A stretch of 64,000 nt of DNA from an uncultured Oleiphilus sp. (GTDB taxonomy: Bacteria; Pseudomonadota; Gammaproteobacteria; Pseudomonadales; Oleiphilaceae), in NCBI GenBank assembly GCA_913020045.1, contig CAJWBE010000002.1, positions 1 to 64,000 on the forward strand, read 5' to 3'. Numbering within the stretch: the stretch's first letter is position 1; every line of letters starts with the position of its first letter. Of the stretch, positions 1 through 64,000 are shown in pieces. A model generated the notes under the pieces. It was not told the origin of the DNA. It worked only from the letters and a program-made list of their open reading frames with translations, and ran no database searches. The position numbers and the translations under genes are program-made.

Positions 1-407
1 GTTTCAAGTAGCTCGGCAATTTCGTCTTTGAGTTCTTGGTCTTCGATTTTATTCGCGCTTATTTTTGCGTTCTTCAGGCTATCAATGGCTTCCTGTGTAC
101 GGCCCTGTTCGATTTTTAGTGTTGCGATAGAGTAGGCGATAGAAGACATATAGTCTTTTGAGTTGATTGCTGTCGCTTTTTCTAATGCTTTTGCATAGAT
201 CGATAAGGCATCTTCAAGCTCTTCAGTAAAGTCCGCGAGCGTTTCCCACTGAACCGGGTGGTCTTTGTCCGTATTGTCGTTATCAACGCAGATGTCATTG
301 AGCTCAGCATAGAGCTTGGCGAATGCTTCGTTGTCCTCTTGATTGACGGCTTCCATTAGGTTTTCGGCTAAGTCATGAACCGCTTTATATATTCTGGTAT
401 TCATCAT
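1..407 (-). CDS. Helical-repeat (TPR-like) hypothetical protein, 3' end missing
   Basis: A reading frame runs on the minus strand from ATG at 407 to the window edge, giving 135 codons without a stop. It is acidic and almost all helix-forming. The segment around residues 65-110 (ALSIYAKALEKA, then IEQGRTQEAIDSLKNA) has the small/large residue spacing of a tetratricopeptide repeat. Two ATG codons are adjacent (407 and 404); an AAGG lies about 9 bases upstream of the first. I see no signal peptide or membrane segment, so it is probably cytoplasmic. I do not recognise a specific family and the C-terminus is not in the window. The TPR-like fold is inference; that it is a real gene is likely from frame length and codon pattern. 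Confidence 0.6.
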   Translation of the reverse strand, partial: MMNTRIYKAVHDLAENLMEAVNQEDNEAFAKLYAELNDICVDNDNTDKDHPVQWETLADFTEELEDALSIYAKALEKATAINSKDYMSSIAYSIATLKIEQGRTQEAIDSLKNAKISANKIEDQELKDEIAELLE

Positions 408-516
408 CGTTGGGAGCCTTTATGTTCAGACTGGAAAATAGCTGGTTGTTTTCGATAGATTCAATTATGGCATATAGATGCAGATAGATATGCGCTTATT
501 TGGTTAGCGAGAACGC

Positions 517-834
517 TCAATCATGTTTGTTTTTTGGGTCAGTGCCGCAGTTCCAGCATAGCTCGAAGGCAGGCTCATTTGTTTCGTTGCATTTAACACA
601 GTGCCAAGACGTCGCGCTTAAGTCACCAACGAGCGCTCTTTCTACGATCGCTTCGGCGCGGCTCTTATCGAGGTCGGAAACGCGAACTTCAGGCCATACT
701 TCGATGGGTGGCACTTCGCCTGCGGCAGACGTAGCGATGTCATTTCGGATTTCGCAGGTGATCCCTTCGCGTTCAAGCAGGTTTTTCATGTTGTATGCGA
801 TCATGATATTGGCGTGTGAAAACACTCTAGTCAT
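517..834 (-). CDS. DUF2007 domain protein with C-terminal zinc ribbon
   Basis: A 105-residue protein. Residues 1-70 fit the DUF2007 ('putative signal transducing protein') pattern: a short start with SHANIMIAYNMKNLLEREGI, then the EIRND and PEVRVSDLDKSRAEAI segments, as in small GlnB-like folds of unknown role. Residues 79-96 hold Cys79, Cys82, Cys93 and Cys96, a CxxC-x10-CxxC set that should bind one zinc in the manner of a RanBP2-type ribbon. Its ATG overlaps the TGA of the LysR gene upstream (ATGA at 834-831), so the two are probably translationally coupled. Molecular function is unknown; family assignment is by pattern memory, not by search. Confidence 0.85.
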   Translation of the reverse strand: MTRVFSHANIMIAYNMKNLLEREGITCEIRNDIATSAAGEVPPIEVWPEVRVSDLDKSRAEAIVERALVGDLSATSWHCVKCNETNEPAFELCWNCGTDPKNKHD

Positions 835-1772
835 AAGAAAATACCCATGCGGCGTTTAGATTGGTTTGGTCGGGACTGATCGAACTGACCAAAAATGTCA
901 AAAATGACCTGACGCATCCATTGATGGGCTTTGTCGTTTTCGTAGTTGGCGGCCCAATATAAATGCCAGTCGAGATTAGGCAGGTCGAAGGGTAAGTCGA
1001 GTATTTGTAGATCGCTATCGTTGGCAAGTGTTTGGGGTATGGTCAGCAATAAATCGCTCGTCTTAACAATAGGGGGAGCGGCGCGAGAGTGTTGCACGCG
1101 CAGCTTGATATTTCGTTCCTTGCCTAGCTGATTAAGTGTCATATCAATATAGCCCTGACCGCGACGACGACTTGATATATGTATGTGGGACGCTGCCAAA
1201 TACTGGTCCATTGAAATTGTCCCCTGAATCGTCGGATGGTCTTTACGTGTGACACAAACAAAGTGCTCATGCGTTAGAGACTGATGGTTCAATGTTGGCT
1301 CGTTCAATACGGGCACGTCTAGTGCGAAATCCAGTTGTCCGGCCGTGAACTCTCGTTCTAACTCGTTACGCGGTACCGCGTAGCTTTCGATAAAGATATT
1401 TGGCGCTTCTTGCTCCAAAAACTTAATCAAGAGAGGCAATAGGTAGGACTCAGAGGTGTCATTCATCGCAAAAGCAAAACGGCGCGATGACGTTTTTGGG
1501 TCGAAATCATCATGCTCGTTAAGCGCGCTTTCTAAATTGCCTAGCGCAAAGCGGACTCGTTCAATAATATTTTCCGCTAGTGGGGTGGGCACCATTTGGC
1601 CTTGTTGGCGCACGAAAAGTTTGTCGTCGAAGGTTTGTCTAAGGCGGGCGAGGGCATTGCTGACGGCAGGTTGTGTGATATGCAGTATGTCAGATGCTTT
1701 GGTTAGATTGCGTTCTCGGTAGATAACATCGAATACGACAAAGAGGTTCAGATCTACTTTGTTTAACTGCAT
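831..1772 (-). CDS. LysR-family transcriptional regulator
   Basis: A 313-residue LTTR. The N-terminal winged helix-turn-helix is clear at about residues 7-60 (NLTKASDILHITQPAVSNAL and LRQTFDDKLFVRQ), followed by a periplasmic-binding-protein-like effector domain. I chose ATG at 1772, preceded by AAAGGC, over a TTG at 1814 that would add 14 residues without homology to the family. It is divergent from the acyl-CoA dehydrogenase operon starting at 1942, and LTTRs commonly control the divergent neighbour, so it is the likely regulator of that pathway (inference). Its stop overlaps the start of the DUF2007 gene. The effector-domain sequence resembles the NodD/NahR/SyrM-like branch; the inducer cannot be read from sequence. 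Confidence 0.92.
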   Translation of the reverse strand: MQLNKVDLNLFVVFDVIYRERNLTKASDILHITQPAVSNALARLRQTFDDKLFVRQQGQMVPTPLAENIIERVRFALGNLESALNEHDDFDPKTSSRRFAFAMNDTSESYLLPLLIKFLEQEAPNIFIESYAVPRNELEREFTAGQLDFALDVPVLNEPTLNHQSLTHEHFVCVTRKDHPTIQGTISMDQYLAASHIHISSRRRGQGYIDMTLNQLGKERNIKLRVQHSRAAPPIVKTSDLLLTIPQTLANDSDLQILDLPFDLPNLDWHLYWAANYENDKAHQWMRQVIFDIFGQFDQSRPNQSKRRMGIFL

Positions 1773-1859
1773 CAATGTGGCGCCTTTATAATCACGGAGG
1801 CTTATTTTAGTCAATAAATTAAATAAATTTCAATGATATTTGTGCGCGTGATTTAATTT

Positions 1860-1900
1860 CTCCCCGTTTTTGGGAGTCGTTTTTTATTAACGATGACTCC
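1860..1900. promoter_or_regulatory. Inverted repeats between lysR and the acyl-CoA dehydrogenase operon
   Basis: The 169-base divergent spacer holds two overlapping dyads: CTCCC (1860-1864) with GGGAG (1872-1876), and GGAGTC (1873-1878) with GACTCC (1895-1900). The second is extended by GTT/AAC with a three-base bulge. They lie between two divergent start codons, where a LysR operator would be expected, or they could form a leader hairpin in the operon transcript. No convincing -35/-10 pair stood out. Assignment as an operator is inference. Confidence 0.3.
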
Positions 1901-1941
1901 TTACTTAAAAAACTATCCGCAAATGAACCAAGGCGATGTTT

Positions 1942-3162
1942 ATGGAATTCGAATATTCTGATAAAACCAAACAGTTGATTAAACAGGTGCAGAACTTTTT
2001 AGACACGCATTTGTATCCCATAGAGCAAGAGCTGAATGACATCATAGAAAACGGCGAAGATCGTTGGGCCATACCTCCTCAAATAGAAGAGCTAAAAGGC
2101 TTAGCGAAAGCCCAAGGTTTGTGGAATTTGTTTTTGCCAGAGAGTGATGACGGCTATGGCCTCACTAACTTGGAATATGCACCATTAGCTGAAATTATGG
2201 GCCGTACGCGTTTCGCTTCTGAGATTTTTAACTGTAGTGCGCCCGATACTGGGAACATGGAGGTGCTTGCTCGATACGGCTCAGCAGCTCAGCAGGAAGA
2301 GTGGCTCAAGCCTTTGCTAGCTGGTGAGATACGCTCTGCATTTGCGATGACAGAGCCTGAAGTGGCGTCTTGTGATGCCACGAATATAGAAACAAGCATT
2401 GAGCGCGATGGTGATGAGTATGTCATCAATGGACGCAAATGGTATATCTCTGGCGCGTGTGACCCGCGTTGTAAAATATTGATTGTGATGGGCAAAACTG
2501 ACCCTGAAAATGAAAACAGGCATCAGCAGCAATCTCAGGTATTGGTACCGATCAATACGCCGGGCGTGACGATTGTGCGGCCGATGAAAGTATTTGGAAA
2601 TGATGATGCGCCAGAAGGGCATGCTGAAATTACATTCGAGAATGTACGTGTGCCAGTCGATAATATTATTTTGGGCGAAGGGCGTGGTTTTGAAATTGCC
2701 CAGGGTCGCTTGGGGCCAGGTAGAATTCATCATTGCATGCGCCTGGTTGGTGCCGCCCAGCGTTCATTAGAGCTAATGTGCGCGCGAGCGGAGCAGCGAG
2801 TGGCGTTCCATAAACCGCTAAGCAAACAGGGCTCTGTGCGAGAAGACATTGCTAAGTCAGCGTGCGAAATAGAGCAAGCGCGTTTGTTAACGCTCAAGGC
2901 AGCAGATGCTATGGATCGTGTCGGTAACAAAGGTGCTAAACAGTTAATCTCAATGATTAAGATTGTCGCGCCGCAGATGGCATGTGACGTCATTGACCGT
3001 GCAATGCAGATTCATGGTGCGGCGGGATTGAGTCAGGATTTCTTTTTTGCGCAGGCATATCAAATGGCTCGTACGATTCGTTTGGCTGACGGTCCAGATC
3101 AAGTACATATGATGCAGCTTGGTAGAGGATTGGCGGCGGGTTATGGCGCGCTAGCCAAATAG
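1942..3162 (+). CDS. Acyl-CoA dehydrogenase, ACAD10/11-LvaC type
   Basis: A 406-residue FAD enzyme expected to oxidise or dehydrate an acyl-CoA in the cytoplasm. Domains follow the ACAD order: N-terminal helical region, middle beta domain with [11 protein letters not shown] near residue 137, and a C-terminal helical domain ending [11 protein letters not shown] and [10 protein letters not shown]. In classical ACADs the corresponding loop carries the catalytic Glu (YEGT); here it reads ADGP, as in the ACAD10/11-like branch. ATG 1942 was chosen over ATG 1936 because AAGG at 1930-1933 is correctly spaced only for the former. The next gene encodes an APH-type kinase; these two domains are fused in human ACAD10/11 and are partners in the lva levulinate pathway of Pseudomonas putida. 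The substrate is therefore guessed to be a 4-hydroxyacyl-CoA; a plain branched-chain or steroid side-chain ACAD remains possible. Confidence 0.9.
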
Positions 3163-3236
3163 AAATCGAGATTGCTCGCTTTGGTTAGACTGTTCTGGGT
3201 GTCCCTGAGCAGTTTGGCCAAACCTTCAACGTAGAA

Positions 3237-4286
3237 ATGGGAAATAACATGAGTGAAGTGCTAGATGGCTTAGACGAGCTGAAGCTTGCGGAATATCTAA
3301 CGGAGCATGTCGCAGGATTCGAAGGCCCGTTACGTAGCAAAAAGTTTACCGGTGGCCAGTCAAACCCTACTTACTTGATTGAGGCGAAAAGCGGCGATTA
3401 CGTGCTACGTCGTCAACCACCTGGGAAATTGCTGAAGTCAGCACATGCGGTAGATCGCGAATTTCGTGTTTACGAAGCCTTGGCGAGGTCTGACGTTCCT
3501 GTGCCAAAAGTCTTTCATCTGTGTGAAGACCCGACCGTTTTGGGGTCTATGTTCTATGTGATGGAGCATTGCGATGGTCGAATTTTTTGGGGAGCATCAT
3601 TACCTGAGTTCGGCTCAAACGACGAACGCGCAGCCGCTTATGACAACATGAATAAAGTACTTGTTGCGATTCATAGTGTCGACGTCGAGGCGCTGGGTTT
3701 GTCAGACTACGGCAAACCGGGAAATTATTTTGAGCGTCAGTTAGGTCGCTGGACTAAGCAATATCGAGCATCGGAGATCGACAAAATTCCTGCAATGGAT
3801 CAGTTGATTGAGTGGCTTGAAAACAACATGCCTGAAGATGATGGCAAGGTGTCGTTAGTGCATGGCGATTACCGCTTGGACAATATGATTTTTGCACCTG
3901 ACAGCCCAGATGTCATTGCGGTATTGGATTGGGAGTTGTCGACGCTTGGCCACCCTTATGCTGACTTAGCGTATCAATGTATGCAGTTGCGCATGCCGGC
4001 TGCGCCTAAAGGGATGAGTGGTTTAGCGGGCGTTGATCGCGCTGCGCTGGGGATACCTGAAGAGAAAGAATATGTTGCTCAGTATTGTGAGCGAATGGGC
4101 ATTGACCATATCGATCACTGGGCTTTCTATTTGGCTTTTAGCTTCTTCAGATTGGCTGCGATTGCTCAAGGCGTTGCTAAGCGAGCACAAGAAGGGAATG
4201 CGTCGAGCAAAGAGGCGAGTAAGGTCGGAAGTTATGTTGCTCCGTTAGCAATGGGCGCTTTACATGTCATTAAGTCAGAGGCTTGA
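3237..4286 (+). CDS. APH-family phosphotransferase (ACAD10/11 N-domain, LvaA-like)
   Basis: A 349-residue kinase-fold protein. It has the nucleotide-binding N-lobe (KKFTGGQSNPTYLI, then YVLRRQPPG), the catalytic loop HGDYRLDNM and the metal-binding VLDWELSTLGHP, so it should be an active small-molecule kinase. The family (also called FadE36-like) includes the N-terminal domain of ACAD10/11 and LvaA, which phosphorylate the hydroxyl of 4-hydroxyacyl-CoA before the ACAD eliminates phosphate. It lies 74 bases after the dehydrogenase, in the same operon. Despite the family name it is not expected to confer aminoglycoside resistance. The start is either ATG 3237 or ATG 3249; neither has a strong ribosome site, and the upstream one is used here. 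Confidence 0.88.
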   Translation: MGNNMSEVLDGLDELKLAEYLTEHVAGFEGPLRSKKFTGGQSNPTYLIEAKSGDYVLRRQPPGKLLKSAHAVDREFRVYEALARSDVPVPKVFHLCEDPTVLGSMFYVMEHCDGRIFWGASLPEFGSNDERAAAYDNMNKVLVAIHSVDVEALGLSDYGKPGNYFERQLGRWTKQYRASEIDKIPAMDQLIEWLENNMPEDDGKVSLVHGDYRLDNMIFAPDSPDVIAVLDWELSTLGHPYADLAYQCMQLRMPAAPKGMSGLAGVDRAALGIPEEKEYVAQYCERMGIDHIDHWAFYLAFSFFRLAAIAQGVAKRAQEGNASSKEASKVGSYVAPLAMGALHVIKSEA

Positions 4287-4332
4287 GAAATCTTGCAAAG
4301 ATTGAACCTGATCACCAAGGATATTTAGTTAT

Positions 4333-5328
4333 ATGAAAGCGATAGTATGTGAAGAGTTTGGACCAGTGTCAGAGTTGGCCTATAAAGATATTGATGAGCC
4401 ACAACCAGGTAAAGGCGAGGTGCGTGTCATAGTGCGCGCGGCCGGCGTGAACTTTCCAGATGGATTGTTGGTGCAAGGCTTATATCAAGTTAAGCCTGAT
4501 CGTCCGTTTGTTCCGGGCGCAGAATTTTGTGGAGAGGTTGAGGCCTTAGGTGAAGGCGTTAAGCATTTAAAGGTAGGCCAGCGCTTTATTTGTTCGAGTC
4601 GAACGTATGGCGGTTTTGCAGACAAGGCAATTGTTGATGCGCGTATGGTTATGCCTGTGACGGACGACGTGCCCGATATTGATGCGGCAAACTTGTTGTG
4701 TGCTCATGGCACTGCGCATCACGCGTTAAAACAACGCGCTCGATTAAAAGCGAAAGAAACTTTGGTGGTTTTGGGCGCTGCAGGTGGGACCGGCATTGCG
4801 GCGGTTCAAATCGGTAAGGCGATGGGCGCTCGTGTTATTGCAGCATGTTCTAGCGCTGAAAAACTGGCGCTAGCGAAAGCCAATGGCGCCGATGAATTAA
4901 TAAACTATTCGGAAGAAGATCTTAAGTCGCGAATTAAAGAGCTAACCGGCGGCAAAGGTGCGGATGTGGTTTATGACCCTGTCGGCGGCGATGCGTTTGA
5001 TGCGTGCTCTCGGTCGATGGCGCGTAATGGCCGTCTGTTGATCGTTGGTTTTGCGTCAGGGACTATTCCTCAGTTTCCGGTGAACCTCTCGTTGGTTAAA
5101 GAATACAGTGTCGTGGGCGTGTTCTGGGGAAGTTTTGTTGCGCACGAACCTATGGTGTTTATGCAGAATATGCAGGAGCTATTCGGGTGGTATCGCGATG
5201 GAAAAATTCACCTTGAAACAGATGAGGTGTTTCCATTATCTCGCACTCAGGATGCATTAAATAAAGTACTGGGACGGGAAGTGAAAGGTAAAGTCGTATT
5301 GGTACCAGACCATCTTATGCCTCGTTAG
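4333..5328 (+). CDS. NADPH:quinone oxidoreductase-like MDR enzyme
   Basis: A 331-residue zinc-independent medium-chain dehydrogenase/reductase. The N-terminal GroES-like domain carries RAAGVNFPDGLLVQGLYQ and PFVPGAEFCGEVEALGEGV. The Rossmann motif AAGGTGIAAVQIGKAMGARV lies at about residues 154-173. The zinc ligands of alcohol dehydrogenases are absent. Such enzymes reduce quinones or the double bond of enoyl-type substrates with NADPH. It is 46 bases after the kinase gene and probably co-transcribed. In this operon it might reduce an enoyl-CoA or aldehyde intermediate; that is a guess from context only. ATG 4333 is the only well-placed start. Confidence 0.88.
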   Translation: MKAIVCEEFGPVSELAYKDIDEPQPGKGEVRVIVRAAGVNFPDGLLVQGLYQVKPDRPFVPGAEFCGEVEALGEGVKHLKVGQRFICSSRTYGGFADKAIVDARMVMPVTDDVPDIDAANLLCAHGTAHHALKQRARLKAKETLVVLGAAGGTGIAAVQIGKAMGARVIAACSSAEKLALAKANGADELINYSEEDLKSRIKELTGGKGADVVYDPVGGDAFDACSRSMARNGRLLIVGFASGTIPQFPVNLSLVKEYSVVGVFWGSFVAHEPMVFMQNMQELFGWYRDGKIHLETDEVFPLSRTQDALNKVLGREVKGKVVLVPDHLMPR

Positions 5329-5379
5329 TTCGATGGCAATTATTATGTCAATTTCAAGTCAATATTAAGGGTGAAGTGA

Positions 5380-6144
5380 GTGACTACAAAATTATTTGAT
5401 CTAACGGATAGAATTGCATTGGTAACCGGCGCGAGCCGAGGTATTGGCGAGTCAATTGCCAAGTTGCTAGGTGAGCAAGGGGCGCATGTCATTGTCTCTA
5501 GTCGTAAAGTTGAAGACTGCCAGCGCGTGGCTGATGAAATAAAGGAAGCGGGCGGTTCGGCTGAAGCGCTAGCCTGTCATGTCGGCGATATGACCCAGAT
5601 TCAAGAAGCATTTGCATACATTAAAAACCAGCATGGCCGTTTGAATATTCTGGTAAACAACGCAGCGGCTAACCCGTACTTCGGGCATATTTTAGATACG
5701 GATATTGGCGCATTCAATAAGACGGTTGACGTTAATATTCGCGGTTACTTTTTCATGTCGATAGAAGCCGGAAAGCTGATGCGCGAGAACGGCGGCGGCA
5801 GCATTGTGAATACTGCTTCTGTGAACGGCTTACAGCCGGGGATGATGCAGGGTATTTATTCAATTTCAAAAGCGGCTGTTATCAATATGACAAAGTCTTT
5901 TGCGAAAGAATGTGCAGGTCTGAATATTCGAGTGAATGCTTTGTTGCCAGGGTTGACCAAAACAAAGTTTGCGGGTGCGTTGTTTGATAACGATGCGATG
6001 TACAAAATGGCGATGCAGCAGATACCAATGCGACGCCATGCCGACCCAGAAGAAATGGCCGGCACCGTGTTATACCTCGTCAGCGATGCATCTTCATACA
6101 CAACGGGCGAATGCATCGTTGTGGATGGCGGGCTAACCATTTAA
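5380..6144 (+). CDS. Short-chain dehydrogenase/reductase
   Basis: A 254-residue classical SDR. Cofactor motif TGASRGIG at residues 16-23, structural NNAA motif, and active-site Ser plus YSISK (Tyr and Lys) are all intact. The C-terminus ends with TTGECIVVDGGLTI, as in FabG/DHRS4-like enzymes. Arg following the glycine motif region favours NADP(H). It should interconvert a hydroxyl and a keto group on an acyl-CoA-like substrate. GTG at 5380 is the start: AAGG lies 9 bases upstream, and the GTG at 5371 runs into a stop. It is 51 bases after the MDR gene within the catabolic operon. Confidence 0.9.
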   Translation: MTTKLFDLTDRIALVTGASRGIGESIAKLLGEQGAHVIVSSRKVEDCQRVADEIKEAGGSAEALACHVGDMTQIQEAFAYIKNQHGRLNILVNNAAANPYFGHILDTDIGAFNKTVDVNIRGYFFMSIEAGKLMRENGGGSIVNTASVNGLQPGMMQGIYSISKAAVINMTKSFAKECAGLNIRVNALLPGLTKTKFAGALFDNDAMYKMAMQQIPMRRHADPEEMAGTVLYLVSDASSYTTGECIVVDGGLTI

Positions 6145-6180
6145 CACACGTTTAAACACATTTTTATTGAGTAGTAGATT

Positions 6181-6960
6181 ATGGATTCGTTATTAGATTT
6201 TTCTGGGAAATCGGCCCTAATTACCGGTGCGGCAAGTGGGTTTGGTCGCTCTTTAGCATATGCCTTGGGTGAGCGTGGCGCAAAACTGGTGTTGGCTGAC
6301 TACAATGCGGATGGACTTCAGGAAACCGTTGCAGAGCTTGAAGGGAAGGGCGTTGAGGTTGCTTCTTTAGTGGGCAATGTTGCTGAGGAGGCCCATGCGC
6401 AAGCCTTAGTTGAGCTTGCTGTTGAGCGCTTCGGAAAGTTGGATATGGCGGTTAATAATGCAGGCATCGCGCCGGCATTGGGACCGATGGTTCACTTAGA
6501 TGCGGATACTTTGGATCACCAGTTCAGTGTCAATGCAAAAGGCGTTGCTCTTGGAATGAAGCATCAGATGCGAGCGATGTGCGCGCAAAAAGATGGCGCT
6601 ATTTTGAACGTTAGCTCAATGGCCGGTTTGGGTGGAACACCAATGGGCTCTAGCTATGGTGCGGCAAAGCATGCGGTTATTGGTCTAACTAAAACGGCAG
6701 CAGTTGAAGTGGGTAGCTACAATGTTCGTGTTAACGCTATTTGCCCGTTCTTCACTGCTACGCCAATGGTGGATAACCCACAACTTAACCCTAAAGGTGA
6801 CATTGCGGATCTGAACAAAAACCTAGCGCGTGGTTGCCCAATGAAGCGTATTGCAAGAGTTGAGGAAATTGTTGATGTAATGGTGATGATGCTGTCACCT
6901 GCAAACACCTACATGAACGGCATAGCAGTGCCGGTTGATGGTGGAATGTCTGCGATGTAG
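6181..6960 (+). CDS. Short-chain dehydrogenase/reductase
   Basis: A 259-residue classical SDR, the second in this operon. TGAASGFG at about residues 15-22 and LADYN after beta-strand 2 (an acidic residue favouring NAD) are seen, with NNAGIAP, Ser in NVSSMAG, and YGAAK as the catalytic Tyr/Lys. Compared with the preceding SDR it is clearly a different subfamily rather than a recent duplicate. The likely role is oxidation of a 3-hydroxyacyl-CoA-type intermediate in the same pathway (inference). The gap from the previous gene is 36 bases, consistent with one transcript. Confidence 0.9.
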   Translation: MDSLLDFSGKSALITGAASGFGRSLAYALGERGAKLVLADYNADGLQETVAELEGKGVEVASLVGNVAEEAHAQALVELAVERFGKLDMAVNNAGIAPALGPMVHLDADTLDHQFSVNAKGVALGMKHQMRAMCAQKDGAILNVSSMAGLGGTPMGSSYGAAKHAVIGLTKTAAVEVGSYNVRVNAICPFFTATPMVDNPQLNPKGDIADLNKNLARGCPMKRIARVEEIVDVMVMMLSPANTYMNGIAVPVDGGMSAM

Positions 6961-7028
6961 TCATCGGAGTGTCTATCTGTGTCATGCCTTGACTATCTAT
7001 ATTCAGGGCATGATCATGGAAGGACACA

Positions 7029-7115
7029 ATGAGCGTTACGAATATCGTATTATCCACTGATTCAAATGGCTGGTACGACGTGGGTCAACAACACTATTTT
7101 CAACTATACCGATAA
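7029..7115 (+). CDS. Possible 28-residue small protein
   Basis: In the 170-base gap between the second SDR and the saccharopine-dehydrogenase-like gene, ATG at 7029 opens a 28-codon frame ending TAA at 7115. An AAGGA lies 4 bases upstream. The peptide (MSVTNIVLSTDSNGWYDVGQ and eight more residues) has no membrane segment and resembles nothing I know. It could be a genuine small gene, a coupling ORF for the next cistron, or chance. Confidence 0.2.
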   Translation: MSVTNIVLSTDSNGWYDVGQQHYFQLYR

Positions 7116-7130
7116 CAAGAGAGGATGCCG

Positions 7131-8357
7131 ATGGCGTCAAAAAGAGAATTCGACGTAATTATCTGGGGTGCTAGTGGCTTTACCGGACGTTTGGTTGCTG
7201 AGTATTACTTAAAGCAATATGGTTTGGACGGAACGCTAAAGTGGGCAATGGCGGGCAGAAGCCAAAACAAACTTGAGCAGGTTCGAAAGGAGCTGGGCAA
7301 TAAAGATGTTCCACTAATCGTGGCGGATAGCCATGATCGTGACAGCCTGGATGCTATGGTTTCTCGGGCGAAAGTTATTTGTACCACCGTTGGCCCTTAT
7401 GCGCTTTATGGTGATGAACTAGTCGCATCCTGTGTTGAGCACGGCACAGATTATTGTGACCTGGCAGGCGAGACTCAGTGGATTCGTCGCATGATAGATA
7501 GTCACAACGAAGCGGCCCAAAAATCTGGCGCACGAATTGTGCATTGTTGCGGGTTCGACTCTATTCCATCAGATCTAGGTGTGCACTATCTACAGAACGA
7601 ATGCCAAGAGCGAAAAGGCGAATACGCACAGCATGTAAAAATGCGCTTGAAGTCGGCAAAAGGCGGCTTCAGTGGTGGTACGTATGCCAGCATGAACAAT
7701 GTGATGGCTGAAGCGGCAGAGGACCCTGAAGTCTACAAGGTGCTTTTTAACCCTTATGGCTTGAACCCTCGTGGCGACATGAAAGGTCCAGATCGTGCAG
7801 ATTTACAGTCGGTTAAGCTTGATAAGGATGTTAACGCTTACATCATGCCATTTATTATGGCCGCGATTAACACGCGAGTTGTGCGCCGCAGTCATGCGTT
7901 GTTGGGATACCCCTACGGCAAGGACTTTAGATATGACGAGGCAATGATTTCGGGTAAAGGTCTTGCAGGCCGTTTGAAAGGTTATGCCGGGTTAGCGGCA
8001 TTAGCGGCAATGATGGCCGGTAAGCCTGACTCGTTGTATAAAAAAGTCATTAACAAGTTTTTCCCAGAGCCGGGTGAAGGTCCTTCGAAAGAAGAGCGCG
8101 AAGCAGGATTTTGGAATTTTACCGTTGTTGGCAAGCTAAAAGACGGTAGCGCAGTGACAGCGAGGGTAACGGGCGACCGAGATCCTGGTTACGGCTCTAC
8201 CTCTAAAATGTTGGGCGAGAGTGCTGCATGTTTAGCGCTGGATAAAAAATCGTCTCCAAAGGTTGCGGGAATATTGACGCCAGCTTCAGCAATGGGAATG
8301 ACGCTGATAGAGCGCTTGCAAAAACATGCAGGTTTGAGCTTCTCTATTAACAAATAA
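7131..8357 (+). CDS. Saccharopine dehydrogenase-like / trans-acting enoyl reductase family protein
   Basis: A 408-residue protein with an N-terminal Rossmann fold (FDVIIWGASGFTGRLVAEYY at about residues 6-25). It also has TVGPYALYGDELVASCVEHG, DYCDLAGE and HCCGFDSIPSD, which mark the family that includes eukaryotic SCCPDH and the mycobacterial trans-acting enoyl reductases. A hydrophobic alanine-rich stretch near residues 285-300 may contact membrane. It is not a lysine-pathway saccharopine dehydrogenase by context; it closes a fatty-acyl or terpenoid catabolic operon and may reduce a double bond. ATG 7131 is chosen over ATG 7125 because GAGAGG ends 6 bases before it. A strong terminator follows at 8397. 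Confidence 0.87.
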   Translation: MASKREFDVIIWGASGFTGRLVAEYYLKQYGLDGTLKWAMAGRSQNKLEQVRKELGNKDVPLIVADSHDRDSLDAMVSRAKVICTTVGPYALYGDELVASCVEHGTDYCDLAGETQWIRRMIDSHNEAAQKSGARIVHCCGFDSIPSDLGVHYLQNECQERKGEYAQHVKMRLKSAKGGFSGGTYASMNNVMAEAAEDPEVYKVLFNPYGLNPRGDMKGPDRADLQSVKLDKDVNAYIMPFIMAAINTRVVRRSHALLGYPYGKDFRYDEAMISGKGLAGRLKGYAGLAALAAMMAGKPDSLYKKVINKFFPEPGEGPSKEEREAGFWNFTVVGKLKDGSAVTARVTGDRDPGYGSTSKMLGESAACLALDKKSSPKVAGILTPASAMGMTLIERLQKHAGLSFSINK

Positions 8358-8396
8358 ACGTTTCAAATTTCAGCGTCGACTGCAAGGGATTGTGTT

Positions 8397-8452
8397 AAAA
8401 GCCGGCGTATTGATGATCTCACTAAGAGATGTATCAATACGCCGGCTTTTTT
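8397..8452. terminator. Strong, bidirectional rho-independent terminator
   Basis: GCCGGCGTATTGAT (8401-8414) pairs with ATCAATACGCCGGC (8433-8446), a 14-base-pair stem. A GATCTC/GAGAT pairing lies inside the loop, the stem is flanked by AAAA on the left and it is followed by TTTTTT on the right. It ends the 1942-8357 operon. On the minus strand the stem is followed by TTTT, so it can also stop the EAL/HDOD transcript converging from 8519. Confidence 0.92.
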
Positions 8453-8518
8453 GTATTGCGTACTGAGGTATTGTCGCTAATTAAACTTGCCTATCTAATG
8501 GTGGTTTTGTGCGTTCTC

Positions 8519-9739
8519 TTAAGCAGGACTTTCAAGAGATTCAATCACATCACCCGCCCAGCGTTGCGCTTCGGAGTAATGGCACAGTAGCTCTGACGGG
8601 ATTTCTTTTATTTTTTCTAAAGATTGAGATAGGAAAAATTCGATGAGACGCGTTTGCTTAACGACATCGGCCAGCGTGCCTTCGCCTTTTAATATCGCAT
8701 TTTGAATTTCGGGACTGAACTGTATCTGCTCTACAAAAAATTTGGGGTCCAAGGCTAGCAAGACGTCAACACCCGAAATGAGGCCGACTAAAAACGCGCT
8801 TGAGTTCTGATCCTTAAGCGTTTCGTTTGCTTCGAAATACAGTTCGCAGCACTTTGCCCGAGTGAGGATAATTCTGCTTGCCTCCATTGGCGCGTTATCA
8901 TTGCTAACAAAGGCAATCATCATGGCCCAACGTTTTAGCAAGTCGATTCCCAAATAGGTAATGGCTTGCTTAATATCGCTGACCTCGCGATTTAGATTCA
9001 CCATTGGACTGTTTACAAGCTTTAGAAGCTGTATCGACAGTTTTGGGTCTTGGCTGACGCGCTCTGCAATTTGATCAATTTCAGCTTCTGGGTTGCCGCA
9101 AAGACGTATCACTTCGACGGTGACGGCCGTTGAGCCTTGGATTTTGTTTCCCAGCAGGGCCTGTGGTTTGGCAAGTACGTAGCCTTGAAACAGAGTGAAG
9201 CCTAAATCAATGCATTCTTGAAGTCGCTCGTGATCTTCTATTCGTTCGGCGAGCCATTTGCCTTTAAAACTGGCCATACTTTCTTTTTGAACTTTTAATG
9301 CAGCCATGTCTGCTTCGAGCACATCGACTTTGATCAACTCGACGTAAGGAACGAACGGTGCCCATTTTGGGTCAAAGTCATAGTCATCGAGAGCGAAGCG
9401 ATAGCCAGCGCGATGCAGCCTAGCAACGGCTTCCACTAGCTCGTCGGTAACGGTGATACGTTCTAGGAGCTCAAGTACGACACGGCTTTGTTCCATCGGG
9501 AGTAGGGCGTCAGAGAGTAAGAATGTCTCTGAGACGTTAACGAACAAAGGGTATTTTGTGTTGTCAATTTCCTTTGAAATGCTGGTGCAATAGTTAACGA
9601 GGACTTCAAACGTGGCAGCATCTTCGCCCACATCTAGAGCATTTAAATTGTGTTGACTACGGAAAAGCAATTCAAAGCCATGGAGGCTTAGGTCTTCACT
9701 GTAGATAGGCTGACGTGCAAGCAGAATATTCTGTTCCAA
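8519..9739 (-). CDS. EAL-HDOD (YuxH-type) signalling protein, EAL probably inactive
   Basis: A 406-residue protein with an N-terminal EAL-like domain (about 1-205) and a C-terminal HDOD domain (about 210-400). It starts with the family hallmark ARQPIYSEDLSLHGFELLFRS. The signature EAL reads ELL, and the DDFGTGYSS-type loop of active phosphodiesterases reads LDDYDFDPKW, so c-di-GMP hydrolysis is unlikely. Relatives such as CdgJ of Vibrio and YuxH proteins affect motility or act as scaffolds. The HDOD part (KLVNSPMVNLNREVSDIKQA) matches the domain that resembles an HD fold without its metal ligands. It stands alone between convergent and unrelated neighbours. Confidence 0.9.
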   Translation of the reverse strand: MEQNILLARQPIYSEDLSLHGFELLFRSQHNLNALDVGEDAATFEVLVNYCTSISKEIDNTKYPLFVNVSETFLLSDALLPMEQSRVVLELLERITVTDELVEAVARLHRAGYRFALDDYDFDPKWAPFVPYVELIKVDVLEADMAALKVQKESMASFKGKWLAERIEDHERLQECIDLGFTLFQGYVLAKPQALLGNKIQGSTAVTVEVIRLCGNPEAEIDQIAERVSQDPKLSIQLLKLVNSPMVNLNREVSDIKQAITYLGIDLLKRWAMMIAFVSNDNAPMEASRIILTRAKCCELYFEANETLKDQNSSAFLVGLISGVDVLLALDPKFFVEQIQFSPEIQNAILKGEGTLADVVKQTRLIEFFLSQSLEKIKEIPSELLCHYSEAQRWAGDVIESLESPA

Positions 9740-9857
9740 AGGACTTCCTTACCGAGAGTCGCGAGAGTATCTAAAAAGTATAGATAACAAATCACATAAA
9801 ACCTCTCTTAGGTAACCTTAGTTTGGTCTTGCTTGACTTAAGTTCGTGTTTAGCCGG

Positions 9858-11471
9858 TTACCAGTCTCTGGTTGAATAGTTAGTGGGGGTCAGAATCGTA
9901 TCCTTTGGCTCAGCATCGGTATCAAGATAATCGAGCGTATAGTGTAAACCTCGGCTCTCGCGTCGCTGGATCGCGGAACAGATAATGAGGTCAGCAACGG
10001 TCACAAGATTACGCAGTTCTAGCAGGTCATTACTGACACTGTAGTTGCTGTAATAATCGAGAATTTCCTGATGCAAAAGATCGACCCGGTGTTTGGCCCG
10101 CTGGAGCCGTTTGTCCGTTCGAACAATACCGACGTAATCCCACATGAAGCGGCGCAGTTCGTCCCAGTTGTGGGAGAGAACAACGTCTTCATCTGAGTCA
10201 GTGACTTGCGATTCATCCCATTGCGGAGCGCTAGGTGGCTGCGGGATTGAACTGAGTTGTTCGTTAATGTCTCGGGCACTATCGTGACCATATACAATGC
10301 ACTCGAGCAGCGAATTACTTGCCATTCGGTTCGCACCATGCAGCCCTGTGAATGAGGCCTCACCAATGGCATAAAGCTGGTTGACGTCGGTGCGGCCATG
10401 TTTATCGACCATAATGCCGCCGCAGGTGTAATGCGCTGCAGGAACGATGGGGATAGGGTCTTTGGTGATGTCGATACCAAATTTTAGGCAGGCATCATGA
10501 ATTGTCGGAAAATGACTGCGTACGAAATCGGCGTCTTTGTGGCTGATATCAAGATAAAGGCAATCGGCACCGAGTCTTTTCATTTCATGGTCAATTGCTC
10601 TTGCAACGATGTCCCTCGGCGCAAGTTCGCCACGCGCGTCAAAGCGATGCATGAAGCGTTCGCCATTTGGAAGTAGTAGCCTTCCGCCTTCTCCGCGAAC
10701 GGCTTCGGTAATGAGAAATGATTTCGCTTGCGGGTGGTAAAGACAGGTGGGGTGAAATTGATTGAATTCCATATTCGCCGCGCGACATCCTGCCCGCCAA
10801 GCCATAGCAATACCGTCTCCGCTGGCGCCATCAGGGTTGCTGGTATACAAATACGCTTTGCTTGCACCGCCCGTTGCAATGACCACAAAGCGAGCACTGA
10901 ACAGCTCAACATGGCTGTTTTGGCGATTGAGGACGTATGCACCGACACATCGATTTCCGGGTAGGAAAAGTTTTTTATGGGTAATCAAATCAATCGCGAC
11001 ACGATGTTCAAATACGTCAATATTGGCGGCGTTATTTGCCCGTTCGCAAAGGACGCTAGAGATAGCTTGTCCGGTAGCATCGTCGGCATGCACCACGCGG
11101 CGGTGGCTGTGGCCGCCTTCTTTGGTAAGGTGATAATCTTGCGTCGCTGTACTTTTGTCTCTCGTGAAGTCGACACCTTGCTCGCACAACCAGTCGATAC
11201 TGTCCCGTCCTTTAAGAACAATTTTCCGCACGACGTCTTCGTGGCATAGGTTAGCCCCAGCTTGTAAGGTGTCGCTGATATGAGACTCAACATCGTCTGC
11301 GGCATCTAGTACTGCAGCAATACCACCTTGAGCCCAAGGTGTCGAGCCGCTGGCTAGCGGACCTTTTGATAGTACGGCGACGGATGCATTGGGGTCGATA
11401 TTGAGTGCGGCGGCTAATCCAGCTGCGCCGCTGCCGATGATAAGTACGTCGTATTGATAGCTTGAGTGCAT
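9858..11471 (-). CDS. nadB: L-aspartate oxidase
   Basis: A 537-residue flavoprotein that oxidises L-aspartate to iminoaspartate, the first step of de novo NAD synthesis, in the cytoplasm. FAD-binding [11 protein letters not shown] lies at residues 13-23, with [25 protein letters not shown] and TCGGIMVD as further family blocks and the succinate-dehydrogenase-like C-terminal helical domain. The length is normal for NadB. The gene is divergent from rpoE, the arrangement found in Escherichia, Pseudomonas and many other gammaproteobacteria, which supports both calls. The 171-base spacer to the rpoE start holds the candidate sigma-E promoter. Confidence 0.97.
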
Positions 11472-11530
11472 GTTGCGCTAGGGCTTCGCTGTCGAGTTGA
11501 GAATAAGTGAAAGGCTATTATTGATGGAAT

Positions 11531-11557
11531 GAACTAAATTGCAATCATTTGGTCGAA
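11531..11557 (+). promoter_or_regulatory. Candidate sigma-E (AlgU/RpoE-type) promoter of rpoE
   Basis: GAACTA (11531-11536), a 16-base spacer, then TCGAA (11553-11557). The known sigma-E/AlgU consensus is GAACTT, 16-17 bases, TCTGA or a close variant, so the -35 matches five of six and the -10 four of five. It lies about 80 bases upstream of the rpoE start, where autoregulatory promoters are found in relatives. A small hairpin (CTGTG 11581-11585, CACAG 11592-11596) would be in the leader. Confidence 0.55.
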
Positions 11558-11642
11558 GCATGCAACGAGAATTCATTGCTCTGTGTTATCGCACAGCGGT
11601 GAATGAAACAAATCGATAATGGATTCAACCGAAGGTAAGTTC

Positions 11643-12455
11643 ATGTCCGTGCAAAAATTGTCCGTTTCCTCCAATAGCGTATTTGCCAAGCGATCAGACT
11701 TAGCGCCTTTATCCACGTCTAGATCGTCTGTCGCCATTTCAATTGTGCCTGAGCTAGGCAATAATAGCGCTACCGTTAAATTGGCTCAAACCCGAGTCGA
11801 AAACAGTAAAGTGTCAGGCCCTTCGAAAACTATGCAGCAAGATTCTGCGACGCCGCTTCAAGACGACAAAGAGTACGAAAAAACTCTCGACTATAAGCTG
11901 GTGTTGCGCGTTCAAAAAGGTGACAAGAAAGCTTTCGATTTACTGGTGATAAAATATCAGGGTCGTGTTGCGTCTGTCGTTTCCCGCTTTATTAGCGATT
12001 ACCACGAAATTGCAGATGTGACACAAGAAGCCTTCATCAAAGCGTATCGCGCCATTGGCAAGTTTCGCGGTGATAGCGCGTTTTATACTTGGCTGTATCG
12101 TATCGCAATTAACTGCGCTAAAAACTATTTAGTGTCGAGAGGGCGACGGCCTCCCTCTACCGACTTGGATGTTAATGACTCCCCCGTGGCGGCTAATAGT
12201 GCGAAGCTTAGAGATATTGCCACACCTGAAAGCGAGATAAATCGAGAGCAGCTTCAAGGCGTCATTCGCGATGCGATTTCGGCTCTGCCTGAAGACTTGC
12301 GCGTTGCTTTCACCTTGCGTGAATTTGATGGTTTGAGTTATGAGGATATTTCGCAAGTGATGTCTTGTCCTGTCGGGACGGTGCGCTCACGTATTTTTCG
12401 AGCTAGAGAAGCTGTCGACCAAGCTGTGAAGCCGTTAATGGATGAGGAATCGTGA
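11643..12455 (+). CDS. rpoE: Extracytoplasmic-stress sigma factor RpoE/AlgU, with long N-terminal extension
   Basis: Sigma-70 family ECF factor. Region 2 (DVTQEAFIKAYRAIGKFRGD, then AFYTWLYRIAINCAKN) and region 4 (LSYEDISQVMSCPVGTVRSR) are very close to AlgU/RpoE. The start is the issue. ATG 11643 has AAGG 7 bases upstream and gives 270 residues, but the family is about 190-205 and homology begins only near residue 82. ATG 11832 would give a normal 207 residues but lacks a ribosome site. The extra segment (residues 1-63) is Ser/Thr-rich, basic and open throughout. The gene heads rpoE-rseA-rseB-rseC-mucD and is opposite nadB. It is expected to be held at the membrane by RseA until envelope damage. 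Confidence 0.93.
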   Translation: MSVQKLSVSSNSVFAKRSDLAPLSTSRSSVAISIVPELGNNSATVKLAQTRVENSKVSGPSKTMQQDSATPLQDDKEYEKTLDYKLVLRVQKGDKKAFDLLVIKYQGRVASVVSRFISDYHEIADVTQEAFIKAYRAIGKFRGDSAFYTWLYRIAINCAKNYLVSRGRRPPSTDLDVNDSPVAANSAKLRDIATPESEINREQLQGVIRDAISALPEDLRVAFTLREFDGLSYEDISQVMSCPVGTVRSRIFRAREAVDQAVKPLMDEES

Positions 12456-12518
12456 GCGCGATGTCTAGTGGTTACTTGAATAGATATTTATTTGCTTTGT
12501 TAGCAGTAGGAGTTTGAG

Positions 12519-13121
12519 ATGGACGAACGTTTAAAAGAGTCGATTTCTGCGTTGATGGACGATGAAGCCAATGAGTTGGAGCTGCAGCGTGTCTTGTCGA
12601 ATGTTGACGACGAACTGGCAACCGTATGGAACCGTTACCATCAAGTACGCCAAGTGGTCCGAGACTGTGAACCTGATGTGATGAATATTGATATTCGTGC
12701 GTCATTGGCCTTGGAGTTAGATGGCTCGGCAGCTGATACGAAGGTGCCTTTTGCATCTGGCAATGAACCTAGTGGCGACAAGGCTGCTACGGGCATTACA
12801 GCGAGACGCTTTTCTTTAGTTAAGTCGTTTGGAATTGCGGCTAGTGTCGCGGTTGCTGTGCTAGTTGGCGTTCAGTATCAAAGTGTTGAACCGGCTAGTG
12901 GCCCGTTAATAGCGGACACTCAGCCAGGTGCATCATTGTTGGAGACAGGAAACCAGACTAGTGTAATAAAAATGCCAAAAATTCATGTTGAATTTGATGA
13001 GCGACATGCCCGTCGTTTTAATGAATATCTTTTGCGCCACGCGGAACATTCTGCGTTTGGTTCTAGTCAAGGAATCATGCCCTTGGCTCGCGTTGCAAGT
13101 GTTAACTCTGTAGGTATATAG
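12519..13121 (+). CDS. rseA: Anti-sigma-E factor RseA/MucA
   Basis: A 200-residue single-pass membrane protein. The N-terminal cytoplasmic part (ERLKESISALMDDEANELE, then ATVWNRYHQVRQVVRD) is the RseA_N sigma-binding domain. One membrane helix lies at about residues 103-120 (SFGIAASVAVAVLVGVQY), and the C-terminal 80 residues are periplasmic. It should sequester RpoE and be degraded by site-1/site-2 proteolysis on envelope stress. ATG 12519 follows TAGGAG by about 6 bases. The 63-base gap after rpoE and the 5-base gap before rseB support one operon. Confidence 0.93.
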   Translation: MDERLKESISALMDDEANELELQRVLSNVDDELATVWNRYHQVRQVVRDCEPDVMNIDIRASLALELDGSAADTKVPFASGNEPSGDKAATGITARRFSLVKSFGIAASVAVAVLVGVQYQSVEPASGPLIADTQPGASLLETGNQTSVIKMPKIHVEFDERHARRFNEYLLRHAEHSAFGSSQGIMPLARVASVNSVGI

Positions 13122-13126
13122 GCATT

Positions 13127-14149
13127 ATGCAGTTACGGTTTTCAAATGGCTCCAAACGTTCCTTTGTCCGGTTTGGTGTGCCTTCTGTTCTCGCGCTGTT
13201 GTTGAGTATTCCGCTGGGGCTTGTGGGGCATGTGTCGGCGTCAGAGACTGAAGACCCCATGGTCTGGCTTGAGTCGATGCAGAAAGCGGCCGTAGAAACC
13301 AATTATCGAGGGACGTTTGTTTTCTCTCGAGGGGAAATGTCGAGTACGGTGCAAGTCGTTCATCGTTATCAAGATGGTGTTGAAGAGGAGCGTCTTACTC
13401 AGTTGGATGGTGCGATGGGAGAGGTAATTCGTAGGGATCGCGAGGTGATGTGCGTCTTGCCTAACAACAAAGTTGTTAAGGTTGAGCAGGACTCTATTAC
13501 AAATAGCGTGGTTCAGGCGTTTTCCGCTTTTATGCCGACGCATGAGTTTTACCAGCTTCATTATCTAGGCCCTGCGCGTTTGATCGGGAGAGAAGCGGTC
13601 AAGCTCTTTGTAGAAGCTCAAGATAAGAATCGTTATAGCTACCAATTATGGTTAGACAGACAAACTGGCTTGCTGTTGAAATCCTCATTGCAAGGTGATG
13701 GCGCAGAGTTAGAGCGTTTTCATTACGCTGAAATCACGTTTACAGATGCCATTACAGACGAAGACCTAAACCCGATGAGCAAAGGCGAGGTGATCGCCCA
13801 TGAGGTAGTCCTCTCCTCTAATAAAGACCAAGCATGGCCGGGCGGTATTGCGTGGAAGCTGGACTGGGTTCCACCTGGTTTTGAACCGATGGCCGTTCAT
13901 AAAGACCCGGGCGAGAATGTGATGCTATATAGCGATGGTTTAGCGACGTTTAGTGTCTTTGTGGAGCAAGTAGAGACGGACTCCATGCCGGTCGGTGCGT
14001 CGATTGTTGGCGCAACGGTGGCGTATTTCCACAAGGTCACTGATGGTTCTCACCACTATGGCGTGACAGTAATGGGGGAAGTACCTGCAATGACGGCGAT
14101 GATGGTTGCCGAGTCAGTAAAACCGCTCATGACATCAACGGAACCGTAG
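13127..14149 (+). CDS. rseB: Periplasmic sigma-E regulator RseB/MucB
   Basis: A 340-residue secreted protein with a basic start, hydrophobic core VPSVLALLLSIPLGLVGHV and likely signal-peptidase site VSA|SE near residue 38. The mature part has the MucB/RseB layout: a LolA-like large domain (NYRGTFVFSRGE, then VQVVHRYQDGVEEERL) and a smaller C-terminal domain (WKLDWVPPGFE). The family binds the periplasmic tail of RseA and protects it from DegS-type cleavage while sensing lipoprotein or LPS intermediates. It lies 5 bases after rseA. Confidence 0.93.
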   Translation: MQLRFSNGSKRSFVRFGVPSVLALLLSIPLGLVGHVSASETEDPMVWLESMQKAAVETNYRGTFVFSRGEMSSTVQVVHRYQDGVEEERLTQLDGAMGEVIRRDREVMCVLPNNKVVKVEQDSITNSVVQAFSAFMPTHEFYQLHYLGPARLIGREAVKLFVEAQDKNRYSYQLWLDRQTGLLLKSSLQGDGAELERFHYAEITFTDAITDEDLNPMSKGEVIAHEVVLSSNKDQAWPGGIAWKLDWVPPGFEPMAVHKDPGENVMLYSDGLATFSVFVEQVETDSMPVGASIVGATVAYFHKVTDGSHHYGVTVMGEVPAMTAMMVAESVKPLMTSTEP

Positions 14150-14159
14150 GGGTTTTTTA

Positions 14160-14624
14160 GTGGTAGAAGAGCGAGCGCTAGTGCTTTCAGTAATGGGTAA
14201 AACGGCGCGTGTAAAAACACAAAGACAAAGTGCGTGTAATGCCTGTGAGCTGCAATCTAGTTGTGGCCAAAGTTTAATCTCTAAGTTGGCGAGCGGGCAC
14301 GGTATCGAAATGGATGTTGAGAATCGGCTAGTGGCGAAGGCAGGTGACGTCGTGTTATTGGCAATCCCAGAAGAGGGGTTGATGAAAGCGTCTGTCATTA
14401 TGTTCTTAATCCCATTGCTCGCTATGGTGGTTTTCGCCGTGTTTACCAAAAGCGTATTTTCTCTAACAGACCCTTGGGTGGCGCTCGCCGGCCTGATTGG
14501 ACTGCTAGTCGGCTTCCTGTGGGCCCGGTTGTTCAGTCGCCGCTTTCAGGGCGATGAATCTTTTCAGCCCGTCATGTCTGCGATTGCGTTGTCTGCCCAG
14601 TCGCAAGGTGTTTGTCAGCGCTGA
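14160..14624 (+). CDS. rseC: RseC/MucC family membrane protein
   Basis: A 154-residue inner-membrane protein of the RseC family. Cysteines 26, 29 and 35 (CNACELQSSCG), with the family's usual Cys-rich N-terminus, could bind a redox centre. Two membrane helices follow at about residues 80-97 and 107-124. RseC is linked to SoxR reduction and thiamine synthesis as well as to sigma-E, and its exact role is unsettled. The start is GTG 14160, with GGGG 7-10 bases upstream. It is 10 bases after rseB, the fourth gene of the operon. Confidence 0.9.
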   Translation: MVEERALVLSVMGKTARVKTQRQSACNACELQSSCGQSLISKLASGHGIEMDVENRLVAKAGDVVLLAIPEEGLMKASVIMFLIPLLAMVVFAVFTKSVFSLTDPWVALAGLIGLLVGFLWARLFSRRFQGDESFQPVMSAIALSAQSQGVCQR

Positions 14625-14666
14625 GTTCCCTCGTTAGCGTCGCTAATATTACCGCTTTCGCTAGCC

Positions 14667-14682
14667 CTTACAGAACTGTAAG
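14667..14682. repeat. Short perfect inverted repeat upstream of mucD
   Basis: CTTACAG (14667-14673), two bases, CTGTAAG (14676-14682) in the 197-base gap between rseC and mucD. It is too short-looped for an RNA hairpin and is not followed by T residues, so a protein-binding dyad is more likely than a terminator. No match to a known operator is claimed. Confidence 0.3.
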
Positions 14683-14821
14683 TTGAATTGCCAGCGATCA
14701 TCTCCAAAATAAGCTCTCCTTAATACTCAAGATCGGTTACTAATCTCGTTCGTGCGCGATTGGCTAATATCGCCTATTGTTCACGCTACTCGCTGGGGCT
14801 CGTCCCAAAACAGGAGTTTTT

Positions 14822-16228
14822 ATGAAATACCCAATTAAGCTCGTTGCACTATTTGGGCTTGCGTTCTTGGCTAGTTTTTTCGTGTCGGCGGTGCAAGCTG
14901 CTAGCCTGCCTGACTTTACCAAGCTGGTCGAAGAACATTCTGAAGTTGTTGTTAATATCAGTACCGTTAGCCTGAGCAAAGCGTCGCCTGGACTTCAGTT
15001 TCAGGGGGACATGGAGCAGATTCCAGAGTTCTTCAAACATTTTTTTGGTGCACCTTACGGTGGTTCACCGGGTGGAGAAAAACGCCAACAGTCTACGGGC
15101 TCGGGCTTTGTTGTCAGTGATGATGGCTATGTGCTGACGAACAATCATGTGGTGGAAGGGGCGGACGAGATTTTTGTTCGTTTCAGCGACCGTCGGGAGA
15201 TGAAAGCTGAGCTGATTGGGTTTGATAAACGTTCTGATCTGGCCGTTTTGAAAGTGAATGCGTCTGACCTTCCGGTTGCCAAGCTCGGGAAATCGAGTGA
15301 AACCAAAGTGGGTGAGTGGGTATTTGCGATTGGTTCTCCGTTTGGTTTTGATTATACGGTCACGGCGGGAATTGTCAGTGCGAAAGGCCGAAGTCTTCCC
15401 AATGAAAGTTATGTGCCGTTCATTCAGACAGACGTTGCGATTAATCCAGGTAACTCCGGCGGTCCTCTGTTCAACATGGATGGCGAAGTAATCGGTATTA
15501 ACTCCCAAATCTATACTCGTTCAGGTGGCTTCATGGGAGTATCGTTTGCGATTCCGATGGATGTTGCGATGGATGTGGTTGATCAACTTAAAGGGCAAGG
15601 CTTTGTATCGCGTGGTTGGTTGGGTGTATTGATTCAAGAGGTTAGTAAGGATTTAGCGGATTCTTTTGGTCTAGAAAAACCTTATGGTGCATTAGTTGCT
15701 CAGGTTATCGAGGGGTCGCCAGCTGAGGCTGCGGGCTTAAAAGCGGGAGACGTGATTGTAGACTTTGAAGGCGAAGAAATTGAAATGTCCTCAGAGTTAC
15801 CTCACTTAGTCGGCCGAACAAAACTTGGTTCTGAAGCCCAATTACGTGTATTTCGCGCCGGTGAAGAAATCCGTGTCAGCGTTGAGATTGGTGCTTTACC
15901 TGATGCAGATCAGGCGATAGCGAGCCCTAAAGCCAAGCCAGCGCCAGCGACTAACCGCTTAGGTGTGCAGGTTAAAGAGGTTGAAAAGGAAGCCTTGGGC
16001 GAGCTCAATTTACAAGGTGGTGTGCAGGTAGTTCAGGTGTTAGACGGCCCAGCGCTTGAGTCTGGCGTAAGGCCTGGCGATATTATCGCGCGACTAAATA
16101 ATGAAGCATTTGATACGGTTGAAGATTTTTATTCGGTGGTCGAAGATCTTCCGTCTGATAAAGCCGTGCCAGCCCTTATAATACGTCAGGGAAACCCGTC
16201 ATTTATCGTTATTAAAGTTCAAGAATAG
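14822..16228 (+). CDS. mucD: Periplasmic serine protease MucD (DegP/HtrA family)
   Basis: A 468-residue Do-type protease. The signal peptide covers residues 1-26 (MKYPIKLVALFGLAFLASFF, then VSAVQAA). The catalytic triad is visible: His in LTNNHVVEGAD, Asp in RSDLAVLKV, Ser in NPGNSGGPLF. Two PDZ domains follow (about 260-360 and 385-465). ATG 14822 follows CAGGAG by 7 bases; a frame from 14777 would add 15 residues ahead of the signal peptide and is rejected. It degrades misfolded periplasmic proteins and in pseudomonads restrains the AlgU response. Position after rseC matches the Pseudomonas algU-mucABCD order. Confidence 0.95.
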   Translation: MKYPIKLVALFGLAFLASFFVSAVQAASLPDFTKLVEEHSEVVVNISTVSLSKASPGLQFQGDMEQIPEFFKHFFGAPYGGSPGGEKRQQSTGSGFVVSDDGYVLTNNHVVEGADEIFVRFSDRREMKAELIGFDKRSDLAVLKVNASDLPVAKLGKSSETKVGEWVFAIGSPFGFDYTVTAGIVSAKGRSLPNESYVPFIQTDVAINPGNSGGPLFNMDGEVIGINSQIYTRSGGFMGVSFAIPMDVAMDVVDQLKGQGFVSRGWLGVLIQEVSKDLADSFGLEKPYGALVAQVIEGSPAEAAGLKAGDVIVDFEGEEIEMSSELPHLVGRTKLGSEAQLRVFRAGEEIRVSVEIGALPDADQAIASPKAKPAPATNRLGVQVKEVEKEALGELNLQGGVQVVQVLDGPALESGVRPGDIIARLNNEAFDTVEDFYSVVEDLPSDKAVPALIIRQGNPSFIVIKVQE

Positions 16229-16234
16229 CGCGCG

Positions 16235-17089
16235 ATGTCACTCTTACCGGATCTACAAGCTTGGCTTAAAAGCCAAGCATTTTCCGGTTCGGTTGGTCTG
16301 TCTCCGATCCCTAGCGGGGACACCAGTGAGGCATTTTGTTTGACCGACTCGGGCGGTGCTAAGTACTTTGTTAAGCAAAAGTTTTCTGCACCACCTCGCT
16401 TTTTTGAATCGGAAGCTCAGGGTTTGGCTTACTTAAATGTGTCGGCCAATGTACGCACGCCAAATGTCCTTGGCTATGGTAATCAGTTTATAGTGATGGA
16501 GTATATTGAGTCGGCTCCGCAGAGTAGCCGATTCTGGGACGATTTGGCGGAAGATCTCGCCTTACTTCACGAGTGTACTCGAGAGCAATTTGGATTTATT
16601 AACGATAACTATTGCGGCGCAACGCCGCAACTGAATCACTTTTGTGACGATGGCTATGAGTTTTTTGCGCAGTATCGTTTGCGCTATCAAGCCGATTTAG
16701 CGCTCGCGTCGGGCTTGCTTCAGCCAAATGATTATCGGCGAATTATCAATCTTGGACAGCAGCTTAATCAGTTAATCCCTAAACAGGCGCCAGCTTTGCT
16801 GCATGGTGATTTGTGGTCCGGGAATGTTCATGTCTCCGCACAAGGCGGACCTACCTTTATCGATCCTGCGGTGTACTATGGTTGGCGAGAAACTGATCTT
16901 GCGATGACCCGTTTATTTGGTGGTTTTCCACCGCGTTTTTATCAAGCGTATGCCGCCTGTACTGAACTAGCGCCCGACTGGGAAGAACGAGTCCCTATTT
17001 ATAATCTCTATCACTTGCTCAACCACCTCAACTTGTTCGGCGAAAGCTATTATGTCTCTGTTCGGGAAATTCTCGATCGCTTTGCATGA
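16235..17089 (+). CDS. Fructosamine kinase family protein
   Basis: A 284-residue APH-fold kinase of the fructosamine-3-kinase/ketosamine kinase family (YniA-like). The catalytic loop is LLHGDLWSGNVH, followed by the metal-binding FIDPAVYYGWRETDLAMT, both intact. Family members phosphorylate sugars attached to lysines, destabilising glycation products, in the cytoplasm. It starts 6 bases after the mucD stop, so it is probably read through from the stress operon, which would link deglycation to envelope stress (inference). No other features stand out. Confidence 0.9.
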   Translation: MSLLPDLQAWLKSQAFSGSVGLSPIPSGDTSEAFCLTDSGGAKYFVKQKFSAPPRFFESEAQGLAYLNVSANVRTPNVLGYGNQFIVMEYIESAPQSSRFWDDLAEDLALLHECTREQFGFINDNYCGATPQLNHFCDDGYEFFAQYRLRYQADLALASGLLQPNDYRRIINLGQQLNQLIPKQAPALLHGDLWSGNVHVSAQGGPTFIDPAVYYGWRETDLAMTRLFGGFPPRFYQAYAACTELAPDWEERVPIYNLYHLLNHLNLFGESYYVSVREILDRFA

Positions 17090-17139
17090 TGATCAGGTAA
17101 ACTGAGCCACTTACTTTTCTAACGGATGATGAGGCAGTT

Positions 17140-17610
17140 ATGTTGTTTCCAGAGCAGGATGAAAATACTCACTATTTTCGTCGTAATGATATCGACGAAG
17201 TTTTGGGAACATTTTCTGAACACAGCTTTAAATTGGATGGCGCAGAGTGGGCGAGTGTTGAGCATTATTTTCAAGCGAGTAAGTTTGCAGAGCAAGACGC
17301 CGCTCATGCTGATGCGATCAGAAGCTCGTCATCGGCCAAACAGGCGCGAAAGCTAGGACGCAAAAACCGTTTAGGCATGCGCAAGGATTGGGCGGCGGTC
17401 AAGCGCGTTATGATGACGCGAGCCGTTTATACAAAGTGTAAGACTTATCCTGAGGTGGCAGAGGCGTTGTTAGCAACAGGGGACGCTCGATTAGTTGAAA
17501 ACAGCCAATATGATTACATCTGGGGTTGTGGCCGAGATCGGCGCGGAGAAAATTTGTACGGCAAAGTGTTGATGGATGTTCGCGCTAAATTGAATGAAGA
17601 GCTAGCTTAG
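17140..17610 (+). CDS. NADAR family protein (YbiA-like)
   Basis: A 156-residue single-domain NADAR protein. Recognisable blocks are LGTFSEHSFKLDGAEWASVEHYFQASKF (spread over residues 22-50), the Ala/Lys-rich KQARKLGRKNR and the C-terminal WGCGRDRRGENLYGKVLM. Escherichia YbiA and plant homologues hydrolyse the N-glycosidic bond of early riboflavin intermediates; other NADAR proteins remove ADP-ribose from guanine and pair with DarT1 toxins. No DarT-like gene is adjacent, so the housekeeping role is more likely. It is 50 bases after the fructosamine kinase and convergent with nnrD. Confidence 0.9.
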   Translation: MLFPEQDENTHYFRRNDIDEVLGTFSEHSFKLDGAEWASVEHYFQASKFAEQDAAHADAIRSSSSAKQARKLGRKNRLGMRKDWAAVKRVMMTRAVYTKCKTYPEVAEALLATGDARLVENSQYDYIWGCGRDRRGENLYGKVLMDVRAKLNEELA

Positions 17611-17614
17611 TCTT

Positions 17615-19150
17615 TTAGTTAGTTTCTTTTCGATTCAGTAACTGACGCGCTATCGGGATGAGGTCGCTGGCAAGCATCCCCCTTTCGCCGGATTTTCGCA
17701 TAGCGATGTCAGCGGCCTTTGCATGCAAACAAACACCTAGATCCGTTGCATAAGACTGACTCCATTCAGATTGCGCCCAAAGCCCGCCCAATATTCCACT
17801 TAACACATCTCCCATTCCGCCAGACGCCATGCCAGGATTGCCGTAGGGGCACAACGCGGTGGCTCCGCGATGCTTCTGGATGAGAGTTCCGCTACCTTTT
17901 AAAACCACGCTGGCGTCATATCTTTCGCTCAATAGTCGGACGCTCTTTAATCGATCACTTTCGACCAAAGCGGTATCACTCCCGAGAAGTCGAGCGGCTT
18001 CTCCTGGGTGGGGTGTCATGAGAGTTGGTGCAGTTCGTTTAGTCAGCCAATCCGATTTAATGGACAGTATATTGAGCGCGTCCGCATCAAGGATCATAGG
18101 CTTGTCAGCGAGTATCGCGTGGTAAAGCATTTGTTCAGACCATGCATCCCTGCCTAAGCCGGGCCCTATGACAATCACACTTGCCGCACTGAGTAGCTCT
18201 GAAAGTTGGTTGCCGTGTTTCACTGCTTTTGTCATGACTTCTGGGCAGTGCGTTAGAACGGTATTGGCGTGGCTTGGGTGTGTCGCGACACTCGTTAGTC
18301 CGGCCCCCATTCTTGCACATGCTTGCGCGGCCAGAGCGATGGCACCGGCGTAACCGGTATTGCCTCCGATAAGGAGTGTATGGCCGTAAAAGCCTTTGTG
18401 GGCATGCTTAGGTCTTGTATTGATTTCGCTTATCAGATCGCTCATGGATAAAGCGTACGCCGCGCTGCTGACGGTTTCATAAGCTTCGCTGGGGGCTCCT
18501 AAGGTATTGAACTTCAACTCCCCAATAAAACTTCTTCCTAGACCCGTCATTTGACCAAGCTTTTTGCCGATGAAGGTGCAAGTTAGGTCTGCCTCGATCG
18601 CCGTTGTCAGAGGACGGCCGGTATCTGAAGACAGTCCAGACGGAATATCAACGGCTAAAGTAGGTGAGGGGTGCTCGTTGATAAGCTTAATAGCGAGAGC
18701 ATAGTCGCCCTCTACTGGTTTATTTATCCCTGTTCCTAGCATCGCGTCGACAATAACTACGTCATCAACTACGTCATCCTGTCTTACGCTGTTGATACAG
18801 TCTTCGGAAAAAGGTTCGGCCGTTAATCCTGCGCTACCGGCTATCGTGAATGCGGTGAGGGCGTCTGCGTTAAGTGTTGATGGCGAGCTGACGGCTATTA
18901 GTTTGACCGTTAGCTGTTTTTGGGCCGCTAGTGCAGCGATCAGATAGCCGTCGCCACCATTGTTGCCTCCCCCACAGAAGACTATCAATTTTTTAACGCT
19001 TGGCCAGCGCTCTAGTAATGAGTCGAAAGCGAATCGAGCGGCACGTTCCATTAGCGTGATACCCGAAATCGAAAAGCTGTTAATAATCTGACTATCGAGG
19101 GCGCGGACCTGCTCTGCGCTATAAAGTCTTTTAGATAGATCGCCTTGCAT
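17615..19150 (-). CDS. nnr: Bifunctional NAD(P)HX epimerase / ADP-dependent dehydratase
   Basis: A 511-residue metabolite-repair enzyme. The N-terminal YjeF_N epimerase domain (about 1-215) has ERAARFAFDSL, VFCGGGNNGGDGYLIA and VDAMLGTGINKPVEG. The C-terminal carbohydrate-kinase-like dehydratase (about 230-500) has HKGFYGHTLLIGGNTGYAGA, GPGLGRD, LDADALN and MASGGMGDVLSGILGG. Together they restore damaged NADHX/NADPHX. ATG 19150 is chosen, with AAGG 10 bases upstream; a TTG at 19180 would add ten residues. In many gammaproteobacteria this gene sits before tsaE-amiB-mutL; here those partners are absent. Confidence 0.95.
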   Translation of the reverse strand: MQGDLSKRLYSAEQVRALDSQIINSFSISGITLMERAARFAFDSLLERWPSVKKLIVFCGGGNNGGDGYLIAALAAQKQLTVKLIAVSSPSTLNADALTAFTIAGSAGLTAEPFSEDCINSVRQDDVVDDVVIVDAMLGTGINKPVEGDYALAIKLINEHPSPTLAVDIPSGLSSDTGRPLTTAIEADLTCTFIGKKLGQMTGLGRSFIGELKFNTLGAPSEAYETVSSAAYALSMSDLISEINTRPKHAHKGFYGHTLLIGGNTGYAGAIALAAQACARMGAGLTSVATHPSHANTVLTHCPEVMTKAVKHGNQLSELLSAASVIVIGPGLGRDAWSEQMLYHAILADKPMILDADALNILSIKSDWLTKRTAPTLMTPHPGEAARLLGSDTALVESDRLKSVRLLSERYDASVVLKGSGTLIQKHRGATALCPYGNPGMASGGMGDVLSGILGGLWAQSEWSQSYATDLGVCLHAKAADIAMRKSGERGMLASDLIPIARQLLNRKETN

Positions 19151-19257
19151 ACTGGGTAGGCCTTCAGGGAGTTTAATCAATTGGGTGCAAAGTATGTCCT
19201 CGCTGTTTTACTATAGCGCCTAAATGAAACACGTAACATAGGCACTAGTGAGTTTCG

Positions 19258-19821
19258 ATGACTTCTAAAAGCAATGGTTCGGCGGCAAACACGTCAAAGA
19301 TTCGTGTCGTCGAGGCGCGAGACAATAAGGTGCTCGCGGGCATCATTCGTCAAGTGTTGACTGAGTTTGGGGCAGATCGCCCTGGCTTTGCTTGGCAAGA
19401 CCCAGAGCTCGATTTTATGTCTCGGGCCTATGCTCCAGATCAACGTGCCTACCTTGTCGCCGAGACTGACGGCACGCTTGTGGGCGGCGCAGGCATTGGT
19501 GAATTTGACAGTGGCGATGATAGACAAGTTTGCGAGCTACAAAAAATGTATTTGCTTCCCTCAGCACGTGCTTCGGGCTTAGGGCGTCGACTGATTATTA
19601 GTTTATTAGAGGTTGCCAAGTCGCTAGGCTATCAGTATTGCTACTTAGAGACCTTATCGAGCATGGAGAGCGCTAGAAAACTGTATTTGCGAACAGGCTT
19701 CAAATTACTTTCCACACCCTTGGGTGATAGCGGCCATAATGCTTGTGATGAGTGGTACCTTGTGGACCTTTTTAGTTTGACACTAGAGCCAAACGACAAT
19801 GAGGAGATTAATTCGTTTTGA
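19258..19821 (+). CDS. GNAT-family N-acetyltransferase
   Basis: A 187-residue GNAT protein. The acetyl-CoA loop is LLPSARASGLGRRLI (the Q/RxxGxG/A motif), preceded by the beta strand CELQKMYL and followed by YCYLETLSSMESARKLYLRTGF, the usual C-terminal half. Substrate unknown; the family covers small amines, antibiotics and protein N-termini. The last codons overlap the start of the FieF-type gene, so the two are probably translated together, though a functional link is not obvious. Confidence 0.88.
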   Translation: MTSKSNGSAANTSKIRVVEARDNKVLAGIIRQVLTEFGADRPGFAWQDPELDFMSRAYAPDQRAYLVAETDGTLVGGAGIGEFDSGDDRQVCELQKMYLLPSARASGLGRRLIISLLEVAKSLGYQYCYLETLSSMESARKLYLRTGFKLLSTPLGDSGHNACDEWYLVDLFSLTLEPNDNEEINSF

Positions 19822-20753
19822 ATATGCAGACGCAAACAGAGACTAAAGCCAGCAAGAAGGTTGAGAGAAGTGCAGCGGAAAAGCTCATTCTTATTGCCGG
19901 GTGGGCATCCATGGCGGTAGCGCTGATTCTGCTCATTGCAAAACTGTCTGCTTGGTTTTGGACGGGCTCTGTGGGTGTTTTAGCAGCGTTGGTCGACTCG
20001 CTGCTAGATTTGCTAGCATCCGGCATCAATATGTTAGCGATTCGTTATGCGATGGTGCCACCAGACGACGAGCATCGTTTTGGTCATGGCAAGGCCGAAG
20101 CGCTTGCGGGCCTCGGTCAGGCAATTTTTATTTCTAGTTCTGCATTGTTCTTATTTATTTTTTCTATCGAGCGGATTATCAATCCTGAAATCATAGAGTC
20201 CTTATCGATTGGAACGTCTGTGATTGGTTTTTCGATTATTCTGACATCTATTTTAGTGATGTTTCAGCGCTATGTTGTGCGAAAAACTGGTTCAGTAGCG
20301 ATTAAGGCTGATTCGCTTCACTATGCTGCAGACTTCCTTAGTAATGGCGGTGTTCTGTTGGGGTTGGTGCTTTACTATTATGGCTGGTTATATTCCGACC
20401 CCGTGATTGCCTTGCTTATCTCTATGTTTATCCTTAAGTCGGCTTATGACATTGGCAATGAGTCTGTCCAATTATTGCTCGATCGCGAGTTGCCGGAAGA
20501 TGAGCAGAGAAATATCCTTGATGTGGTGGCGTCTCATACGGATGTCATAGAAGTGCATGATTTACGTACGCGTCAGTCGGGGCGAACTAAGTTTGTTCAG
20601 CTTCATTTAGTGATGGCGGGGCAGCTTTCGTTATTTGATGCACATGTGCTGAGTGACGCTGTTGAAGCAGATATCAGAGCGTTGTTTGAGGATGTTGATA
20701 TCATTATTCATCAGGACCCACATACAGAAGCTGTGTCGACTCAGGCGTTTTAG
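19818..20753 (+). CDS. fieF: Cation diffusion facilitator, FieF (YiiP) type
   Basis: A 311-residue zinc/iron(II)-proton antiporter of the inner membrane. Six membrane helices are evident in residues 20-215. The transport site is intact: DSLLD in helix 2 and HYAAD in helix 5, matching the DxxxD/HxxxD of YiiP, with the HGKAEALAGLGQA block between. The C-terminal cytoplasmic dimerisation domain (about 220-300) has histidines in VIEVHDLRTRQSG and IIIHQDPH. TTG 19818 is used because GAGGAG (19801-19806) is 11 bases away; ATG 19824 is the alternative, at 17 bases. The start overlaps the GNAT stop. Confidence 0.9.
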   Translation: MNMQTQTETKASKKVERSAAEKLILIAGWASMAVALILLIAKLSAWFWTGSVGVLAALVDSLLDLLASGINMLAIRYAMVPPDDEHRFGHGKAEALAGLGQAIFISSSALFLFIFSIERIINPEIIESLSIGTSVIGFSIILTSILVMFQRYVVRKTGSVAIKADSLHYAADFLSNGGVLLGLVLYYYGWLYSDPVIALLISMFILKSAYDIGNESVQLLLDRELPEDEQRNILDVVASHTDVIEVHDLRTRQSGRTKFVQLHLVMAGQLSLFDAHVLSDAVEADIRALFEDVDIIIHQDPHTEAVSTQAF

Positions 20754-20780
20754 TTATTTCTGTAAGCCTTGGCGTGTTAT

Positions 20781-21815
20781 TTACTCTCGCCGGCTGGCGG
20801 AACACTCTGCGCTATTCGGGTCTAGCTTACAGCGTACTTTTCTCATCAGCTTGAGTGTTCGCGGGTCATAGATACCTTGTTCGCCCAGCTCCATTCTACT
20901 TTGACGAAAATCTTCTACCCAATGATCGTAAAGGTGGGAGGGTATATCGATCCAGTACTTCTCGGGAATGGTTGCTTCGGGCTTTACCAAAAACTCTACA
21001 AAATCATGATAATGAGAGACCACGTAATCACGTGTTTTCTGAGGAATGTCTGCGGGCAGGGTATTCCAGCGCGCAACGAATTGCATGGTGATGTATAGGA
21101 AAGGTTCAGCATAGATTCCGCCATCAGGTTCCAAACCTTTGTGAAGCTCAAACGGCTCATAAATGATGGCAGGGCCAGCAGTGAGGTCTACGCTTCTGTT
21201 ATTAAACTTGAGAAACGAGTTAAATATGGTGGAGCTTACAGGCGTGATGCCGTGTTTTTTTGAAAGGTAGGCTGACTCAGGAATATCGTCTAGCACTGCC
21301 ATGCGCTTACCAGCGAAGTCCTCTGGTAGCAAAATGGATTTGTCGCTCGTAAACATAAATATGGCGCCGGCTGGCCCGATACCAATAATTTCATAGTCGC
21401 CGACGCGCATAAGCTTTGCCGCCTTTGGCGAACTTAGGCTTTTTATGATGATGCCAAGGTGCTCATAACTCGGGATAGCGCCAATCGCGCCCATACTGCC
21501 CGTCAGGGTGTTGAATTCACGTGCGCGAAAGCCAAGCATGTTGACGCCATCGCAGCGACCGACTTTAAATTCGTCAATGGCGACTCTTTCATCACTATAA
21601 ATAACAAAGTCTAAGTCGATGCCCCAGCGAAACGCGACGGCTTTTGCTTCTCGCATGATCTGCTCGGCGGGCCCCGCTTTTCCTAACGGATCCCACACGC
21701 AAGCGAGGAAAGGCGTTAGTTCAGCGGTGTCTGTTTTTAGTGCGGTATTAGCTGATGCAGCGCCAATATTGCAGGCTAGTAATAGGAGTAGGATTGGTCT
21801 GCATATGTTGCTCAT
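20781..21815 (-). CDS. Periplasmic AdeT/DctP-like putative solute-binding protein, copy 2
   Basis: A 344-residue secreted protein with a signal peptide (ILLLLLACNIGAASA, cleavage near residue 22). The rest resembles TRAP-type DctP binding proteins and the 'putative solute-binding' AdeT-like family, with CVWDPLGKAGPAEQIM at the mature N-terminus and a long conserved block from MLGFRAREFN to VLDDIPES. It is a close paralogue of the gene 12 bases upstream. Four cysteines are shared by both copies (CVWDP, VGRCD, RKVRCKLD, SAEC), suggesting two disulfides. No TRAP membrane subunits or RND genes are adjacent, so the ligand and partner are unknown. Confidence 0.85.
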   Translation of the reverse strand: MSNICRPILLLLLACNIGAASANTALKTDTAELTPFLACVWDPLGKAGPAEQIMREAKAVAFRWGIDLDFVIYSDERVAIDEFKVGRCDGVNMLGFRAREFNTLTGSMGAIGAIPSYEHLGIIIKSLSSPKAAKLMRVGDYEIIGIGPAGAIFMFTSDKSILLPEDFAGKRMAVLDDIPESAYLSKKHGITPVSSTIFNSFLKFNNRSVDLTAGPAIIYEPFELHKGLEPDGGIYAEPFLYITMQFVARWNTLPADIPQKTRDYVVSHYHDFVEFLVKPEATIPEKYWIDIPSHLYDHWVEDFRQSRMELGEQGIYDPRTLKLMRKVRCKLDPNSAECSASRRE

Positions 21816-21827
21816 AAGAGGCTCGCT

Positions 21828-22856
21828 CTATTCTTTGCGGGTAGCGGCACACTCGGCGCTTTTCGGGTCTAGTTTGCATCGAACTTTGCGCATCAGTTTC
21901 AAGGTTTTACGATCGTATATCCCCATATCAGCCAATTCGAGGCGACTTTGTCTGAAGTCTTCAACCCAATAGTCGTACAAATCGTCGGGTATTTTTATCC
22001 AGTACTTCTCCGGGATGGTTGCTTCGGGGTCTTTTAAAAATTTAACGAACTCGGGATACTTTTCAACGGCTTTTAAGCGTGCTTTTTTAGAAAACTCAGC
22101 GGGAAGTTTGTCCCAACGGGCAATAACTTGCATTGTGATGTATAGAAAGGGCTCTTCGTAAATCCCTCCATCAGGCTCCAGCCCTTTATGCATCTCAAAG
22201 GGTTCGTAAACAATTGCAGGTGCGGCGGTCAGGTCAACGCTACCGTTGTTGAACTTCAGTATTGAATTGAAAATTGTCGAGCTAACCGGAGTGATCCCAT
22301 ATTTTTTCGATAGATATGAAGATTCAGGGATGTCATCGAGAACGGCCATACGTTTGCCTGCAAAATCAGCCGGAAGCAGTATGCTGCGGTCGCGGGTAAA
22401 CATAAATATGGCGCCAGCAGGGCCTACACCGACTACTTCATAATCGCCAACACGCATGAGTTTTGCGGCCTTAGGAGAACTGAGGCTTTTGACGATAATG
22501 CCAAGATGTTCATAGCTGGGTATAGCGCCTATTGCACCGAGGCTACCGGTAAATTCATTGAACTCTCGCGCACGAAATCCAAGCATATTGACCATGTCAC
22601 AGCGGCCTAGTCTGAACTCCTCCATCGCGATTCGTTCGTCGGAATATGTCGTGTATTGTAGGTCTGCGCCCCATTTGTAGGCGTATATTTTTGCTTCCGC
22701 CATTATTTTTTCAGCGGGGCCTGCTTTTCCAATGGGGTCCCACACGCACATGTGAATAGTCGTCAAGTCGCCGTCAGGAAGCTGTGTATTAGCAAAGGAT
22801 ACAAGTGCTGCGATAGGGCACAGTAGAATGAAAGCGAGTATTAAACGACGGGTCAT
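21828..22856 (-). CDS. Periplasmic AdeT/DctP-like putative solute-binding protein, copy 1
   Basis: A 342-residue secreted protein and the first gene of the pair. The signal peptide is MTRRLILAFILLCPIAALVS with cleavage after FA, about residue 22. The mature sequence starts HMCVWDPIGKAGPAEKIMAE and continues collinearly with copy 2, most positions being identical, including SLSSPKAAKLMRVGDYE, VLDDIPES and PEATIPEKYWI. The same four cysteines are present. Divergence is greatest in the signal peptide and the segment around residues 255-275. The arrangement indicates an old tandem duplication kept in one operon. A role in uptake or chemosensing of an organic acid is only a guess. Confidence 0.85.
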   Translation of the reverse strand: MTRRLILAFILLCPIAALVSFANTQLPDGDLTTIHMCVWDPIGKAGPAEKIMAEAKIYAYKWGADLQYTTYSDERIAMEEFRLGRCDMVNMLGFRAREFNEFTGSLGAIGAIPSYEHLGIIVKSLSSPKAAKLMRVGDYEVVGVGPAGAIFMFTRDRSILLPADFAGKRMAVLDDIPESSYLSKKYGITPVSSTIFNSILKFNNGSVDLTAAPAIVYEPFEMHKGLEPDGGIYEEPFLYITMQVIARWDKLPAEFSKKARLKAVEKYPEFVKFLKDPEATIPEKYWIKIPDDLYDYWVEDFRQSRLELADMGIYDRKTLKLMRKVRCKLDPKSAECAATRKE

Positions 22857-23172
22857 AGAGTCTCTGTTTTTTTTGTTTGGGCAAGCTGCATCTTACTGGC
22901 TGTATCTCTCTGTGTCATGACTTAATCGACAGTTTGAAACAAGCTGTTCATACATTAGTTTCATACATCTGTTTCCGACTGATATTTAATAACTGATGGG
23001 CGCTAAGCGTTGATTTATTCAGTCGGACTCTATCTGTTTGAGAGGCTAAAGGTTTAGGTGCAAAATCTTGCTCGCTTAATTGTGTGATTTTTTGTCGTGT
23101 TATCGAAAGGGCTCTTAGTTTAGACTTGCGCAGCAGAAATACTATTCACTAACAATAAGAAGGTTTAAACGC
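22857..23172. other. Non-coding spacer with a long-loop inverted repeat
   Basis: A 316-base divergent spacer between the binding-protein pair and the hydrolase gene, without a credible gene. It holds two direct copies of TTCATACAT (22947-22955 and 22960-22968) and a perfect 8-base inverted repeat CCGACTGA (22975-22982) / TCAGTCGG (23019-23026) with a 36-base loop. These could be operators for either divergent promoter. No clear -35/-10 pair was found. Confidence 0.4.
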
Positions 23173-24006
23173 GTGCGTGTTATTGAGGAAGTGTTAATCA
23201 CGGAAGATGACTTAAAGTTAAACGTGTATCGCTGGCTACCAGAAAATCCCCGTGCAGCAATTGTCATTTCTCATGGCTGGAGTGAGCATGCTGGTAGATA
23301 CCAAGATGTAGCGAGACGTTTTGTTGAGCTCGGATTCGAAGTTCATGCCTTGGACCATAGAGGGCATGGTAAGTCAGATGGTTTGCCGGGTCATGTCGAT
23401 GACTGGATGCAATATTGTGATGATTTAGAGTTATTTCGAGGCAGTATTGCGGTCGCGCCTCAGTATTTACTTGGGCATTCAATGGGCGGGATGATATCGG
23501 TACTGCACACGCTACGTTACCCAGGTAAATTTAAGTCTCTTGCCCTGAGTGGCCCTGCCATGGATGTGTCTTATGCGGTGCCATTTCATAAAGTGATGAT
23601 GAGCCGTATGCTGAGTAAAGTAATGCCCCGTTTGCGCTTTGGTGGTGGCATTGACGATAATTTTGTTTGTGGTGATCCCGATGTGGTTAAGGCCTACTCT
23701 GCTGACCCCTACAATCACGGTAAGGTTTCCGCTCGTTGGTTTTCAGAGTATTTGAAACTCATCGAAACGGTAAAGCAGCAAGCGGGAGATATCGAGACGC
23801 CGGTTGGTATTTGGCACGGTGCCCATGATGAGCTCGTTGCTCCTTGGGTGGGTCGGCAGTTTTTTGATTTGTTGCGTATTGAGCGTAAGCAATTTAAAGA
23901 AGTTGATGATGCGCTTCATGAAATTTTGTACGAAAAAAGCTGGCCGCAAACGGTTGATGAGATGTGTGCTTGGTTCGAGCGTGAAAATGACGCAATTCCT
24001 GCTTGA
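23173..24006 (+). CDS. Alpha/beta hydrolase, monoacylglycerol lipase / lysophospholipase (PldB-like)
   Basis: A 277-residue serine hydrolase of the 'Hydrolase_4' group. The oxyanion strand is VISHGWSEHAGRY, the nucleophile elbow GHSMGG lies at about residues 102-107, the acid is in WHGAHDELVAPW and the histidine in DDALHEILYE. It should release fatty acids from monoglycerides or lysophospholipids. No signal peptide is seen, so it is probably cytoplasmic or membrane-peripheral. The start is GTG 23173 with AAGG 8-9 bases upstream. A strong terminator separates it from prfB. Confidence 0.9.
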   Translation: MRVIEEVLITEDDLKLNVYRWLPENPRAAIVISHGWSEHAGRYQDVARRFVELGFEVHALDHRGHGKSDGLPGHVDDWMQYCDDLELFRGSIAVAPQYLLGHSMGGMISVLHTLRYPGKFKSLALSGPAMDVSYAVPFHKVMMSRMLSKVMPRLRFGGGIDDNFVCGDPDVVKAYSADPYNHGKVSARWFSEYLKLIETVKQQAGDIETPVGIWHGAHDELVAPWVGRQFFDLLRIERKQFKEVDDALHEILYEKSWPQTVDEMCAWFERENDAIPA

Positions 24007-24063
24007 TTCATAAGCGATTGCCCGGCACGTTTTTGCGAAGTCTAGCCCTTGTCGGCTAGCCCC

Positions 24064-24097
24064 AAGGCGCTTATTCATATAGAATACGCGCCTTTTT
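24064..24097 (+). terminator. Rho-independent terminator between hydrolase gene and prfB
   Basis: AAGGCGCTTATTC (24064-24076) pairs with GAATACGCGCCTT (24082-24094), a 13-base stem with one mismatch and a five-base loop, followed by TTTTT (24093-24097). It should end the hydrolase transcript before the prfB promoter region, only about 28 bases before the prfB start. Confidence 0.85.
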
Positions 24098-24124
24098 AAA
24101 GACTGGTATACAGGGCTATCGACG

Positions 24125-25223
24125 ATGCTGGAAGTAAATCCAATAGTACAACAAATCAAAGGCATGACTGAGCGTGTTACAACGCTTAGGGGGTACCTTT
24201 GACTTCGATACTAAAAGCGAGCGTTTGGTAGAAGTAAGCCGTGAGCTCGAAGACTCTGCTGTTTGGGATAACCCGGATAATGCGCAAGCTTTGGGTCGCG
24301 AGCGTTCAGCGCTGGAAGCTGTTGTTGAAACGATCTTATTGCTAGAGAGTGGCCTGACGGATGCGCAAGAGTTGCTCGACATCGCGGTTGAAGAACAAGA
24401 TGCTGAGACAGTTACTGAAGTAGAGTCTGAGCTAAGCGCGTTAAATCAGCAGTTAGAGACCTTGGAATTTCGTCGAATGTTTTCGAACGAAATGGACCCC
24501 AATAATGCTTATCTTGATATTCAGTCTGGGTCGGGCGGTACAGAAGCTCAGGACTGGGCCAGCATGCTCTTGCGCATGTATTTGCGTTGGGGCGAGCAAA
24601 AGGGTTTCAAAACTGAGCTGATTGAAGTCTCGGACGGAGATGTAGCGGGAATCAAAAGTGCCACTATCCAGTTTATTGGCGAATATGCATTTGGATGGCT
24701 CCGCACGGAAACCGGTGTGCATCGACTTGTACGTAAGTCGCCTTTTGACTCAGGTAGTCGTCGACATACCTCGTTTGCCTCTGTATTCGTGTCTCCTGAA
24801 ATTGACGATAACGTTGATATCGAAATAAACCCATCAGATTTGCGTATTGATACGTACCGCTCTAGCGGCGCAGGCGGTCAGCATGTCAACACGACTGACT
24901 CTGCGATTCGTATTACCCATGAGCCAAGTGGAATTGTCGTGCAGTGTCAGAATCAGCGCTCTCAGCATCAGAACAAAGACACAGCAATGCAGCAGCTAAG
25001 GGCAAAGCTCTATGAGCTAGAGATGATGAAACGCTCAGAAGCTTCGCAGGCGCTTGAAGATAGTAAGTCTGATATCGGTTGGGGAAGCCAGATTCGTTCA
25101 TATGTTCTGGATGCCTCCCGAATAAAGGATCTGCGAACGAATGTGGAAACCAGTAACTGTAACGCGGTATTGGATGGTGACCTGGATCAGTTTATTGAAG
25201 CAAGCTTGAAGAAAGGCTTATAA
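24125..25223 (+). CDS. prfB: Peptide chain release factor 2, with programmed +1 frameshift
   Basis: RF2 ends translation at UGA and UAA. The gene is in two frames: ATG 24125 reads 25 codons to an in-frame TGA at 24200-24202. The ribosome must shift +1 there to continue from GAC 24201 to the stop at 25223, giving 365 residues, the same length as Escherichia RF2. The downstream part has the RF2 codon-recognition tripeptide SPF (RKSPFDSG) and the catalytic GGQ ([16 protein letters not shown]). A single-frame reading from ATG 24174 would miss the true N-terminus. The gene is followed by lysS, the order found in many gammaproteobacteria. Confidence 0.97.
24185..24203 (+). promoter_or_regulatory. 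Programmed +1 frameshift site of prfB
   Basis: The element reads CTT AGG GGG TAC CTT TGA C: an internal Shine-Dalgarno-like AGGGGG (24188-24193), three bases, the slippery CTT (24197-24199) and the stop TGA followed by C. It matches the classical RF2 autoregulatory site except TAC for TAT. Low RF2 slows termination at TGA and favours the shift, raising RF2. Confidence 0.96.
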
Positions 25224-25340
25224 CCTAATTTTTACACACGTTTATTACCCAAGAACTTAAGCAAGTTTGTAGGAGTCTTCGTCTGACTATAGTGACGGCA
25301 GGGACCTATCAAACAGCAATTTTTTATATCGGAAGTGACC

Positions 25341-26900
25341 ATGTCTAAGCAGGAAAATAGTTTGAACAACGAAGATGAGAACCGCTTGATTACGGAGCGC
25401 CGTAATAAGCTGAGCGAATTGCGTGATGGCTGCACTGCGAATGGTCATCGAAACGATTTTGAGCGAAAAGATTTAGCGGCGGACCTGCTTGCTGAGTTTG
25501 GAGAGTTTTCGAAGGAAGAGCTTGAGCAGAAAGATCATCACGTATCAGTGGCAGGTCGGATTATGTTTCAGCGTGGCCCATTCGGAAAAATCAGTGATGT
25601 ATCGGGTGGAATTCAATACTACGTGCCGAAGGAAATTCAAAAAGAAATCGCTTATAAATCGCGCTTCGATTTGGGGGACATTGTGGGCGCTCGTGGCGCT
25701 ATTCATAAGTCGGGTAAGGGCGAGCTCTATGTAGAAGTCGTGTCTGCGGATGACCTTACTATATTGACTAAGTCGTTGCGACCGCTACCTGATAAATTTC
25801 ATGGGCTATCGGACCAAGAAACTAAGTATCGTCAGCGCTACGTCGACCTTATCGTGAATCAAGAGACGCGCGCTTTGTTTCTGGTACGATCTAAGATTAT
25901 TGAAGCCATACGTAAGTATTTGAGTGATCGTGACTTCATGGAAGTTGAAACGCCGATGCTTCAAACCATTCCAGGTGGAGCAACGGCGAAGCCTTTCGAG
26001 ACGCACCACAATGCTTTGGATATCGGGATGTATTTGAGAATTGCACCTGAGTTATACCTGAAGCGTTTGGTTGTCGGAGGCTTTGAGCGAGTTTTCGAGA
26101 TTAATCGAAACTTTCGAAATGAAGGTTTGTCGACGCGACATAACCCAGAATTTACGATGATCGAGTTTTATCAAGCTTATGCGACGTATCACGACTTGAT
26201 GGATATGACTGAAGATATGCTGCGTTCAGTTGCGACCGACGTGCTCGGGACAACGGATATAGTCTCTACAACTAAAGATGCTGACGGCAATATTGTGACT
26301 GAAACAGTTTACGATTTTGCTAAGCCGTTTACACGTTTGAGTATGGCGCAAGCGGTTATTGATCATAACCCATCTTTTGATCCAGCCGTGATTAATGATC
26401 CTGAAGCGAACGTTGCAAAAATGATTGAATACGGTCGCTCTGTCGGAATTCGTGAGGACGCCAAGCAGTCTGCTTGGGGCGCTGGTAAGTGGTTATGTGA
26501 GATTTTTGAAGCGACCGCAGAAGAGCAGTTGGATCAACCTACTTTCATTACTGAGTACCCTTGGGAAGTGTCGCCATTGGCGCGCCGTAATGACGAGAAC
26601 TCCTTTATTACTGACCGCTTTGAATTCTTTGTGGGTGGGCGTGAACTGGCGAATGGCTTTTCAGAGCTTAACGATGCCGAAGATCAAGCGAATCGATTCA
26701 AGAAGCAAGTAGAGGAAAAAGATGCTGGCGACGATGAAGCAATGCATTTCGATGAAGACTATATTCAAGCGCTTGAATATGGGATGCCTCCGACAGCAGG
26801 AGAGGGCATTGGTATTGATCGTTTAGTCATGCTATTTACCGATAGTCCTACGATCAAAGATGTAATTTTGTTCCCTCACATGAAGCCGCTGAGCTCTTAA
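25341..26900 (+). CDS. lysS: Lysyl-tRNA synthetase, class II
   Basis: A 519-residue cytoplasmic enzyme charging tRNA-Lys. An N-terminal helical extension and OB-fold anticodon-binding domain ([20 protein letters not shown]) precede the class II core. Motif 2 is [20 protein letters not shown] and motif 3 [14 protein letters not shown]. The length is close to the usual 500-510. ATG 25341 follows GGAAG by about 5 bases; GTG 25335 would add two residues. It lies 117 bases after prfB and may be co-transcribed with it. Confidence 0.97.
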
Positions 26901-26912
26901 TAGAGTCATTTC

Positions 26913-27587
26913 GTGGCTATCAATCTTCTTGCAGACTCTTGGGTGCAGGCCGTGGGCGATCAATTTGATCGCCCATATATGGCGTCCCTGAATGCGTTTC
27001 TTACTGAAGAAACTCTTGCTGGTAAAGTGATTTATCCTCCTCGCGAAGAAGTGTTTTCTGCGCTGAATCAAACGCCTTTTGATCAGGTCAAGGTCGTTAT
27101 ACTTGGGCAGGACCCTTACCACGGTCCGGGTCAAGCGCATGGTTTATGTTTCTCTGTCATGGACGGGGTTAAACCGCCACCATCGCTGGTGAATATCTAT
27201 AAGGAATTGGTTAGTGACGTCGGTATTGATATGCCTTGCTATGGCAATCTATCCGGCTGGGCAAAGCAGGGTGTTCTGTTATTAAACTCGGTGTTAACGG
27301 TTGAGAATAGCCAGGCTAATTCGCACCAAGGAAAAGGTTGGGAGGCTTTTACTGACAGGGTTATTGAGGTAATAAACGATCAGCGTGACGGCGTTGTGTT
27401 TATGCTTTGGGGAGGTTACGCGCAGCGCAAGGGGGAAATGATTGACCGCTCTCGCCACTGTGTTCTTGAGGCGCCACACCCCTCGCCGCTGTCCGCTTAT
27501 CGAGGCTTTGTTGGCTGTAAGCACTTTTCGTTAGCTAATTCTTACTTGCATAAAAAAGGGCTGAAACCGATAGATTGGCAGCCCTAG
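26913..27587 (+). CDS. ung: Uracil-DNA glycosylase (family 1)
   Basis: A 224-residue DNA repair enzyme that removes uracil from DNA. The water-activating loop is [18 protein letters not shown] (residues 63-80 approx.), the minor-groove loop is [18 protein letters not shown], and the uracil-specificity block [10 protein letters not shown] is present. The start is GTG 26913, 12 bases after the lysS stop. The last 35 bases of the gene double as a minus-strand terminator for the convergent HDOD gene. Confidence 0.96.
27552..27585 (-). terminator. Minus-strand terminator inside the 3' end of ung
   Basis: Read on the minus strand, AGGGCTG pairs with CAGCCCT (plus 27579-27585 and 27557-27563), with additional AATC/GGTT pairing inside and a short loop, and is followed by TTTTTT. 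It lies 34 bases after the HDOD stop at 27619, so it should end that transcript while being coding sequence for the last residues of Ung. Confidence 0.7.
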
Positions 27588-27618
27588 TCAATTCACGCAC
27601 TACTTTAGCGTTGGCTTT

Positions 27619-28452
27619 CTAGCCTAGAAGAGCCATTGCAGCAGCCATTTCCGCATTTAGATCTTCGTCTTCTTCTTCGGTGAAATTCGGATCAATGTCT
27701 AAGCGTTTAAATGCGGTGATTTGAGTCCAGTCGAGCTCGGTGTAAGGGTGGTCACTTCCGGCGACATACTGCAGCAGGGCAATGGTTACTAAGTCGGCAT
27801 AATCGGCTTTATCAACCTGACGAGAAAAGTCGACACTGGCCTTCGGGATGATTCTCAACTCTTGTGGGAAGGCCCACTTCTCCAAAATCTTATCGCCAAC
27901 GATCGGTTGGAGCTCATCCAACAGGTTGTCCAGCATAACACTGTTGATTTGAACGTCATTGTCTTCGACATACTTGAGAACGGGTAATGCGCCAATGGCG
28001 TGTATTAACCCAGCCAGCGTTGCTTGCCCTGCGTTGAGATGGCCCTCTCGTCTTGCTAGTACGCTGCAAACGCCGGCAATTTCTGTGCTGCGCTTCCATG
28101 TTTCCCGCATCCGGATGTCTATCATCTCTGATGTTGCTTGGAACATTTGTTCCATTGCTAGTCCCATTGCTAGGCTGCTTGTGTATTGCATGCCTAAGCG
28201 TCCGACCGCCATGTTTAGATTGTTGATTTCACTTGCCCCTCTGAATAGAGGGCTATTGCATACTTTAAGAATGCGTGCGGATAAGGCTGCATCTTGGTTA
28301 ATTACTTCAATTAGGTCTGCAATACCTGAATCTTCATTCTCAGTAATTTCGCGGACATTTAACGCGACTTCTGGAAGGGTCGGCAAGACGAGGGTGTCGT
28401 TGTCGATTGCGATAATAATATCGTCTTTAATTTTTTGCCCGAGCTCTGACAT
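27619..28452 (-). CDS. HDOD domain protein
   Basis: A 277-residue protein occupied almost wholly by one HDOD domain: LPTLPEVALNVREITENED, then NQDAALSARILKVCNSPLFRG and GLIHAIGALPVLKYVEDND. HDOD is an HD-fold lacking catalytic metal ligands and usually appears in signalling or chemotaxis-linked proteins; function here is unknown. An acidic tail (EEEDEDLNAEMAAAMALLG) ends it. It is read toward ung and lies 119 bases after ygfZ, so it may be the last gene of the sdhE cluster. Confidence 0.9.
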   Translation of the reverse strand: MSELGQKIKDDIIIAIDNDTLVLPTLPEVALNVREITENEDSGIADLIEVINQDAALSARILKVCNSPLFRGASEINNLNMAVGRLGMQYTSSLAMGLAMEQMFQATSEMIDIRMRETWKRSTEIAGVCSVLARREGHLNAGQATLAGLIHAIGALPVLKYVEDNDVQINSVMLDNLLDELQPIVGDKILEKWAFPQELRIIPKASVDFSRQVDKADYADLVTIALLQYVAGSDHPYTELDWTQITAFKRLDIDPNFTEEEDEDLNAEMAAAMALLG

Positions 28453-28571
28453 AGCTGCCTCAGAAAATACGTAAGATTTAAATGAAAACGAAGAGGGATT
28501 TCGTTTTTCAATACATACTTATTTATAGCAGAGCGTGAGGTATTTGCGTCAACTAATTACGGATACATGCA

Positions 28572-29486
28572 TTAATATTGCAGGGCATGAATAGTGAAAA
28601 ATGCTTCGCTCTCAGACGAGACCCTGATCGGAGTCCGGCCTTTCTCGTCGTCTATGATGGGCAGAACGGCTAATCCTACACTTCCAATCGTCGATGAATA
28701 ATGCATTCTCACCACTTCGCCGCATTTAGCATTGTTTTTGTCTAGTAATGGGCTTCCCGGAGACACGTTACTTTTTTCAGGGCAGGTTATCAGAAAGGTT
28801 TTTTTCTTTAGTTTTCCGAGAAACTTCATTCGAGCGATAATTTCTTGGCCGGTATAGCAGCCTTTCTTAAAGCTGACAGCACCAAGCTCATGTAAGTTAA
28901 GGTATTGAAGAATAAAGGATTCGCAGGTCTCTGGGTAAATTTCTGGAATACCATTAATGCATTCCATAACGGACCAGTCTTCAGCAGCGACGTTGCCAGC
29001 ATTGTCTTCTAACAAATTGTCATCGGTCCACTTCTCATAAAGTTCTGTCGTGTTATCGAGCGCAATAAGCAGCGTGCTATCAGTCTTTACAAACGTTCCC
29101 CGCGTTGGTCGTTCATGCTTCGTGATGACAGGCTTTACTACGCCAAAGACTTTGTAGCTATGTTCAATTTTGAGTGCGCAGTTGAAAAACACTTTGTATT
29201 TATTGAGTCGAGCAAACACGGCTTCCGCCATTGTGTTGTGCACGCGCAGCAAAAACCGCTGATCCTCTTTTAGTATTTTAAAAAGGCCATAAATACGACC
29301 TTTTGGGGTATTGGCCGTTGCCATGTCAACCTTACCTTCGGATAGGTCTGTGACGTCAATGCTTAACTGTCCCTGCAGAAACTTTTCAGCGTCAGCTCCT
29401 TCCACCGAGATAATTTGGTATGGGAGCTCGATTGAGCCAGAACTAAGAAAAAGCGCATCATAAGATGGTGTTAGCGTTGTCGTCAC
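28572..29486 (-). CDS. ygfZ: Folate-binding Fe-S cluster assembly protein YgfZ
   Basis: A 304-residue member of the YgfZ/GcvT-like family. The signature KKGCYTGQEIIARMKFLGKL at about residues 205-225 contains the conserved Cys of KGC[YF]xGQE. The N-terminal GADAEKFLQGQLSIDV is also typical. YgfZ supports biogenesis or repair of a subset of 4Fe-4S enzymes (such as MiaB) using tetrahydrofolate. The start is GTG 29486, overlapping the ygfX stop (GTGA), which implies coupling. Confidence 0.94.
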   Translation of the reverse strand: MTTTLTPSYDALFLSSGSIELPYQIISVEGADAEKFLQGQLSIDVTDLSEGKVDMATANTPKGRIYGLFKILKEDQRFLLRVHNTMAEAVFARLNKYKVFFNCALKIEHSYKVFGVVKPVITKHERPTRGTFVKTDSTLLIALDNTTELYEKWTDDNLLEDNAGNVAAEDWSVMECINGIPEIYPETCESFILQYLNLHELGAVSFKKGCYTGQEIIARMKFLGKLKKKTFLITCPEKSNVSPGSPLLDKNNAKCGEVVRMHYSSTIGSVGLAVLPIIDDEKGRTPIRVSSESEAFFTIHALQY

Positions 29487-29992
29487 GTTTCGTTGGTCTC
29501 TGGAATAGGTCGGTAAAAATCATGCTCGATTAGAGTGCGCAGGCGTCTGACCGCGTGTTCTTGTGAAAGCACCATACTGCCCGATGTTAACTGAGTATTA
29601 TGCGATGAGATAATGACACTTCGGCTAGCAAAAGGCAGTAGTTTTTGACGCTTTGTGTTTTCGTTAAGGTATAAAACAAGGAAGTTAGGGCTCCACATTA
29701 TAGCGCGCGAGACACTGTATTTTTTTGTTTTGCCGTTGTGCATCGTTAGGCTTATAAGCTTGTCGTTGTTAAGTGTATCTTGCAGGGATATAACAGAATT
29801 GGGGTGAATCAAAAGCGCGTCGCGACAGCCGTAATACCCAAGCACAATGCAAAAAAATACGCTTAGTATTGTCGATATTGCTTTAGGTAGCGCCATTGAA
29901 AAAACCAGCGCACAAGCACAAAGAGCTACCACGGCCAAGGTGATGGCAAAATGATGGTTTGGCCGGAAGGTTAGCCTAATCTGGCTGAACAC
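29483..29992 (-). CDS. ygfX: YgfX-like membrane protein
   Basis: A 169-residue protein with two adjacent membrane helices (about 16-33 and 38-55) and a cytoplasmic remainder, the layout of YgfX (CptA). In Escherichia YgfX is described as a membrane partner of SdhE and as a toxin acting on cytoskeletal proteins; its true role is debated. Sequence conservation is low, and the call rests mainly on topology and on its position directly after sdhE, with which it overlaps by 17 bases (GTG 29992). It also overlaps ygfZ by 4 bases. Confidence 0.75.
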
Positions 29993-30263
29993 GGTCTAAG
30001 ATGATTTTAACGATGCGAGCCATGTCTGGGTCTTCAGGTGACGATTTTTGCATAAACCAGCTGAACATATCGGTATCTTCGGATTCAAGGAGCTGCTCAT
30101 AACGAGCTTGGTCATCTGCGCTAAGGTCGTTGTAGGCTTCTTTTAAAAAGGGGACTAGTAGCGCGTCTAGCTCGAGCATGCCACGGCGGCTATGCCAAAA
30201 TAGTCGATTAAACTTGGCTCTCTCTGAAAGTGCTTCAGTGCTTGCGATAGGTTGGTCTGTCAT
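29976..30263 (-). CDS. sdhE: FAD assembly factor SdhE
   Basis: A 95-residue protein with the diagnostic RGMLELD motif ([16 protein letters not shown], residues 25-40) that contacts the flavoprotein. It promotes covalent FAD attachment to succinate dehydrogenase and fumarate reductase. It heads the overlapping sdhE-ygfX-ygfZ set. In Escherichia and pseudomonads the sdhE-ygfX pair lies near nadB-rpoE or ygfZ; here it is about 18 kb from nadB. Confidence 0.95.
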
Positions 30264-30823
30264 TTAATGCGCCTGAAAAAGATTGTTCGGGCATTATAGA
30301 GATAGCCCTAATGGGGCTCAAGCAGAGAACGCTGCAATTAGACTTTGTTACGGGGCAGTTTGTCGGCGCTGCAATGTATTTGGGTAAGATAGTTGACCTT
30401 AAGAGCGTCAGCCGCACTCATTTCCCATATACTGCTGTGTTGCTTTAGGGGGCGATATCGCTCGTCAGCCTTCTTGTTCTGATGTGATCGACCGCGAGGG
30501 CTAAAGTTATGCATGGCTTACATCTCGTTACATAAAGATACTGTTCGCAAAGAATAGTGTTTCTGGTGTCGGATTGCATTCGATACGCGCGAAAATGTAC
30601 GGGTTTTACGTAAAGTTTACATTTGTTGGTTCAAAACTAATGCTTTGCTTGAAAGAAAGCCTTTTTAGTACACCGAGCCGCTGGCTTGACAATAATGTAC
30701 GAGCTAGCGATGGGTGTTTTCAGGGTTTTTCGTTGGGGACGACTTAGTATTGAAACTTTGTTGGACTGAGTCAAATGGTGGCAGTGTCTTGATGCAGGCT
30801 AGGCTGGAAAATGGAGTATTTTT
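30264..30823. other. 560-base spacer without a supported gene
   Basis: This divergent spacer lies between sdhE and the GIY-YIG gene. I find no tRNA, no terminator and no frame with coding character. A TTGACA hexamer occurs at 30686-30691 but has no good -10 at the usual distance. A 45-codon frame at 30312-30449 has no ribosome site. The length exceeds that needed for two promoters, so a small RNA or decayed gene is possible. Confidence 0.5.
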
Positions 30824-31105
30824 TTGACGAATAGAGAAACGGAGAGTTGGTTCGTTTATATGGTGGAGACGGAGAAGGGGCGTCTTTATACTGGAATTAG
30901 TACCGATGTTGAGCGTCGATTTAGCGAGCATTTAGCCACACATTTAGGTCAGTCCGCGCGAGGGGCAAAGTATTTTAGAAGTGACCGCCCACTACGAGTG
31001 GTCTACTGTGAGCGTGTTAATGATCGATCTTTTGCAACTCGCCGAGAATGCGAACTGAAAAAACTGAGCGCTATTCAGAAAAGGCGTTTAGCCGACATTC
31101 GTTGA
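30824..31105 (+). CDS. GIY-YIG nuclease superfamily protein (UPF0213/YhbQ-like)
   Basis: A 93-residue protein consisting of a single GIY-YIG domain: FVYMVETEKGRLYTGISTDV (residues 10-29) has the YM-x10-YTGIS form of the signature. The catalytic Arg is in VERRFSEH and the conserved Glu in RRECELKKL. Members of this branch are small putative endonucleases of uncertain role. The likely start is TTG 30824, with GGAG 7 bases upstream; there is no in-frame ATG until codon 13, inside the fold. It stands alone. Confidence 0.88.
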   Translation: MTNRETESWFVYMVETEKGRLYTGISTDVERRFSEHLATHLGQSARGAKYFRSDRPLRVVYCERVNDRSFATRRECELKKLSAIQKRRLADIR

Positions 31106-31149
31106 TTGATGCTTTTCGAGGTTGACGGGTTGGGAGTTGATCGAGTCAG

Positions 31150-33102
31150 TTATAGAATCCACTCTAAGTCGCTGCCGGCAGTGTTTTCATTGTCGCCCAG
31201 ATTTTGATCATCCTCTGGCTGTTCGGCATCGATGCTGTCTTCATCATCTTGTGCTGCTTGTGTGCCTATATCTTCATTGTTTGCTTTGTTCGCAGGGTCA
31301 AAGTAATAAAACCTTGAACCGTCAGTACTTTCTAGCGTAGCGAGTCCAAACTCGTCGTTAAATACATAGACAGCATTGAAGTCACTCGGGGTGAGGTAGC
31401 CTGGGAATTCAGTAATCTTTTCGCCACGAGACTCTATCGCATCGTTGCTGGGGTTATAAAGATAGAGGGAAGACGGTGCCAGCGCTGGAGGCTGACCGAT
31501 CAGCGTCGCCGGCGAGTTGAATAAAGCGAGTGATAGGCCTTGGCTAAACTCGTCGTCATGATTGACGTAAGAGCGATAATCATAAAATGGCACGGGAATT
31601 GTTTTCGCTGTTACCTTCGTGCTCGCTGTTATTTGCGTTAAACCGTTATTAAATATCGTTTCCCAAGAGTTAGATGTTTCATTTACAAAGCTAATATTAA
31701 GTGGCGCGCCCGGGATTTTGTCATAGTTGAAAATAAACTGGTCGGACTTTGGCCAAATCGTTTGTTCCACGTTACCGGTCGACAAACTGACGATTGATGT
31801 GTCGCCATCTATATACTCTTTTATAATGCCGACACCTTGCTCGATATAAAAAGGATCTTTTGCTTGGATTCCAGGTTCTGCAATATTGATATCAAGCGTC
31901 TGCATTGACTGGCTATCGTCAGTGACGATCTTTACTTCATTCGTGAGCGCGAAAAACGCTTCGCCGTTTTCTGTAATTTGGTATATGTCGTCATAGCGGA
32001 AAGTCTCTGCTGGGTCTAGCGAAATAAATGGCGAGTTTAGTGCGTTCAGCCTGACCACGTTTCGGTCATCATCAAATACAGTGTCTTTGTCCAAAGCGAA
32101 AAAGTCATTGTCATGACTGAAGATATAAGCGCCAAATGTTCTTAGATAAGGAAGGCCGCGATGAACTCGGTTATCAAGTGTTTTCAATTTGAGCTGATTG
32201 TTACCTAGGATTCTTTGTTCGGCGAAGTCTGAAAAATCCGTGCCTTGGAGTGTCCATAACGGGGTGGTTTCGTCTTGTTCGACGTTGGTCAGGTAGGCAT
32301 TTAGCGTGTTGTCCCGTCGAGATATTCCAATGTGGATGCTCAGCAGGTTTGGGATGTCAACAATAGGGATACCTGAATACATTAAGCTTTCAGTCGATAG
32401 CGTTTTTTCACCATACAGAGCCGGATAAACGACATTTACAAATGCGCCATTATTATCATCTTCGGAAGGTTGTCTAATCCGAAATTCTTGGTCCGGGTTA
32501 GGGAGAAGTTTGATTGCATAATAGGCCCGTTGGTTTGGGTCTGAGCAGTCTTCGCCCGCTGGCACAGCCTCTACATGAATAACCATATCATCGAACAAAT
32601 TCAACTTACCCGCTTCCAGAGAAAGGTCGTCTGCAATCGTAAACTGCTCTATATTACAAACGTTTTCACGGCCACTTATATTGCTGTCTGAGTCGAAGTT
32701 ATAGATTTCATGGGTATGCCTATATTCGAGCTCGTAAAGCCAAAGCGTACTTTCGTCAATATAGGCAATAAAGTTGGGTAAGGGGTTGCGCAAGCGAAAT
32801 TCTTTAAAATCATCGACAGCAACATTTGTTTCCTCTGGGTCTGGCCCGAGAGTTGAGCTTGTTATATCAGTATCTAGTAAAGTGAAAATTTTATCGCTGA
32901 GAGAAAGCACTTGTGATGTTCGCTGTCTAGCGGGGTCGTATTCATAAACGACGCCTTCGCTAATAAACGGATACTTAACGGGAGTCACTACGTTTGGATC
33001 TGAAAAATTACCAAGCGGTTCTGAGTCAGAGCAGCCCGACAAAAAAAGAGCGACGAATAAGGTTAGGCAATAGAATGTGTTTATCTTAGGTCTGTTGCGC
33101 AT
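31150..33102 (-). CDS. Large hypothetical lipoprotein (650 residues)
   Basis: The start is ATG 33102, giving a lipoprotein signal peptide with basic n-region RNRPK, hydrophobic core TFYCLTLFVALF and lipobox LSGC at residues 20-23 approx. A frame from further upstream overlaps the preceding gene and would bury the signal. Ser-Asp after the lipid Cys makes outer-membrane retention uncertain. The mature protein is acidic, rich in short beta-like blocks with repeated YxYD or LYxY patterns, and has an Asp/Glu-rich C-terminal tail (DEDSIDAEQPEDDQNLGDNE). It resembles the upstream lipoprotein in layout and in several blocks. I do not recognise the family; a beta-propeller is a guess. Confidence 0.8.
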   Translation of the reverse strand: MRNRPKINTFYCLTLFVALFLSGCSDSEPLGNFSDPNVVTPVKYPFISEGVVYEYDPARQRTSQVLSLSDKIFTLLDTDITSSTLGPDPEETNVAVDDFKEFRLRNPLPNFIAYIDESTLWLYELEYRHTHEIYNFDSDSNISGRENVCNIEQFTIADDLSLEAGKLNLFDDMVIHVEAVPAGEDCSDPNQRAYYAIKLLPNPDQEFRIRQPSEDDNNGAFVNVVYPALYGEKTLSTESLMYSGIPIVDIPNLLSIHIGISRRDNTLNAYLTNVEQDETTPLWTLQGTDFSDFAEQRILGNNQLKLKTLDNRVHRGLPYLRTFGAYIFSHDNDFFALDKDTVFDDDRNVVRLNALNSPFISLDPAETFRYDDIYQITENGEAFFALTNEVKIVTDDSQSMQTLDINIAEPGIQAKDPFYIEQGVGIIKEYIDGDTSIVSLSTGNVEQTIWPKSDQFIFNYDKIPGAPLNISFVNETSNSWETIFNNGLTQITASTKVTAKTIPVPFYDYRSYVNHDDEFSQGLSLALFNSPATLIGQPPALAPSSLYLYNPSNDAIESRGEKITEFPGYLTPSDFNAVYVFNDEFGLATLESTDGSRFYYFDPANKANNEDIGTQAAQDDEDSIDAEQPEDDQNLGDNENTAGSDLEWIL

Positions 33103-33142
33103 AAATTGAATTAGGCCTGTTTGTGCTATTCGAGTAGCGCAA

Positions 33143-34867
33143 TTAGTCAACATCGGATGTCCACATTCTTCGGATGCTTGAAGAGTCGTTTTCACCCAAA
33201 TCGACGAACTGCTTCTCTTGACTGTCATCGTCATTGAGCGTGTCGAAATAGGCGTAAATATCGTTAACGACGATAAGATTGCTTGCGTTTTGAATGGTTG
33301 ATCCAATCGACCCATAATTCAGTGTCACCGCATTGCCGTCACTGTCTCTGATAGTATTTTCGTCACTATCTAGTTTTAGTTCTCGACCGTCTGCGCGTTC
33401 TTCGTCATAGTCATGCAGCGTTGGTTCGATCATGAACGCGCGAGCGTCTATGTCGTCGCTTGCTAGGATGTAAGGTGTTTTTTCGGTTTGGTCTATTCGG
33501 TTACTGACTAAGAACTGTGTATTTTCGAATGGTCCCTCAGATAGCGCTCCCGCGCTAAACACGCGTGCGTGCCAGCCGAATTCACTGGGGCCAAGATTGA
33601 AAGTAGAAACGTATAAGTTGTTGTCAATACTGTCAATCAACAGCTGTTCGCTTGATAAGCCGCCAAGAAGGCTAGTTGAAGTATCCCACGTTGCTCCAGT
33701 CTTTATAACGCTGGCAAGCGTACTGAAGCCATTGTAATGCTGAGCAATATAGATGTCGCCATCATCTAACAGAGTGAGCTCTATTGAAACGACCGTCGGA
33801 GGTAATTCGTAAATTTCTTCGAAGATTTCATCTCGATAAAGGTAGAGAGAGTCGTTGTCGCGAATGATGAAGTCGGCACCATTTGATGCAACAAGCACGG
33901 AAGAACTAGCGTTAGGCACCTCTAGAGTATGTCTCGAGTTTTCAAATAAAATTCTGTCGATGGTGTCGGGCACTGAACTACTCAGGCTATCGAACGAAAA
34001 AAGCTCGGACAGCAGAGCGATATAGAGGTCAGTCGCGGTTTGCAGCAGCACATGAGTGTTTGACACTTGCTCTGCGAAGACGATATCGGAGTTGTCGGCG
34101 ATCACTGTTGACCAGTACAGGATTTCTTCGGAAGATCTGGTCGAACTGCTTGGTTCAATGATGCCTTTAAATTCTATCGTTCCCTGGCGGTTGTCGAATA
34201 CGCGCGCATCTCTACCCGTTACATTCTCGCTGGACTCATAGTCAATCATCACTCCGCGAGCAATTGACGTTAGTTGTGCGACATTGATGTCAGCTGCATT
34301 CAGCCCTTTCTCGAACGATATTTCGATGCGCAGGTTTAATAATGGGTCGCAAGCTTGCGCAGGCGTTTGAGGAACATCCGCATATATTTTTTTGCGATGA
34401 GAAAGCTTTGCTTTGTGGCGCTCTCGGTCGTCATATATTGTTTGGTTTCCCGAGAGCACAGGCAAAATAGAGCATATTTCTCCGTCATAATCCCACAGTT
34501 CAGTAATCTTCTTACTGGCTGATTTACTGTAGTTGTAGACATAAACTGCATCATGGCCATCTTCGTTTTGATATACGTAGGCCATATATTCCCAACCTTG
34601 AAGGGACTGGTCGGTATTCATCTCAAAGAACATGTCATCGCCCTGATAAAAGCGAGCGCGTTCCGCACTGCGTACGTTATCTGAGTTAAACGAGTAGAGG
34701 CCTGTTAAGTCATCTCCTGCAGGGATAACAATGTCTGCGGTGAATATGTTTTCGGTGTTAATCGACGTACTTGAGCTTTCTGCAGGGTCAGAACTTGTAC
34801 AGGCGCTCATCAACGTAATGATGCCAAACAAAGAGGCCGAACGTAGCGTTAGTGAAAAGCTTCTCAT
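33143..34867 (-). CDS. Large hypothetical lipoprotein (574 residues)
   Basis: ATG 34867 gives a signal peptide MRSFSLTLRSASLFGIITLM followed by SAC, a lipobox of the form LMSAC with the lipid Cys near residue 23. An ATG or other start further upstream (34969) would place 34 residues ahead and is rejected. The mature protein is acidic and rich in predicted beta strand. The block YVYNYSKSASKKITELWDYD followed by a Cys (residues about 100-125) has a counterpart in the next lipoprotein (LYELEYRHTHEIYNFDSD then Cys), suggesting old paralogy. The genes are separated by 40 bases and probably form an operon. Function unknown. Confidence 0.8.
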   Translation of the reverse strand: MRSFSLTLRSASLFGIITLMSACTSSDPAESSSTSINTENIFTADIVIPAGDDLTGLYSFNSDNVRSAERARFYQGDDMFFEMNTDQSLQGWEYMAYVYQNEDGHDAVYVYNYSKSASKKITELWDYDGEICSILPVLSGNQTIYDDRERHKAKLSHRKKIYADVPQTPAQACDPLLNLRIEISFEKGLNAADINVAQLTSIARGVMIDYESSENVTGRDARVFDNRQGTIEFKGIIEPSSSTRSSEEILYWSTVIADNSDIVFAEQVSNTHVLLQTATDLYIALLSELFSFDSLSSSVPDTIDRILFENSRHTLEVPNASSSVLVASNGADFIIRDNDSLYLYRDEIFEEIYELPPTVVSIELTLLDDGDIYIAQHYNGFSTLASVIKTGATWDTSTSLLGGLSSEQLLIDSIDNNLYVSTFNLGPSEFGWHARVFSAGALSEGPFENTQFLVSNRIDQTEKTPYILASDDIDARAFMIEPTLHDYDEERADGRELKLDSDENTIRDSDGNAVTLNYGSIGSTIQNASNLIVVNDIYAYFDTLNDDDSQEKQFVDLGENDSSSIRRMWTSDVD

Positions 34868-35274
34868 GAAGAGTGTTGTCCCAGATATATCCAATAGGAA
34901 AGTTGCCTGAGTATATCGATGTTCTAAATGTAAAAGAAATCCAACAAAAACGAATGGGATGGCTATCACATAAAAATCGCGAGGAGGTCAGAAAAACGTC
35001 ATTAACCAAGCTGCGTCGGTTCGTATACTAAGTTTTAAGCTTGTTGGGAAGTGCTCTCGGGTCGAGCAGAGTGTGATCAGAATTCAAAAACGAACTACGT
35101 TCGCGTTGAAACTACGAATTAAAAAGCGCGTCTTGATAGTTCAGGCGGCAACTTTGACCGTGTAGTGGCTCGTTGTTATTTGGGCAGCAAAAAGTATCTT
35201 CGCTATTTCGTAAAGTAGTTGATTTTTCGGGCCTATGATGGCGGTGTATCGTCCAACTTTAGACATATTGATGC
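34868..35274. other. 407-base spacer without a recognised feature
   Basis: This lies between the lipoprotein pair and the 3' end of finR, both on the minus strand. It should contain the promoter of the lipoprotein operon and the end of the finR transcript. I found no hairpin with a T-run, no open frame with coding character and no known RNA. Confidence 0.4.
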
Positions 35275-36165
35275 TTAAGAAGAAGGGTAGGATTGGCAGA
35301 GTTTTAGCCACTTTTCGATGCTAGAGCTTAAGTATTTTCCCTTTCTTAGGATGATGTAAAACTTTCGCTTGAAGTTGCGTTGCGGCACGGTAAGAGGAAC
35401 AAGGTTTCCTTGAGAAAAACTTTCCTGCAGTGTGACTCCTGACAGGCAGCCTAGTCCCAGGTTTGCTTCAACTGCTTTTTTTATCGCTTCTGTGTGTTGC
35501 AGCTCGAGCGTTACATTGAGTTCAGAAAGTACGCCGTGCATTGCATAATCAAATGCTTGTCGTGTGCCTGAACCATGTTCTCTTAGCACCCACTGGGCAT
35601 CGATTAAATCTTGGTCTGATAGTGGCGCTTTTTTCGACGCCAAGGGGTGTAGAGGCGAGCAGAAGACGACTAGCTCGTCATCTCTCCAAGGGCTAACTTC
35701 GAGCTCTGGATCGCTAACTTCGCCCTCGATTAAACCAACATCCAGTTCAAAGTCCCTTACTTTCTTGGCGATCTGAGTGGTGTTTGCCACCTCTAACGAT
35801 GCATTTGCACCCGGGTACTGTAGGCGGAAATCAGAGATTATATTTATCGCGAGATAGTTTCCTATCGTGAGTGTTGCACCGACTTTGATACTTCCTAGCT
35901 CGTCATGTTTGAGTAGTGCTTTTTCGAGCACCTGTGCTTGCTCTATAAGGGTTTCAGCTTCGCGCTGAACGAGCTTGCCAAAATCGTTTAGCTGCAGACG
36001 CTTACCAATGCGGTCAAACAGTTCAACGTCAAATTGTTTTTCTAGCGCTTTTAATGACTCACTTGCGGCGGACTGGGACATTGCCAGCTGGTTAGCCGCT
36101 TTTGTTAGGTTTTGACATTTTGCTGTCTTTAGAAAGACCTCGATTTGCTTGAGTGAGTAACGCAT
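35275..36165 (-). CDS. finR: LysR-family regulator, FinR type
   Basis: A 296-residue LTTR with the HTH at about residues 17-45 (QNLTKAANQLAMSQSAASES) and a CysB-superfamily effector domain. ATG 36165 has GGAG 7 bases upstream; an upstream ATG at 36186 lacks one. The gene is divergent from fpr, the arrangement of finR/fprA in Pseudomonas, where FinR activates the ferredoxin-NADP reductase gene under superoxide and related stress. The name is assigned from this arrangement plus family membership, so moderate confidence is right for the symbol and high for LysR. Confidence 0.85.
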   Translation of the reverse strand: MRYSLKQIEVFLKTAKCQNLTKAANQLAMSQSAASESLKALEKQFDVELFDRIGKRLQLNDFGKLVQREAETLIEQAQVLEKALLKHDELGSIKVGATLTIGNYLAINIISDFRLQYPGANASLEVANTTQIAKKVRDFELDVGLIEGEVSDPELEVSPWRDDELVVFCSPLHPLASKKAPLSDQDLIDAQWVLREHGSGTRQAFDYAMHGVLSELNVTLELQHTEAIKKAVEANLGLGCLSGVTLQESFSQGNLVPLTVPQRNFKRKFYIILRKGKYLSSSIEKWLKLCQSYPSS

Positions 36166-36201
36166 GTAAGAACTCCAAAAACTCAATGATCGGTAAAATC
36201 G

Positions 36202-36216
36202 ATTAATTATATTAAT
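36202..36216. promoter_or_regulatory. Candidate FinR operator between finR and fpr
   Basis: ATTAAT (36202-36207), three bases TAT, ATTAAT (36211-36216): an AT-rich dyad of the T-N11-A form favoured by LysR regulators. It sits 36-50 bases upstream of the finR start and about 80 bases upstream of fpr, where one site can serve both genes. Inference from position and shape only. Confidence 0.4.
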
Positions 36217-36293
36217 AATATTTGTTTTACAGATATATTAGCGACACTTATTATGTATTTCAAATCATTAGGTAACTAAACGGAGTACGTCGC

Positions 36294-37067
36294 ATGGCTG
36301 GTTTTATGAAAGAAAAGGTAACGAGCGTGAAGCACTGGAACGATACCTTGTTTAGCTTTACGACCAGTCGAGACCCGTCTTTTCGCTTTAAAAACGGGCA
36401 TTTTATTATGTTGGGGCTGGAGCGCGAAGGAAAACCTCTGATGCGCGCCTACAGTATTGCCAGTGCAAATTATGAAGAAGAGCTAGAGTTTTTTAGCATC
36501 AAAGTGCCGGACGGGCCGCTAACATCACAGCTCCAGAAAGTTCAGCCGGGTGACGAGGTATTGTTAAGCCGCAAACCTACAGGAACATTGATACTGGACA
36601 ATTTGCTGCCCGGAAGAAACTTGTATTTGATCAGTACTGGAACCGGTTTAGCGCCTTTTATGAGTATCATTAAAGACCCAGAGACCTATGCTAACTTCGA
36701 TAAAGTAATTTTGACGCACGGCACACGTTTCACCTCTGAACTCGCGTATCAAAATATGATTAAAGATGAGTTACCACTGAATGAATATTTTGGTGACGAT
36801 GTGCGCGATAAGTTGATTTACTACCCTACGGTGACAAGAGATGATTTTCATACTCAAGGCCGTATTACGGATGCGCTTCGCACGGGTAAGTTAAATCAGG
36901 ATGTTGGACTTCCTGAGCTTAACCTAGATCACGACCGCTTCATGATTTGTGGCAGCCCGAGTATGTTGAAAGATACCTGTGATATTTTGGACGAAAAGGG
37001 TTTTCGAGAAGCGCGGCAGGGTGACTTAGGCCACTATGTTATCGAGCGAGCATTCGTTGAAAACTAA
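36294..37067 (+). CDS. fpr: Ferredoxin--NADP+ reductase
   Basis: A 257-residue flavoprotein moving electrons between NADPH and ferredoxin or flavodoxin. The FAD-binding RAYSIASANYEEELEF lies at about residues 50-65 and the NADP-binding ISTGTGLAPFMSIIKDP at about 116-132, with the C-terminal FMICGSPSML block. It is the bacterial subclass I type. It supplies reductant for Fe-S cluster repair and oxidative-stress defence. Start ATG 36294 follows CGGAG by about 8 bases. The divergent LysR gene is the probable activator. Confidence 0.95.
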   Translation: MAGFMKEKVTSVKHWNDTLFSFTTSRDPSFRFKNGHFIMLGLEREGKPLMRAYSIASANYEEELEFFSIKVPDGPLTSQLQKVQPGDEVLLSRKPTGTLILDNLLPGRNLYLISTGTGLAPFMSIIKDPETYANFDKVILTHGTRFTSELAYQNMIKDELPLNEYFGDDVRDKLIYYPTVTRDDFHTQGRITDALRTGKLNQDVGLPELNLDHDRFMICGSPSMLKDTCDILDEKGFREARQGDLGHYVIERAFVEN

Positions 37068-37121
37068 GATATAAACGTCTTTAGGCGTGATGTTGAGAAC
37101 AGGGCTTTAGCGCAGAGTAAT

Positions 37122-38948
37122 TTACTCGCCGATAAAGCCCCCGGATTGGCGCTCCCAAAGTTGCGCATATAGACCATTATTATCCAATAATGACTGATGG
37201 TTTCCTTGTTCAATGATCTTTCCATTGTCGAGCACTATCAGCTTATCCATGGCGGCAATCGTCGATAGTCGGTGTGCAATCGCAATTACCGTTTTACCTT
37301 CCATCAGTTTGTAAAGGCTCGCTTGGATCGCTGATTCGACTTCAGAGTCCAGTGCGGAGGTCGCTTCATCAAGTATCAGTATTGGCGCATCCTTAAGCAG
37401 TACGCGGGCAATAGCAATGCGTTGGCGCTGACCTCCTGAAAGCTTCACCCCTCGCTCGCCGACATGTGCGTCGTAGCCAGTTCGACCTGTTGGGTCGCTC
37501 AAGTCTTGAATAAATTGGTGAGCTTCCGCTTGCTGTGCGGCGAGTACCATTTGCTCATCGCTCGCATTAGGCGAGCCATAGATAATATTTTCGCGCACAG
37601 AGCGATGCATTAAAGAGGTATCTTGGGTAACTACGCCTATCTGCGCTCGCAGGCTATCCTGCTTAACCTTCGAAATATCTTGCCCGTCAATGCGAATAGC
37701 GCCGCCTTCTAGTTCATGGAATCGCAGTAGCAGGTTCACTAAGGTGGACTTGCCTGCGCCTGAACGCCCGACAATGCCTATTTTTTCACCGGGTTTCAGT
37801 TGTAAATTGAGGTGATCGAGGACGCCTTCACCTTTGCCATAGTGAAACGAAACATCATCGAACTCTATCGCGCCAGTGGCTATCTCAAGAGGCGGAGCGT
37901 CGTCTTTATCTTGCACGTCGCGCGCTTGCGCTAGGGTATTGATACCGTCTTGAACAGCGCCAATATTTTCGAAAAGGCTAGATACTTCCCACATAATCCA
38001 TTGAGACATACCGTTTAAACGCAGTCCTAAACCGACCGCGACAGCGATGGCTCCGGTACTGACTGCTCCAAGAGACCATAACCAGATGGACATTGCTGAC
38101 ACGGAAAAGATAAGCAATGCGTTTAGTATCCAGACGCTAACATTGAGCAGAGTTACCAAGCGCATTTGAGGGTGAACCGTTTGCAGAAAGCCATCCATGC
38201 TATTTTTTGCATAGTCTGATTCGCGTTGGGAATGCGAAAACAGTTTCACTGTCTGGATGTTGGTATAGGTATCGACAATCGCTCCGGTCATTTGTGAACG
38301 AGCGTCTGCCTGTTTTGCTGAGATAGCTCTTAAACGAGGAATAAAGTGCCGTAGCGTCAGGCCATATCCAATAAGCCACACTAACAATGGCGCAGTTAAG
38401 CGCCAGTCAGCATTTGCAACGACCACTGCCATTCCAATGAAGTAGACGGCGACAAAAAGCAGCACATCTAACAGCTTCATAACAGCTTCACGCACTGACA
38501 GCGCCGTTTGCATTACTTTCGTTGCGATGCGACCCGCGAATTCATTTTGATAAAAAGAAATGCTTTGCCCTAGCAGATAGCGGTGTGCTTGCCAGCGAAT
38601 ACGCATGGGGTAATTGCCAAGCAATGCTTGGTGTACGATCGAGGAATGAAGTAACACCGTCAGCGGTAAGCCAAATAGAATCAGAACTGCCAGTGCAATG
38701 AGTGTTCCGCCTTCGTCCTGCCATAGCGCTTGAGGGTCTTTAGTCGATAGCCAATCGACTAGCTGCCCCAAAAATCCAAATAGCGTGACTTCCATTAATG
38801 CGATGCACGCCGTCAGAATCGACATAATAATAAGCTGTGGTATCGCGCCCTGTGTGTAATGCAGGCAAAATGATTTAATATCTTTGGGGGGCTGCTGCGG
38901 TTCCTCCGGAGGGAAGGGGCGAACTAGGTTTTCAAAAAAATTAAACAT
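37122..38948 (-). CDS. ABC exporter, fused permease and ATPase
   Basis: A 608-residue half-transporter. About six membrane helices occupy residues 35-330. The nucleotide-binding domain follows, with Walker A GRSGAGKST near residue 396, signature LSGGQRQR near 503, Walker B ILILDEATSALD near 526 and the H-loop IAHRLS. It should function as a homodimer at the inner membrane, exporting a lipid, drug or peptide. The N-terminal extension VRPFPPEEPQQPPKD is typical of a group of proteobacterial multidrug-type exporters. No substrate gene is adjacent; it is convergent with fpr. Confidence 0.92.
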   Translation of the reverse strand: MFNFFENLVRPFPPEEPQQPPKDIKSFCLHYTQGAIPQLIIMSILTACIALMEVTLFGFLGQLVDWLSTKDPQALWQDEGGTLIALAVLILFGLPLTVLLHSSIVHQALLGNYPMRIRWQAHRYLLGQSISFYQNEFAGRIATKVMQTALSVREAVMKLLDVLLFVAVYFIGMAVVVANADWRLTAPLLVWLIGYGLTLRHFIPRLRAISAKQADARSQMTGAIVDTYTNIQTVKLFSHSQRESDYAKNSMDGFLQTVHPQMRLVTLLNVSVWILNALLIFSVSAMSIWLWSLGAVSTGAIAVAVGLGLRLNGMSQWIMWEVSSLFENIGAVQDGINTLAQARDVQDKDDAPPLEIATGAIEFDDVSFHYGKGEGVLDHLNLQLKPGEKIGIVGRSGAGKSTLVNLLLRFHELEGGAIRIDGQDISKVKQDSLRAQIGVVTQDTSLMHRSVRENIIYGSPNASDEQMVLAAQQAEAHQFIQDLSDPTGRTGYDAHVGERGVKLSGGQRQRIAIARVLLKDAPILILDEATSALDSEVESAIQASLYKLMEGKTVIAIAHRLSTIAAMDKLIVLDNGKIIEQGNHQSLLDNNGLYAQLWERQSGGFIGE

Positions 38949-39002
38949 GCGTTGGGATCTATACTCATACGGACGCGTTAAAACGATAAGAATGGATTGT
39001 AC

Positions 39003-40322
39003 ATGCTCGAGTCATTGAACACACAGAAGAGTCGTATCGAAAACTGGTTATTATCAGAATATGCCGGCCCGCCAAAGAGCTTGAATAAAGTGGCATGGCA
39101 AACACTGCGAATTGCGTATGCGGTGCTGAAAGATATTGCGCAGGGGGATATTACCTTACGCGCGATGAGTTTGGTGTACACGACGATTCTATCTGTTGTT
39201 CCGTTGCTGGCACTGAGTTTTTCCCTATTGGCTTTGTTTAATGTTCAAGATCAGTTCACGCCAATGCTTTACCAGTTTTTTGAACCGATGGGAGAAAAAG
39301 GGCTAGAAATATATGAAAACGTATTGCAGTTCGTATCCAATTTAAAGGTGGGCGTTTTGGGCGCGGTGGGTCTAGTCATGCTGCTCTACACGGTGCTGTC
39401 GTTGATAAAAAAAATAGAAGAAGCGCTCAATAGTATTTGGTATGCACCTGGGCCAAGGTCGTTGGCGAGGCGGTTTAGTAATTACTTAAGTGCACTTTTT
39501 CTTGGACCTATTGTGGTCATGATGGCTGTCAGTCTCACTGCAGCGACCAGTAGCCTTGGTGTCGTGCAAACTTTAGCGGATATTGAACCTTTTGGCTCAT
39601 TGATTCTAATTCTGACTAAGTTGGCGCCGCTATTTACCATTGTAATGGGATTCTTTTTCTTTTATCTGCTCATGCCAAATGCACAGGTGAAGATTAGTAG
39701 CGCATTGATAGGGGCATCTGTATCGGGTCTTGCATGGCAAGTGATGAGTCTTGCGTTTGCGCGTTTTGTGGTGAGTTCTACTCAGTACGACGCGGTTTAT
39801 TCTGGCTTTGCGGTAGGTATCGTTTTATTGATATGGCTGTATATGAACTGGCTAATCTTGCTGTTGGGTTCGAGTATTGCGTTTTATTACCAGCATGGGA
39901 ACTATGTAACCAAGCATGACAAAGTAGAGGCGACCCCGGAGCTGGCGGAGGAGCTTGCGGTGAAAGTGATGATGGATGTCGCGCGTGCCTACGATATTAA
40001 GCAAGAGCCGCTTGAACAAAGCGTGATTGAGGCGATTCCATTTATTCCCGGAATTTTAACCCGACAAGTGATTGACCGCTTGATCGATGCGCGGCTGCTG
40101 CTGTTAGTCGGCGACAAATGCGAACAGCTTGCACCGGCTCGTTCAACAGATATGATTTTCTTGTCTGATATTTACAAGGCAATCCGAAGCGACCGCTACG
40201 AACTTCATCAGCACTTAAACGTTGATTCTGCATTACGTGACCAGACGCAGCAAGTTAACGAATTGATTGATCAGGCAATGGGAAAAGTGACACTGCGGTC
40301 TATGGTAAGTGACGAAAGCTAG
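39003..40322 (+). CDS. YihY/BrkB (UPF0761) family inner-membrane protein
   Basis: A 439-residue protein. Residues 45-290 carry about six membrane helices with the family blocks RAMSLVYTTILSVVPLLALS, YTVLSLIKKIEEALNSIWY and WLYMNWLILLLGSSIAF. The C-terminal 150 residues are cytoplasmic with a winged-helix-like character. The family was once called ribonuclease BN, an assignment since withdrawn; function is unknown. ATG 39003 is preferred to TTG 38997. It is divergent from the ABC exporter with a 54-base spacer. Confidence 0.92.
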   Translation: MLESLNTQKSRIENWLLSEYAGPPKSLNKVAWQTLRIAYAVLKDIAQGDITLRAMSLVYTTILSVVPLLALSFSLLALFNVQDQFTPMLYQFFEPMGEKGLEIYENVLQFVSNLKVGVLGAVGLVMLLYTVLSLIKKIEEALNSIWYAPGPRSLARRFSNYLSALFLGPIVVMMAVSLTAATSSLGVVQTLADIEPFGSLILILTKLAPLFTIVMGFFFFYLLMPNAQVKISSALIGASVSGLAWQVMSLAFARFVVSSTQYDAVYSGFAVGIVLLIWLYMNWLILLLGSSIAFYYQHGNYVTKHDKVEATPELAEELAVKVMMDVARAYDIKQEPLEQSVIEAIPFIPGILTRQVIDRLIDARLLLLVGDKCEQLAPARSTDMIFLSDIYKAIRSDRYELHQHLNVDSALRDQTQQVNELIDQAMGKVTLRSMVSDES

Positions 40323-40435
40323 ATGCTTTTGTCTAAAGAGTGAGCGTGAGCAGATTAGATTAGAAATGTGTAAAGGCTGGTCTATGCTAAAAAGCACAAT
40401 CAATTATCTAAAGATCGTTTGCTTAGGGACACGCT

Positions 40436-41740
40436 ATGAAGCTTAAACCGATTACACTTTGTACAGCAATCGCTGCGTTTTCAATGGACGCTTTCGCAGG
40501 ACCCCCTCGTTTTCTTGATGCGCGGGCGTTTGCAATGGGTGGCGTCGGAGTGGCCGCTGCGCGTCCGGCTGCAGCGAGTTTTTACAACCCTGCCTTGTTA
40601 GCGATTGAGCACAAAGAAAAAGCCGACGACTTTGGCATGTTGTTACCATCTGTGGCCGTCATTGCAAGTGATGAAGATGAGTTAATTGATACCGCGGATG
40701 AGTTTGAAGAAAACTTTTTGGATCCGTTTGAAGATTCCATTAACAACTTTGACGTAGGCGATGCAGCCGGTTCAACGGCAGAGGTCGCAGCGCAAGCGAC
40801 GCGATTAAGGGATGAGCTGACTCGAATCGATAAAGACCAGGCTGTTGTCGATGTAGGCGTGGGGGTGACGTTTCAAGTTCCGAGTAAATCAGTTGCCGTC
40901 GGGGTCTTTTTGTCAGGTGCTGCTAGAGTAACCGCTGGACTTAATTTCAGGGATGAGGCGATTTTGGATCAAATTATTACCGAAGCTAACGGAGCCGGTT
41001 TTATCGACCCTAATGACATTGATTATGATGTGTCGGGTAATGATCTTCAGTCGACTGTGCGAGCAGTGGGTGCGTCAACCGCTCAAGCAGGTGTTAGTTT
41101 AGCGCGTAACTTTGAGATATCGGGTTATAACGTGGCGCTGGGTGTGTCTCCCAAAGTCGTTGACCTGCGTGCCTATGACTATAGTTACGACGTCGATAAT
41201 TTTGACGATTTTGACAGCGAAGATTTAAAAGATACGAAGGTCAGTAAAAGTGCATTTAATCTCGACCTAGGTGCAGCAATGTACCTAGACCGTGATCGTC
41301 GGTGGATGACAGGCTTTGCGATCCAGAACCTTATACCTATGAGCATTACAACCCAGGATACTGTCATTATCGGCTCCACGAATTCGCCGGATGATGTCCA
41401 AATTGCGGGTAAGAAAATTGAACTGAATCCGACCGCAAGTGTCGGGATTTCGTACTCTGGCGACGCTTATATTGTTGCCGCAGACTTGGATTTGACGAAA
41501 AGTGATGCCTTGATGAATGAGGACGACTCTCAATACTTTGGCGTCGGTGCTGAATATGATTTGTTTGAGACCGTGCAGTTTCGTTTGGGCGTTCGGCACA
41601 ACTTAGCGGGCGATCCAGGGTCGCTATTCACCACCGGCTTGGGCTTTAACGTTTTGGGTGCAACGGTTGAGTTAGCCGCGCTGAGTGACTCGGGGTCTGA
41701 CACGGTGGGCGCCGCGTTACAGTTAGGTGCTACGTTTTAA
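40436..41740 (+). CDS. TraF_2-type outer-membrane beta-barrel-like protein
   Basis: A 434-residue secreted protein: signal peptide MKLKPITLCTAIAAFSMDAF with AG|PP cleavage near residue 22. It then has DARAFAMGGVGVAAARPAAA and SFYNPALLA, the hallmark of proteins annotated as 'conjugal transfer protein TraF' (PF13729) and of FadL-like barrels. The remainder has alternating hydrophobic strands and ends in ALQLGATF, with a terminal Phe as in outer-membrane beta-barrels. It is not linked to any conjugation gene, so the name should not be read as function. A terminator follows at 41802. Confidence 0.82.
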   Translation: MKLKPITLCTAIAAFSMDAFAGPPRFLDARAFAMGGVGVAAARPAAASFYNPALLAIEHKEKADDFGMLLPSVAVIASDEDELIDTADEFEENFLDPFEDSINNFDVGDAAGSTAEVAAQATRLRDELTRIDKDQAVVDVGVGVTFQVPSKSVAVGVFLSGAARVTAGLNFRDEAILDQIITEANGAGFIDPNDIDYDVSGNDLQSTVRAVGASTAQAGVSLARNFEISGYNVALGVSPKVVDLRAYDYSYDVDNFDDFDSEDLKDTKVSKSAFNLDLGAAMYLDRDRRWMTGFAIQNLIPMSITTQDTVIIGSTNSPDDVQIAGKKIELNPTASVGISYSGDAYIVAADLDLTKSDALMNEDDSQYFGVGAEYDLFETVQFRLGVRHNLAGDPGSLFTTGLGFNVLGATVELAALSDSGSDTVGAALQLGATF

Positions 41741-41760
41741 AGATAGGCTTGATGGTCGTT

Positions 41761-41786
41761 TGTTATAGTTCTAGTAAGCTATAACA
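41761..41786 (+). repeat. Short hairpin ahead of the terminator
   Basis: TGTTATAG (41761-41768) and CTATAACA (41779-41786) form a perfect 8-base inverted repeat with a 10-base loop, 21 bases after the TraF_2 stop and directly before the main terminator. It may stabilise the transcript end or bind a protein. Confidence 0.4.
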
Positions 41787-41801
41787 ACATTATGAGGATA
41801 G

Positions 41802-41838
41802 AAAGGCCTGTTAGTCGGCGCGCTAACAGGCCTTTTTT
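41802..41838 (+). terminator. Rho-independent terminator after the TraF_2 gene
   Basis: AAAGGCCTGTTAG (41802-41814) pairs with CTAACAGGCCTTT (41823-41835), a 13-base perfect stem with an 8-base loop, followed by TTTTTT ending at 41838. On the minus strand only three T residues follow, so it may also partly stop the convergent RND transcript. Confidence 0.92.
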
Positions 41839-41906
41839 GATCATTCGTTTAGTGGTTGCTGACTCGCCTACGGCCAAAAAACACTGCCGAGCGTGAAGTC
41901 GCTAGT

Positions 41907-44900
41907 TTAGGTTCGCCCCCATTTTTCTCTTTTCTCTTCGATTAACGAAATAAGCGTGGGAATAACGAACAGGATCAATACGGTTGCATAGGCGAGTCCA
42001 AAGGAAATACTCACGGCCATTGGGATCAAAAATTGCGCCTGCAACGATGTCTCAAACAACAATGGCAGTAAGCCGGCAATCGTCGTTAAAGAAGTCAGCA
42101 ATACTGCTCTTAGTCTTAAACAGCTGGCCTCGACAATCGCTTCTTTTATTGCAATGCCTTTTTCTCGCAGTTCTCTATAAAACGTGACAAGAATAATTGC
42201 GTCATTGATAACAATCCCTGATAAACCAAAAAAGCCAAACCAAGACAACATTGTTAGGTTAAGCCCCAGCAGCCAGTGGCCCAAAATAGCCCCAGAAATG
42301 CCTAATGGTATCGCCAGCAGAACAGCGATCGGCCAGGAGTACGAGCCAAATACCCACGCTAAGATTATGTAAATAAGACTAAACCCTATCAACGCGCCCA
42401 GCATCATATCTTGGCCGGTCTTTTTTTGCTCTTCGGCGCGACCTTTTAGGTCAATACTAACGCCATATTCGGAGGAAATATTGTCCAAGAATTCAATTTG
42501 CATGTCTTCAAGAATAACGTTGCCGTTATTTTCAGCCGGGTTAACTCCGGCAGTCACATGCAGGCCTAATTGACCGTCGGTGTGTCTCACTAATTCCAAT
42601 CCTTTTCGATGGCTTAGTTGAACAACATTCGTCAGCGGAGTGACGCCGCCATTGGGCGTGACAATAGGAAAGTTTTCCAGAGAGCTAGACATATTCCTTT
42701 CGTTGTCGGGTAGCACGATACGCACTTCAATTTCTTCGTTTTCATCATAGAAAACTTGCAAGAGCTGGCCGTCGTAAGCGGCGCGCAACTGCGAGCCGAC
42801 CTCTGCGACGTTTAAGCCAAGCGACTCGCCGAGTGGCGTAAGAGAATACAAGTATTGATTTTTTCCGTAGGGAATATCGTCTTGTATATCGTTAACCCCT
42901 TGATACGTGGCCAGCTTAGCGGCAATAGTTTCGCCTGCCTTTTTCAGCACTTCGGCGGACTGTCCACTCAAAAAGATATCGATGTCTTTACCGGGGGGGC
43001 CGCCTCTGGGACTAGTAATACTGAGCTGCTCCATGCCATCTGGAATTCGCAAATTACTGCGCCACTGCTCAATAAACTCTGGATTCCTAACTTCTCTGGC
43101 GTCTGGTGTTAGCAGCTCTACATGCAAGGACGCATACTGCTCACCTTGTGAAAAGTTCTCGCCACCGTCGAAGGTGGCTTGGTTGATACGCAAAACGGCA
43201 TGCACGATAAGGTCTTCATCAGTATCTTGGCGGCCTTTTAAGTCGTCGTTAGTCTTCCATAGGGCGTCTTCTAGGTGCCGAGCAAAGTCATGCACTTTTT
43301 CTGGAGGTGTGCCTGAAGCAAATTTAGCGTTGCCCAGTAAAATGTGGCCTTCAGGTTGGGGGAAAAAGTCGGTTTGTATACGCCCGAAAATAATGAGTGA
43401 TATTGAAATAACAAAAACCGCAAAGGCAAAAGCAAGCGTTGCGCCTCTGTTTTCTATGGATTTTTGCGCAAGCGGGCGAAACGTTTCGTCGCGAAAACGG
43501 ACGAAGGCATTGTCTAGCTTTAAGCGCATAGGCGAGGGCGGATCACCCCGATGTGCCTTTTTGAAACTATGATTCAAGTGCCCTGGAAGTATCAGAAAAC
43601 ACTCGATTACCGAGGCAATGATTACGCACACAATTACCAGAGGTATTGCAAAGAGGATGTTTCCAATGATGCCGCTGATCAGCATTAGGGGCAAAAAAGC
43701 GGCCACCGTGGTGAGGGACGAACTAAGCACCGGAACAAACATTCGGCGTGCTCCGCCCTCAGCGGCCTGAAGCGGGTTCTCGCCGCTGACATAATGGGTC
43801 ATGGCGTCTTCGCCCACAACGATGGCATCGTCGACAATAATACCCAGGGCCATAATCAGCGCAAACATACTCACCATGTTAATACTGCCGCCAGCCAAAT
43901 AGAGCACTGCAAGTGTCCCCATAAAGCAAATAGGAATGCCAACAGCCACCCAAAACGCAACCCGACCGTTCAAAAATATAAATAGAATAGCGATCACCAA
44001 TATCAACCCGCCAATACCATTTTTCAGCAGCAGGTTGATGCGGTCTTCGATCAACACGTAGGCTTCGTTGTACGCTTGAATTTGAACGGTGGGCGGTAAT
44101 AGCTTGCGAGTTTCCGTCATCCATTCGTTAACGGTGGCGGCTGCCTCTAAAGTGTCCGAAGAGGGGGTTCTCAGCACGCGAAGTAGCACCGCGGGCTGAT
44201 CTTGGTAGAACACTTCAACTTGGCTTGGTTTATTTCTGCGTTCAACATTTGCGATGTCGCTAAGTTGCAGGGTGTTACTGTTCTGTCCTGTTTCACGAGC
44301 GCTTAAAATGACTAAGTCATTAAAACCGGCTTCAGTACGGCGCTGTTCAACACTGCGAAGTTCGCGCGCTAGCTCATCTTTACCACTTGTTCCGGCGGGA
44401 ATATCACGGCTAGCATTGCGCACTTGGTCGCCAATGTTGGGCAAGGACATTTGAAGATTAGCGATCTGTTTTGAGGTAACTTGAATCGCGATTTCTTGGT
44501 CGGGTAAGCCGATAAACTCTACCTTGGCAATTCCTCTGTCTAACAGCTGTCTTTCGAACTGGTACGCTAAGGGCCTTAGTTCGTCGAGTGTTCCCTGTGA
44601 GGCAAGTATTAGGGTGGCAACGTCCTCGTTAAACGTAATTTTAGTGATCTCAGGCTCTTCCGCTTCACTAGGCAGGTTTCTGACTAGGCTAACGAATTCT
44701 TTCACCTGGTCTAACGCCAGCCCCATGTCGCTCCCTTCATCGTATTCGAGCACAATCACGCCGCTGCTTTGATACGATGTAGAGGTCATCTCTTTGACAT
44801 AATCGAGATTTCTGAGTTGTTGTTCTAGTGGGGTAACAATGGATTTTGCAACATCTTCAGCACTTGCGCCTGGCCAGATAACTCTTACCGTAATGAAGTC

Positions 44901-45116
44901 AGGCTCGAAGGTTGGCAGGAACTGAGTGTTGAGTTTCCCAAGCGCAATCACGCCCGCTAAAATCATGATAAGCATTAGCAGATTCGCGGCGACTTTATGG
45001 TTGGCAAAACGGCCAATAAGGTCTGATCGATGAATCGAAGGGTCTTGCTTGTCGGCAGGATCTAAAGGCTGATTTATGTCATCAGTGAGTGATTTTGTGT
45101 CGTTGATATCACTCAC
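41907..45116 (-). CDS. RND-family efflux pump inner-membrane transporter
   Basis: A 1069-residue AcrB/MdtB-type proton-driven exporter with twelve membrane helices and two large periplasmic loops. The proton-relay pair is in MALGIIVDDAIVVGEDAMTH near residue 425, and the mirrored FGLSGIVINDAIIL lies in the second half. The start is GTG 45116 with GGGAG 7 bases upstream, overlapping the stop of the adaptor gene (GTGAGTGA); a TTG at 45137 would add seven residues. The adaptor is upstream in the same operon; no TolC-like outer-membrane gene is in the window, so a shared one is probably used. Substrates are unknown. Confidence 0.93.
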   Translation of the reverse strand: MSDINDTKSLTDDINQPLDPADKQDPSIHRSDLIGRFANHKVAANLLMLIMILAGVIALGKLNTQFLPTFEPDFITVRVIWPGASAEDVAKSIVTPLEQQLRNLDYVKEMTSTSYQSSGVIVLEYDEGSDMGLALDQVKEFVSLVRNLPSEAEEPEITKITFNEDVATLILASQGTLDELRPLAYQFERQLLDRGIAKVEFIGLPDQEIAIQVTSKQIANLQMSLPNIGDQVRNASRDIPAGTSGKDELARELRSVEQRRTEAGFNDLVILSARETGQNSNTLQLSDIANVERRNKPSQVEVFYQDQPAVLLRVLRTPSSDTLEAAATVNEWMTETRKLLPPTVQIQAYNEAYVLIEDRINLLLKNGIGGLILVIAILFIFLNGRVAFWVAVGIPICFMGTLAVLYLAGGSINMVSMFALIMALGIIVDDAIVVGEDAMTHYVSGENPLQAAEGGARRMFVPVLSSSLTTVAAFLPLMLISGIIGNILFAIPLVIVCVIIASVIECFLILPGHLNHSFKKAHRGDPPSPMRLKLDNAFVRFRDETFRPLAQKSIENRGATLAFAFAVFVISISLIIFGRIQTDFFPQPEGHILLGNAKFASGTPPEKVHDFARHLEDALWKTNDDLKGRQDTDEDLIVHAVLRINQATFDGGENFSQGEQYASLHVELLTPDAREVRNPEFIEQWRSNLRIPDGMEQLSITSPRGGPPGKDIDIFLSGQSAEVLKKAGETIAAKLATYQGVNDIQDDIPYGKNQYLYSLTPLGESLGLNVAEVGSQLRAAYDGQLLQVFYDENEEIEVRIVLPDNERNMSSSLENFPIVTPNGGVTPLTNVVQLSHRKGLELVRHTDGQLGLHVTAGVNPAENNGNVILEDMQIEFLDNISSEYGVSIDLKGRAEEQKKTGQDMMLGALIGFSLIYIILAWVFGSYSWPIAVLLAIPLGISGAILGHWLLGLNLTMLSWFGFFGLSGIVINDAIILVTFYRELREKGIAIKEAIVEASCLRLRAVLLTSLTTIAGLLPLLFETSLQAQFLIPMAVSISFGLAYATVLILFVIPTLISLIEEKREKWGRT

Positions 45117-46365
45117 TCGTTGTCTCCCGGACGGCAACCTTTAAGCCCGAAATAGCATTCGGCAGCTGAGTGGTCACGATGGGCTCGCCCTGTGTCAGCG
45201 CTCCTTTTTCAATAATGACCCGTGTTCTGCCCTCATTGTCAGCTTGCGTACCGACGACATTGATGGTCACCGCTTCAATGCGTTCATCGGTAATTCGGTA
45301 AACGCGGTTCGTGCCATATAGCGCGCTTACCGGCAGAGTGATTGTATTCGATAGCGCAGGAAGGGACACGTTCAGGCTAAGCGTGCTGTTCAGTGTTAGG
45401 GGTGTTTCGCTATCCATGGGAGTAAAAAACGCGTCCACGCCACCTGAGTTAATATTGGTCTGTCCTGCCATACGATTTAACTGCAGGCGCACTGTTGTGC
45501 CCTGATAGTCAGATAGAGCGGTGACTATTTCGTTTTCACCCAGCGCTTGTCGTATCACAGACAGAAACTTGTCTGGCAGCTGCGCCCGCACCTCCAGTTG
45601 TTCTGTGTCGTAAATGCCAGCGATTATTTGGCCTGCTTGTACGCGATCTCCTGGCGCAACATGTATTTGTGTCACTAGCCCGTCAAACGGGGCTTTAATA
45701 TCGCTGCGTTCCATATCGAACTCGGCATCATTCAACGCCGCTCTCGCACGCATTGTTCTCGCTTCCAGCTGGCTCAGTCTATTCGGGTGGTCATCAATAG
45801 ATTGTTGGCGCGCAGAAACCGCAAGCGCTCGTTGCGCTAATTCTGACTCTGCCTGCTCTAGGCGTTCTTGTGCAACAAGGTTGGCGGATTTCAATCTGAC
45901 CTGTCGCTGCAGGGCTTCTTTTGCGACAGACAATAACCGTTGCTCTTCTGTCAGCGAGCGCTTGTCAGCGGCGAAGCGATTGCGCTCTGCTTTAACGGAC
46001 GCTTGGAGCTCCGCAACATCGGCTTGCCTTTGTTGAACTCGTGAATTTATTTCTCGCTTATCTAGCGACACAAGCGTTTGACCTTTTACTACTCGATGCC
46101 CCTCGCGCGCAGGCACTGCCGCGACGTCAGCGGAAATAACGCTACTCAAGCGCGCGTCAAAAGGCGATGTGACCTTGCCGAGTAAAGACAAATGAGGTTC
46201 ATAAGCGCCAACCTCGATGCTTTCGGTATTAACTAGCCAAGCCTTTTCTTCTGAAGCAACGGTAGGTGGCTCGGGCTTTGTAAAGCGCAGCAGTGCAAGT
46301 AAGACAATGGCGACTGCAATAATGATTAGTGGCAGTTTCCATTTTTTCTTGGAGGGTTCGGTCAT
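45109..46365 (-). CDS. RND efflux periplasmic adaptor (membrane fusion protein)
   Basis: A 418-residue HlyD/AcrA-family protein anchored by one N-terminal helix (LPLIIIAVAIVLLALLRF, residues 11-28) with no lipobox. The lipoyl/barrel-sandwich region starts near REGHRVVKGQTLVSLDKRE and ends SDIKAPFDGLVTQIHVAPGD; the long alpha-helical hairpin lies between (about residues 100-200). It links the inner-membrane pump to an outer-membrane channel. It is the first gene of the two-gene operon and overlaps the pump gene by 8 bases. Confidence 0.93.
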   Translation of the reverse strand: MTEPSKKKWKLPLIIIAVAIVLLALLRFTKPEPPTVASEEKAWLVNTESIEVGAYEPHLSLLGKVTSPFDARLSSVISADVAAVPAREGHRVVKGQTLVSLDKREINSRVQQRQADVAELQASVKAERNRFAADKRSLTEEQRLLSVAKEALQRQVRLKSANLVAQERLEQAESELAQRALAVSARQQSIDDHPNRLSQLEARTMRARAALNDAEFDMERSDIKAPFDGLVTQIHVAPGDRVQAGQIIAGIYDTEQLEVRAQLPDKFLSVIRQALGENEIVTALSDYQGTTVRLQLNRMAGQTNINSGGVDAFFTPMDSETPLTLNSTLSLNVSLPALSNTITLPVSALYGTNRVYRITDERIEAVTINVVGTQADNEGRTRVIIEKGALTQGEPIVTTQLPNAISGLKVAVRETTSE

Positions 46366-46459
46366 TGGTTGGCCTTAAGTTATGTTGCTGAGTATAACGC
46401 TGGCAATTGTCGCCATCTTCAATTGATTATTTGCATGTCATTCTATGGGGTCAGGGTCC

Positions 46460-47197
46460 TTAACGGAAGTCACCCCATAGCCATTGAACTAAAGTGAGCG
46501 CGGTGACCGGCGCGGTTTCGGTGCGCAAGACACGAGGCCCAAATGTTGTGCTAATAAACTGTTGCATGTAAGCCTGTTTGATTTCAGCTTCGCTTAGCCC
46601 GCCTTCCGGACCAATTAATAATGTCACGCGATTAGGCGGACTCTGAATATCCTCTAGGTTTTGAGTGTCGCGGTGATGTAACACCAATTTGAGGCCAGAT
46701 TCTGAGGCTTCAGCTTTCAACCATTCGTTCAACGAAACGGGCTTGTGAATGGTTGGTACGACAGCTCGACCACATTGTTCTGCTGCGCTAATAGCAACTT
46801 GCTGCCAATGCGCTTTACGTTTTTCTATACGCTCCGCCGTTAGCTTTACTTCACATCGTTCGCTAAACAAAGGTGTAATGTCTGATACCCCAAGCTCCGT
46901 GGCTTTTTGCACCGCATAATCCATCCGGTCCCCACGAGACATTACTTGCCCCAGATGCGTGTGCACTTTGGATTCCGTATCGCTGGCAATGGCGTCTGCT
47001 GTTTTAGCGACAACGGCCTTCTTCCCGACTTCGATCAATTCTGCGGGGTAAAACATACCGTCCCCGTTAAATAGCCGCACCTGATAACCCTTTTTCATCC
47101 GCAGTACTTTTGCTAAGTGCTGGGACGCATTGGCATCGAGCTCAATGTCCTCTTGGGCTTTGAGATGAGAGTCGGTATATATATTCGGTATACGCAT
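46460..47197 (-). CDS. rsmE: 16S rRNA m3U1498 methyltransferase RsmE
   Basis: A 245-residue SPOUT methyltransferase. N-terminal PUA-like domain (residues 1-70), then the knotted domain with HTHLGQVMSRGDRMDYAVQK, KATELGVSDITPLFSERCEV, LLIGPEGGLSEAEI and LGPRVLRTETA-type block FGPRVLRTETAPVTAL. It methylates U1498 in the small-subunit decoding region. The length is normal. It is transcribed toward the RND operon, 94 bases away, and probably separately. Confidence 0.96.
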   Translation of the reverse strand: MRIPNIYTDSHLKAQEDIELDANASQHLAKVLRMKKGYQVRLFNGDGMFYPAELIEVGKKAVVAKTADAIASDTESKVHTHLGQVMSRGDRMDYAVQKATELGVSDITPLFSERCEVKLTAERIEKRKAHWQQVAISAAEQCGRAVVPTIHKPVSLNEWLKAEASESGLKLVLHHRDTQNLEDIQSPPNRVTLLIGPEGGLSEAEIKQAYMQQFISTTFGPRVLRTETAPVTALTLVQWLWGDFR

Positions 47198-47542
47198 ATC
47201 GAGATTATTCAGTTCACAAAGTTGTTATAGGGAGGCCTTGTCAGCATTGCCTGTTGCAAGCTAATAAGTGGACGGCATTAGTATCGCACGCTGCGGTTAC
47301 AGTACACGGCTTGCTTTGTGGCCTGCTAATCCACTTGCGATGAGCGCAACAAGCAACGCAATTTAACGCTCATTTATAAAGTAATTCCATAATTCTTAAC
47401 AGCAATTTGTGAGGTCTTTTGACTCAAATCTTGAGGGTGACGAATTAGAGGAACAGCTGCTATGCATTATATTCGTTAACGCTCATGTTTTTACCGCATG
47501 CAGAATTAGCTTTCTCAAGCTAACAACGCAGTAGGAGCATTC
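47198..47542. other. 345-base divergent spacer without a recognised feature
   Basis: This lies between rsmE (minus) and the SEC-C/oxygenase gene (plus). It holds a five-base dyad CTCAA/TTGAG at 47423-47435 and little else. No RNA, terminator or coding frame was seen. It should contain the two divergent promoters. Confidence 0.4.
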
Positions 47543-48295
47543 ATGGTGAGCACAAAGCAATATGTTAAGGGATTTCATTTCAATACGCGTTTAGCTTGCT
47601 ATTGTGGTTCGCAGCGCCGTTTTGGCGATTGCTGCGCCGGGGCGGGCCAGCGCGGATGCCATCCTGATTCAATTCGAGTCGTGCCAAACTATTTAAGTCG
47701 AGCGCTTTGTCGTGACTTCCTCACACTGGCGTCGGACAAGCAGCGGTCGTGGTTGACTGTTGGAGACAGCAGTGCGTCTAGTTCAGAGCCTCGCATTTAT
47801 AAACGTGACCCTATGCGAGTCACTGAACGAGTACATTTGAAAGAGCAGCAAGCTACGGCCGAGCATTGGTTTAGGGAGGCTTGCCTTAGCCAGCTGCCTG
47901 CCTCCTTAACGCCAGATTGGTTTGAACCGCCGCAGTTGCTTCGGTATGGGGTAGGGGGGAAGTACGCTATGCATTCTGATGCGGAGAACTACTGCTCTGA
48001 TACCAATCAGTTTTATCGGTTCATTGATAGAGACTTTTCTATGCTTATCTACCTCAACGATGATTATCATGGTGGAGACCTATACTTCAAGGGCCTTAAT
48101 TATCATTATCAGCCGAGAGCTGGAGACCTTGTTTTGTTTCCTTCAAATCATATTTTCTCTCACGAATCACGCCCTGTTGCTAAGGGTGAGAAGTATGCAT
48201 TGGTTAGTTGGGGGGCCTTTGCTGGCACGAAACGTGTTTCTTCTCCAAAGCAAATGCTGAGCCTGCAATCTGCAGATGAAGCACTGAGCGCCTGA
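47543..48295 (+). CDS. SEC-C motif fused to a 2-oxoglutarate/Fe(II) oxygenase (prolyl 4-hydroxylase type)
   Basis: A 250-residue protein. Residues 17-40 hold Cys19, Cys21, Cys30 and Cys31 (ACYCGSQRRFGDCC), the CxC-x8-CC zinc pattern of SEC-C motifs. Residues 45-235 form a P4Hc-like double-stranded beta-helix. The iron triad is His and Asp in YAMHSDAENY plus His in FSHESRPVAKG, with the following Arg/Lys for 2-oxoglutarate. It should hydroxylate a protein side chain, perhaps a ribosomal or translation factor residue, since SEC-C modules bind SecB or ribosome-associated partners (inference). ATG 47543 has AGGAG 5-6 bases upstream. Confidence 0.88.
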   Translation: MVSTKQYVKGFHFNTRLACYCGSQRRFGDCCAGAGQRGCHPDSIRVVPNYLSRALCRDFLTLASDKQRSWLTVGDSSASSSEPRIYKRDPMRVTERVHLKEQQATAEHWFREACLSQLPASLTPDWFEPPQLLRYGVGGKYAMHSDAENYCSDTNQFYRFIDRDFSMLIYLNDDYHGGDLYFKGLNYHYQPRAGDLVLFPSNHIFSHESRPVAKGEKYALVSWGAFAGTKRVSSPKQMLSLQSADEALSA

Positions 48296-48329
48296 GGATG
48301 CCCTGAGCTGTCTTTGATTGCCTTATTTA

Positions 48330-49205
48330 TTATGCCGCACAAAACTCGGCCTTAACGGCATCAATAAATACACGGTGCTTCGCGGGCATGTATTGGTAGT
48401 TCTGGTAGACCAAGAAGATAGGTTGTTTTGGCGTCGGAATACTGGGAGTAATATCGATAAGAGTACCGTTGTCTAAATCGCTCTGGACCATGTGTCTAAA
48501 ACAGAGCGTAGCGCTGAACCCAAGCTTAGCTAATTCTAGAAATGTCATCAGCCCAATGCCTTTGTGTAGCCGCTGGAATTTACTCCAGTCCATGTCAGGG
48601 GCCAGTGGTTTCAATAGTTTGGCTAGGTCCATATTACTCGGTGTGATCAGGGGCATTGTTAGCAGTTCTGGCAGCGTATTGGGGTGTCCGAACTGTGCGA
48701 TGAATGCTGGTGTCGCAACGAATAAAGGCTCGATATCGAAAAGGTGTATGGCAACGAGCGACGAGTCTTCCAGTGGCCCCTGCCGAAATGCAAAATCGAA
48801 TTTTTCTTCAATCAAATTCCGACGTTCGACCGATACGTTGATGTCGAAAACAATCTTAGGATATTGATGGGTGAACGCAGCCAGAAACGGTGTAACAGGA
48901 GAGGTCGAGAGTGCATTAGGCCACGTTAGTCGCAGTAACCCTCCAGGCTCGCCAGAAAACTCTTTCAGCTCGTTCTCAGTGTCATCTATTCGTCTTGCGA
49001 TATCGCATGAGCGCTCGTAATAGATTTGACCCGCATCCGTTATTTTAAGTACGCGAGTCGTTCTATCGAATAACTGTACGCCAAGCTTTTGTTCGAGTTG
49101 GGCGATCTGTTTACTGATCGCTGAAGGCGTTTTATGAAGCTGTTTTGCCGCGGCAGAAAAACTGCCTGATTGAACGACTGTGACAAAGGTAATGTGGGTA
49201 TTCAT
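48330..49205 (-). CDS. LysR-family transcriptional regulator
   Basis: A 291-residue LTTR of the large DsdC/AaeR-like group. The HTH is at residues 14-42 (GSFSAAAKQLHKTPSAISKQ, IAQLEQKLGVQLFDRTTR). The effector domain contains RLTWPNALSTSPVTPFLAAF and FRQGPLEDSSLVA, as in regulators of aromatic or drug-efflux genes. The neighbour on the 3' side is convergent, and no divergent gene lies within 300 bases, so its target is not evident from position. Confidence 0.92.
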   Translation of the reverse strand: MNTHITFVTVVQSGSFSAAAKQLHKTPSAISKQIAQLEQKLGVQLFDRTTRVLKITDAGQIYYERSCDIARRIDDTENELKEFSGEPGGLLRLTWPNALSTSPVTPFLAAFTHQYPKIVFDINVSVERRNLIEEKFDFAFRQGPLEDSSLVAIHLFDIEPLFVATPAFIAQFGHPNTLPELLTMPLITPSNMDLAKLLKPLAPDMDWSKFQRLHKGIGLMTFLELAKLGFSATLCFRHMVQSDLDNGTLIDITPSIPTPKQPIFLVYQNYQYMPAKHRVFIDAVKAEFCAA

Positions 49206-49260
49206 GGGGCTCTTTATAACTCAGCTGTTATGTGCCTAAAATTCATACATTCCATAAAAA

Positions 49261-49284
49261 TAACATTTTAGGGAACGAATGTTA
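49261..49284. promoter_or_regulatory. Candidate LysR operator
   Basis: TAACATT (49261-49267), ten bases, AATGTTA (49278-49284): a perfect 7-base dyad 56-79 bases upstream of the LysR start. LTTRs usually bind such T-N11-A-like dyads upstream of their own gene. Position-based inference. Confidence 0.35.
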
Positions 49285-49476
49285 GGGTGTTGATGATAGT
49301 GCTGTCGGCAAGCAATTACGAGTTGCCGTGTTCACAAAAGTGAGAGGAAGAATAAGCATTGGCATCGGATAGACTGGGAAATATAGGTGTGCTGTTCGTT
49401 TGCTTTTTTAGACAGGGTAAGTAACAGAAGCGGGTATATGCTTAAACTAGTTAGCCTAACCAATGAGACATAAATT

Positions 49477-49504
49477 AAGCTCTCGCATAGCAATACGAGA
49501 GCTT
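49477..49504 (-). terminator. Hairpin after metF, probable operon terminator
   Basis: AAGCTCTCG (49477-49485) pairs with CGAGAGCTT (49496-49504), a perfect 9-base stem with a 10-base loop, about 41 bases past the metF stop. On the minus strand the stem is followed by AATTTATG, a poor T-run, so termination may be inefficient or of another kind. Confidence 0.5.
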
Positions 49505-49544
49505 TCATGAGGCGTGCTGGGCACGTTGCGATAGGCCCTACTTC

Positions 49545-50417
49545 TTAAAAAGTAATTTTTTCTTTATCGCTAAGTCCAAGGTTGTCCCATATTTTAAGGG
49601 TAGGGACAGATTGGTTCATCGTATAAAAATGAATACCAGGCACTCCCGCATCGATGAGTTTTTCACACATCCGTGTTACGACCTCTTCACCAAACTTAGC
49701 AATACTGTCGCTGTCGTCACCGTAGGCTTCAAGTTGTTTCTTGATCCAACGCGGTACTTCGGCACCACACATGTCGCTAAAACGAACAAGATTGCTGTAA
49801 TTAGTGATCGGCATAATACCCGGAACGATTGGAATATTAATACCCATTGCTTCGACGCGGTCGATGAAATAAAAGTAGGAGTCAGCGTTGAAAAAGTACT
49901 GAGTGATCGCGCTGTTGGCTCCGGCATCAACTTTTTTCTTGAAGTTGATTAGGTCTGCTTCTGCACTGGCGGCCTGAGGGTGAAACTCAGGATACGCTGC
50001 GACTTCTAAATTGAAATAGTCACCGCTGTGCTCACGGATAAACGATACGAGTTCATTGGCATACTTAAGCTCACCCGCGTCGCCACCCATGCCAGATGGT
50101 AAGTCTCCTCGTAAAGCAACGATACGAGAAACGCCATTCTCTTTATAAAGGTCTAGCAACTCGGTAATGGTTTGCTTGGTCGATCCGACGCAAGATAGGT
50201 GTGGTGCGGTGGCTATTCCTTGGTCTTGAAAGTTGAGTACGGTGTTGATCGTACGCTCTTGGGTAGAACCTCCGGCACCATAGGTCACCGAAAAAAAGTC
50301 GGGCTTTCGTCTTGCTAATTCATCACGCACGCCTTGCAGCTTGGTTTGCCCTTCAGGTGTTTTTGGCGGGAAAAATTCAAAACTAAAGCGTCGCTTGAAT
50401 TGTTTTTGGCTTTGCAT
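49545..50417 (-). CDS. metF: Methylenetetrahydrofolate reductase
   Basis: A 290-residue FAD enzyme reducing 5,10-methylene-THF to 5-methyl-THF, the methyl donor for methionine synthesis. It starts QFKRRFSFEFFPPKTPEGQ; VTYGAGGSTQERT, ALRGDLPSG and ANSAITQYFFNADSYFYFID are family blocks. ATG 50417 has GAGG 6 bases upstream; ATG 50438 would add seven residues. It is the last gene of sahR-metK-ahcY-metF, so the whole SAM/methionine cycle except methionine synthase is encoded together. Confidence 0.96.
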   Translation of the reverse strand: MQSQKQFKRRFSFEFFPPKTPEGQTKLQGVRDELARRKPDFFSVTYGAGGSTQERTINTVLNFQDQGIATAPHLSCVGSTKQTITELLDLYKENGVSRIVALRGDLPSGMGGDAGELKYANELVSFIREHSGDYFNLEVAAYPEFHPQAASAEADLINFKKKVDAGANSAITQYFFNADSYFYFIDRVEAMGINIPIVPGIMPITNYSNLVRFSDMCGAEVPRWIKKQLEAYGDDSDSIAKFGEEVVTRMCEKLIDAGVPGIHFYTMNQSVPTLKIWDNLGLSDKEKITF

Positions 50418-50450
50418 GTATAACCTCGTGGTTTGCATACCTGTAAAAGG

Positions 50451-50478
50451 AGAGGCAGCCGCTAAACTAGCTGCCTCT
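50451..50478 (-). terminator. Hairpin between ahcY and metF
   Basis: AGAGGCAGC (50451-50459) and GCTGCCTCT (50470-50478) form a perfect 9-base stem with a 10-base loop. On the minus strand CCTTTTAC follows. It could be a weak terminator or attenuator that lowers metF relative to ahcY, or an mRNA-stabilising element. The metF start is 33 bases further on. Confidence 0.5.
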
Positions 50479-50499
50479 TGTCCTTCTATCTTCGTCTAA

Positions 50500-51879
50500 T
50501 TAGTACTTATAAGACTCTGGCTTGAATGGGCCTTGCGCAGGTACCTTGATGTAGTCAGCTTGCTCGACCGTCATCTTGGTAATTACGCCACCGAATCCTT
50601 CTACCATATCTTGCGCCACTTCTTCGTCTAGCTTCTTAGGGAGCACTTTAACGTACAGGCTATCTTTCTTCTCGCTTTCCATTAGGTCTGCGAATTTACG
50701 CTCGTAAAGATAGATCTGCGCCAATACTTGGTTAGCAAAAGAGCCATCCATGATGCGTGATGGGTGACCCGTTGCGTTGCCCAAGTTTACTAAGCGTCCT
50801 TCTGACAACAGAATCAAGTGGTCGTTAGTTTCTTTGTTGCGGTAGATCTTGTGGACTTGCGGTTTAACTTCATCCCATTCCCAGTTTTCGCGCATGTAGG
50901 CAGTGTTGATTTCGCTGTCAAAGTGACCGATATTGCAGACAACTGCGCCGTTCTTAACGGTTTGCAACATGTTTGCATCACAAACGTCTACATTGCCCGT
51001 TGTCGTTACGATCAAGTCGGTTGTTCCCAGAACTGCGGTATTAATGCAGTCAACTTTACCGGTGTTGATACCGTCGTTGTATGGGGAAACGACTTCAAAG
51101 CCGTCCATGCATGCTTGCATTGCGCATATTGGATCAATTTCCGTTACTTTTACGATCATACCTTCTTGGCGTAGCGATGCGGCTGAACCTTTACCTACGT
51201 CGCCATAACCAATCACCAAAGCTTTCTTACCTGATAGCAAGTGATCGGTTCCGCGTTTGATCGCGTCGTTCAAGCTATGTCGGCAACCGTACTTGTTGTC
51301 ATTCTTTGACTTGGTGACGGAGTCGTTGACGTTGATCGCAGGAACCAAAAGCTCGCCCTGTTCGATCATTTCTAATAAGCGGTGAACGCCGGTTGTCGTC
51401 TCTTCTGAAATACCGTGAATCTTGTTTAGCATTTCTGGGTACTTAGAGTGACACATTTCGGTGAGGTCGCCGCCATCATCCAAAATCATGTTCGCGTCCC
51501 AAACCTCTGAGCCGTCTTTTTCAGTGAGAATTGTTTGCTCGATACACCACAGAAACTCTTCTTCAGTTTCGCCTTTCCAAGCAAATACTGGGATGTTTGC
51601 AGCGGCGATAGCAGCAGCTGCATGGTCTTGTGTTGAGAAAATGTTACATGAAGACCAGCGTACTTCAGCTCCCAGATCAATCAATGTTTCGATTAGAACA
51701 GCGGTTTGGATTGTCATGTGGATACAACCCATAATTCTTGCGTCTGCTAGCGGTTGGCTGGCTTTGTACTTACGTCGTAGTGCCATCAATGCCGGCATTT
51801 CGCCTTCGGCAATTTCAATTTCTTTACGGCCCCATTCGGCCAAACTCATATCTGCTACTTTATAATCGGTAAAGCTCAT
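50500..51879 (-). CDS. ahcY: S-adenosylhomocysteine hydrolase
   Basis: A 459-residue NAD-dependent enzyme splitting SAH into adenosine and homocysteine, relieving product inhibition of methyltransferases. The substrate domain has [20 protein letters not shown] and [20 protein letters not shown]; the NAD domain has [17 protein letters not shown]; the C-terminus ends [10 protein letters not shown], the tail that completes the neighbouring active site. The 30-40-residue insert typical of proteobacterial and plant forms is present near residues 145-175. It lies 116 bases after metK with a structured leader. Confidence 0.97.
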
Positions 51880-51903
51880 AATTATGTCCTGTCTGTTGTC
51901 GCT

Positions 51904-51941
51904 AGGCCGAATAAGAGGCCTGCTTAGTAAACTATCTAAGC
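51904..51941 (-). ncRNA. Two-hairpin leader of ahcY
   Basis: Between metK and ahcY two stems follow each other: GCTTAG/CTAAGC (51922-51927 with 51936-51941, 8-base loop) and AGGCC/GGCCT (51904-51908 with 51917-51921, 8-base loop). A GCCTGC at 51961-51966 region can pair with the GCAGGC overlapping them, offering an alternative fold. The gene downstream recycles SAH, for which riboswitches are known, but the SAH-riboswitch consensus is not visible. It may be an attenuator, processing site or an unassigned RNA element. Confidence 0.35.
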
Positions 51942-51995
51942 CCGCGTGCTAGTGGTAACCCGCAGGCAATTTCAATCTCTCAATGACTCGCGAAA

Positions 51996-53207
51996 CTAAA
52001 CGCCAGCGGCCGCTTTAAGGGCATCGACTTTGTCAGTTCGTTCCCAAGTGAAGGCAGTAAATGTCTTAGACTTTTTCTCGCCATTTTCTTCATAGTGGTA
52101 AGTGACTTCTTTAGGCTCGCGCCCAAAGTGACCATATGCCGCCGTGATTTGGTACATCGGGTTAAGCAGCTCTAGTTGCGTTTGAATTGCATACGGGCGC
52201 AAATCAAAGACTTCTAGAATTATTTTCGCTAGTTCCCGATCCGAGACTTTTCCTGTTCCAAACGAATTGATTGAAACAGACGTCGGGTTGGCAACACCGA
52301 TGGCGTAAGACACTTGAATTTCACAGCGGTCTGCGAGACCCGCAGCGACGATGTTTTTAGCAACATAACGGCCATAATAGGCAGCAGAGCGGTCAACTTT
52401 CGATGGGTCCTTACCTGAGAATGCACCGCCACCATGACGAGCCATACCACCATAGGTATCAACAATGATCTTACGACCAGTAAGACCCGCATCACCTACC
52501 GGGCCGCCAATTACAAAATTGCCGGTTGGGTTGATGTGGTAAAGAGTTCCCTCGTGCAGCCAATCAGCAGGAAATACCGGTTTGATAATGTTTTCGAGAA
52601 CGGCTTCGCGCAGATCTTCTAACGAAATAGATGGGTCGTGCTGTGTAGAAAGAACAACGGCATCGACCTTTGGCGAATCGCCTTCGTAGTTAATCGTTAC
52701 TTGAGATTTTGCGTCGGGGCGCAACCATGGCAGGGTGCCATTTTTTCGCAGCTCAGCTTGGCGCTCAACAAGAAGATGTGAGTAGTAAACTGGCGCAGGC
52801 ATTAGCGTAGGAGTTTCGTTGGTCGCGTAACCAAACATTAGGCCTTGGTCTCCAGCGCCTTGATCTTCTGGCTTAGCACGATCAACACCTTGGTTGATAT
52901 CGACAGACTGTTTACCAATGCCGTTCAGTACTGCACAGGTCTCGCCATCAAAGCCGACATCTGAGCTGTTGTAGCCAATACCGGTAATCACGTCACGCAC
53001 GATGTCTTCCAAATCGACATAACAAGAGGTGGTTACTTCACCGGCTACCACAGCCATCCCAGTTTTTACTAAAGTTTCTACGGCAACACGCGCCCATGGG
53101 TCGCGTGAAATAATCGCGTCTAAAACGGCATCAGATATCTGGTCGGCGACCTTGTCTGGATGGCCTTCTGAAACCGACTCAGAAGTAAATATGCTGTATT
53201 CGCTCAT
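51996..53207 (-). CDS. metK: S-adenosylmethionine synthetase
   Basis: A 403-residue enzyme making SAM from methionine and ATP. Signature blocks are [19 protein letters not shown] (residues 11-29), [30 protein letters not shown] and the P-loop-like [15 protein letters not shown]. Length is slightly above the Escherichia enzyme (384), due to short inserts seen in other gammaproteobacteria. It follows the regulator by 37 bases and precedes ahcY, so SAM synthesis and SAH recycling share one control point. Confidence 0.97.
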
Positions 53208-53244
53208 AGGTGTATCCCTTTAAGTGTATGGTCTTCTAAAGCAG

Positions 53245-54300
53245 TTATTGTGTTGCTTTGGAAAGCAGTGGTTTTACGAATTTTCGTAGTTGTATTTGAA
53301 AGCCATTTCGTAATCCAATGAATACGCTTTCGTCTTCTTCAAAGCCGACGCGTTGCGCCCAGCTAGTTAATTCTTGAGGCTCAAACCCCAGCCATAAGTC
53401 TCCACAGCGATCTTTCGCCCAATCTTGGTGGTGATGCGATAGGTCACAAACCACCATTACGCCGCCGTTAGAAAGGAAAGAATAGCAGTCTTCGAATATC
53501 TTCGACGGCGCAGGCACGTGATGCAGGACCATATTCATGATGACTGCATCGACAACAGTCTCTTGCGCGCGAAATGTGGAGGTGTCACCCACAACAAACT
53601 CAATGTTCGATAAGCCCTCAGACCGGGTGAACTTCTGAGCTTTTTGTAACAGCGTTTCAGACGTATCGAGAGCGATAACCTGTTTGTGATTAAGGCTAAG
53701 TGGCTTGAGGAATTGTCCCTCGCCAGACCCTAGTTCAAGAATTACGTTGTCTCTGCCTAGTCCTGATTTTTCAAGTAGCTCATAGCTTGCCTCGGCATAC
53801 TGACTGTAATCGCAGATCATTTCTTGCTGTTCACTAAAACGCTCAGAGCTTTTGTCGAAGAATGCTTGCGATTGGACAGCGCGCTGTTCTCTAATTTTTT
53901 CGATACGCTGGTCGAGCTCAGCCGGCAGTGGAGCGCTGTCCACTAACAAAAATAATTGTGAGGTGGTGAGTTGATTGGCCACTTCAATTTGGTTGAAGGG
54001 GCGTCGATAAAAAATGGCGTTACCTTCGCGCTGCGCTTCTACGAGGCCCGCGTTACTCAGCACCTTTAAGTGGTGGCTCATGCCAGATTGTTTTGTTTCG
54101 AACAGCTGCGCTAACTCTAGAACACCAAAGGTGTCACTTTTCAGTACTTGCAGAATTTGCAGTCGTAAGGGGTCGCCGCACGCTTTAAACCGCTGACTCA
54201 AATTTTGAATATCAACATTTGCGCAGGGGTGAGCGTCGACCGCTTCTATTGAAGAGGGGGCGATGCTGGAAGCAATATTGATGGGTGACGTATTAGGCAT
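53245..54300 (-). CDS. sahR: ArsR-type regulator fused to SAM-dependent methyltransferase domain (SahR-like)
   Basis: A 351-residue fusion. Residues about 30-100 are an ArsR winged helix (SQRFKACGDPLRLQILQVLK, LAQLFETKQSGMSHHLKVLS). Residues about 180-300 are a class I methyltransferase fold with the SAM/SAH loop VILELGSGEGQFL and IALDTSETLLQKA. Heading metK-ahcY-metF, it matches SahR, the SAH-sensing regulator of methionine genes known in proteobacteria; the methyltransferase fold is then the ligand sensor, though a real methyltransferase cannot be excluded. ATG 54300 has no ribosome site. A -10-like TATACT ends 7 bases before it, suggesting a leaderless message. Confidence 0.88.
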   Translation of the reverse strand: MPNTSPINIASSIAPSSIEAVDAHPCANVDIQNLSQRFKACGDPLRLQILQVLKSDTFGVLELAQLFETKQSGMSHHLKVLSNAGLVEAQREGNAIFYRRPFNQIEVANQLTTSQLFLLVDSAPLPAELDQRIEKIREQRAVQSQAFFDKSSERFSEQQEMICDYSQYAEASYELLEKSGLGRDNVILELGSGEGQFLKPLSLNHKQVIALDTSETLLQKAQKFTRSEGLSNIEFVVGDTSTFRAQETVVDAVIMNMVLHHVPAPSKIFEDCYSFLSNGGVMVVCDLSHHHQDWAKDRCGDLWLGFEPQELTSWAQRVGFEEDESVFIGLRNGFQIQLRKFVKPLLSKATQ

Positions 54301-54307
54301 GAATCGA

Positions 54308-54335
54308 AGTATATCGAAAAACTTTGATATAGCAA
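54308..54335 (-). promoter_or_regulatory. Candidate sahR promoter giving a leaderless transcript
   Basis: On the minus strand TTGCTA (plus 54330-54335), a 16-base spacer and TATACT (plus 54308-54313) form a plausible sigma-70 promoter. Seven bases separate TATACT from the ATG, so transcription would start at or next to the first codon. The absence of a Shine-Dalgarno sequence agrees. The promoter lies wholly within the operator repeats. Confidence 0.5.
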
Positions 54336-54361
54336 TTCAATATTGAAAAACTTTGATATAG
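54310..54361. promoter_or_regulatory. Tandem operator repeats upstream of sahR-metK-ahcY-metF
   Basis: GAAAAACTTTGATATAG occurs twice in direct orientation (54316-54332 and 54345-54361), 29 bases apart, close to three helical turns. Each copy sits in a dyad: TATATC-N10-GATATA at 54310-54331 (perfect six-base arms) and a similar, less perfect one at 54339-54360. ArsR regulators bind such AT-rich dyads over their own promoters. It is the only copy of this repeat seen around the operon. Confidence 0.65.
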
Positions 54362-54413
54362 TTTTGTGACAGGAGTTTACCGTTAGAAAAAAGGGCAGAA
54401 AAAGAAGGCTCTC

Positions 54414-57077
54414 TTAGCTAGAAAGCTGGGCGACTTGTTGCTCAGCCAGCCAGGTTTCGAACTTTTCTTCTGGGAGTGGTTTTTGAATATGGTAGCCCTG
54501 AGCAATATCGCAGCCCATCTCTTTTAAGGCAATCAGTGTTTGTTGGTCTTCAATACCTTCAGCGACAGTCCGGAGGTCGAACTGTTTCGCAATGGCAAGC
54601 GATGTTTCAACAATCGCATAATCTTCTTTATTGGTAAGTACGTCGGTGACAAAAGAGCGGTCTATCTTGAGCTCATGCACCGGCAGTTTTTTAAGATAAC
54701 TAAGTGACGAATAACCAGTCCCGAAGTCATCTAGCGCCATCTTGACGCCAAATCTCCCGAGAGTTTCGAGGGTTTGGATTGCTTGATTCATGTCCTCGAT
54801 GACTGCGCTCTCGATCACCTCCAAAATGAGTTTACGAGCGGGAAAAGATTCTTTTTGAATGGACTCTATGACTGACTCGCAAAAGAGCTCGTTTAATAGG
54901 TTTCTCACCGAAACGTTGACGGCAACAGATAGGTCATTGCCGTTGGCGCGAAGCCGGTTGCAGAACGTTAATGCGGAATGAACTACCCAGTCGGTGAGTG
55001 CTTGAATAATGCCTGTACTCTCCGCGATATCAATGAAGTGGTCAGGGCTAAGAAGTCCATGTTTTGGGTGTTGCCAGCGCACGAGAGCTTCCATGCTAAC
55101 GACTTGCCCAGTTTGTAAATCAATTTTTGGTTGGTAATGAAGGACGAGTTCATCGTTTTCAATTGCCGTAATGAGTTCTCCCATTAGGGAAAGCCGACTC
55201 TCGCTGTATTTGTCAATATTGGTGTCGTAGCAGACCAACGGAAGTTTGGACCACTTGGCTGCTCGCACGGCAATCATCGCTTTACGGATTAGCCCTTCTG
55301 CGGAGGTATCGTCAGATGGCCAGGTTGTGAGTCCAATATGACCGCCGAGATCCAGCGCCATCTCATTGAAATGGAAAGGTTGGGCTAGTTTCTTAAGAAG
55401 CTTTTGTACGGACTTTTGCTCGTCTGTATCAATATCGCAACGGAGGATGAACGCTAAATAGACGCCTTCCATGATGCCAATAAACGCATCGGCTTCACCG
55501 CTAAAGTTTAACTTTTGAATACCTTTCCATTCGGATAGCTCGGCATCTAAGTTCTGTACGGCTTCAATTAGAATTTGGTCACCGGCTTGATGGCCGAGGG
55601 TAAAATTGATGTCATGGAAATTATTCAGGTGGACGGCGCATACCAGAAGCTTGTCGTTAACTTTGTTTGCAGTTTGCGTAATTTCTCGAAGTCGTTGTAC
55701 GCACATCAAGCGGTTAGGGGCGCTGGTTAATTGGTCGTGGTAGCTTTGATAGATTAGTTCTCGTTCGGTATCTTGTTGTTTTTCCGCAGCATTTAAAGAG
55801 GCTTGAACAGCGGCAATCTTTTCAGCTTTTTCAGAGTTGATACGGTCGGCTAGGGCGAGTGATAACAAAATGGTTTCGGCGGTTGTACCGATTAGTGATG
55901 CGTACTGCGTAATAAATACAGTGGGTAGTACATCGAATTGCATCAATGCGCGAGTGATGAATCCCGAGATTAAGACTCCCCATGCAAGCGAAAATATATA
56001 GGCTCTTCGGTCTCCTCTGATTACACCGTAGATACCGGTAGCGATGATAACCAAACCGATAGGCATGGGAATGAATACCGCAATGACGGTCGACAAATGT
56101 TGAGACAGTATCCAAGGGGAAATGAGGAAGGCAACGCAACAAGCTGCGAGAATCTTTAGAGTGCGGTCAATTCCGGCGCCATAATTTTGTGTGTTAAGAA
56201 AGCTGCGTGTAAAAAGTATTCCTGTTAATAACGTGAGCGGTGATGAGGTTGCAAAGGCAATATTGGCGAGAGTCGGTGAATTTGGCCACAAATGTTGAAA
56301 AGCTGCTCCGGAAATTACTAGGTTCGTTACCGTAACCGAAGAAATGTAGAGAATATAAAAAATATAGGCGCTGTCTCGAACTGAAAGATAGATAAAAAAG
56401 TTGTACAGAATCATGACAAGCATGACTCCATAAAATGCACCCATCCAATACTGTTTCGTGGCGTTATGTTCGACGTAGCTTTGGTGGGACCAAATTGCGA
56501 GCGGAAATTGAAGGGATGTTGTGGTTTTAACTCTAAAATAGAAAGTATGAACTTCCGGACCCTCAAGGGCGATTGGAAATACATAGCTATTGAGATGCAT
56601 GTCTCTCTGATCAAACGGGTAGAGATCGCCCACGACCTTCTGGCTGAAGGATCCACTGTTTACGCTATTGGGAATATGAACTTCAACATGATCGAGAAAA
56701 GGATAGTCTAGCTCTAGATACCACTCACTGCTTGAACCATGGGCTAATTGGGGGTCTCTAAGTTGTAAGCGGAACCAATAACCGCCGTCAACAAAGCCCA
56801 GATTGGGTTCTGCGTCGGCAATGCTTTCGAATTGATTCTGGCGAGCGGGCTGCAGTACTTCCTCTAAGGTGAGATCGTGTTGTTCAGCGAGTAGCGTAAG
56901 GTATTGGCCGAGTTGAGCATGCTCTGTGTTTAAGTTGACGTCAAAAGTCGTAAACGAAGAGGATGCGTTACTGACGGAGCTGGCGTTTAAGATTAAAAAC
57001 ATAAGTGGCCACAGACTTAGCCGGACTTTTGAAAACTGTAACAACACTGGTGCCTCAGATTTAGCGATCCTTCGCAT
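54414..57077 (-). CDS. 7TMR-DISM sensor with degenerate GGDEF and intact EAL domain
   Basis: An 887-residue inner-membrane signalling protein. It has an uncleaved or cleaved signal helix (LSLWPLMFLILNASSVS), a periplasmic 7TMR-DISM sensor domain (about 45-190), seven membrane helices (about 205-400, beginning MGAFYGVMLVMILYNFFIYL), a short coiled coil, a GGDEF-like domain near 440-600 and an EAL domain near 620-875. The GGDEF signature is lost (the position reads MEGVYLAF), so no cyclase activity is expected. The EAL part keeps MEALVRWQHP and LDDFGTGYSSLSYLKKLPV, so it should hydrolyse c-di-GMP. Members of the DISM family sense carbohydrate-like or unknown ligands. Confidence 0.92.
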   Translation of the reverse strand: MRRIAKSEAPVLLQFSKVRLSLWPLMFLILNASSVSNASSSFTTFDVNLNTEHAQLGQYLTLLAEQHDLTLEEVLQPARQNQFESIADAEPNLGFVDGGYWFRLQLRDPQLAHGSSSEWYLELDYPFLDHVEVHIPNSVNSGSFSQKVVGDLYPFDQRDMHLNSYVFPIALEGPEVHTFYFRVKTTTSLQFPLAIWSHQSYVEHNATKQYWMGAFYGVMLVMILYNFFIYLSVRDSAYIFYILYISSVTVTNLVISGAAFQHLWPNSPTLANIAFATSSPLTLLTGILFTRSFLNTQNYGAGIDRTLKILAACCVAFLISPWILSQHLSTVIAVFIPMPIGLVIIATGIYGVIRGDRRAYIFSLAWGVLISGFITRALMQFDVLPTVFITQYASLIGTTAETILLSLALADRINSEKAEKIAAVQASLNAAEKQQDTERELIYQSYHDQLTSAPNRLMCVQRLREITQTANKVNDKLLVCAVHLNNFHDINFTLGHQAGDQILIEAVQNLDAELSEWKGIQKLNFSGEADAFIGIMEGVYLAFILRCDIDTDEQKSVQKLLKKLAQPFHFNEMALDLGGHIGLTTWPSDDTSAEGLIRKAMIAVRAAKWSKLPLVCYDTNIDKYSESRLSLMGELITAIENDELVLHYQPKIDLQTGQVVSMEALVRWQHPKHGLLSPDHFIDIAESTGIIQALTDWVVHSALTFCNRLRANGNDLSVAVNVSVRNLLNELFCESVIESIQKESFPARKLILEVIESAVIEDMNQAIQTLETLGRFGVKMALDDFGTGYSSLSYLKKLPVHELKIDRSFVTDVLTNKEDYAIVETSLAIAKQFDLRTVAEGIEDQQTLIALKEMGCDIAQGYHIQKPLPEEKFETWLAEQQVAQLSS

Positions 57078-57389
57078 TGCGATAATATTTTTTAGTACAT
57101 TTATTTATAGGCCATGGATGCCGTTTTTGCTATACATCTAGGATGATTTCTCCTGTACTTGGGGCGTTCTGAAAGCGCTTTGCTTAATTGCTTGGATGTG
57201 TTTGTTTAAGCGACTGCTAAATATAGAGGAGCGTCTTTAAAATTATTGAGATAATTGATGTGGTTTTATGCTTAGTATCAAAGTGTATAGGCTGTTGACT
57301 TATTATTCATATTTGGTGTTAAAACAACAATGACAAACCTCCACTTCACAGCCATATTCTAAGTAAGCAAGAGCTAAAGAGGTGGCACT
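57078..57389. other. 312-base divergent spacer
   Basis: This lies between the 7TMR-DISM gene and the PilZ gene. It is AT-rich, with a TTGACT at 57295-57300 that could be a -35 for the PilZ gene, though no matching -10 is convincing. No hairpin, RNA or coding frame was seen. Confidence 0.35.
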
Positions 57390-57845
57390 ATGACTCTCAC
57401 TCGTCGTTCGTTAGGGTCTGATATCTCAGACATATCTCATGATCGTGAATATATTAGGCACCCTGCATGTATGCCGATAGATGTGAAATGTTCATCTTCG
57501 CTCGCGCAGCTTAATTTGCAGCTGAATAATGTCAGCGAAGGGGGGCTTTCTTTCGTTTCTCCGAACGCGTTTCACCGAGGATCGGTTGTAGATATTAAAA
57601 TACCTGTTCGCCCTGTATTTCGGGTTCATGCGGTTGTTCAATGGTGCAGGGCGGTGTCTGAAGGTTTTGAGCTTGGCGTGGAGTTTCTTGACCGTGATGA
57701 TGCTTACCGTGTAAGAATGGTGCAGCAGGTTTGCCGTATTGAAATGTATCGTGATGAGTTGCAACTGCGCAGCGGTAAACGGGTCAGTCGTGAACAGGCG
57801 TCAAAAGAGTGGATCGCTAAGTACGCAGAATCGTTTCCATACTAG
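57390..57845 (+). CDS. PilZ domain protein (c-di-GMP receptor)
   Basis: A 151-residue protein with a single PilZ domain. The c-di-GMP-binding RxxxR is in DREYIRHPACMPIDV (residues 19-23 region) and the second motif N/DxSxxG is NVSEGGLSF, both intact. The C-terminal 40 residues are helical. It should bind c-di-GMP and relay it to a partner such as a motility or polysaccharide protein. It lies between a c-di-GMP phosphodiesterase and an HD-GYP gene. Confidence 0.9.
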   Translation: MTLTRRSLGSDISDISHDREYIRHPACMPIDVKCSSSLAQLNLQLNNVSEGGLSFVSPNAFHRGSVVDIKIPVRPVFRVHAVVQWCRAVSEGFELGVEFLDRDDAYRVRMVQQVCRIEMYRDELQLRSGKRVSREQASKEWIAKYAESFPY

Positions 57846-57941
57846 GTCTTTGCTCTTTACGGAATGTTATCTTGTAGTCAGTGCTTTGCAGTACTGCCGC
57901 AGGTTTCTCCTGTTCTCTTTTATCCCGCTTGAATTTCTCAA

Positions 57942-58355
57942 CTATGACTCACCATCTTCAAACGTTGCGATTAGTCTGGCATTCGCTAATGCAGCGGTTC
58001 TATGGTGGGTGATAGCTTGATACTCGGGGTCCATCACCATCGACACAAATGCTTGTATTGATGGGTATTTTACCATAAGTACTTTATCCCAACTTTCCCC
58101 ATCGGGCGCAATAAGGGTTCCAATCGCTTTTCCTGACCAAATAATCGACGCGCCTGCTTTTGCTAGAAATGGCAATGCTTTGGCCCCATATTGCTGGTAG
58201 GCGTCTTGGCCGGACGCGGGTCCACCTTCTCGCGACGGATAGTTTGCAAGGTCATTGAATTGAAGCAAGTTTAGCATCACTATTTCACGGTCATGCGGCA
58301 GTGCTTTCAGCACCTTACTAATTTGTTCAGGTTTTGGGTTTATTGATATTTCCAT
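57942..58355 (-). CDS. DUF1330 family protein (dimeric alpha-beta barrel)
   Basis: A 137-residue protein resembling DUF1330: REIVMLNLLQFNDLANYP, then AYQQYGAKALPFLAKAGA and VLMVKYPSIQAFVSMVMDPEY, the pattern of small ferredoxin-like dimeric barrels related to monooxygenases of the EthD type. No cofactor motif is seen and function is unknown. It is convergent with the PilZ gene and divergent from the HD-GYP gene, so it is transcribed alone. Confidence 0.85.
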   Translation of the reverse strand: MEISINPKPEQISKVLKALPHDREIVMLNLLQFNDLANYPSREGGPASGQDAYQQYGAKALPFLAKAGASIIWSGKAIGTLIAPDGESWDKVLMVKYPSIQAFVSMVMDPEYQAITHHRTAALANARLIATFEDGES

Positions 58356-58625
58356 TGCACGATTCGCCTAGTGATTGTTCTTTAAAGGGTGGATTTGCGT
58401 CAGCTAATAAGGCTATAGAGTGGAGCCCAGTCTTTGCTGTCTTTCGCCATAGTAGCGATGTTGTTTGTCGCCTGTCATCTCCGTTGTTTTATTCTCGCTT
58501 ATCGCCTGTATTCTCTTTGCGAAGTTGCGAATCGTCTACGATACTAATGGTTAGCTGCACAAGGTAGTTTGAAGTCACACGCTCGCGTGTGGAAGTAGGC
58601 CATTACTTAACCGGACCAAGTTTAC

Positions 58626-59828
58626 ATGATCAAGCGGATTCCTATCGACGCCCTTAAACAAGGTATGTATATCTCAGATTTGAATGCCGAATGGATTCCT
58701 CATTCAAATCTCAAGAAAAGAGGCGTAATACGAAACGAGGAAGTCGTTGAAAAAATTAAGCAGTTTGGCATTACAGAGGTATATATAGATACGTCGTTAG
58801 GTGGCGACACTCAAGATTCAATGACCGCAGCTGAAGTCGACGCGCAAAACGAGCAAGCATTGCTGGCGGCGGGAGAAATGGCCCCCATCATGAAACCGAC
58901 AATTGGTTTGAATGATGAGCTAAATGCGGCAGCGAAGGTTCATACCGAAGCGCTTGGGCTAATCACTAATTTGATTGGTGATGTGCGCGATAAAAAACCG
59001 ATTAAATTAGACGCTTTTGAAGAAGTCGCTGACGGTATGTTGGATTCAGTGCTGCGCAATCATAACGCCTTGACTTGTCTTGGACGTATTCGTGAAAAAG
59101 ACAGTTACTTGATGGAGCATTCCGTAAATCTTGCGGTATTGATGACGGTATTTGGAAAGTCTCTAAAACTCGATAAAGAAACGATGCAACACGTCGCTAT
59201 TGGCGCAATGCTGCACGATATCGGAAAGATTATGATTCCTGATGAAGTGCTTCATAAACCAGATAAACTTACCGCAAAAGAGTTCGATGTTATTAAACAG
59301 CACGCGAGCTATAGTAAGGAGTTGCTTGAGCAAACAGAAGGTATGCCAGCCCTCGCTGTCACTGTTGCCGCACAGCATCATGAAAAAATGGATGGTAGCG
59401 GCTATCCCTTGGGGCTATGTGGCCATCAGATTTCTCCTTTTGGTCGAATGGCTGCGGTGGTTGATGTATATGACGCCATTACTGCTGATCGTGTTTATCA
59501 CAAAGGGATTCCTCCAGCAGGCGCGTTAAAGAAATTGCTTGAATGGAGCAACCACCTTGATCCATCGCTCGTACGCCACTTTATTCGCAGCGTCGGTATT
59601 TACCCTGTTGGTTCCTTGGTATTGCTAGAAAGTGCTCGCTTAGCGGTGGTGATTGAGGCAAACGATTTTGATCAACGTTTGCCGCGAGTAAAAGTCGTTT
59701 ACCATACGAAGTTCAGAACCTTTGTGAAAGTAGAGGAACTAGACTTAGCGAAGCCAAGTTGTCAGGACCGTATCGAAAAAGCGGTCGACCCTGCTAGCTA
59801 TAAAATACGAGTAGGTGATTTTTTATAG
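58626..59828 (+). CDS. HD-GYP domain phosphodiesterase with DUF3391 N-terminus
   Basis: A 400-residue cytoplasmic protein. Residues 1-65 are DUF3391 (IDALKQGMYISDLNAEW, LKKRGVIRNEEVVEKIKQF), and residues about 145-330 the HD-GYP domain. The metal-binding HDIGK is near residue 197 and HHEKMDGSGYPLGL near 248-261. All signature residues are present, so it should hydrolyse c-di-GMP (to pGpG or GMP). The DUF3391/HD-GYP architecture is common in Vibrio, Shewanella and Pseudomonas. A strong terminator follows. Confidence 0.94.
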   Translation: MIKRIPIDALKQGMYISDLNAEWIPHSNLKKRGVIRNEEVVEKIKQFGITEVYIDTSLGGDTQDSMTAAEVDAQNEQALLAAGEMAPIMKPTIGLNDELNAAAKVHTEALGLITNLIGDVRDKKPIKLDAFEEVADGMLDSVLRNHNALTCLGRIREKDSYLMEHSVNLAVLMTVFGKSLKLDKETMQHVAIGAMLHDIGKIMIPDEVLHKPDKLTAKEFDVIKQHASYSKELLEQTEGMPALAVTVAAQHHEKMDGSGYPLGLCGHQISPFGRMAAVVDVYDAITADRVYHKGIPPAGALKKLLEWSNHLDPSLVRHFIRSVGIYPVGSLVLLESARLAVVIEANDFDQRLPRVKVVYHTKFRTFVKVEELDLAKPSCQDRIEKAVDPASYKIRVGDFL

Positions 59829-59853
59829 GTGCTTGCCGAGTTTAATTAGACGC

Positions 59854-59891
59854 AAAAAAAAGGCAGTGTCCGTAAGGATACTGCCTTTTTT
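59854..59891. terminator. Bidirectional rho-independent terminator
   Basis: GGCAGTGTCC (59862-59871) pairs with GGATACTGCC (59876-59885) with one G-T pair and a four-base loop. It is flanked by eight A on the left and TTTTTT on the right, so it works for the HD-GYP gene on the plus strand and the YdcH gene on the minus strand. Confidence 0.92.
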
Positions 59892-59957
59892 GTTGTTAAT
59901 TGCTGGCGGTTTACGTTGGTTTATCGATACTACCAGTTCAAACAAACTTAACGCGTG

Positions 59958-60212
59958 CTATGCCGTCGGAGCGATGTGCTGCTGGATCATACCGAATAGC
60001 TGATCCTTCAGGTTTAGACGAACCTTTTTGCGCTCTTCTGTGTAATCATCCGATGGCGTTTCCGTACCGTTTTCAATGCGATGTACTTCATGATCTACAT
60101 TATGATATTGCTCAAAAAGCTTCGCGAAATGCGCGTTACTCTGTTTTAGTTCGTGAATTTGATGGCGATATTCAGGTAGTTCAGAAACCAAGTCATGTTT
60201 TTCGATAGTCAT
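59958..60212 (-). CDS. YdcH family (DUF465) small protein
   Basis: An 84-residue protein matching DUF465/YdcH: HDLVSELPEYRHQIHELKQS, then NAHFAKLFEQYHNVDHEVHR and LKDQLFGMIQ, a charged helical hairpin. Homologues are widespread, short and of unknown function, presumably coiled-coil. ATG 60212 follows AAAGGA by 6 bases; a longer frame from 60278 is rejected because it precedes the ribosome site and family start. Confidence 0.92.
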   Translation of the reverse strand: MTIEKHDLVSELPEYRHQIHELKQSNAHFAKLFEQYHNVDHEVHRIENGTETPSDDYTEERKKVRLNLKDQLFGMIQQHIAPTA

Positions 60213-60396
60213 TATTTTTCCTTTGCATGCTACAAGTTTGATCGGAGTTAGACGGCCATTGCCGTATGACCTAAGCATCTCTGATTGCGCGGCAAAGGGT
60301 TTTGATCTAGGTCAATCACACCGGCTGTGTCGGCGAGACAAACATCAATGAGTGATTTGATTCGCTAGGTTTTAGGTGTAAGAAGGGCGCCAACGT

Positions 60397-61662
60397 TTAT
60401 CCGTTCGTGCTTAGATGATTGTCGAAACTAAGTGTGTTGTTCCTCTGTGCTTGCGCCTGTTGCGGGTTAATCTGGCGGGCATCTCTTTGAAGCAAGGCCT
60501 CAGCTGAGGTTGGGGAAGAAATCCTATGGTGATACAAACTACCTCTTCCATTTGAAATTTCAAATGACGCGACGCCAGCAGATGCTAAGCCGCAGCCATC
60601 GGGAATTTGGCGCGAATTTACGTAGCGCTTGTTAATAAAGTCAAAGAAGATGATGAGGTCTCCTCGTGGGGCTGATACGGCAAGGTAATGACCACTTTTA
60701 TCAAAACAAACACTGCCGCAATAGCCGCGCATTTTTGAAAGCTGAGTAAGGGGGATGTCCAATATTTTTAGTGGGTTGTTTTGATAGGACGATTGTTCTG
60801 CGGGCTTTTCTTGCGCTAAGTGACGAGGCCGATGGCTTGCCACCAAAGGCATGTTGTCACCCGTATTGCCTTGATATTGCATCGCAATGGCAACGTCGCC
60901 TTGTGCATTCACTGCTAAGTGCCGAATGCTGAGCTGGTGCAATGCAACTGGCAGAGTGACTTGCTCAACTAAAGAGCCCGTATCAAGGTCGATGTAACTG
61001 AGGTTAGGGCGCATGGTGTCTAGGTTAAGCTTTTTCCTTCCGGTATCTGGACGAGTTGATATGCCTCCGTTTGCAATGACTAACTGATTGCTGTCGGGCA
61101 TGACCTTTAGTTGGTGAGGTCCGACGCCATATGATGGGATTGATTTGTGGATAGCGTAGTGATTAACGCTATCGCGCATTACAATTTTGCCTTGCCCGGT
61201 CAGGAGATCATTTTCTGTCGTAATCAAGTAGCGACCTGTCCGGTCGAACACGGCGTGTCCGTAAAAGTGCGAGTTTGATGCCGTCGTGATCTTGTGCACT
61301 ATTTGCTTGCTGTCAGTATCGATTATCATGCACCAATTGCCCGGCCTTCGCGCGACAACAAGTGCGTGCGGTTTAGATGGGTGAATCAGTATTTCGTGGG
61401 CTCGCTCAGGTAGTGCAGCGATCATTCGAATGCCATTTTGGTCAGCATGAATCAGTCCATAGTTGCCTGAGCTATCTTTGCCGGCGCTGTATACAGACCT
61501 ATTTAGATGCGAGTTAGATACTGCGGCGCCGTGCAAAAAAGCTGGCGCGCTCAAACTCAGGCACGCAAGCGAGCTAGTGCGCCTTAAGAAAGATCGTCGC
61601 GTCATGCCGATATGTGGGTCGATCTCGCCAAGATCGTTTAGTTTAGTCATCAAAGGTGTCAT
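60397..61662 (-). CDS. DUF1513 family protein with Tat signal
   Basis: A 421-residue protein. A twin-arginine signal RRSFLRRTSSLACLSLSAPA occurs at residues 22-41, followed by a seven-bladed-propeller-like body with repeated strands (HAVFDRTGRYLITTEND, GVGPHQLKVMPDSNQLVIANG). The family is found with imelysins and di-heme oxidoreductases in iron-related operons and is exported folded, perhaps with a bound metal. The annotated start is ATG 61662; ATG 61605, beginning MTRRSFLRR, is equally possible and neither has a good ribosome site. It is the last gene of the operon, 36 bases after the imelysin. Confidence 0.88.
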   Translation of the reverse strand: MTPLMTKLNDLGEIDPHIGMTRRSFLRRTSSLACLSLSAPAFLHGAAVSNSHLNRSVYSAGKDSSGNYGLIHADQNGIRMIAALPERAHEILIHPSKPHALVVARRPGNWCMIIDTDSKQIVHKITTASNSHFYGHAVFDRTGRYLITTENDLLTGQGKIVMRDSVNHYAIHKSIPSYGVGPHQLKVMPDSNQLVIANGGISTRPDTGRKKLNLDTMRPNLSYIDLDTGSLVEQVTLPVALHQLSIRHLAVNAQGDVAIAMQYQGNTGDNMPLVASHRPRHLAQEKPAEQSSYQNNPLKILDIPLTQLSKMRGYCGSVCFDKSGHYLAVSAPRGDLIIFFDFINKRYVNSRQIPDGCGLASAGVASFEISNGRGSLYHHRISSPTSAEALLQRDARQINPQQAQAQRNNTLSFDNHLSTNG

Positions 61663-61698
61663 TTTGAGTGTTGGTAGGGGCGGCTGTTTACGCTCATT

Positions 61699-62838
61699 TT
61701 AGTCGCCATCTCTGCTATTAAAACCAAGGTGAATGCCCATTGCAGTGAGTGTTCCTTTAAGTTTCTCATGCAGTAGCGTAAGCGCGGCCGTTAGTTCGCT
61801 GGCTGCTGCGTAGCCGTCAAGTGTCTCAATGGTGTTTTTCATAGGGGTAGGGACACGGCTCAGTGCCAGCTCAACTTTTGTGAAAAGTGCGTCTATCTCT
61901 TGCGCTTCATTGCCAACGAGTTGTTGGAGACTTGATGATTCGCCGGCCGTGCCTGCGAGCGTATAGAACTGCTTTATGCTGGCGATATTATTAGCAATGT
62001 TTTGTTTAGATTGTTGGCTGCGCCAAGACTCAAGACGCTTACCTTTGGCGTGTGCGGCATCGCTGCCTAATGGGCGTTCTAATTTTAGATCGCGAATATG
62101 TTCAAGCGGCTCAACGAAAGCTTTAAGAAGTGTTGTCGCCGCATCGATATCGTCTTCAAAGTATCCGTCGAGCTGTGTTGCATCGCTAAATTGGGGGAGC
62201 ATTTGTTGATGCCATTCATTAGAAAGCGCTAGTGCGACGTTATGAACCTCTTGGCTGATGCGCACTAGTACCTCACATCGAAACGAAGCGTCATCATTTA
62301 TTGAGATAGGTTTTTCGCTAAACAGTAAACGCTCGATCGCCGGCAACCCTTTAATGCTGATAGGTAGCGAAGCGAAAGATTCTTCTAAGCGTTGTCTATC
62401 CTTGGAATCTATTAGCCGTACTAGGCGTTTGCCAATATGATTTTTTTTGTCTGGCCAAAACTGCAGGCTGTAGTGACGTTCTGAAATTTCAACAGGGCCA
62501 AAACGCACATTCTGAATTTTTTGCCACGCGGCCATCGTTGCAATGAACGTGTTTTGGGCGAATGTTAAGGTCTCTTTAGACGTTTTTTTACATAGCGACT
62601 GATTTGCAGCGACTAAGCGATTTGCGTTAGTTTCCAGTGCGTCATAATTGGGTAGCACATAGTGTGTCACCGTATTGATATTAAATTGCTTCCATTGTTC
62701 TATGCTTGGTGTTGCGTTTGCCGCACTGACAGTCGTGAAGACAAGAACGAGAACTGAAAAAAGTGCATTAAAGCACCGTCGATTTTTTAAAAAGCTGCGC
62801 CTCGTCGTATTGGGGTTTTGACTCACGAAATAGGGCAT
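61699..62838 (-). CDS. Imelysin family (peptidase M75-like) periplasmic protein
   Basis: A 379-residue exported protein. The signal is a basic stretch with hydrophobic core NALFSVLVLVFTTVSAANA and cleavage near residue 41. The body has the two-helical-bundle imelysin layout: WKQFNINTVTHYVLPNYDAL, RFGPVEISERHYSLQFWPDK and IKGLPAIERLLFSEK. The GxHxxE motif of imelysins reads GLPAIE, with Pro replacing the His, as in the second-type paralogue of these operons. Such proteins are linked to iron uptake rather than proteolysis. ATG 62838 overlaps the upstream stop (TAATG); longer frames run back into the di-heme gene. Confidence 0.88.
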   Translation of the reverse strand: MPYFVSQNPNTTRRSFLKNRRCFNALFSVLVLVFTTVSAANATPSIEQWKQFNINTVTHYVLPNYDALETNANRLVAANQSLCKKTSKETLTFAQNTFIATMAAWQKIQNVRFGPVEISERHYSLQFWPDKKNHIGKRLVRLIDSKDRQRLEESFASLPISIKGLPAIERLLFSEKPISINDDASFRCEVLVRISQEVHNVALALSNEWHQQMLPQFSDATQLDGYFEDDIDAATTLLKAFVEPLEHIRDLKLERPLGSDAAHAKGKRLESWRSQQSKQNIANNIASIKQFYTLAGTAGESSSLQQLVGNEAQEIDALFTKVELALSRVPTPMKNTIETLDGYAAASELTAALTLLHEKLKGTLTAMGIHLGFNSRDGD

Positions 62839-64000
62839 TAAAGAGACTCCAGAAAATCTAAAAGGTGTTGTCGCTGCAGGGGTAGAAGCTGCTTTACGCT
62901 TTCGGCCGAAGCCAGCGCTTCGCCACCATGCCAAAGTATTGCTTCTATCAGGTTGTTAGCACGACCATCATGTAGGTAGCTTTTGTTCTGAGCTGTTTGT
63001 TTATCTAAGGTTTGCTCAGGAGCAAAGCCTAAGCCCCAGAGCGGCGCGGTTCTCCACTCGCGACCGGTGGCGTTGCCTTCCGGTCGATTATCGGCCAAAC
63101 CGGGGCCCATGTCATGCAACAATAAGTCGGTATAGGGCCATATTGTTTGCTCAGATAAGGTAGGGTGATCAGCATTGTTTCGGGTGATAAACGATGGCCG
63201 ATGGCAATCTGCGCAGCCTATTTCGTGGAATATCTTTTGTCCCGCGCGGACATCCAGATTATTGCTTTCGTTGCGTTCCAATCGCGCGGGAACTGAAAGA
63301 TGCTGCGTGTAATCTAGCAATAACTGAGTCAATTTTTTTGACGCCTCAAGACCCTCATGACGTGCAGTATTGCCATGAGGGGCAGCACGACAATCTTGCT
63401 GCGCTGTGGTGCAGTCTCCCCAAGGTTCTGGAAATAGTGCAGAGCCAATTCCTATGTCATGAAATAGAGCCGCCGCATTTTGCTGCTCCAGGTTTGGCGC
63501 GCCACCTTTCCAGCCAAATCGACCCACTTCGATTTTCCCCGTTTTACGATTTAGCACCCGCCGAGTGCGGCCAGAAATACCATTGTTATCAACATCTTCA
63601 GGGTCTGCCAGCGCTTCTAGGTCTTGGCTAGAAATGTTGTCGAGTAGGCCAAGGCCGATCATTGGTGGGGCGACACGTGGAGATATCATTGTTTTTGGAT
63701 GCATTGGCCCGTAGCCAAGCGCTACCACTTCATAACTGGGAGCATAAAGCGTTACCACTTGGCCTCCATTGAGGCTCAGCATTGTTGTTTCATACCTTAC
63801 TTTCAATCGTCCTTCAGCATGCCCGCCGGGGTTAGCAAACCCTTGGAGTTGGGCGCCATAAGTGGGTTCCGGTACAAACGGTATCGCGCCATCGTCTATC
63901 GACTCTATTTGTTGTAGATTTGGTGGAATGCTCAGTCGAACGAACAGGGATATAGGGCGAATGATTGACGGTTCTAGCTTATTGCCGGGGGCATGACCGC
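62838..64000 (-). CDS. Di-heme oxidoreductase (DUF1111/DHOR, MauG-like), 5' end missing
   Basis: A frame of 387 codons open at the window edge. It encodes the C-terminal part of a periplasmic c-type cytochrome of the DHOR family: SPRVAPPMIGLGLLDNIS, PEDVDNNGISGR, FGWKGGAPNLEQQNAAALFH and a heme site CADCH (codons at 63201-63215), then TDLLLHDMGPGLADNRPEG and SYLHDGRANNLIEAILWHGG. The first heme motif should lie upstream. The frame continues past 63806 with SIPPNLQQIESIDDGAIPF, so the start is outside the window. It is coupled to the imelysin gene through TAATG. Role: probably redox handling of iron in the periplasm (inference). Confidence 0.9.
   Translation of the reverse strand, partial: GHAPGNKLEPSIIRPISLFVRLSIPPNLQQIESIDDGAIPFVPEPTYGAQLQGFANPGGHAEGRLKVRYETTMLSLNGGQVVTLYAPSYEVVALGYGPMHPKTMISPRVAPPMIGLGLLDNISSQDLEALADPEDVDNNGISGRTRRVLNRKTGKIEVGRFGWKGGAPNLEQQNAAALFHDIGIGSALFPEPWGDCTTAQQDCRAAPHGNTARHEGLEASKKLTQLLLDYTQHLSVPARLERNESNNLDVRAGQKIFHEIGCADCHRPSFITRNNADHPTLSEQTIWPYTDLLLHDMGPGLADNRPEGNATGREWRTAPLWGLGFAPEQTLDKQTAQNKSYLHDGRANNLIEAILWHGGEALASAESVKQLLPLQRQHLLDFLESL

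Follow-up and report, generated by a model that had tools for sequence, protein, structure and literature searches.

The window, by which we mean the whole stretch of 64,000 nucleotides analyzed here, carries on its minus strand the gene for a SahR-type regulator followed by three genes of the methyl cycle. The features on which the analysis draws are as follows.

54408..54426, minus strand: weak terminator-like hairpin overlapping the 3' end of a GGDEF/EAL gene; count of such hairpins at chance
54340..54359, minus strand: distal SahR operator, ATATCAAAGTTTTTCAATAT, 5' of the -35 hexamer; matches the single operator of many relatives
54330..54335, minus strand: -35 hexamer TTGCTA; last base falls in the proximal operator's left arm
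54311..54330, minus strand: proximal SahR operator, ATATCAAAGTTTTTCGATAT, inside the promoter spacer
54308..54313, minus strand: -10 hexamer TATACT; its initial three bases are shared with the proximal operator
54298..54300, minus strand: ATG start codon, predicted to be leaderless and to coincide with the transcription start
53245..54300, minus strand: sahR, ArsR-family helix-turn-helix (HTH) plus SAM-methyltransferase-type domain, 351 amino acids (aa)
51996..53207, minus strand: metK, S-adenosylmethionine synthetase, 37 nt past sahR; 4-base Shine-Dalgarno match
50500..51879, minus strand: ahcY, S-adenosylhomocysteine hydrolase; 4-base Shine-Dalgarno match
49545..50438, minus strand: metF, methylenetetrahydrofolate reductase
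49477..49504, minus strand: terminator-like hairpin of 12 pairs, 3' of metF; hairpin count overall at chance

In SahR proteins, an ArsR-type HTH at the N terminus is joined to a SAM-methyltransferase-like domain. The sahR product exceeded the Pfam cut-offs for HTH_5, HTH_20, and Methyltransf_11, Methyltransf_25, and Methyltransf_31, and a sequence search with it against solved structures returned partial ArsR-type and methyltransferase matches only. The domain make-up bears out the assignment of a SahR-type regulator, and the gene order and identities bear out its place at the head of metK-ahcY-metF. As expected of SahR, the gene clusters with metK, ahcY, and metF, and an operator lies upstream of metH in the same genome (see below). 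Scanned in full against Rfam, the window had no match at the gathering score, and a riboswitch in the operon was rejected. Terminator-like hairpins numbered 8 against an expected 6.7, which is at chance. Directly upstream of sahR on the same strand, positions 54414 to 57077 encode a GGDEF-EAL protein of 887 aa, and read-through past the hairpin at 54408..54426 could yield a second, leadered sahR transcript.

Promoter and operators in the window

The predicted sahR promoter consists of TTGCTA, a 16-bp spacer, and TATACT, followed after 7 nt by the ATG at 54300 on the minus strand, which is the layout originally described; no Shine-Dalgarno sequence is visible before this ATG, again as claimed. 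A longer SahR starting upstream was rejected, since the ATG at 54300 is the first ATG, GTG, or TTG after an in-frame stop codon; the upstream protein that would have contradicted the original prediction is thus excluded for these three start codons. Between positions 49000 and 55000 we found 6 promoter-like sites where 7.5 were expected, so that the match in the window, taken alone, is at chance. The significance of the promoter position is supplied by the sequences of relatives and not by the window alone.

Two direct repeats, at 54311-54332 and 54340-54361, are 22 bp long with one mismatch, and both contain the palindrome ATATC-N10-GATAT, the distal copy with one mismatch in an arm. The original prediction had spoken of two direct 17-base repeats set in dyads, three helical turns apart and covering the promoter entirely. 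The dyads and an exact run of 17 bp are indeed present, within a full repeat of 22 bp; the spacing is 29 bp, or 2.76 turns at 10.5 bp per turn, and not three turns. The operators do overlap the promoter, but the hexamers are touched at their inner ends only. The proximal 20-bp operator takes up the whole spacer and extends into both hexamers, by the final base of the -35 and the first three of the -10, and the remaining hexamer bases lie in the linker or outside the proximal repeat. Overall, the observation is thereby partly confirmed and its interpretation, taken with the comparisons below, partly supported. A separate match to nine bases of the distal operator region, CAATATTGA, occurs at 54273-54281 in the sequence encoding the N-terminal tail of SahR and may be due to chance.

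Promoter and start codon across relatives

We compared the upstream regions of sahR in a first set of 85 distinct loci, drawn from 82 of 97 genomes (the window's own included) and supplemented with three loci from named contigs (L009 to L011). In the remaining 15 genomes, matches were absent, weak, or partial. Two loci (L007 and L008) were dropped because their first 300 nt were the same as those of L032 and L030, and 17 distant relatives (L012 to L028), 16 of which were viewed, were dropped from the counts. Loci in the window's genus (g1) agree exactly with named Oleiphilus MAG contigs over the first 300 nt compared, which makes an Oleiphilus-like genome probable. Two rules were applied. The strict -10 rule required TA...T with at least 4 of 6 matches and the full promoter rule TTG-N16-18-TAnnnT; in both, the -10 had to end 6 to 9 nt ahead of an in-frame ATG. 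Because the 6- to 9-nt distance window was picked after the first-set loci had been viewed, only the second set described below is held out.

A strict -10 hexamer stood 6 to 9 nt from an in-frame ATG in 75 of the 85 first-set loci, at distances of 6 nt (7 loci), 7 nt (31 loci), 8 nt (33 loci), and 9 nt (4 loci). A distance of 6 to 9 nt is the usual length of a discriminator. When only the farthest-upstream ATG was considered, 67/83 loci fitted. Over 200 dinucleotide shuffles of the upstream 60 nt, a mean of 7.4 and a maximum of 14 fitted, and none of the other 4-nt bins held more than 11. Before the control starts in the same loci, the hexamer was found at this distance in 0/85 cases for metK, 1/54 for ahcY, and 0/25 for metF, or 1/164 together. 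The full promoter rule was satisfied by 78/85 loci with any in-frame ATG and by 70/83 with the first ATG, compared with 0 to 2 loci in other distance bins. Grouped by taxonomy, a majority of loci had the strict -10 in 33/42 genus units and 19/28 family units, and 22/28 family units had at least one locus that fitted the full promoter; in these counts, L009 to L011 each stand as their own genus and family, and one unit is doubled, as L009 matches an f2 genome.

A Shine-Dalgarno match of at least 4 bases preceded sahR in just 3/83 loci, compared with 83/85 for metK, and sahR starts thus show the lack of a Shine-Dalgarno sequence that is expected of leaderless mRNAs. Matches were found in 46/54 loci for ahcY and in just 11/25 for metF, so that this measure is uneven among the downstream genes. 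The gene immediately 3' of sahR was metK in 85/85 first-set loci.

For the held-out set, a second draw from the order comprised 145 genomes, of which 106 had a match, 77 of these being new. After exclusion of two partial matches (G390 and G443), it gave 76 loci from 75 new genomes, of which 75 were usable (the upstream sequence of L188 was too short) and 74 remained once L118, a repeat of first-set locus L009, was removed. The unchanged full promoter rule fitted 58/75 of these loci, or 57/74 minus L118. With the first ATG, 53/71 fitted (L118 included), and other bins held 0 to 4. Both sets together therefore carry the full promoter in 135/159 sahR loci (78/85 plus 57/74), all from the window's own order except the three named relatives. 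One second-set genome (G396) has two sahR-like genes (L122 and L158), the second of which lacks a good operator within 200 nt. Thus, the comparison of relatives strongly supports, at the level of sequence, the predicted leaderless sahR message; the layout itself, its conservation, and the absence of ribosome sites before sahR are direct observations.

The rule failed in 7/85 loci of the first set and 17/74 of the second. In 5 of the 7 first-set failures, an apparent leader of 31 to 105 nt precedes the first ATG. The 17 second-set failures fell in families f13 (4/4), f212 (3/4), f214 (2/2), f8 (2/2), and f18 (2/3), with single failures in f29 (of 1), f209 (of 4), f24 (of 2), and f6 (of 4); by eye, several were near misses, for instance with the -10 shifted to 10 or 11 nt or with TATAAA replacing TAnnnT. 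One locus from the window's own genus (L030, genome G001) has kept both operators and TTGCTA-16-TATACT and has no ATG after the promoter. Its start has probably moved downstream, to a GTG or a later ATG, and the locus would then be a naturally occurring version of the window's promoter with a leader. In 3/3 loci of family f8 (L088, L133, and L140), the frame lacks an ATG ahead of the SahR core, and by eye an AAGGAG-like site accompanies a GTG in L088; a leaderless start seems to have given way to a leadered one in this family. Farther afield, the 16 distant relatives viewed without scoring, mostly of Desulfobacula type, had neither the tail nor an evident ATG-adjacent promoter, and in a class-level draw with at most 7 candidates scored per genome, 2/274 genomes matched at E <= 1e-30 (the window's own, G000, and one from the same order).

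Between the ATG and the HTH core lies a tail of 12 to 46 codons across the 75 strict loci, with the distance from promoter to ATG fixed. Because the tail varies while this distance stays constant, the promoter is suggested to fix the start of sahR. In the window, residues 1 to 26 of SahR are predicted to be disordered, as pLDDT in one structure model was below 50 for all of them except residue 6. Pairwise differences in the tail within g12, another genus of the family (14 loci), numbered 390/176/708 at codon positions 1/2/3, a pattern that shows codon constraint. Up to the core, the sole other in-frame ATG, GTG, or TTG in the window is a TTG in the first helix, and the ATG at 54300 is the only credible candidate start before the core.

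Operators among relatives and in the genome

With at most one arm mismatch allowed, the palindrome was present within 200 nt upstream of sahR in 83/85 first-set loci, against an expectation of 0.016 per locus computed from the rest of the same loci, and in 69/75 second-set loci. The first-set consensus is CTATATCAAAA-TTTTGATATAG. Among the 75 strict loci, the operator center lay 42 to 45 bp upstream of the -10 end in 61, 31 to 32 bp upstream in 11, and 22 bp upstream in 1; two had no operator, and 4 of the 61, all from the window's genus, had a further operator at 13 bp. In the 31- to 32-bp class, the operator's right arm doubles as the -35 hexamer (TTGATA, 11/11), and in the window's genus (g1) the extra operator makes up the start of the -10. 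The 31- to 32-bp class was the commonest in the second set (39 sites), followed by 43 to 44 bp (13 sites, L118 included), and 5/58 rule-fitting loci had no operator at the stringency used.

A pair of operators 29 to 30 bp apart was present in 5/5 genomes of g1 and was found only there in both sets; none of the other 80 first-set loci had two operators within 200 nt. The idea that two operators per se are confined to g1 was rejected, as three second-set loci (L182, L184, and L191) also have several. In L182 (family f210), two operators lie 18 bp apart, one of them over a TATTAT -10 hexamer six nt before the ATG, and, to judge from the sequence, an operator on the -10 arose separately there. L184 and L191 (f13) have two or three operators farther apart, three at 55-bp steps in L184, and in L086 operator-like palindromes recur every 24 bp, where the outer two carry two arm mismatches. 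For L125 and L145 a second palindrome is also listed, but in both it matches weakly and overlaps the first. Operator centers at -44, -32, -22, and -13 from the -10 end resemble a helical ladder, which was considered and set aside, because the phase bias, about 0.05 by hand, is suggestive only; second-set sites at -26 (overlapping another) and -177 (a poor match) have no bearing on it.

The repeat was also sought near other methionine genes, and a third good operator was found in the window's own genome at G000:C2:178427-178446 (3428-3447 in L059). The gene that follows was confirmed as methionine synthase, metH. The 20-bp operator thus occurs twice upstream of sahR and once upstream of metH, as expected for SahR. 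By eye, the metH palindrome lies about 44 bp before a TATACT, which itself stands about 54 nt before the ATG. Unlike sahR, metH would thus have a leader, and not every SahR target shares the leaderless layout. A degenerate genome search (up to 3 mismatches) recognized no further palindromes with an A/T-rich core beyond those of sahR and metH; one position considered, C24:41184, lies inside a 561-aa reading frame. Matches to ATATC-N10-GATAT with 0 or 1 mismatch were too numerous to be taken as operators (114 per strand; reversed pattern, 46). A further SahR target in this genome may have been missed.

Proposed control of the operon

The SahR regulon of Proteobacteria was reportedly also treated by Novichkov et al. 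in 2014. In published work, it comprises sahR, ahcY, metK, metF, and metH and is marked by a 20-bp palindrome (Leyn et al. 2014, PMC4239095). The operon in the window and the metH site fit this core regulon, sahR itself included, whereas the window's genus differs in having two operators, one of them within the promoter spacer; the passages of that paper drawn on here discuss neither leaderless starts nor the placement of operators relative to promoters. A response to S-adenosylhomocysteine (SAH) has been published for Desulfovibrio SahR (PMC4239095, PMC8877191), of which PA0547 of Pseudomonas aeruginosa has been described as an ortholog (PMC7950407), and autoregulation is supported for Ensifer sahR (PMC8877191). 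A precedent for a leaderless repressor gene heading its operon is acuR-acuI-dddL of Rhodobacter sphaeroides, in which 5' RACE placed the transcription start at the AUG and acuR-lacZ gave about 7.5% of the activity of acuI-lacZ (PMC3017554). There, too, the repressor comes first in its own operon, ribosome sites are present downstream and absent at the regulator, an inverted-repeat operator overlaps the promoter, the inducer is a metabolite of the pathway, and the layout is predicted in other taxa. AcuR differs in being a TetR-family protein responding to acrylate, whereas SahR is of the ArsR family, and the start and low translation were measured for acuR but are predicted for sahR. The short form of Shigella VirF is likewise a regulator made from a leaderless message (PMC5101355); that message encodes a second, shorter protein, whereas the leaderless start of sahR is the predicted main start and recurs in relatives. 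Accordingly, SahR, its palindrome, the SAH response, autoregulation, and a leaderless repressor at the head of an operon are already known. Leaderless transcripts have been called unusual in Gram-negative bacteria (PMC3017554), and kasugamycin reportedly spares them (PMC5230787). Our literature search, which covered few subscription papers, found no report of a leaderless sahR, which is weak evidence of novelty, and no mapped 5' ends of Pseudomonas sahR.

We propose that a sigma-70-type promoter starts sahR transcription at the A of the ATG, so that the message would have neither a 5' leader nor a ribosome site. SahR would bind at least one ATATC-N10-GATAT palindrome overlapping or abutting the promoter and would block RNA polymerase, and SAH, as published for the Desulfovibrio protein, would release SahR and so raise expression of sahR-metK-ahcY-metF. 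By analogy with acuR, a leaderless sahR combined with ribosome sites at metK and ahcY would give little regulator and more enzyme from each message. In the window's genus, a second operator would have been placed within the promoter spacer. We consider this model as a whole, with a leaderless sahR, repression by SahR that SAH lifts, and a regulator scarce relative to the enzymes, to be probably correct.

Three other accounts of the locus were weighed against it. Most sahR message might come from read-through of the GGDEF/EAL gene or from a farther promoter, with a leader devoid of a ribosome site, the leaderless promoter being minor. That gene ends 113 nt before sahR on the same strand, with a weak hairpin between, but the unit of -35, -10, and ATG is conserved with its operators over family units and no promoter peak appears at other distances from the ATG (up to about 90 nt), which makes this account unlikely. 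We hold it very improbable that the true start lies inside the frame at the conserved core and that the apparent tail is a 5' leader. The poor conservation and predicted disorder of the tail would suit such a start, as would the distant Desulfobacula-type relatives, which begin at the core; against it stand the lone TTG available in the window, the codon constraint apparent in the g12 tail, and the tie between ATG and promoter in most loci despite a tail of varying length.

The remaining account concerns the sign of regulation, namely, that SahR activates in relatives with a single operator and that the window's genus turned to repression through its second operator. Simple occlusion is less obvious in the many relatives whose operator sits immediately 5' of the -35: the class with the center 42 to 45 bp before the -10 end, to which 61/75 strict loci belong (four in the window's genus), would place it some 50 bp ahead of the start, outside the -35. 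A dimer whose footprint exceeds 20 bp would nevertheless extend to the -35; SahR has been described as an SAH-dependent regulator and predicted repressor, and the Ensifer sahR mutant had the highest sahR expression (PMC8877191). We therefore regard activation as rather improbable and retain repression by SahR as the preferred reading.

Leaderless messages are initiated by whole 70S ribosomes with initiator formyl-methionyl-tRNA. Because of this, SahR synthesis could follow methionine and one-carbon supply directly, so that the leaderless start would be part of the sensor, a speculation to which we give very little credence. If it were true, a drop in methionine would lead to less new SahR and the operon would open independently of SAH, which would also explain why a leaderless start is so widely retained in a regulator of the methyl cycle.

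On the proposed model, a core metabolic operon would open with a leaderless start, and the locus offers an easily tested, concrete case of a regulator kept scarce by the manner in which its message begins, as well as a case of a promoter and an operator sharing bases. The variable tail suggests, in addition, that a promoter, rather than protein function, can set the N terminus of a protein. The recurrence of the arrangement in most related loci suggests that the regulator heading this operon is translated weakly by design.
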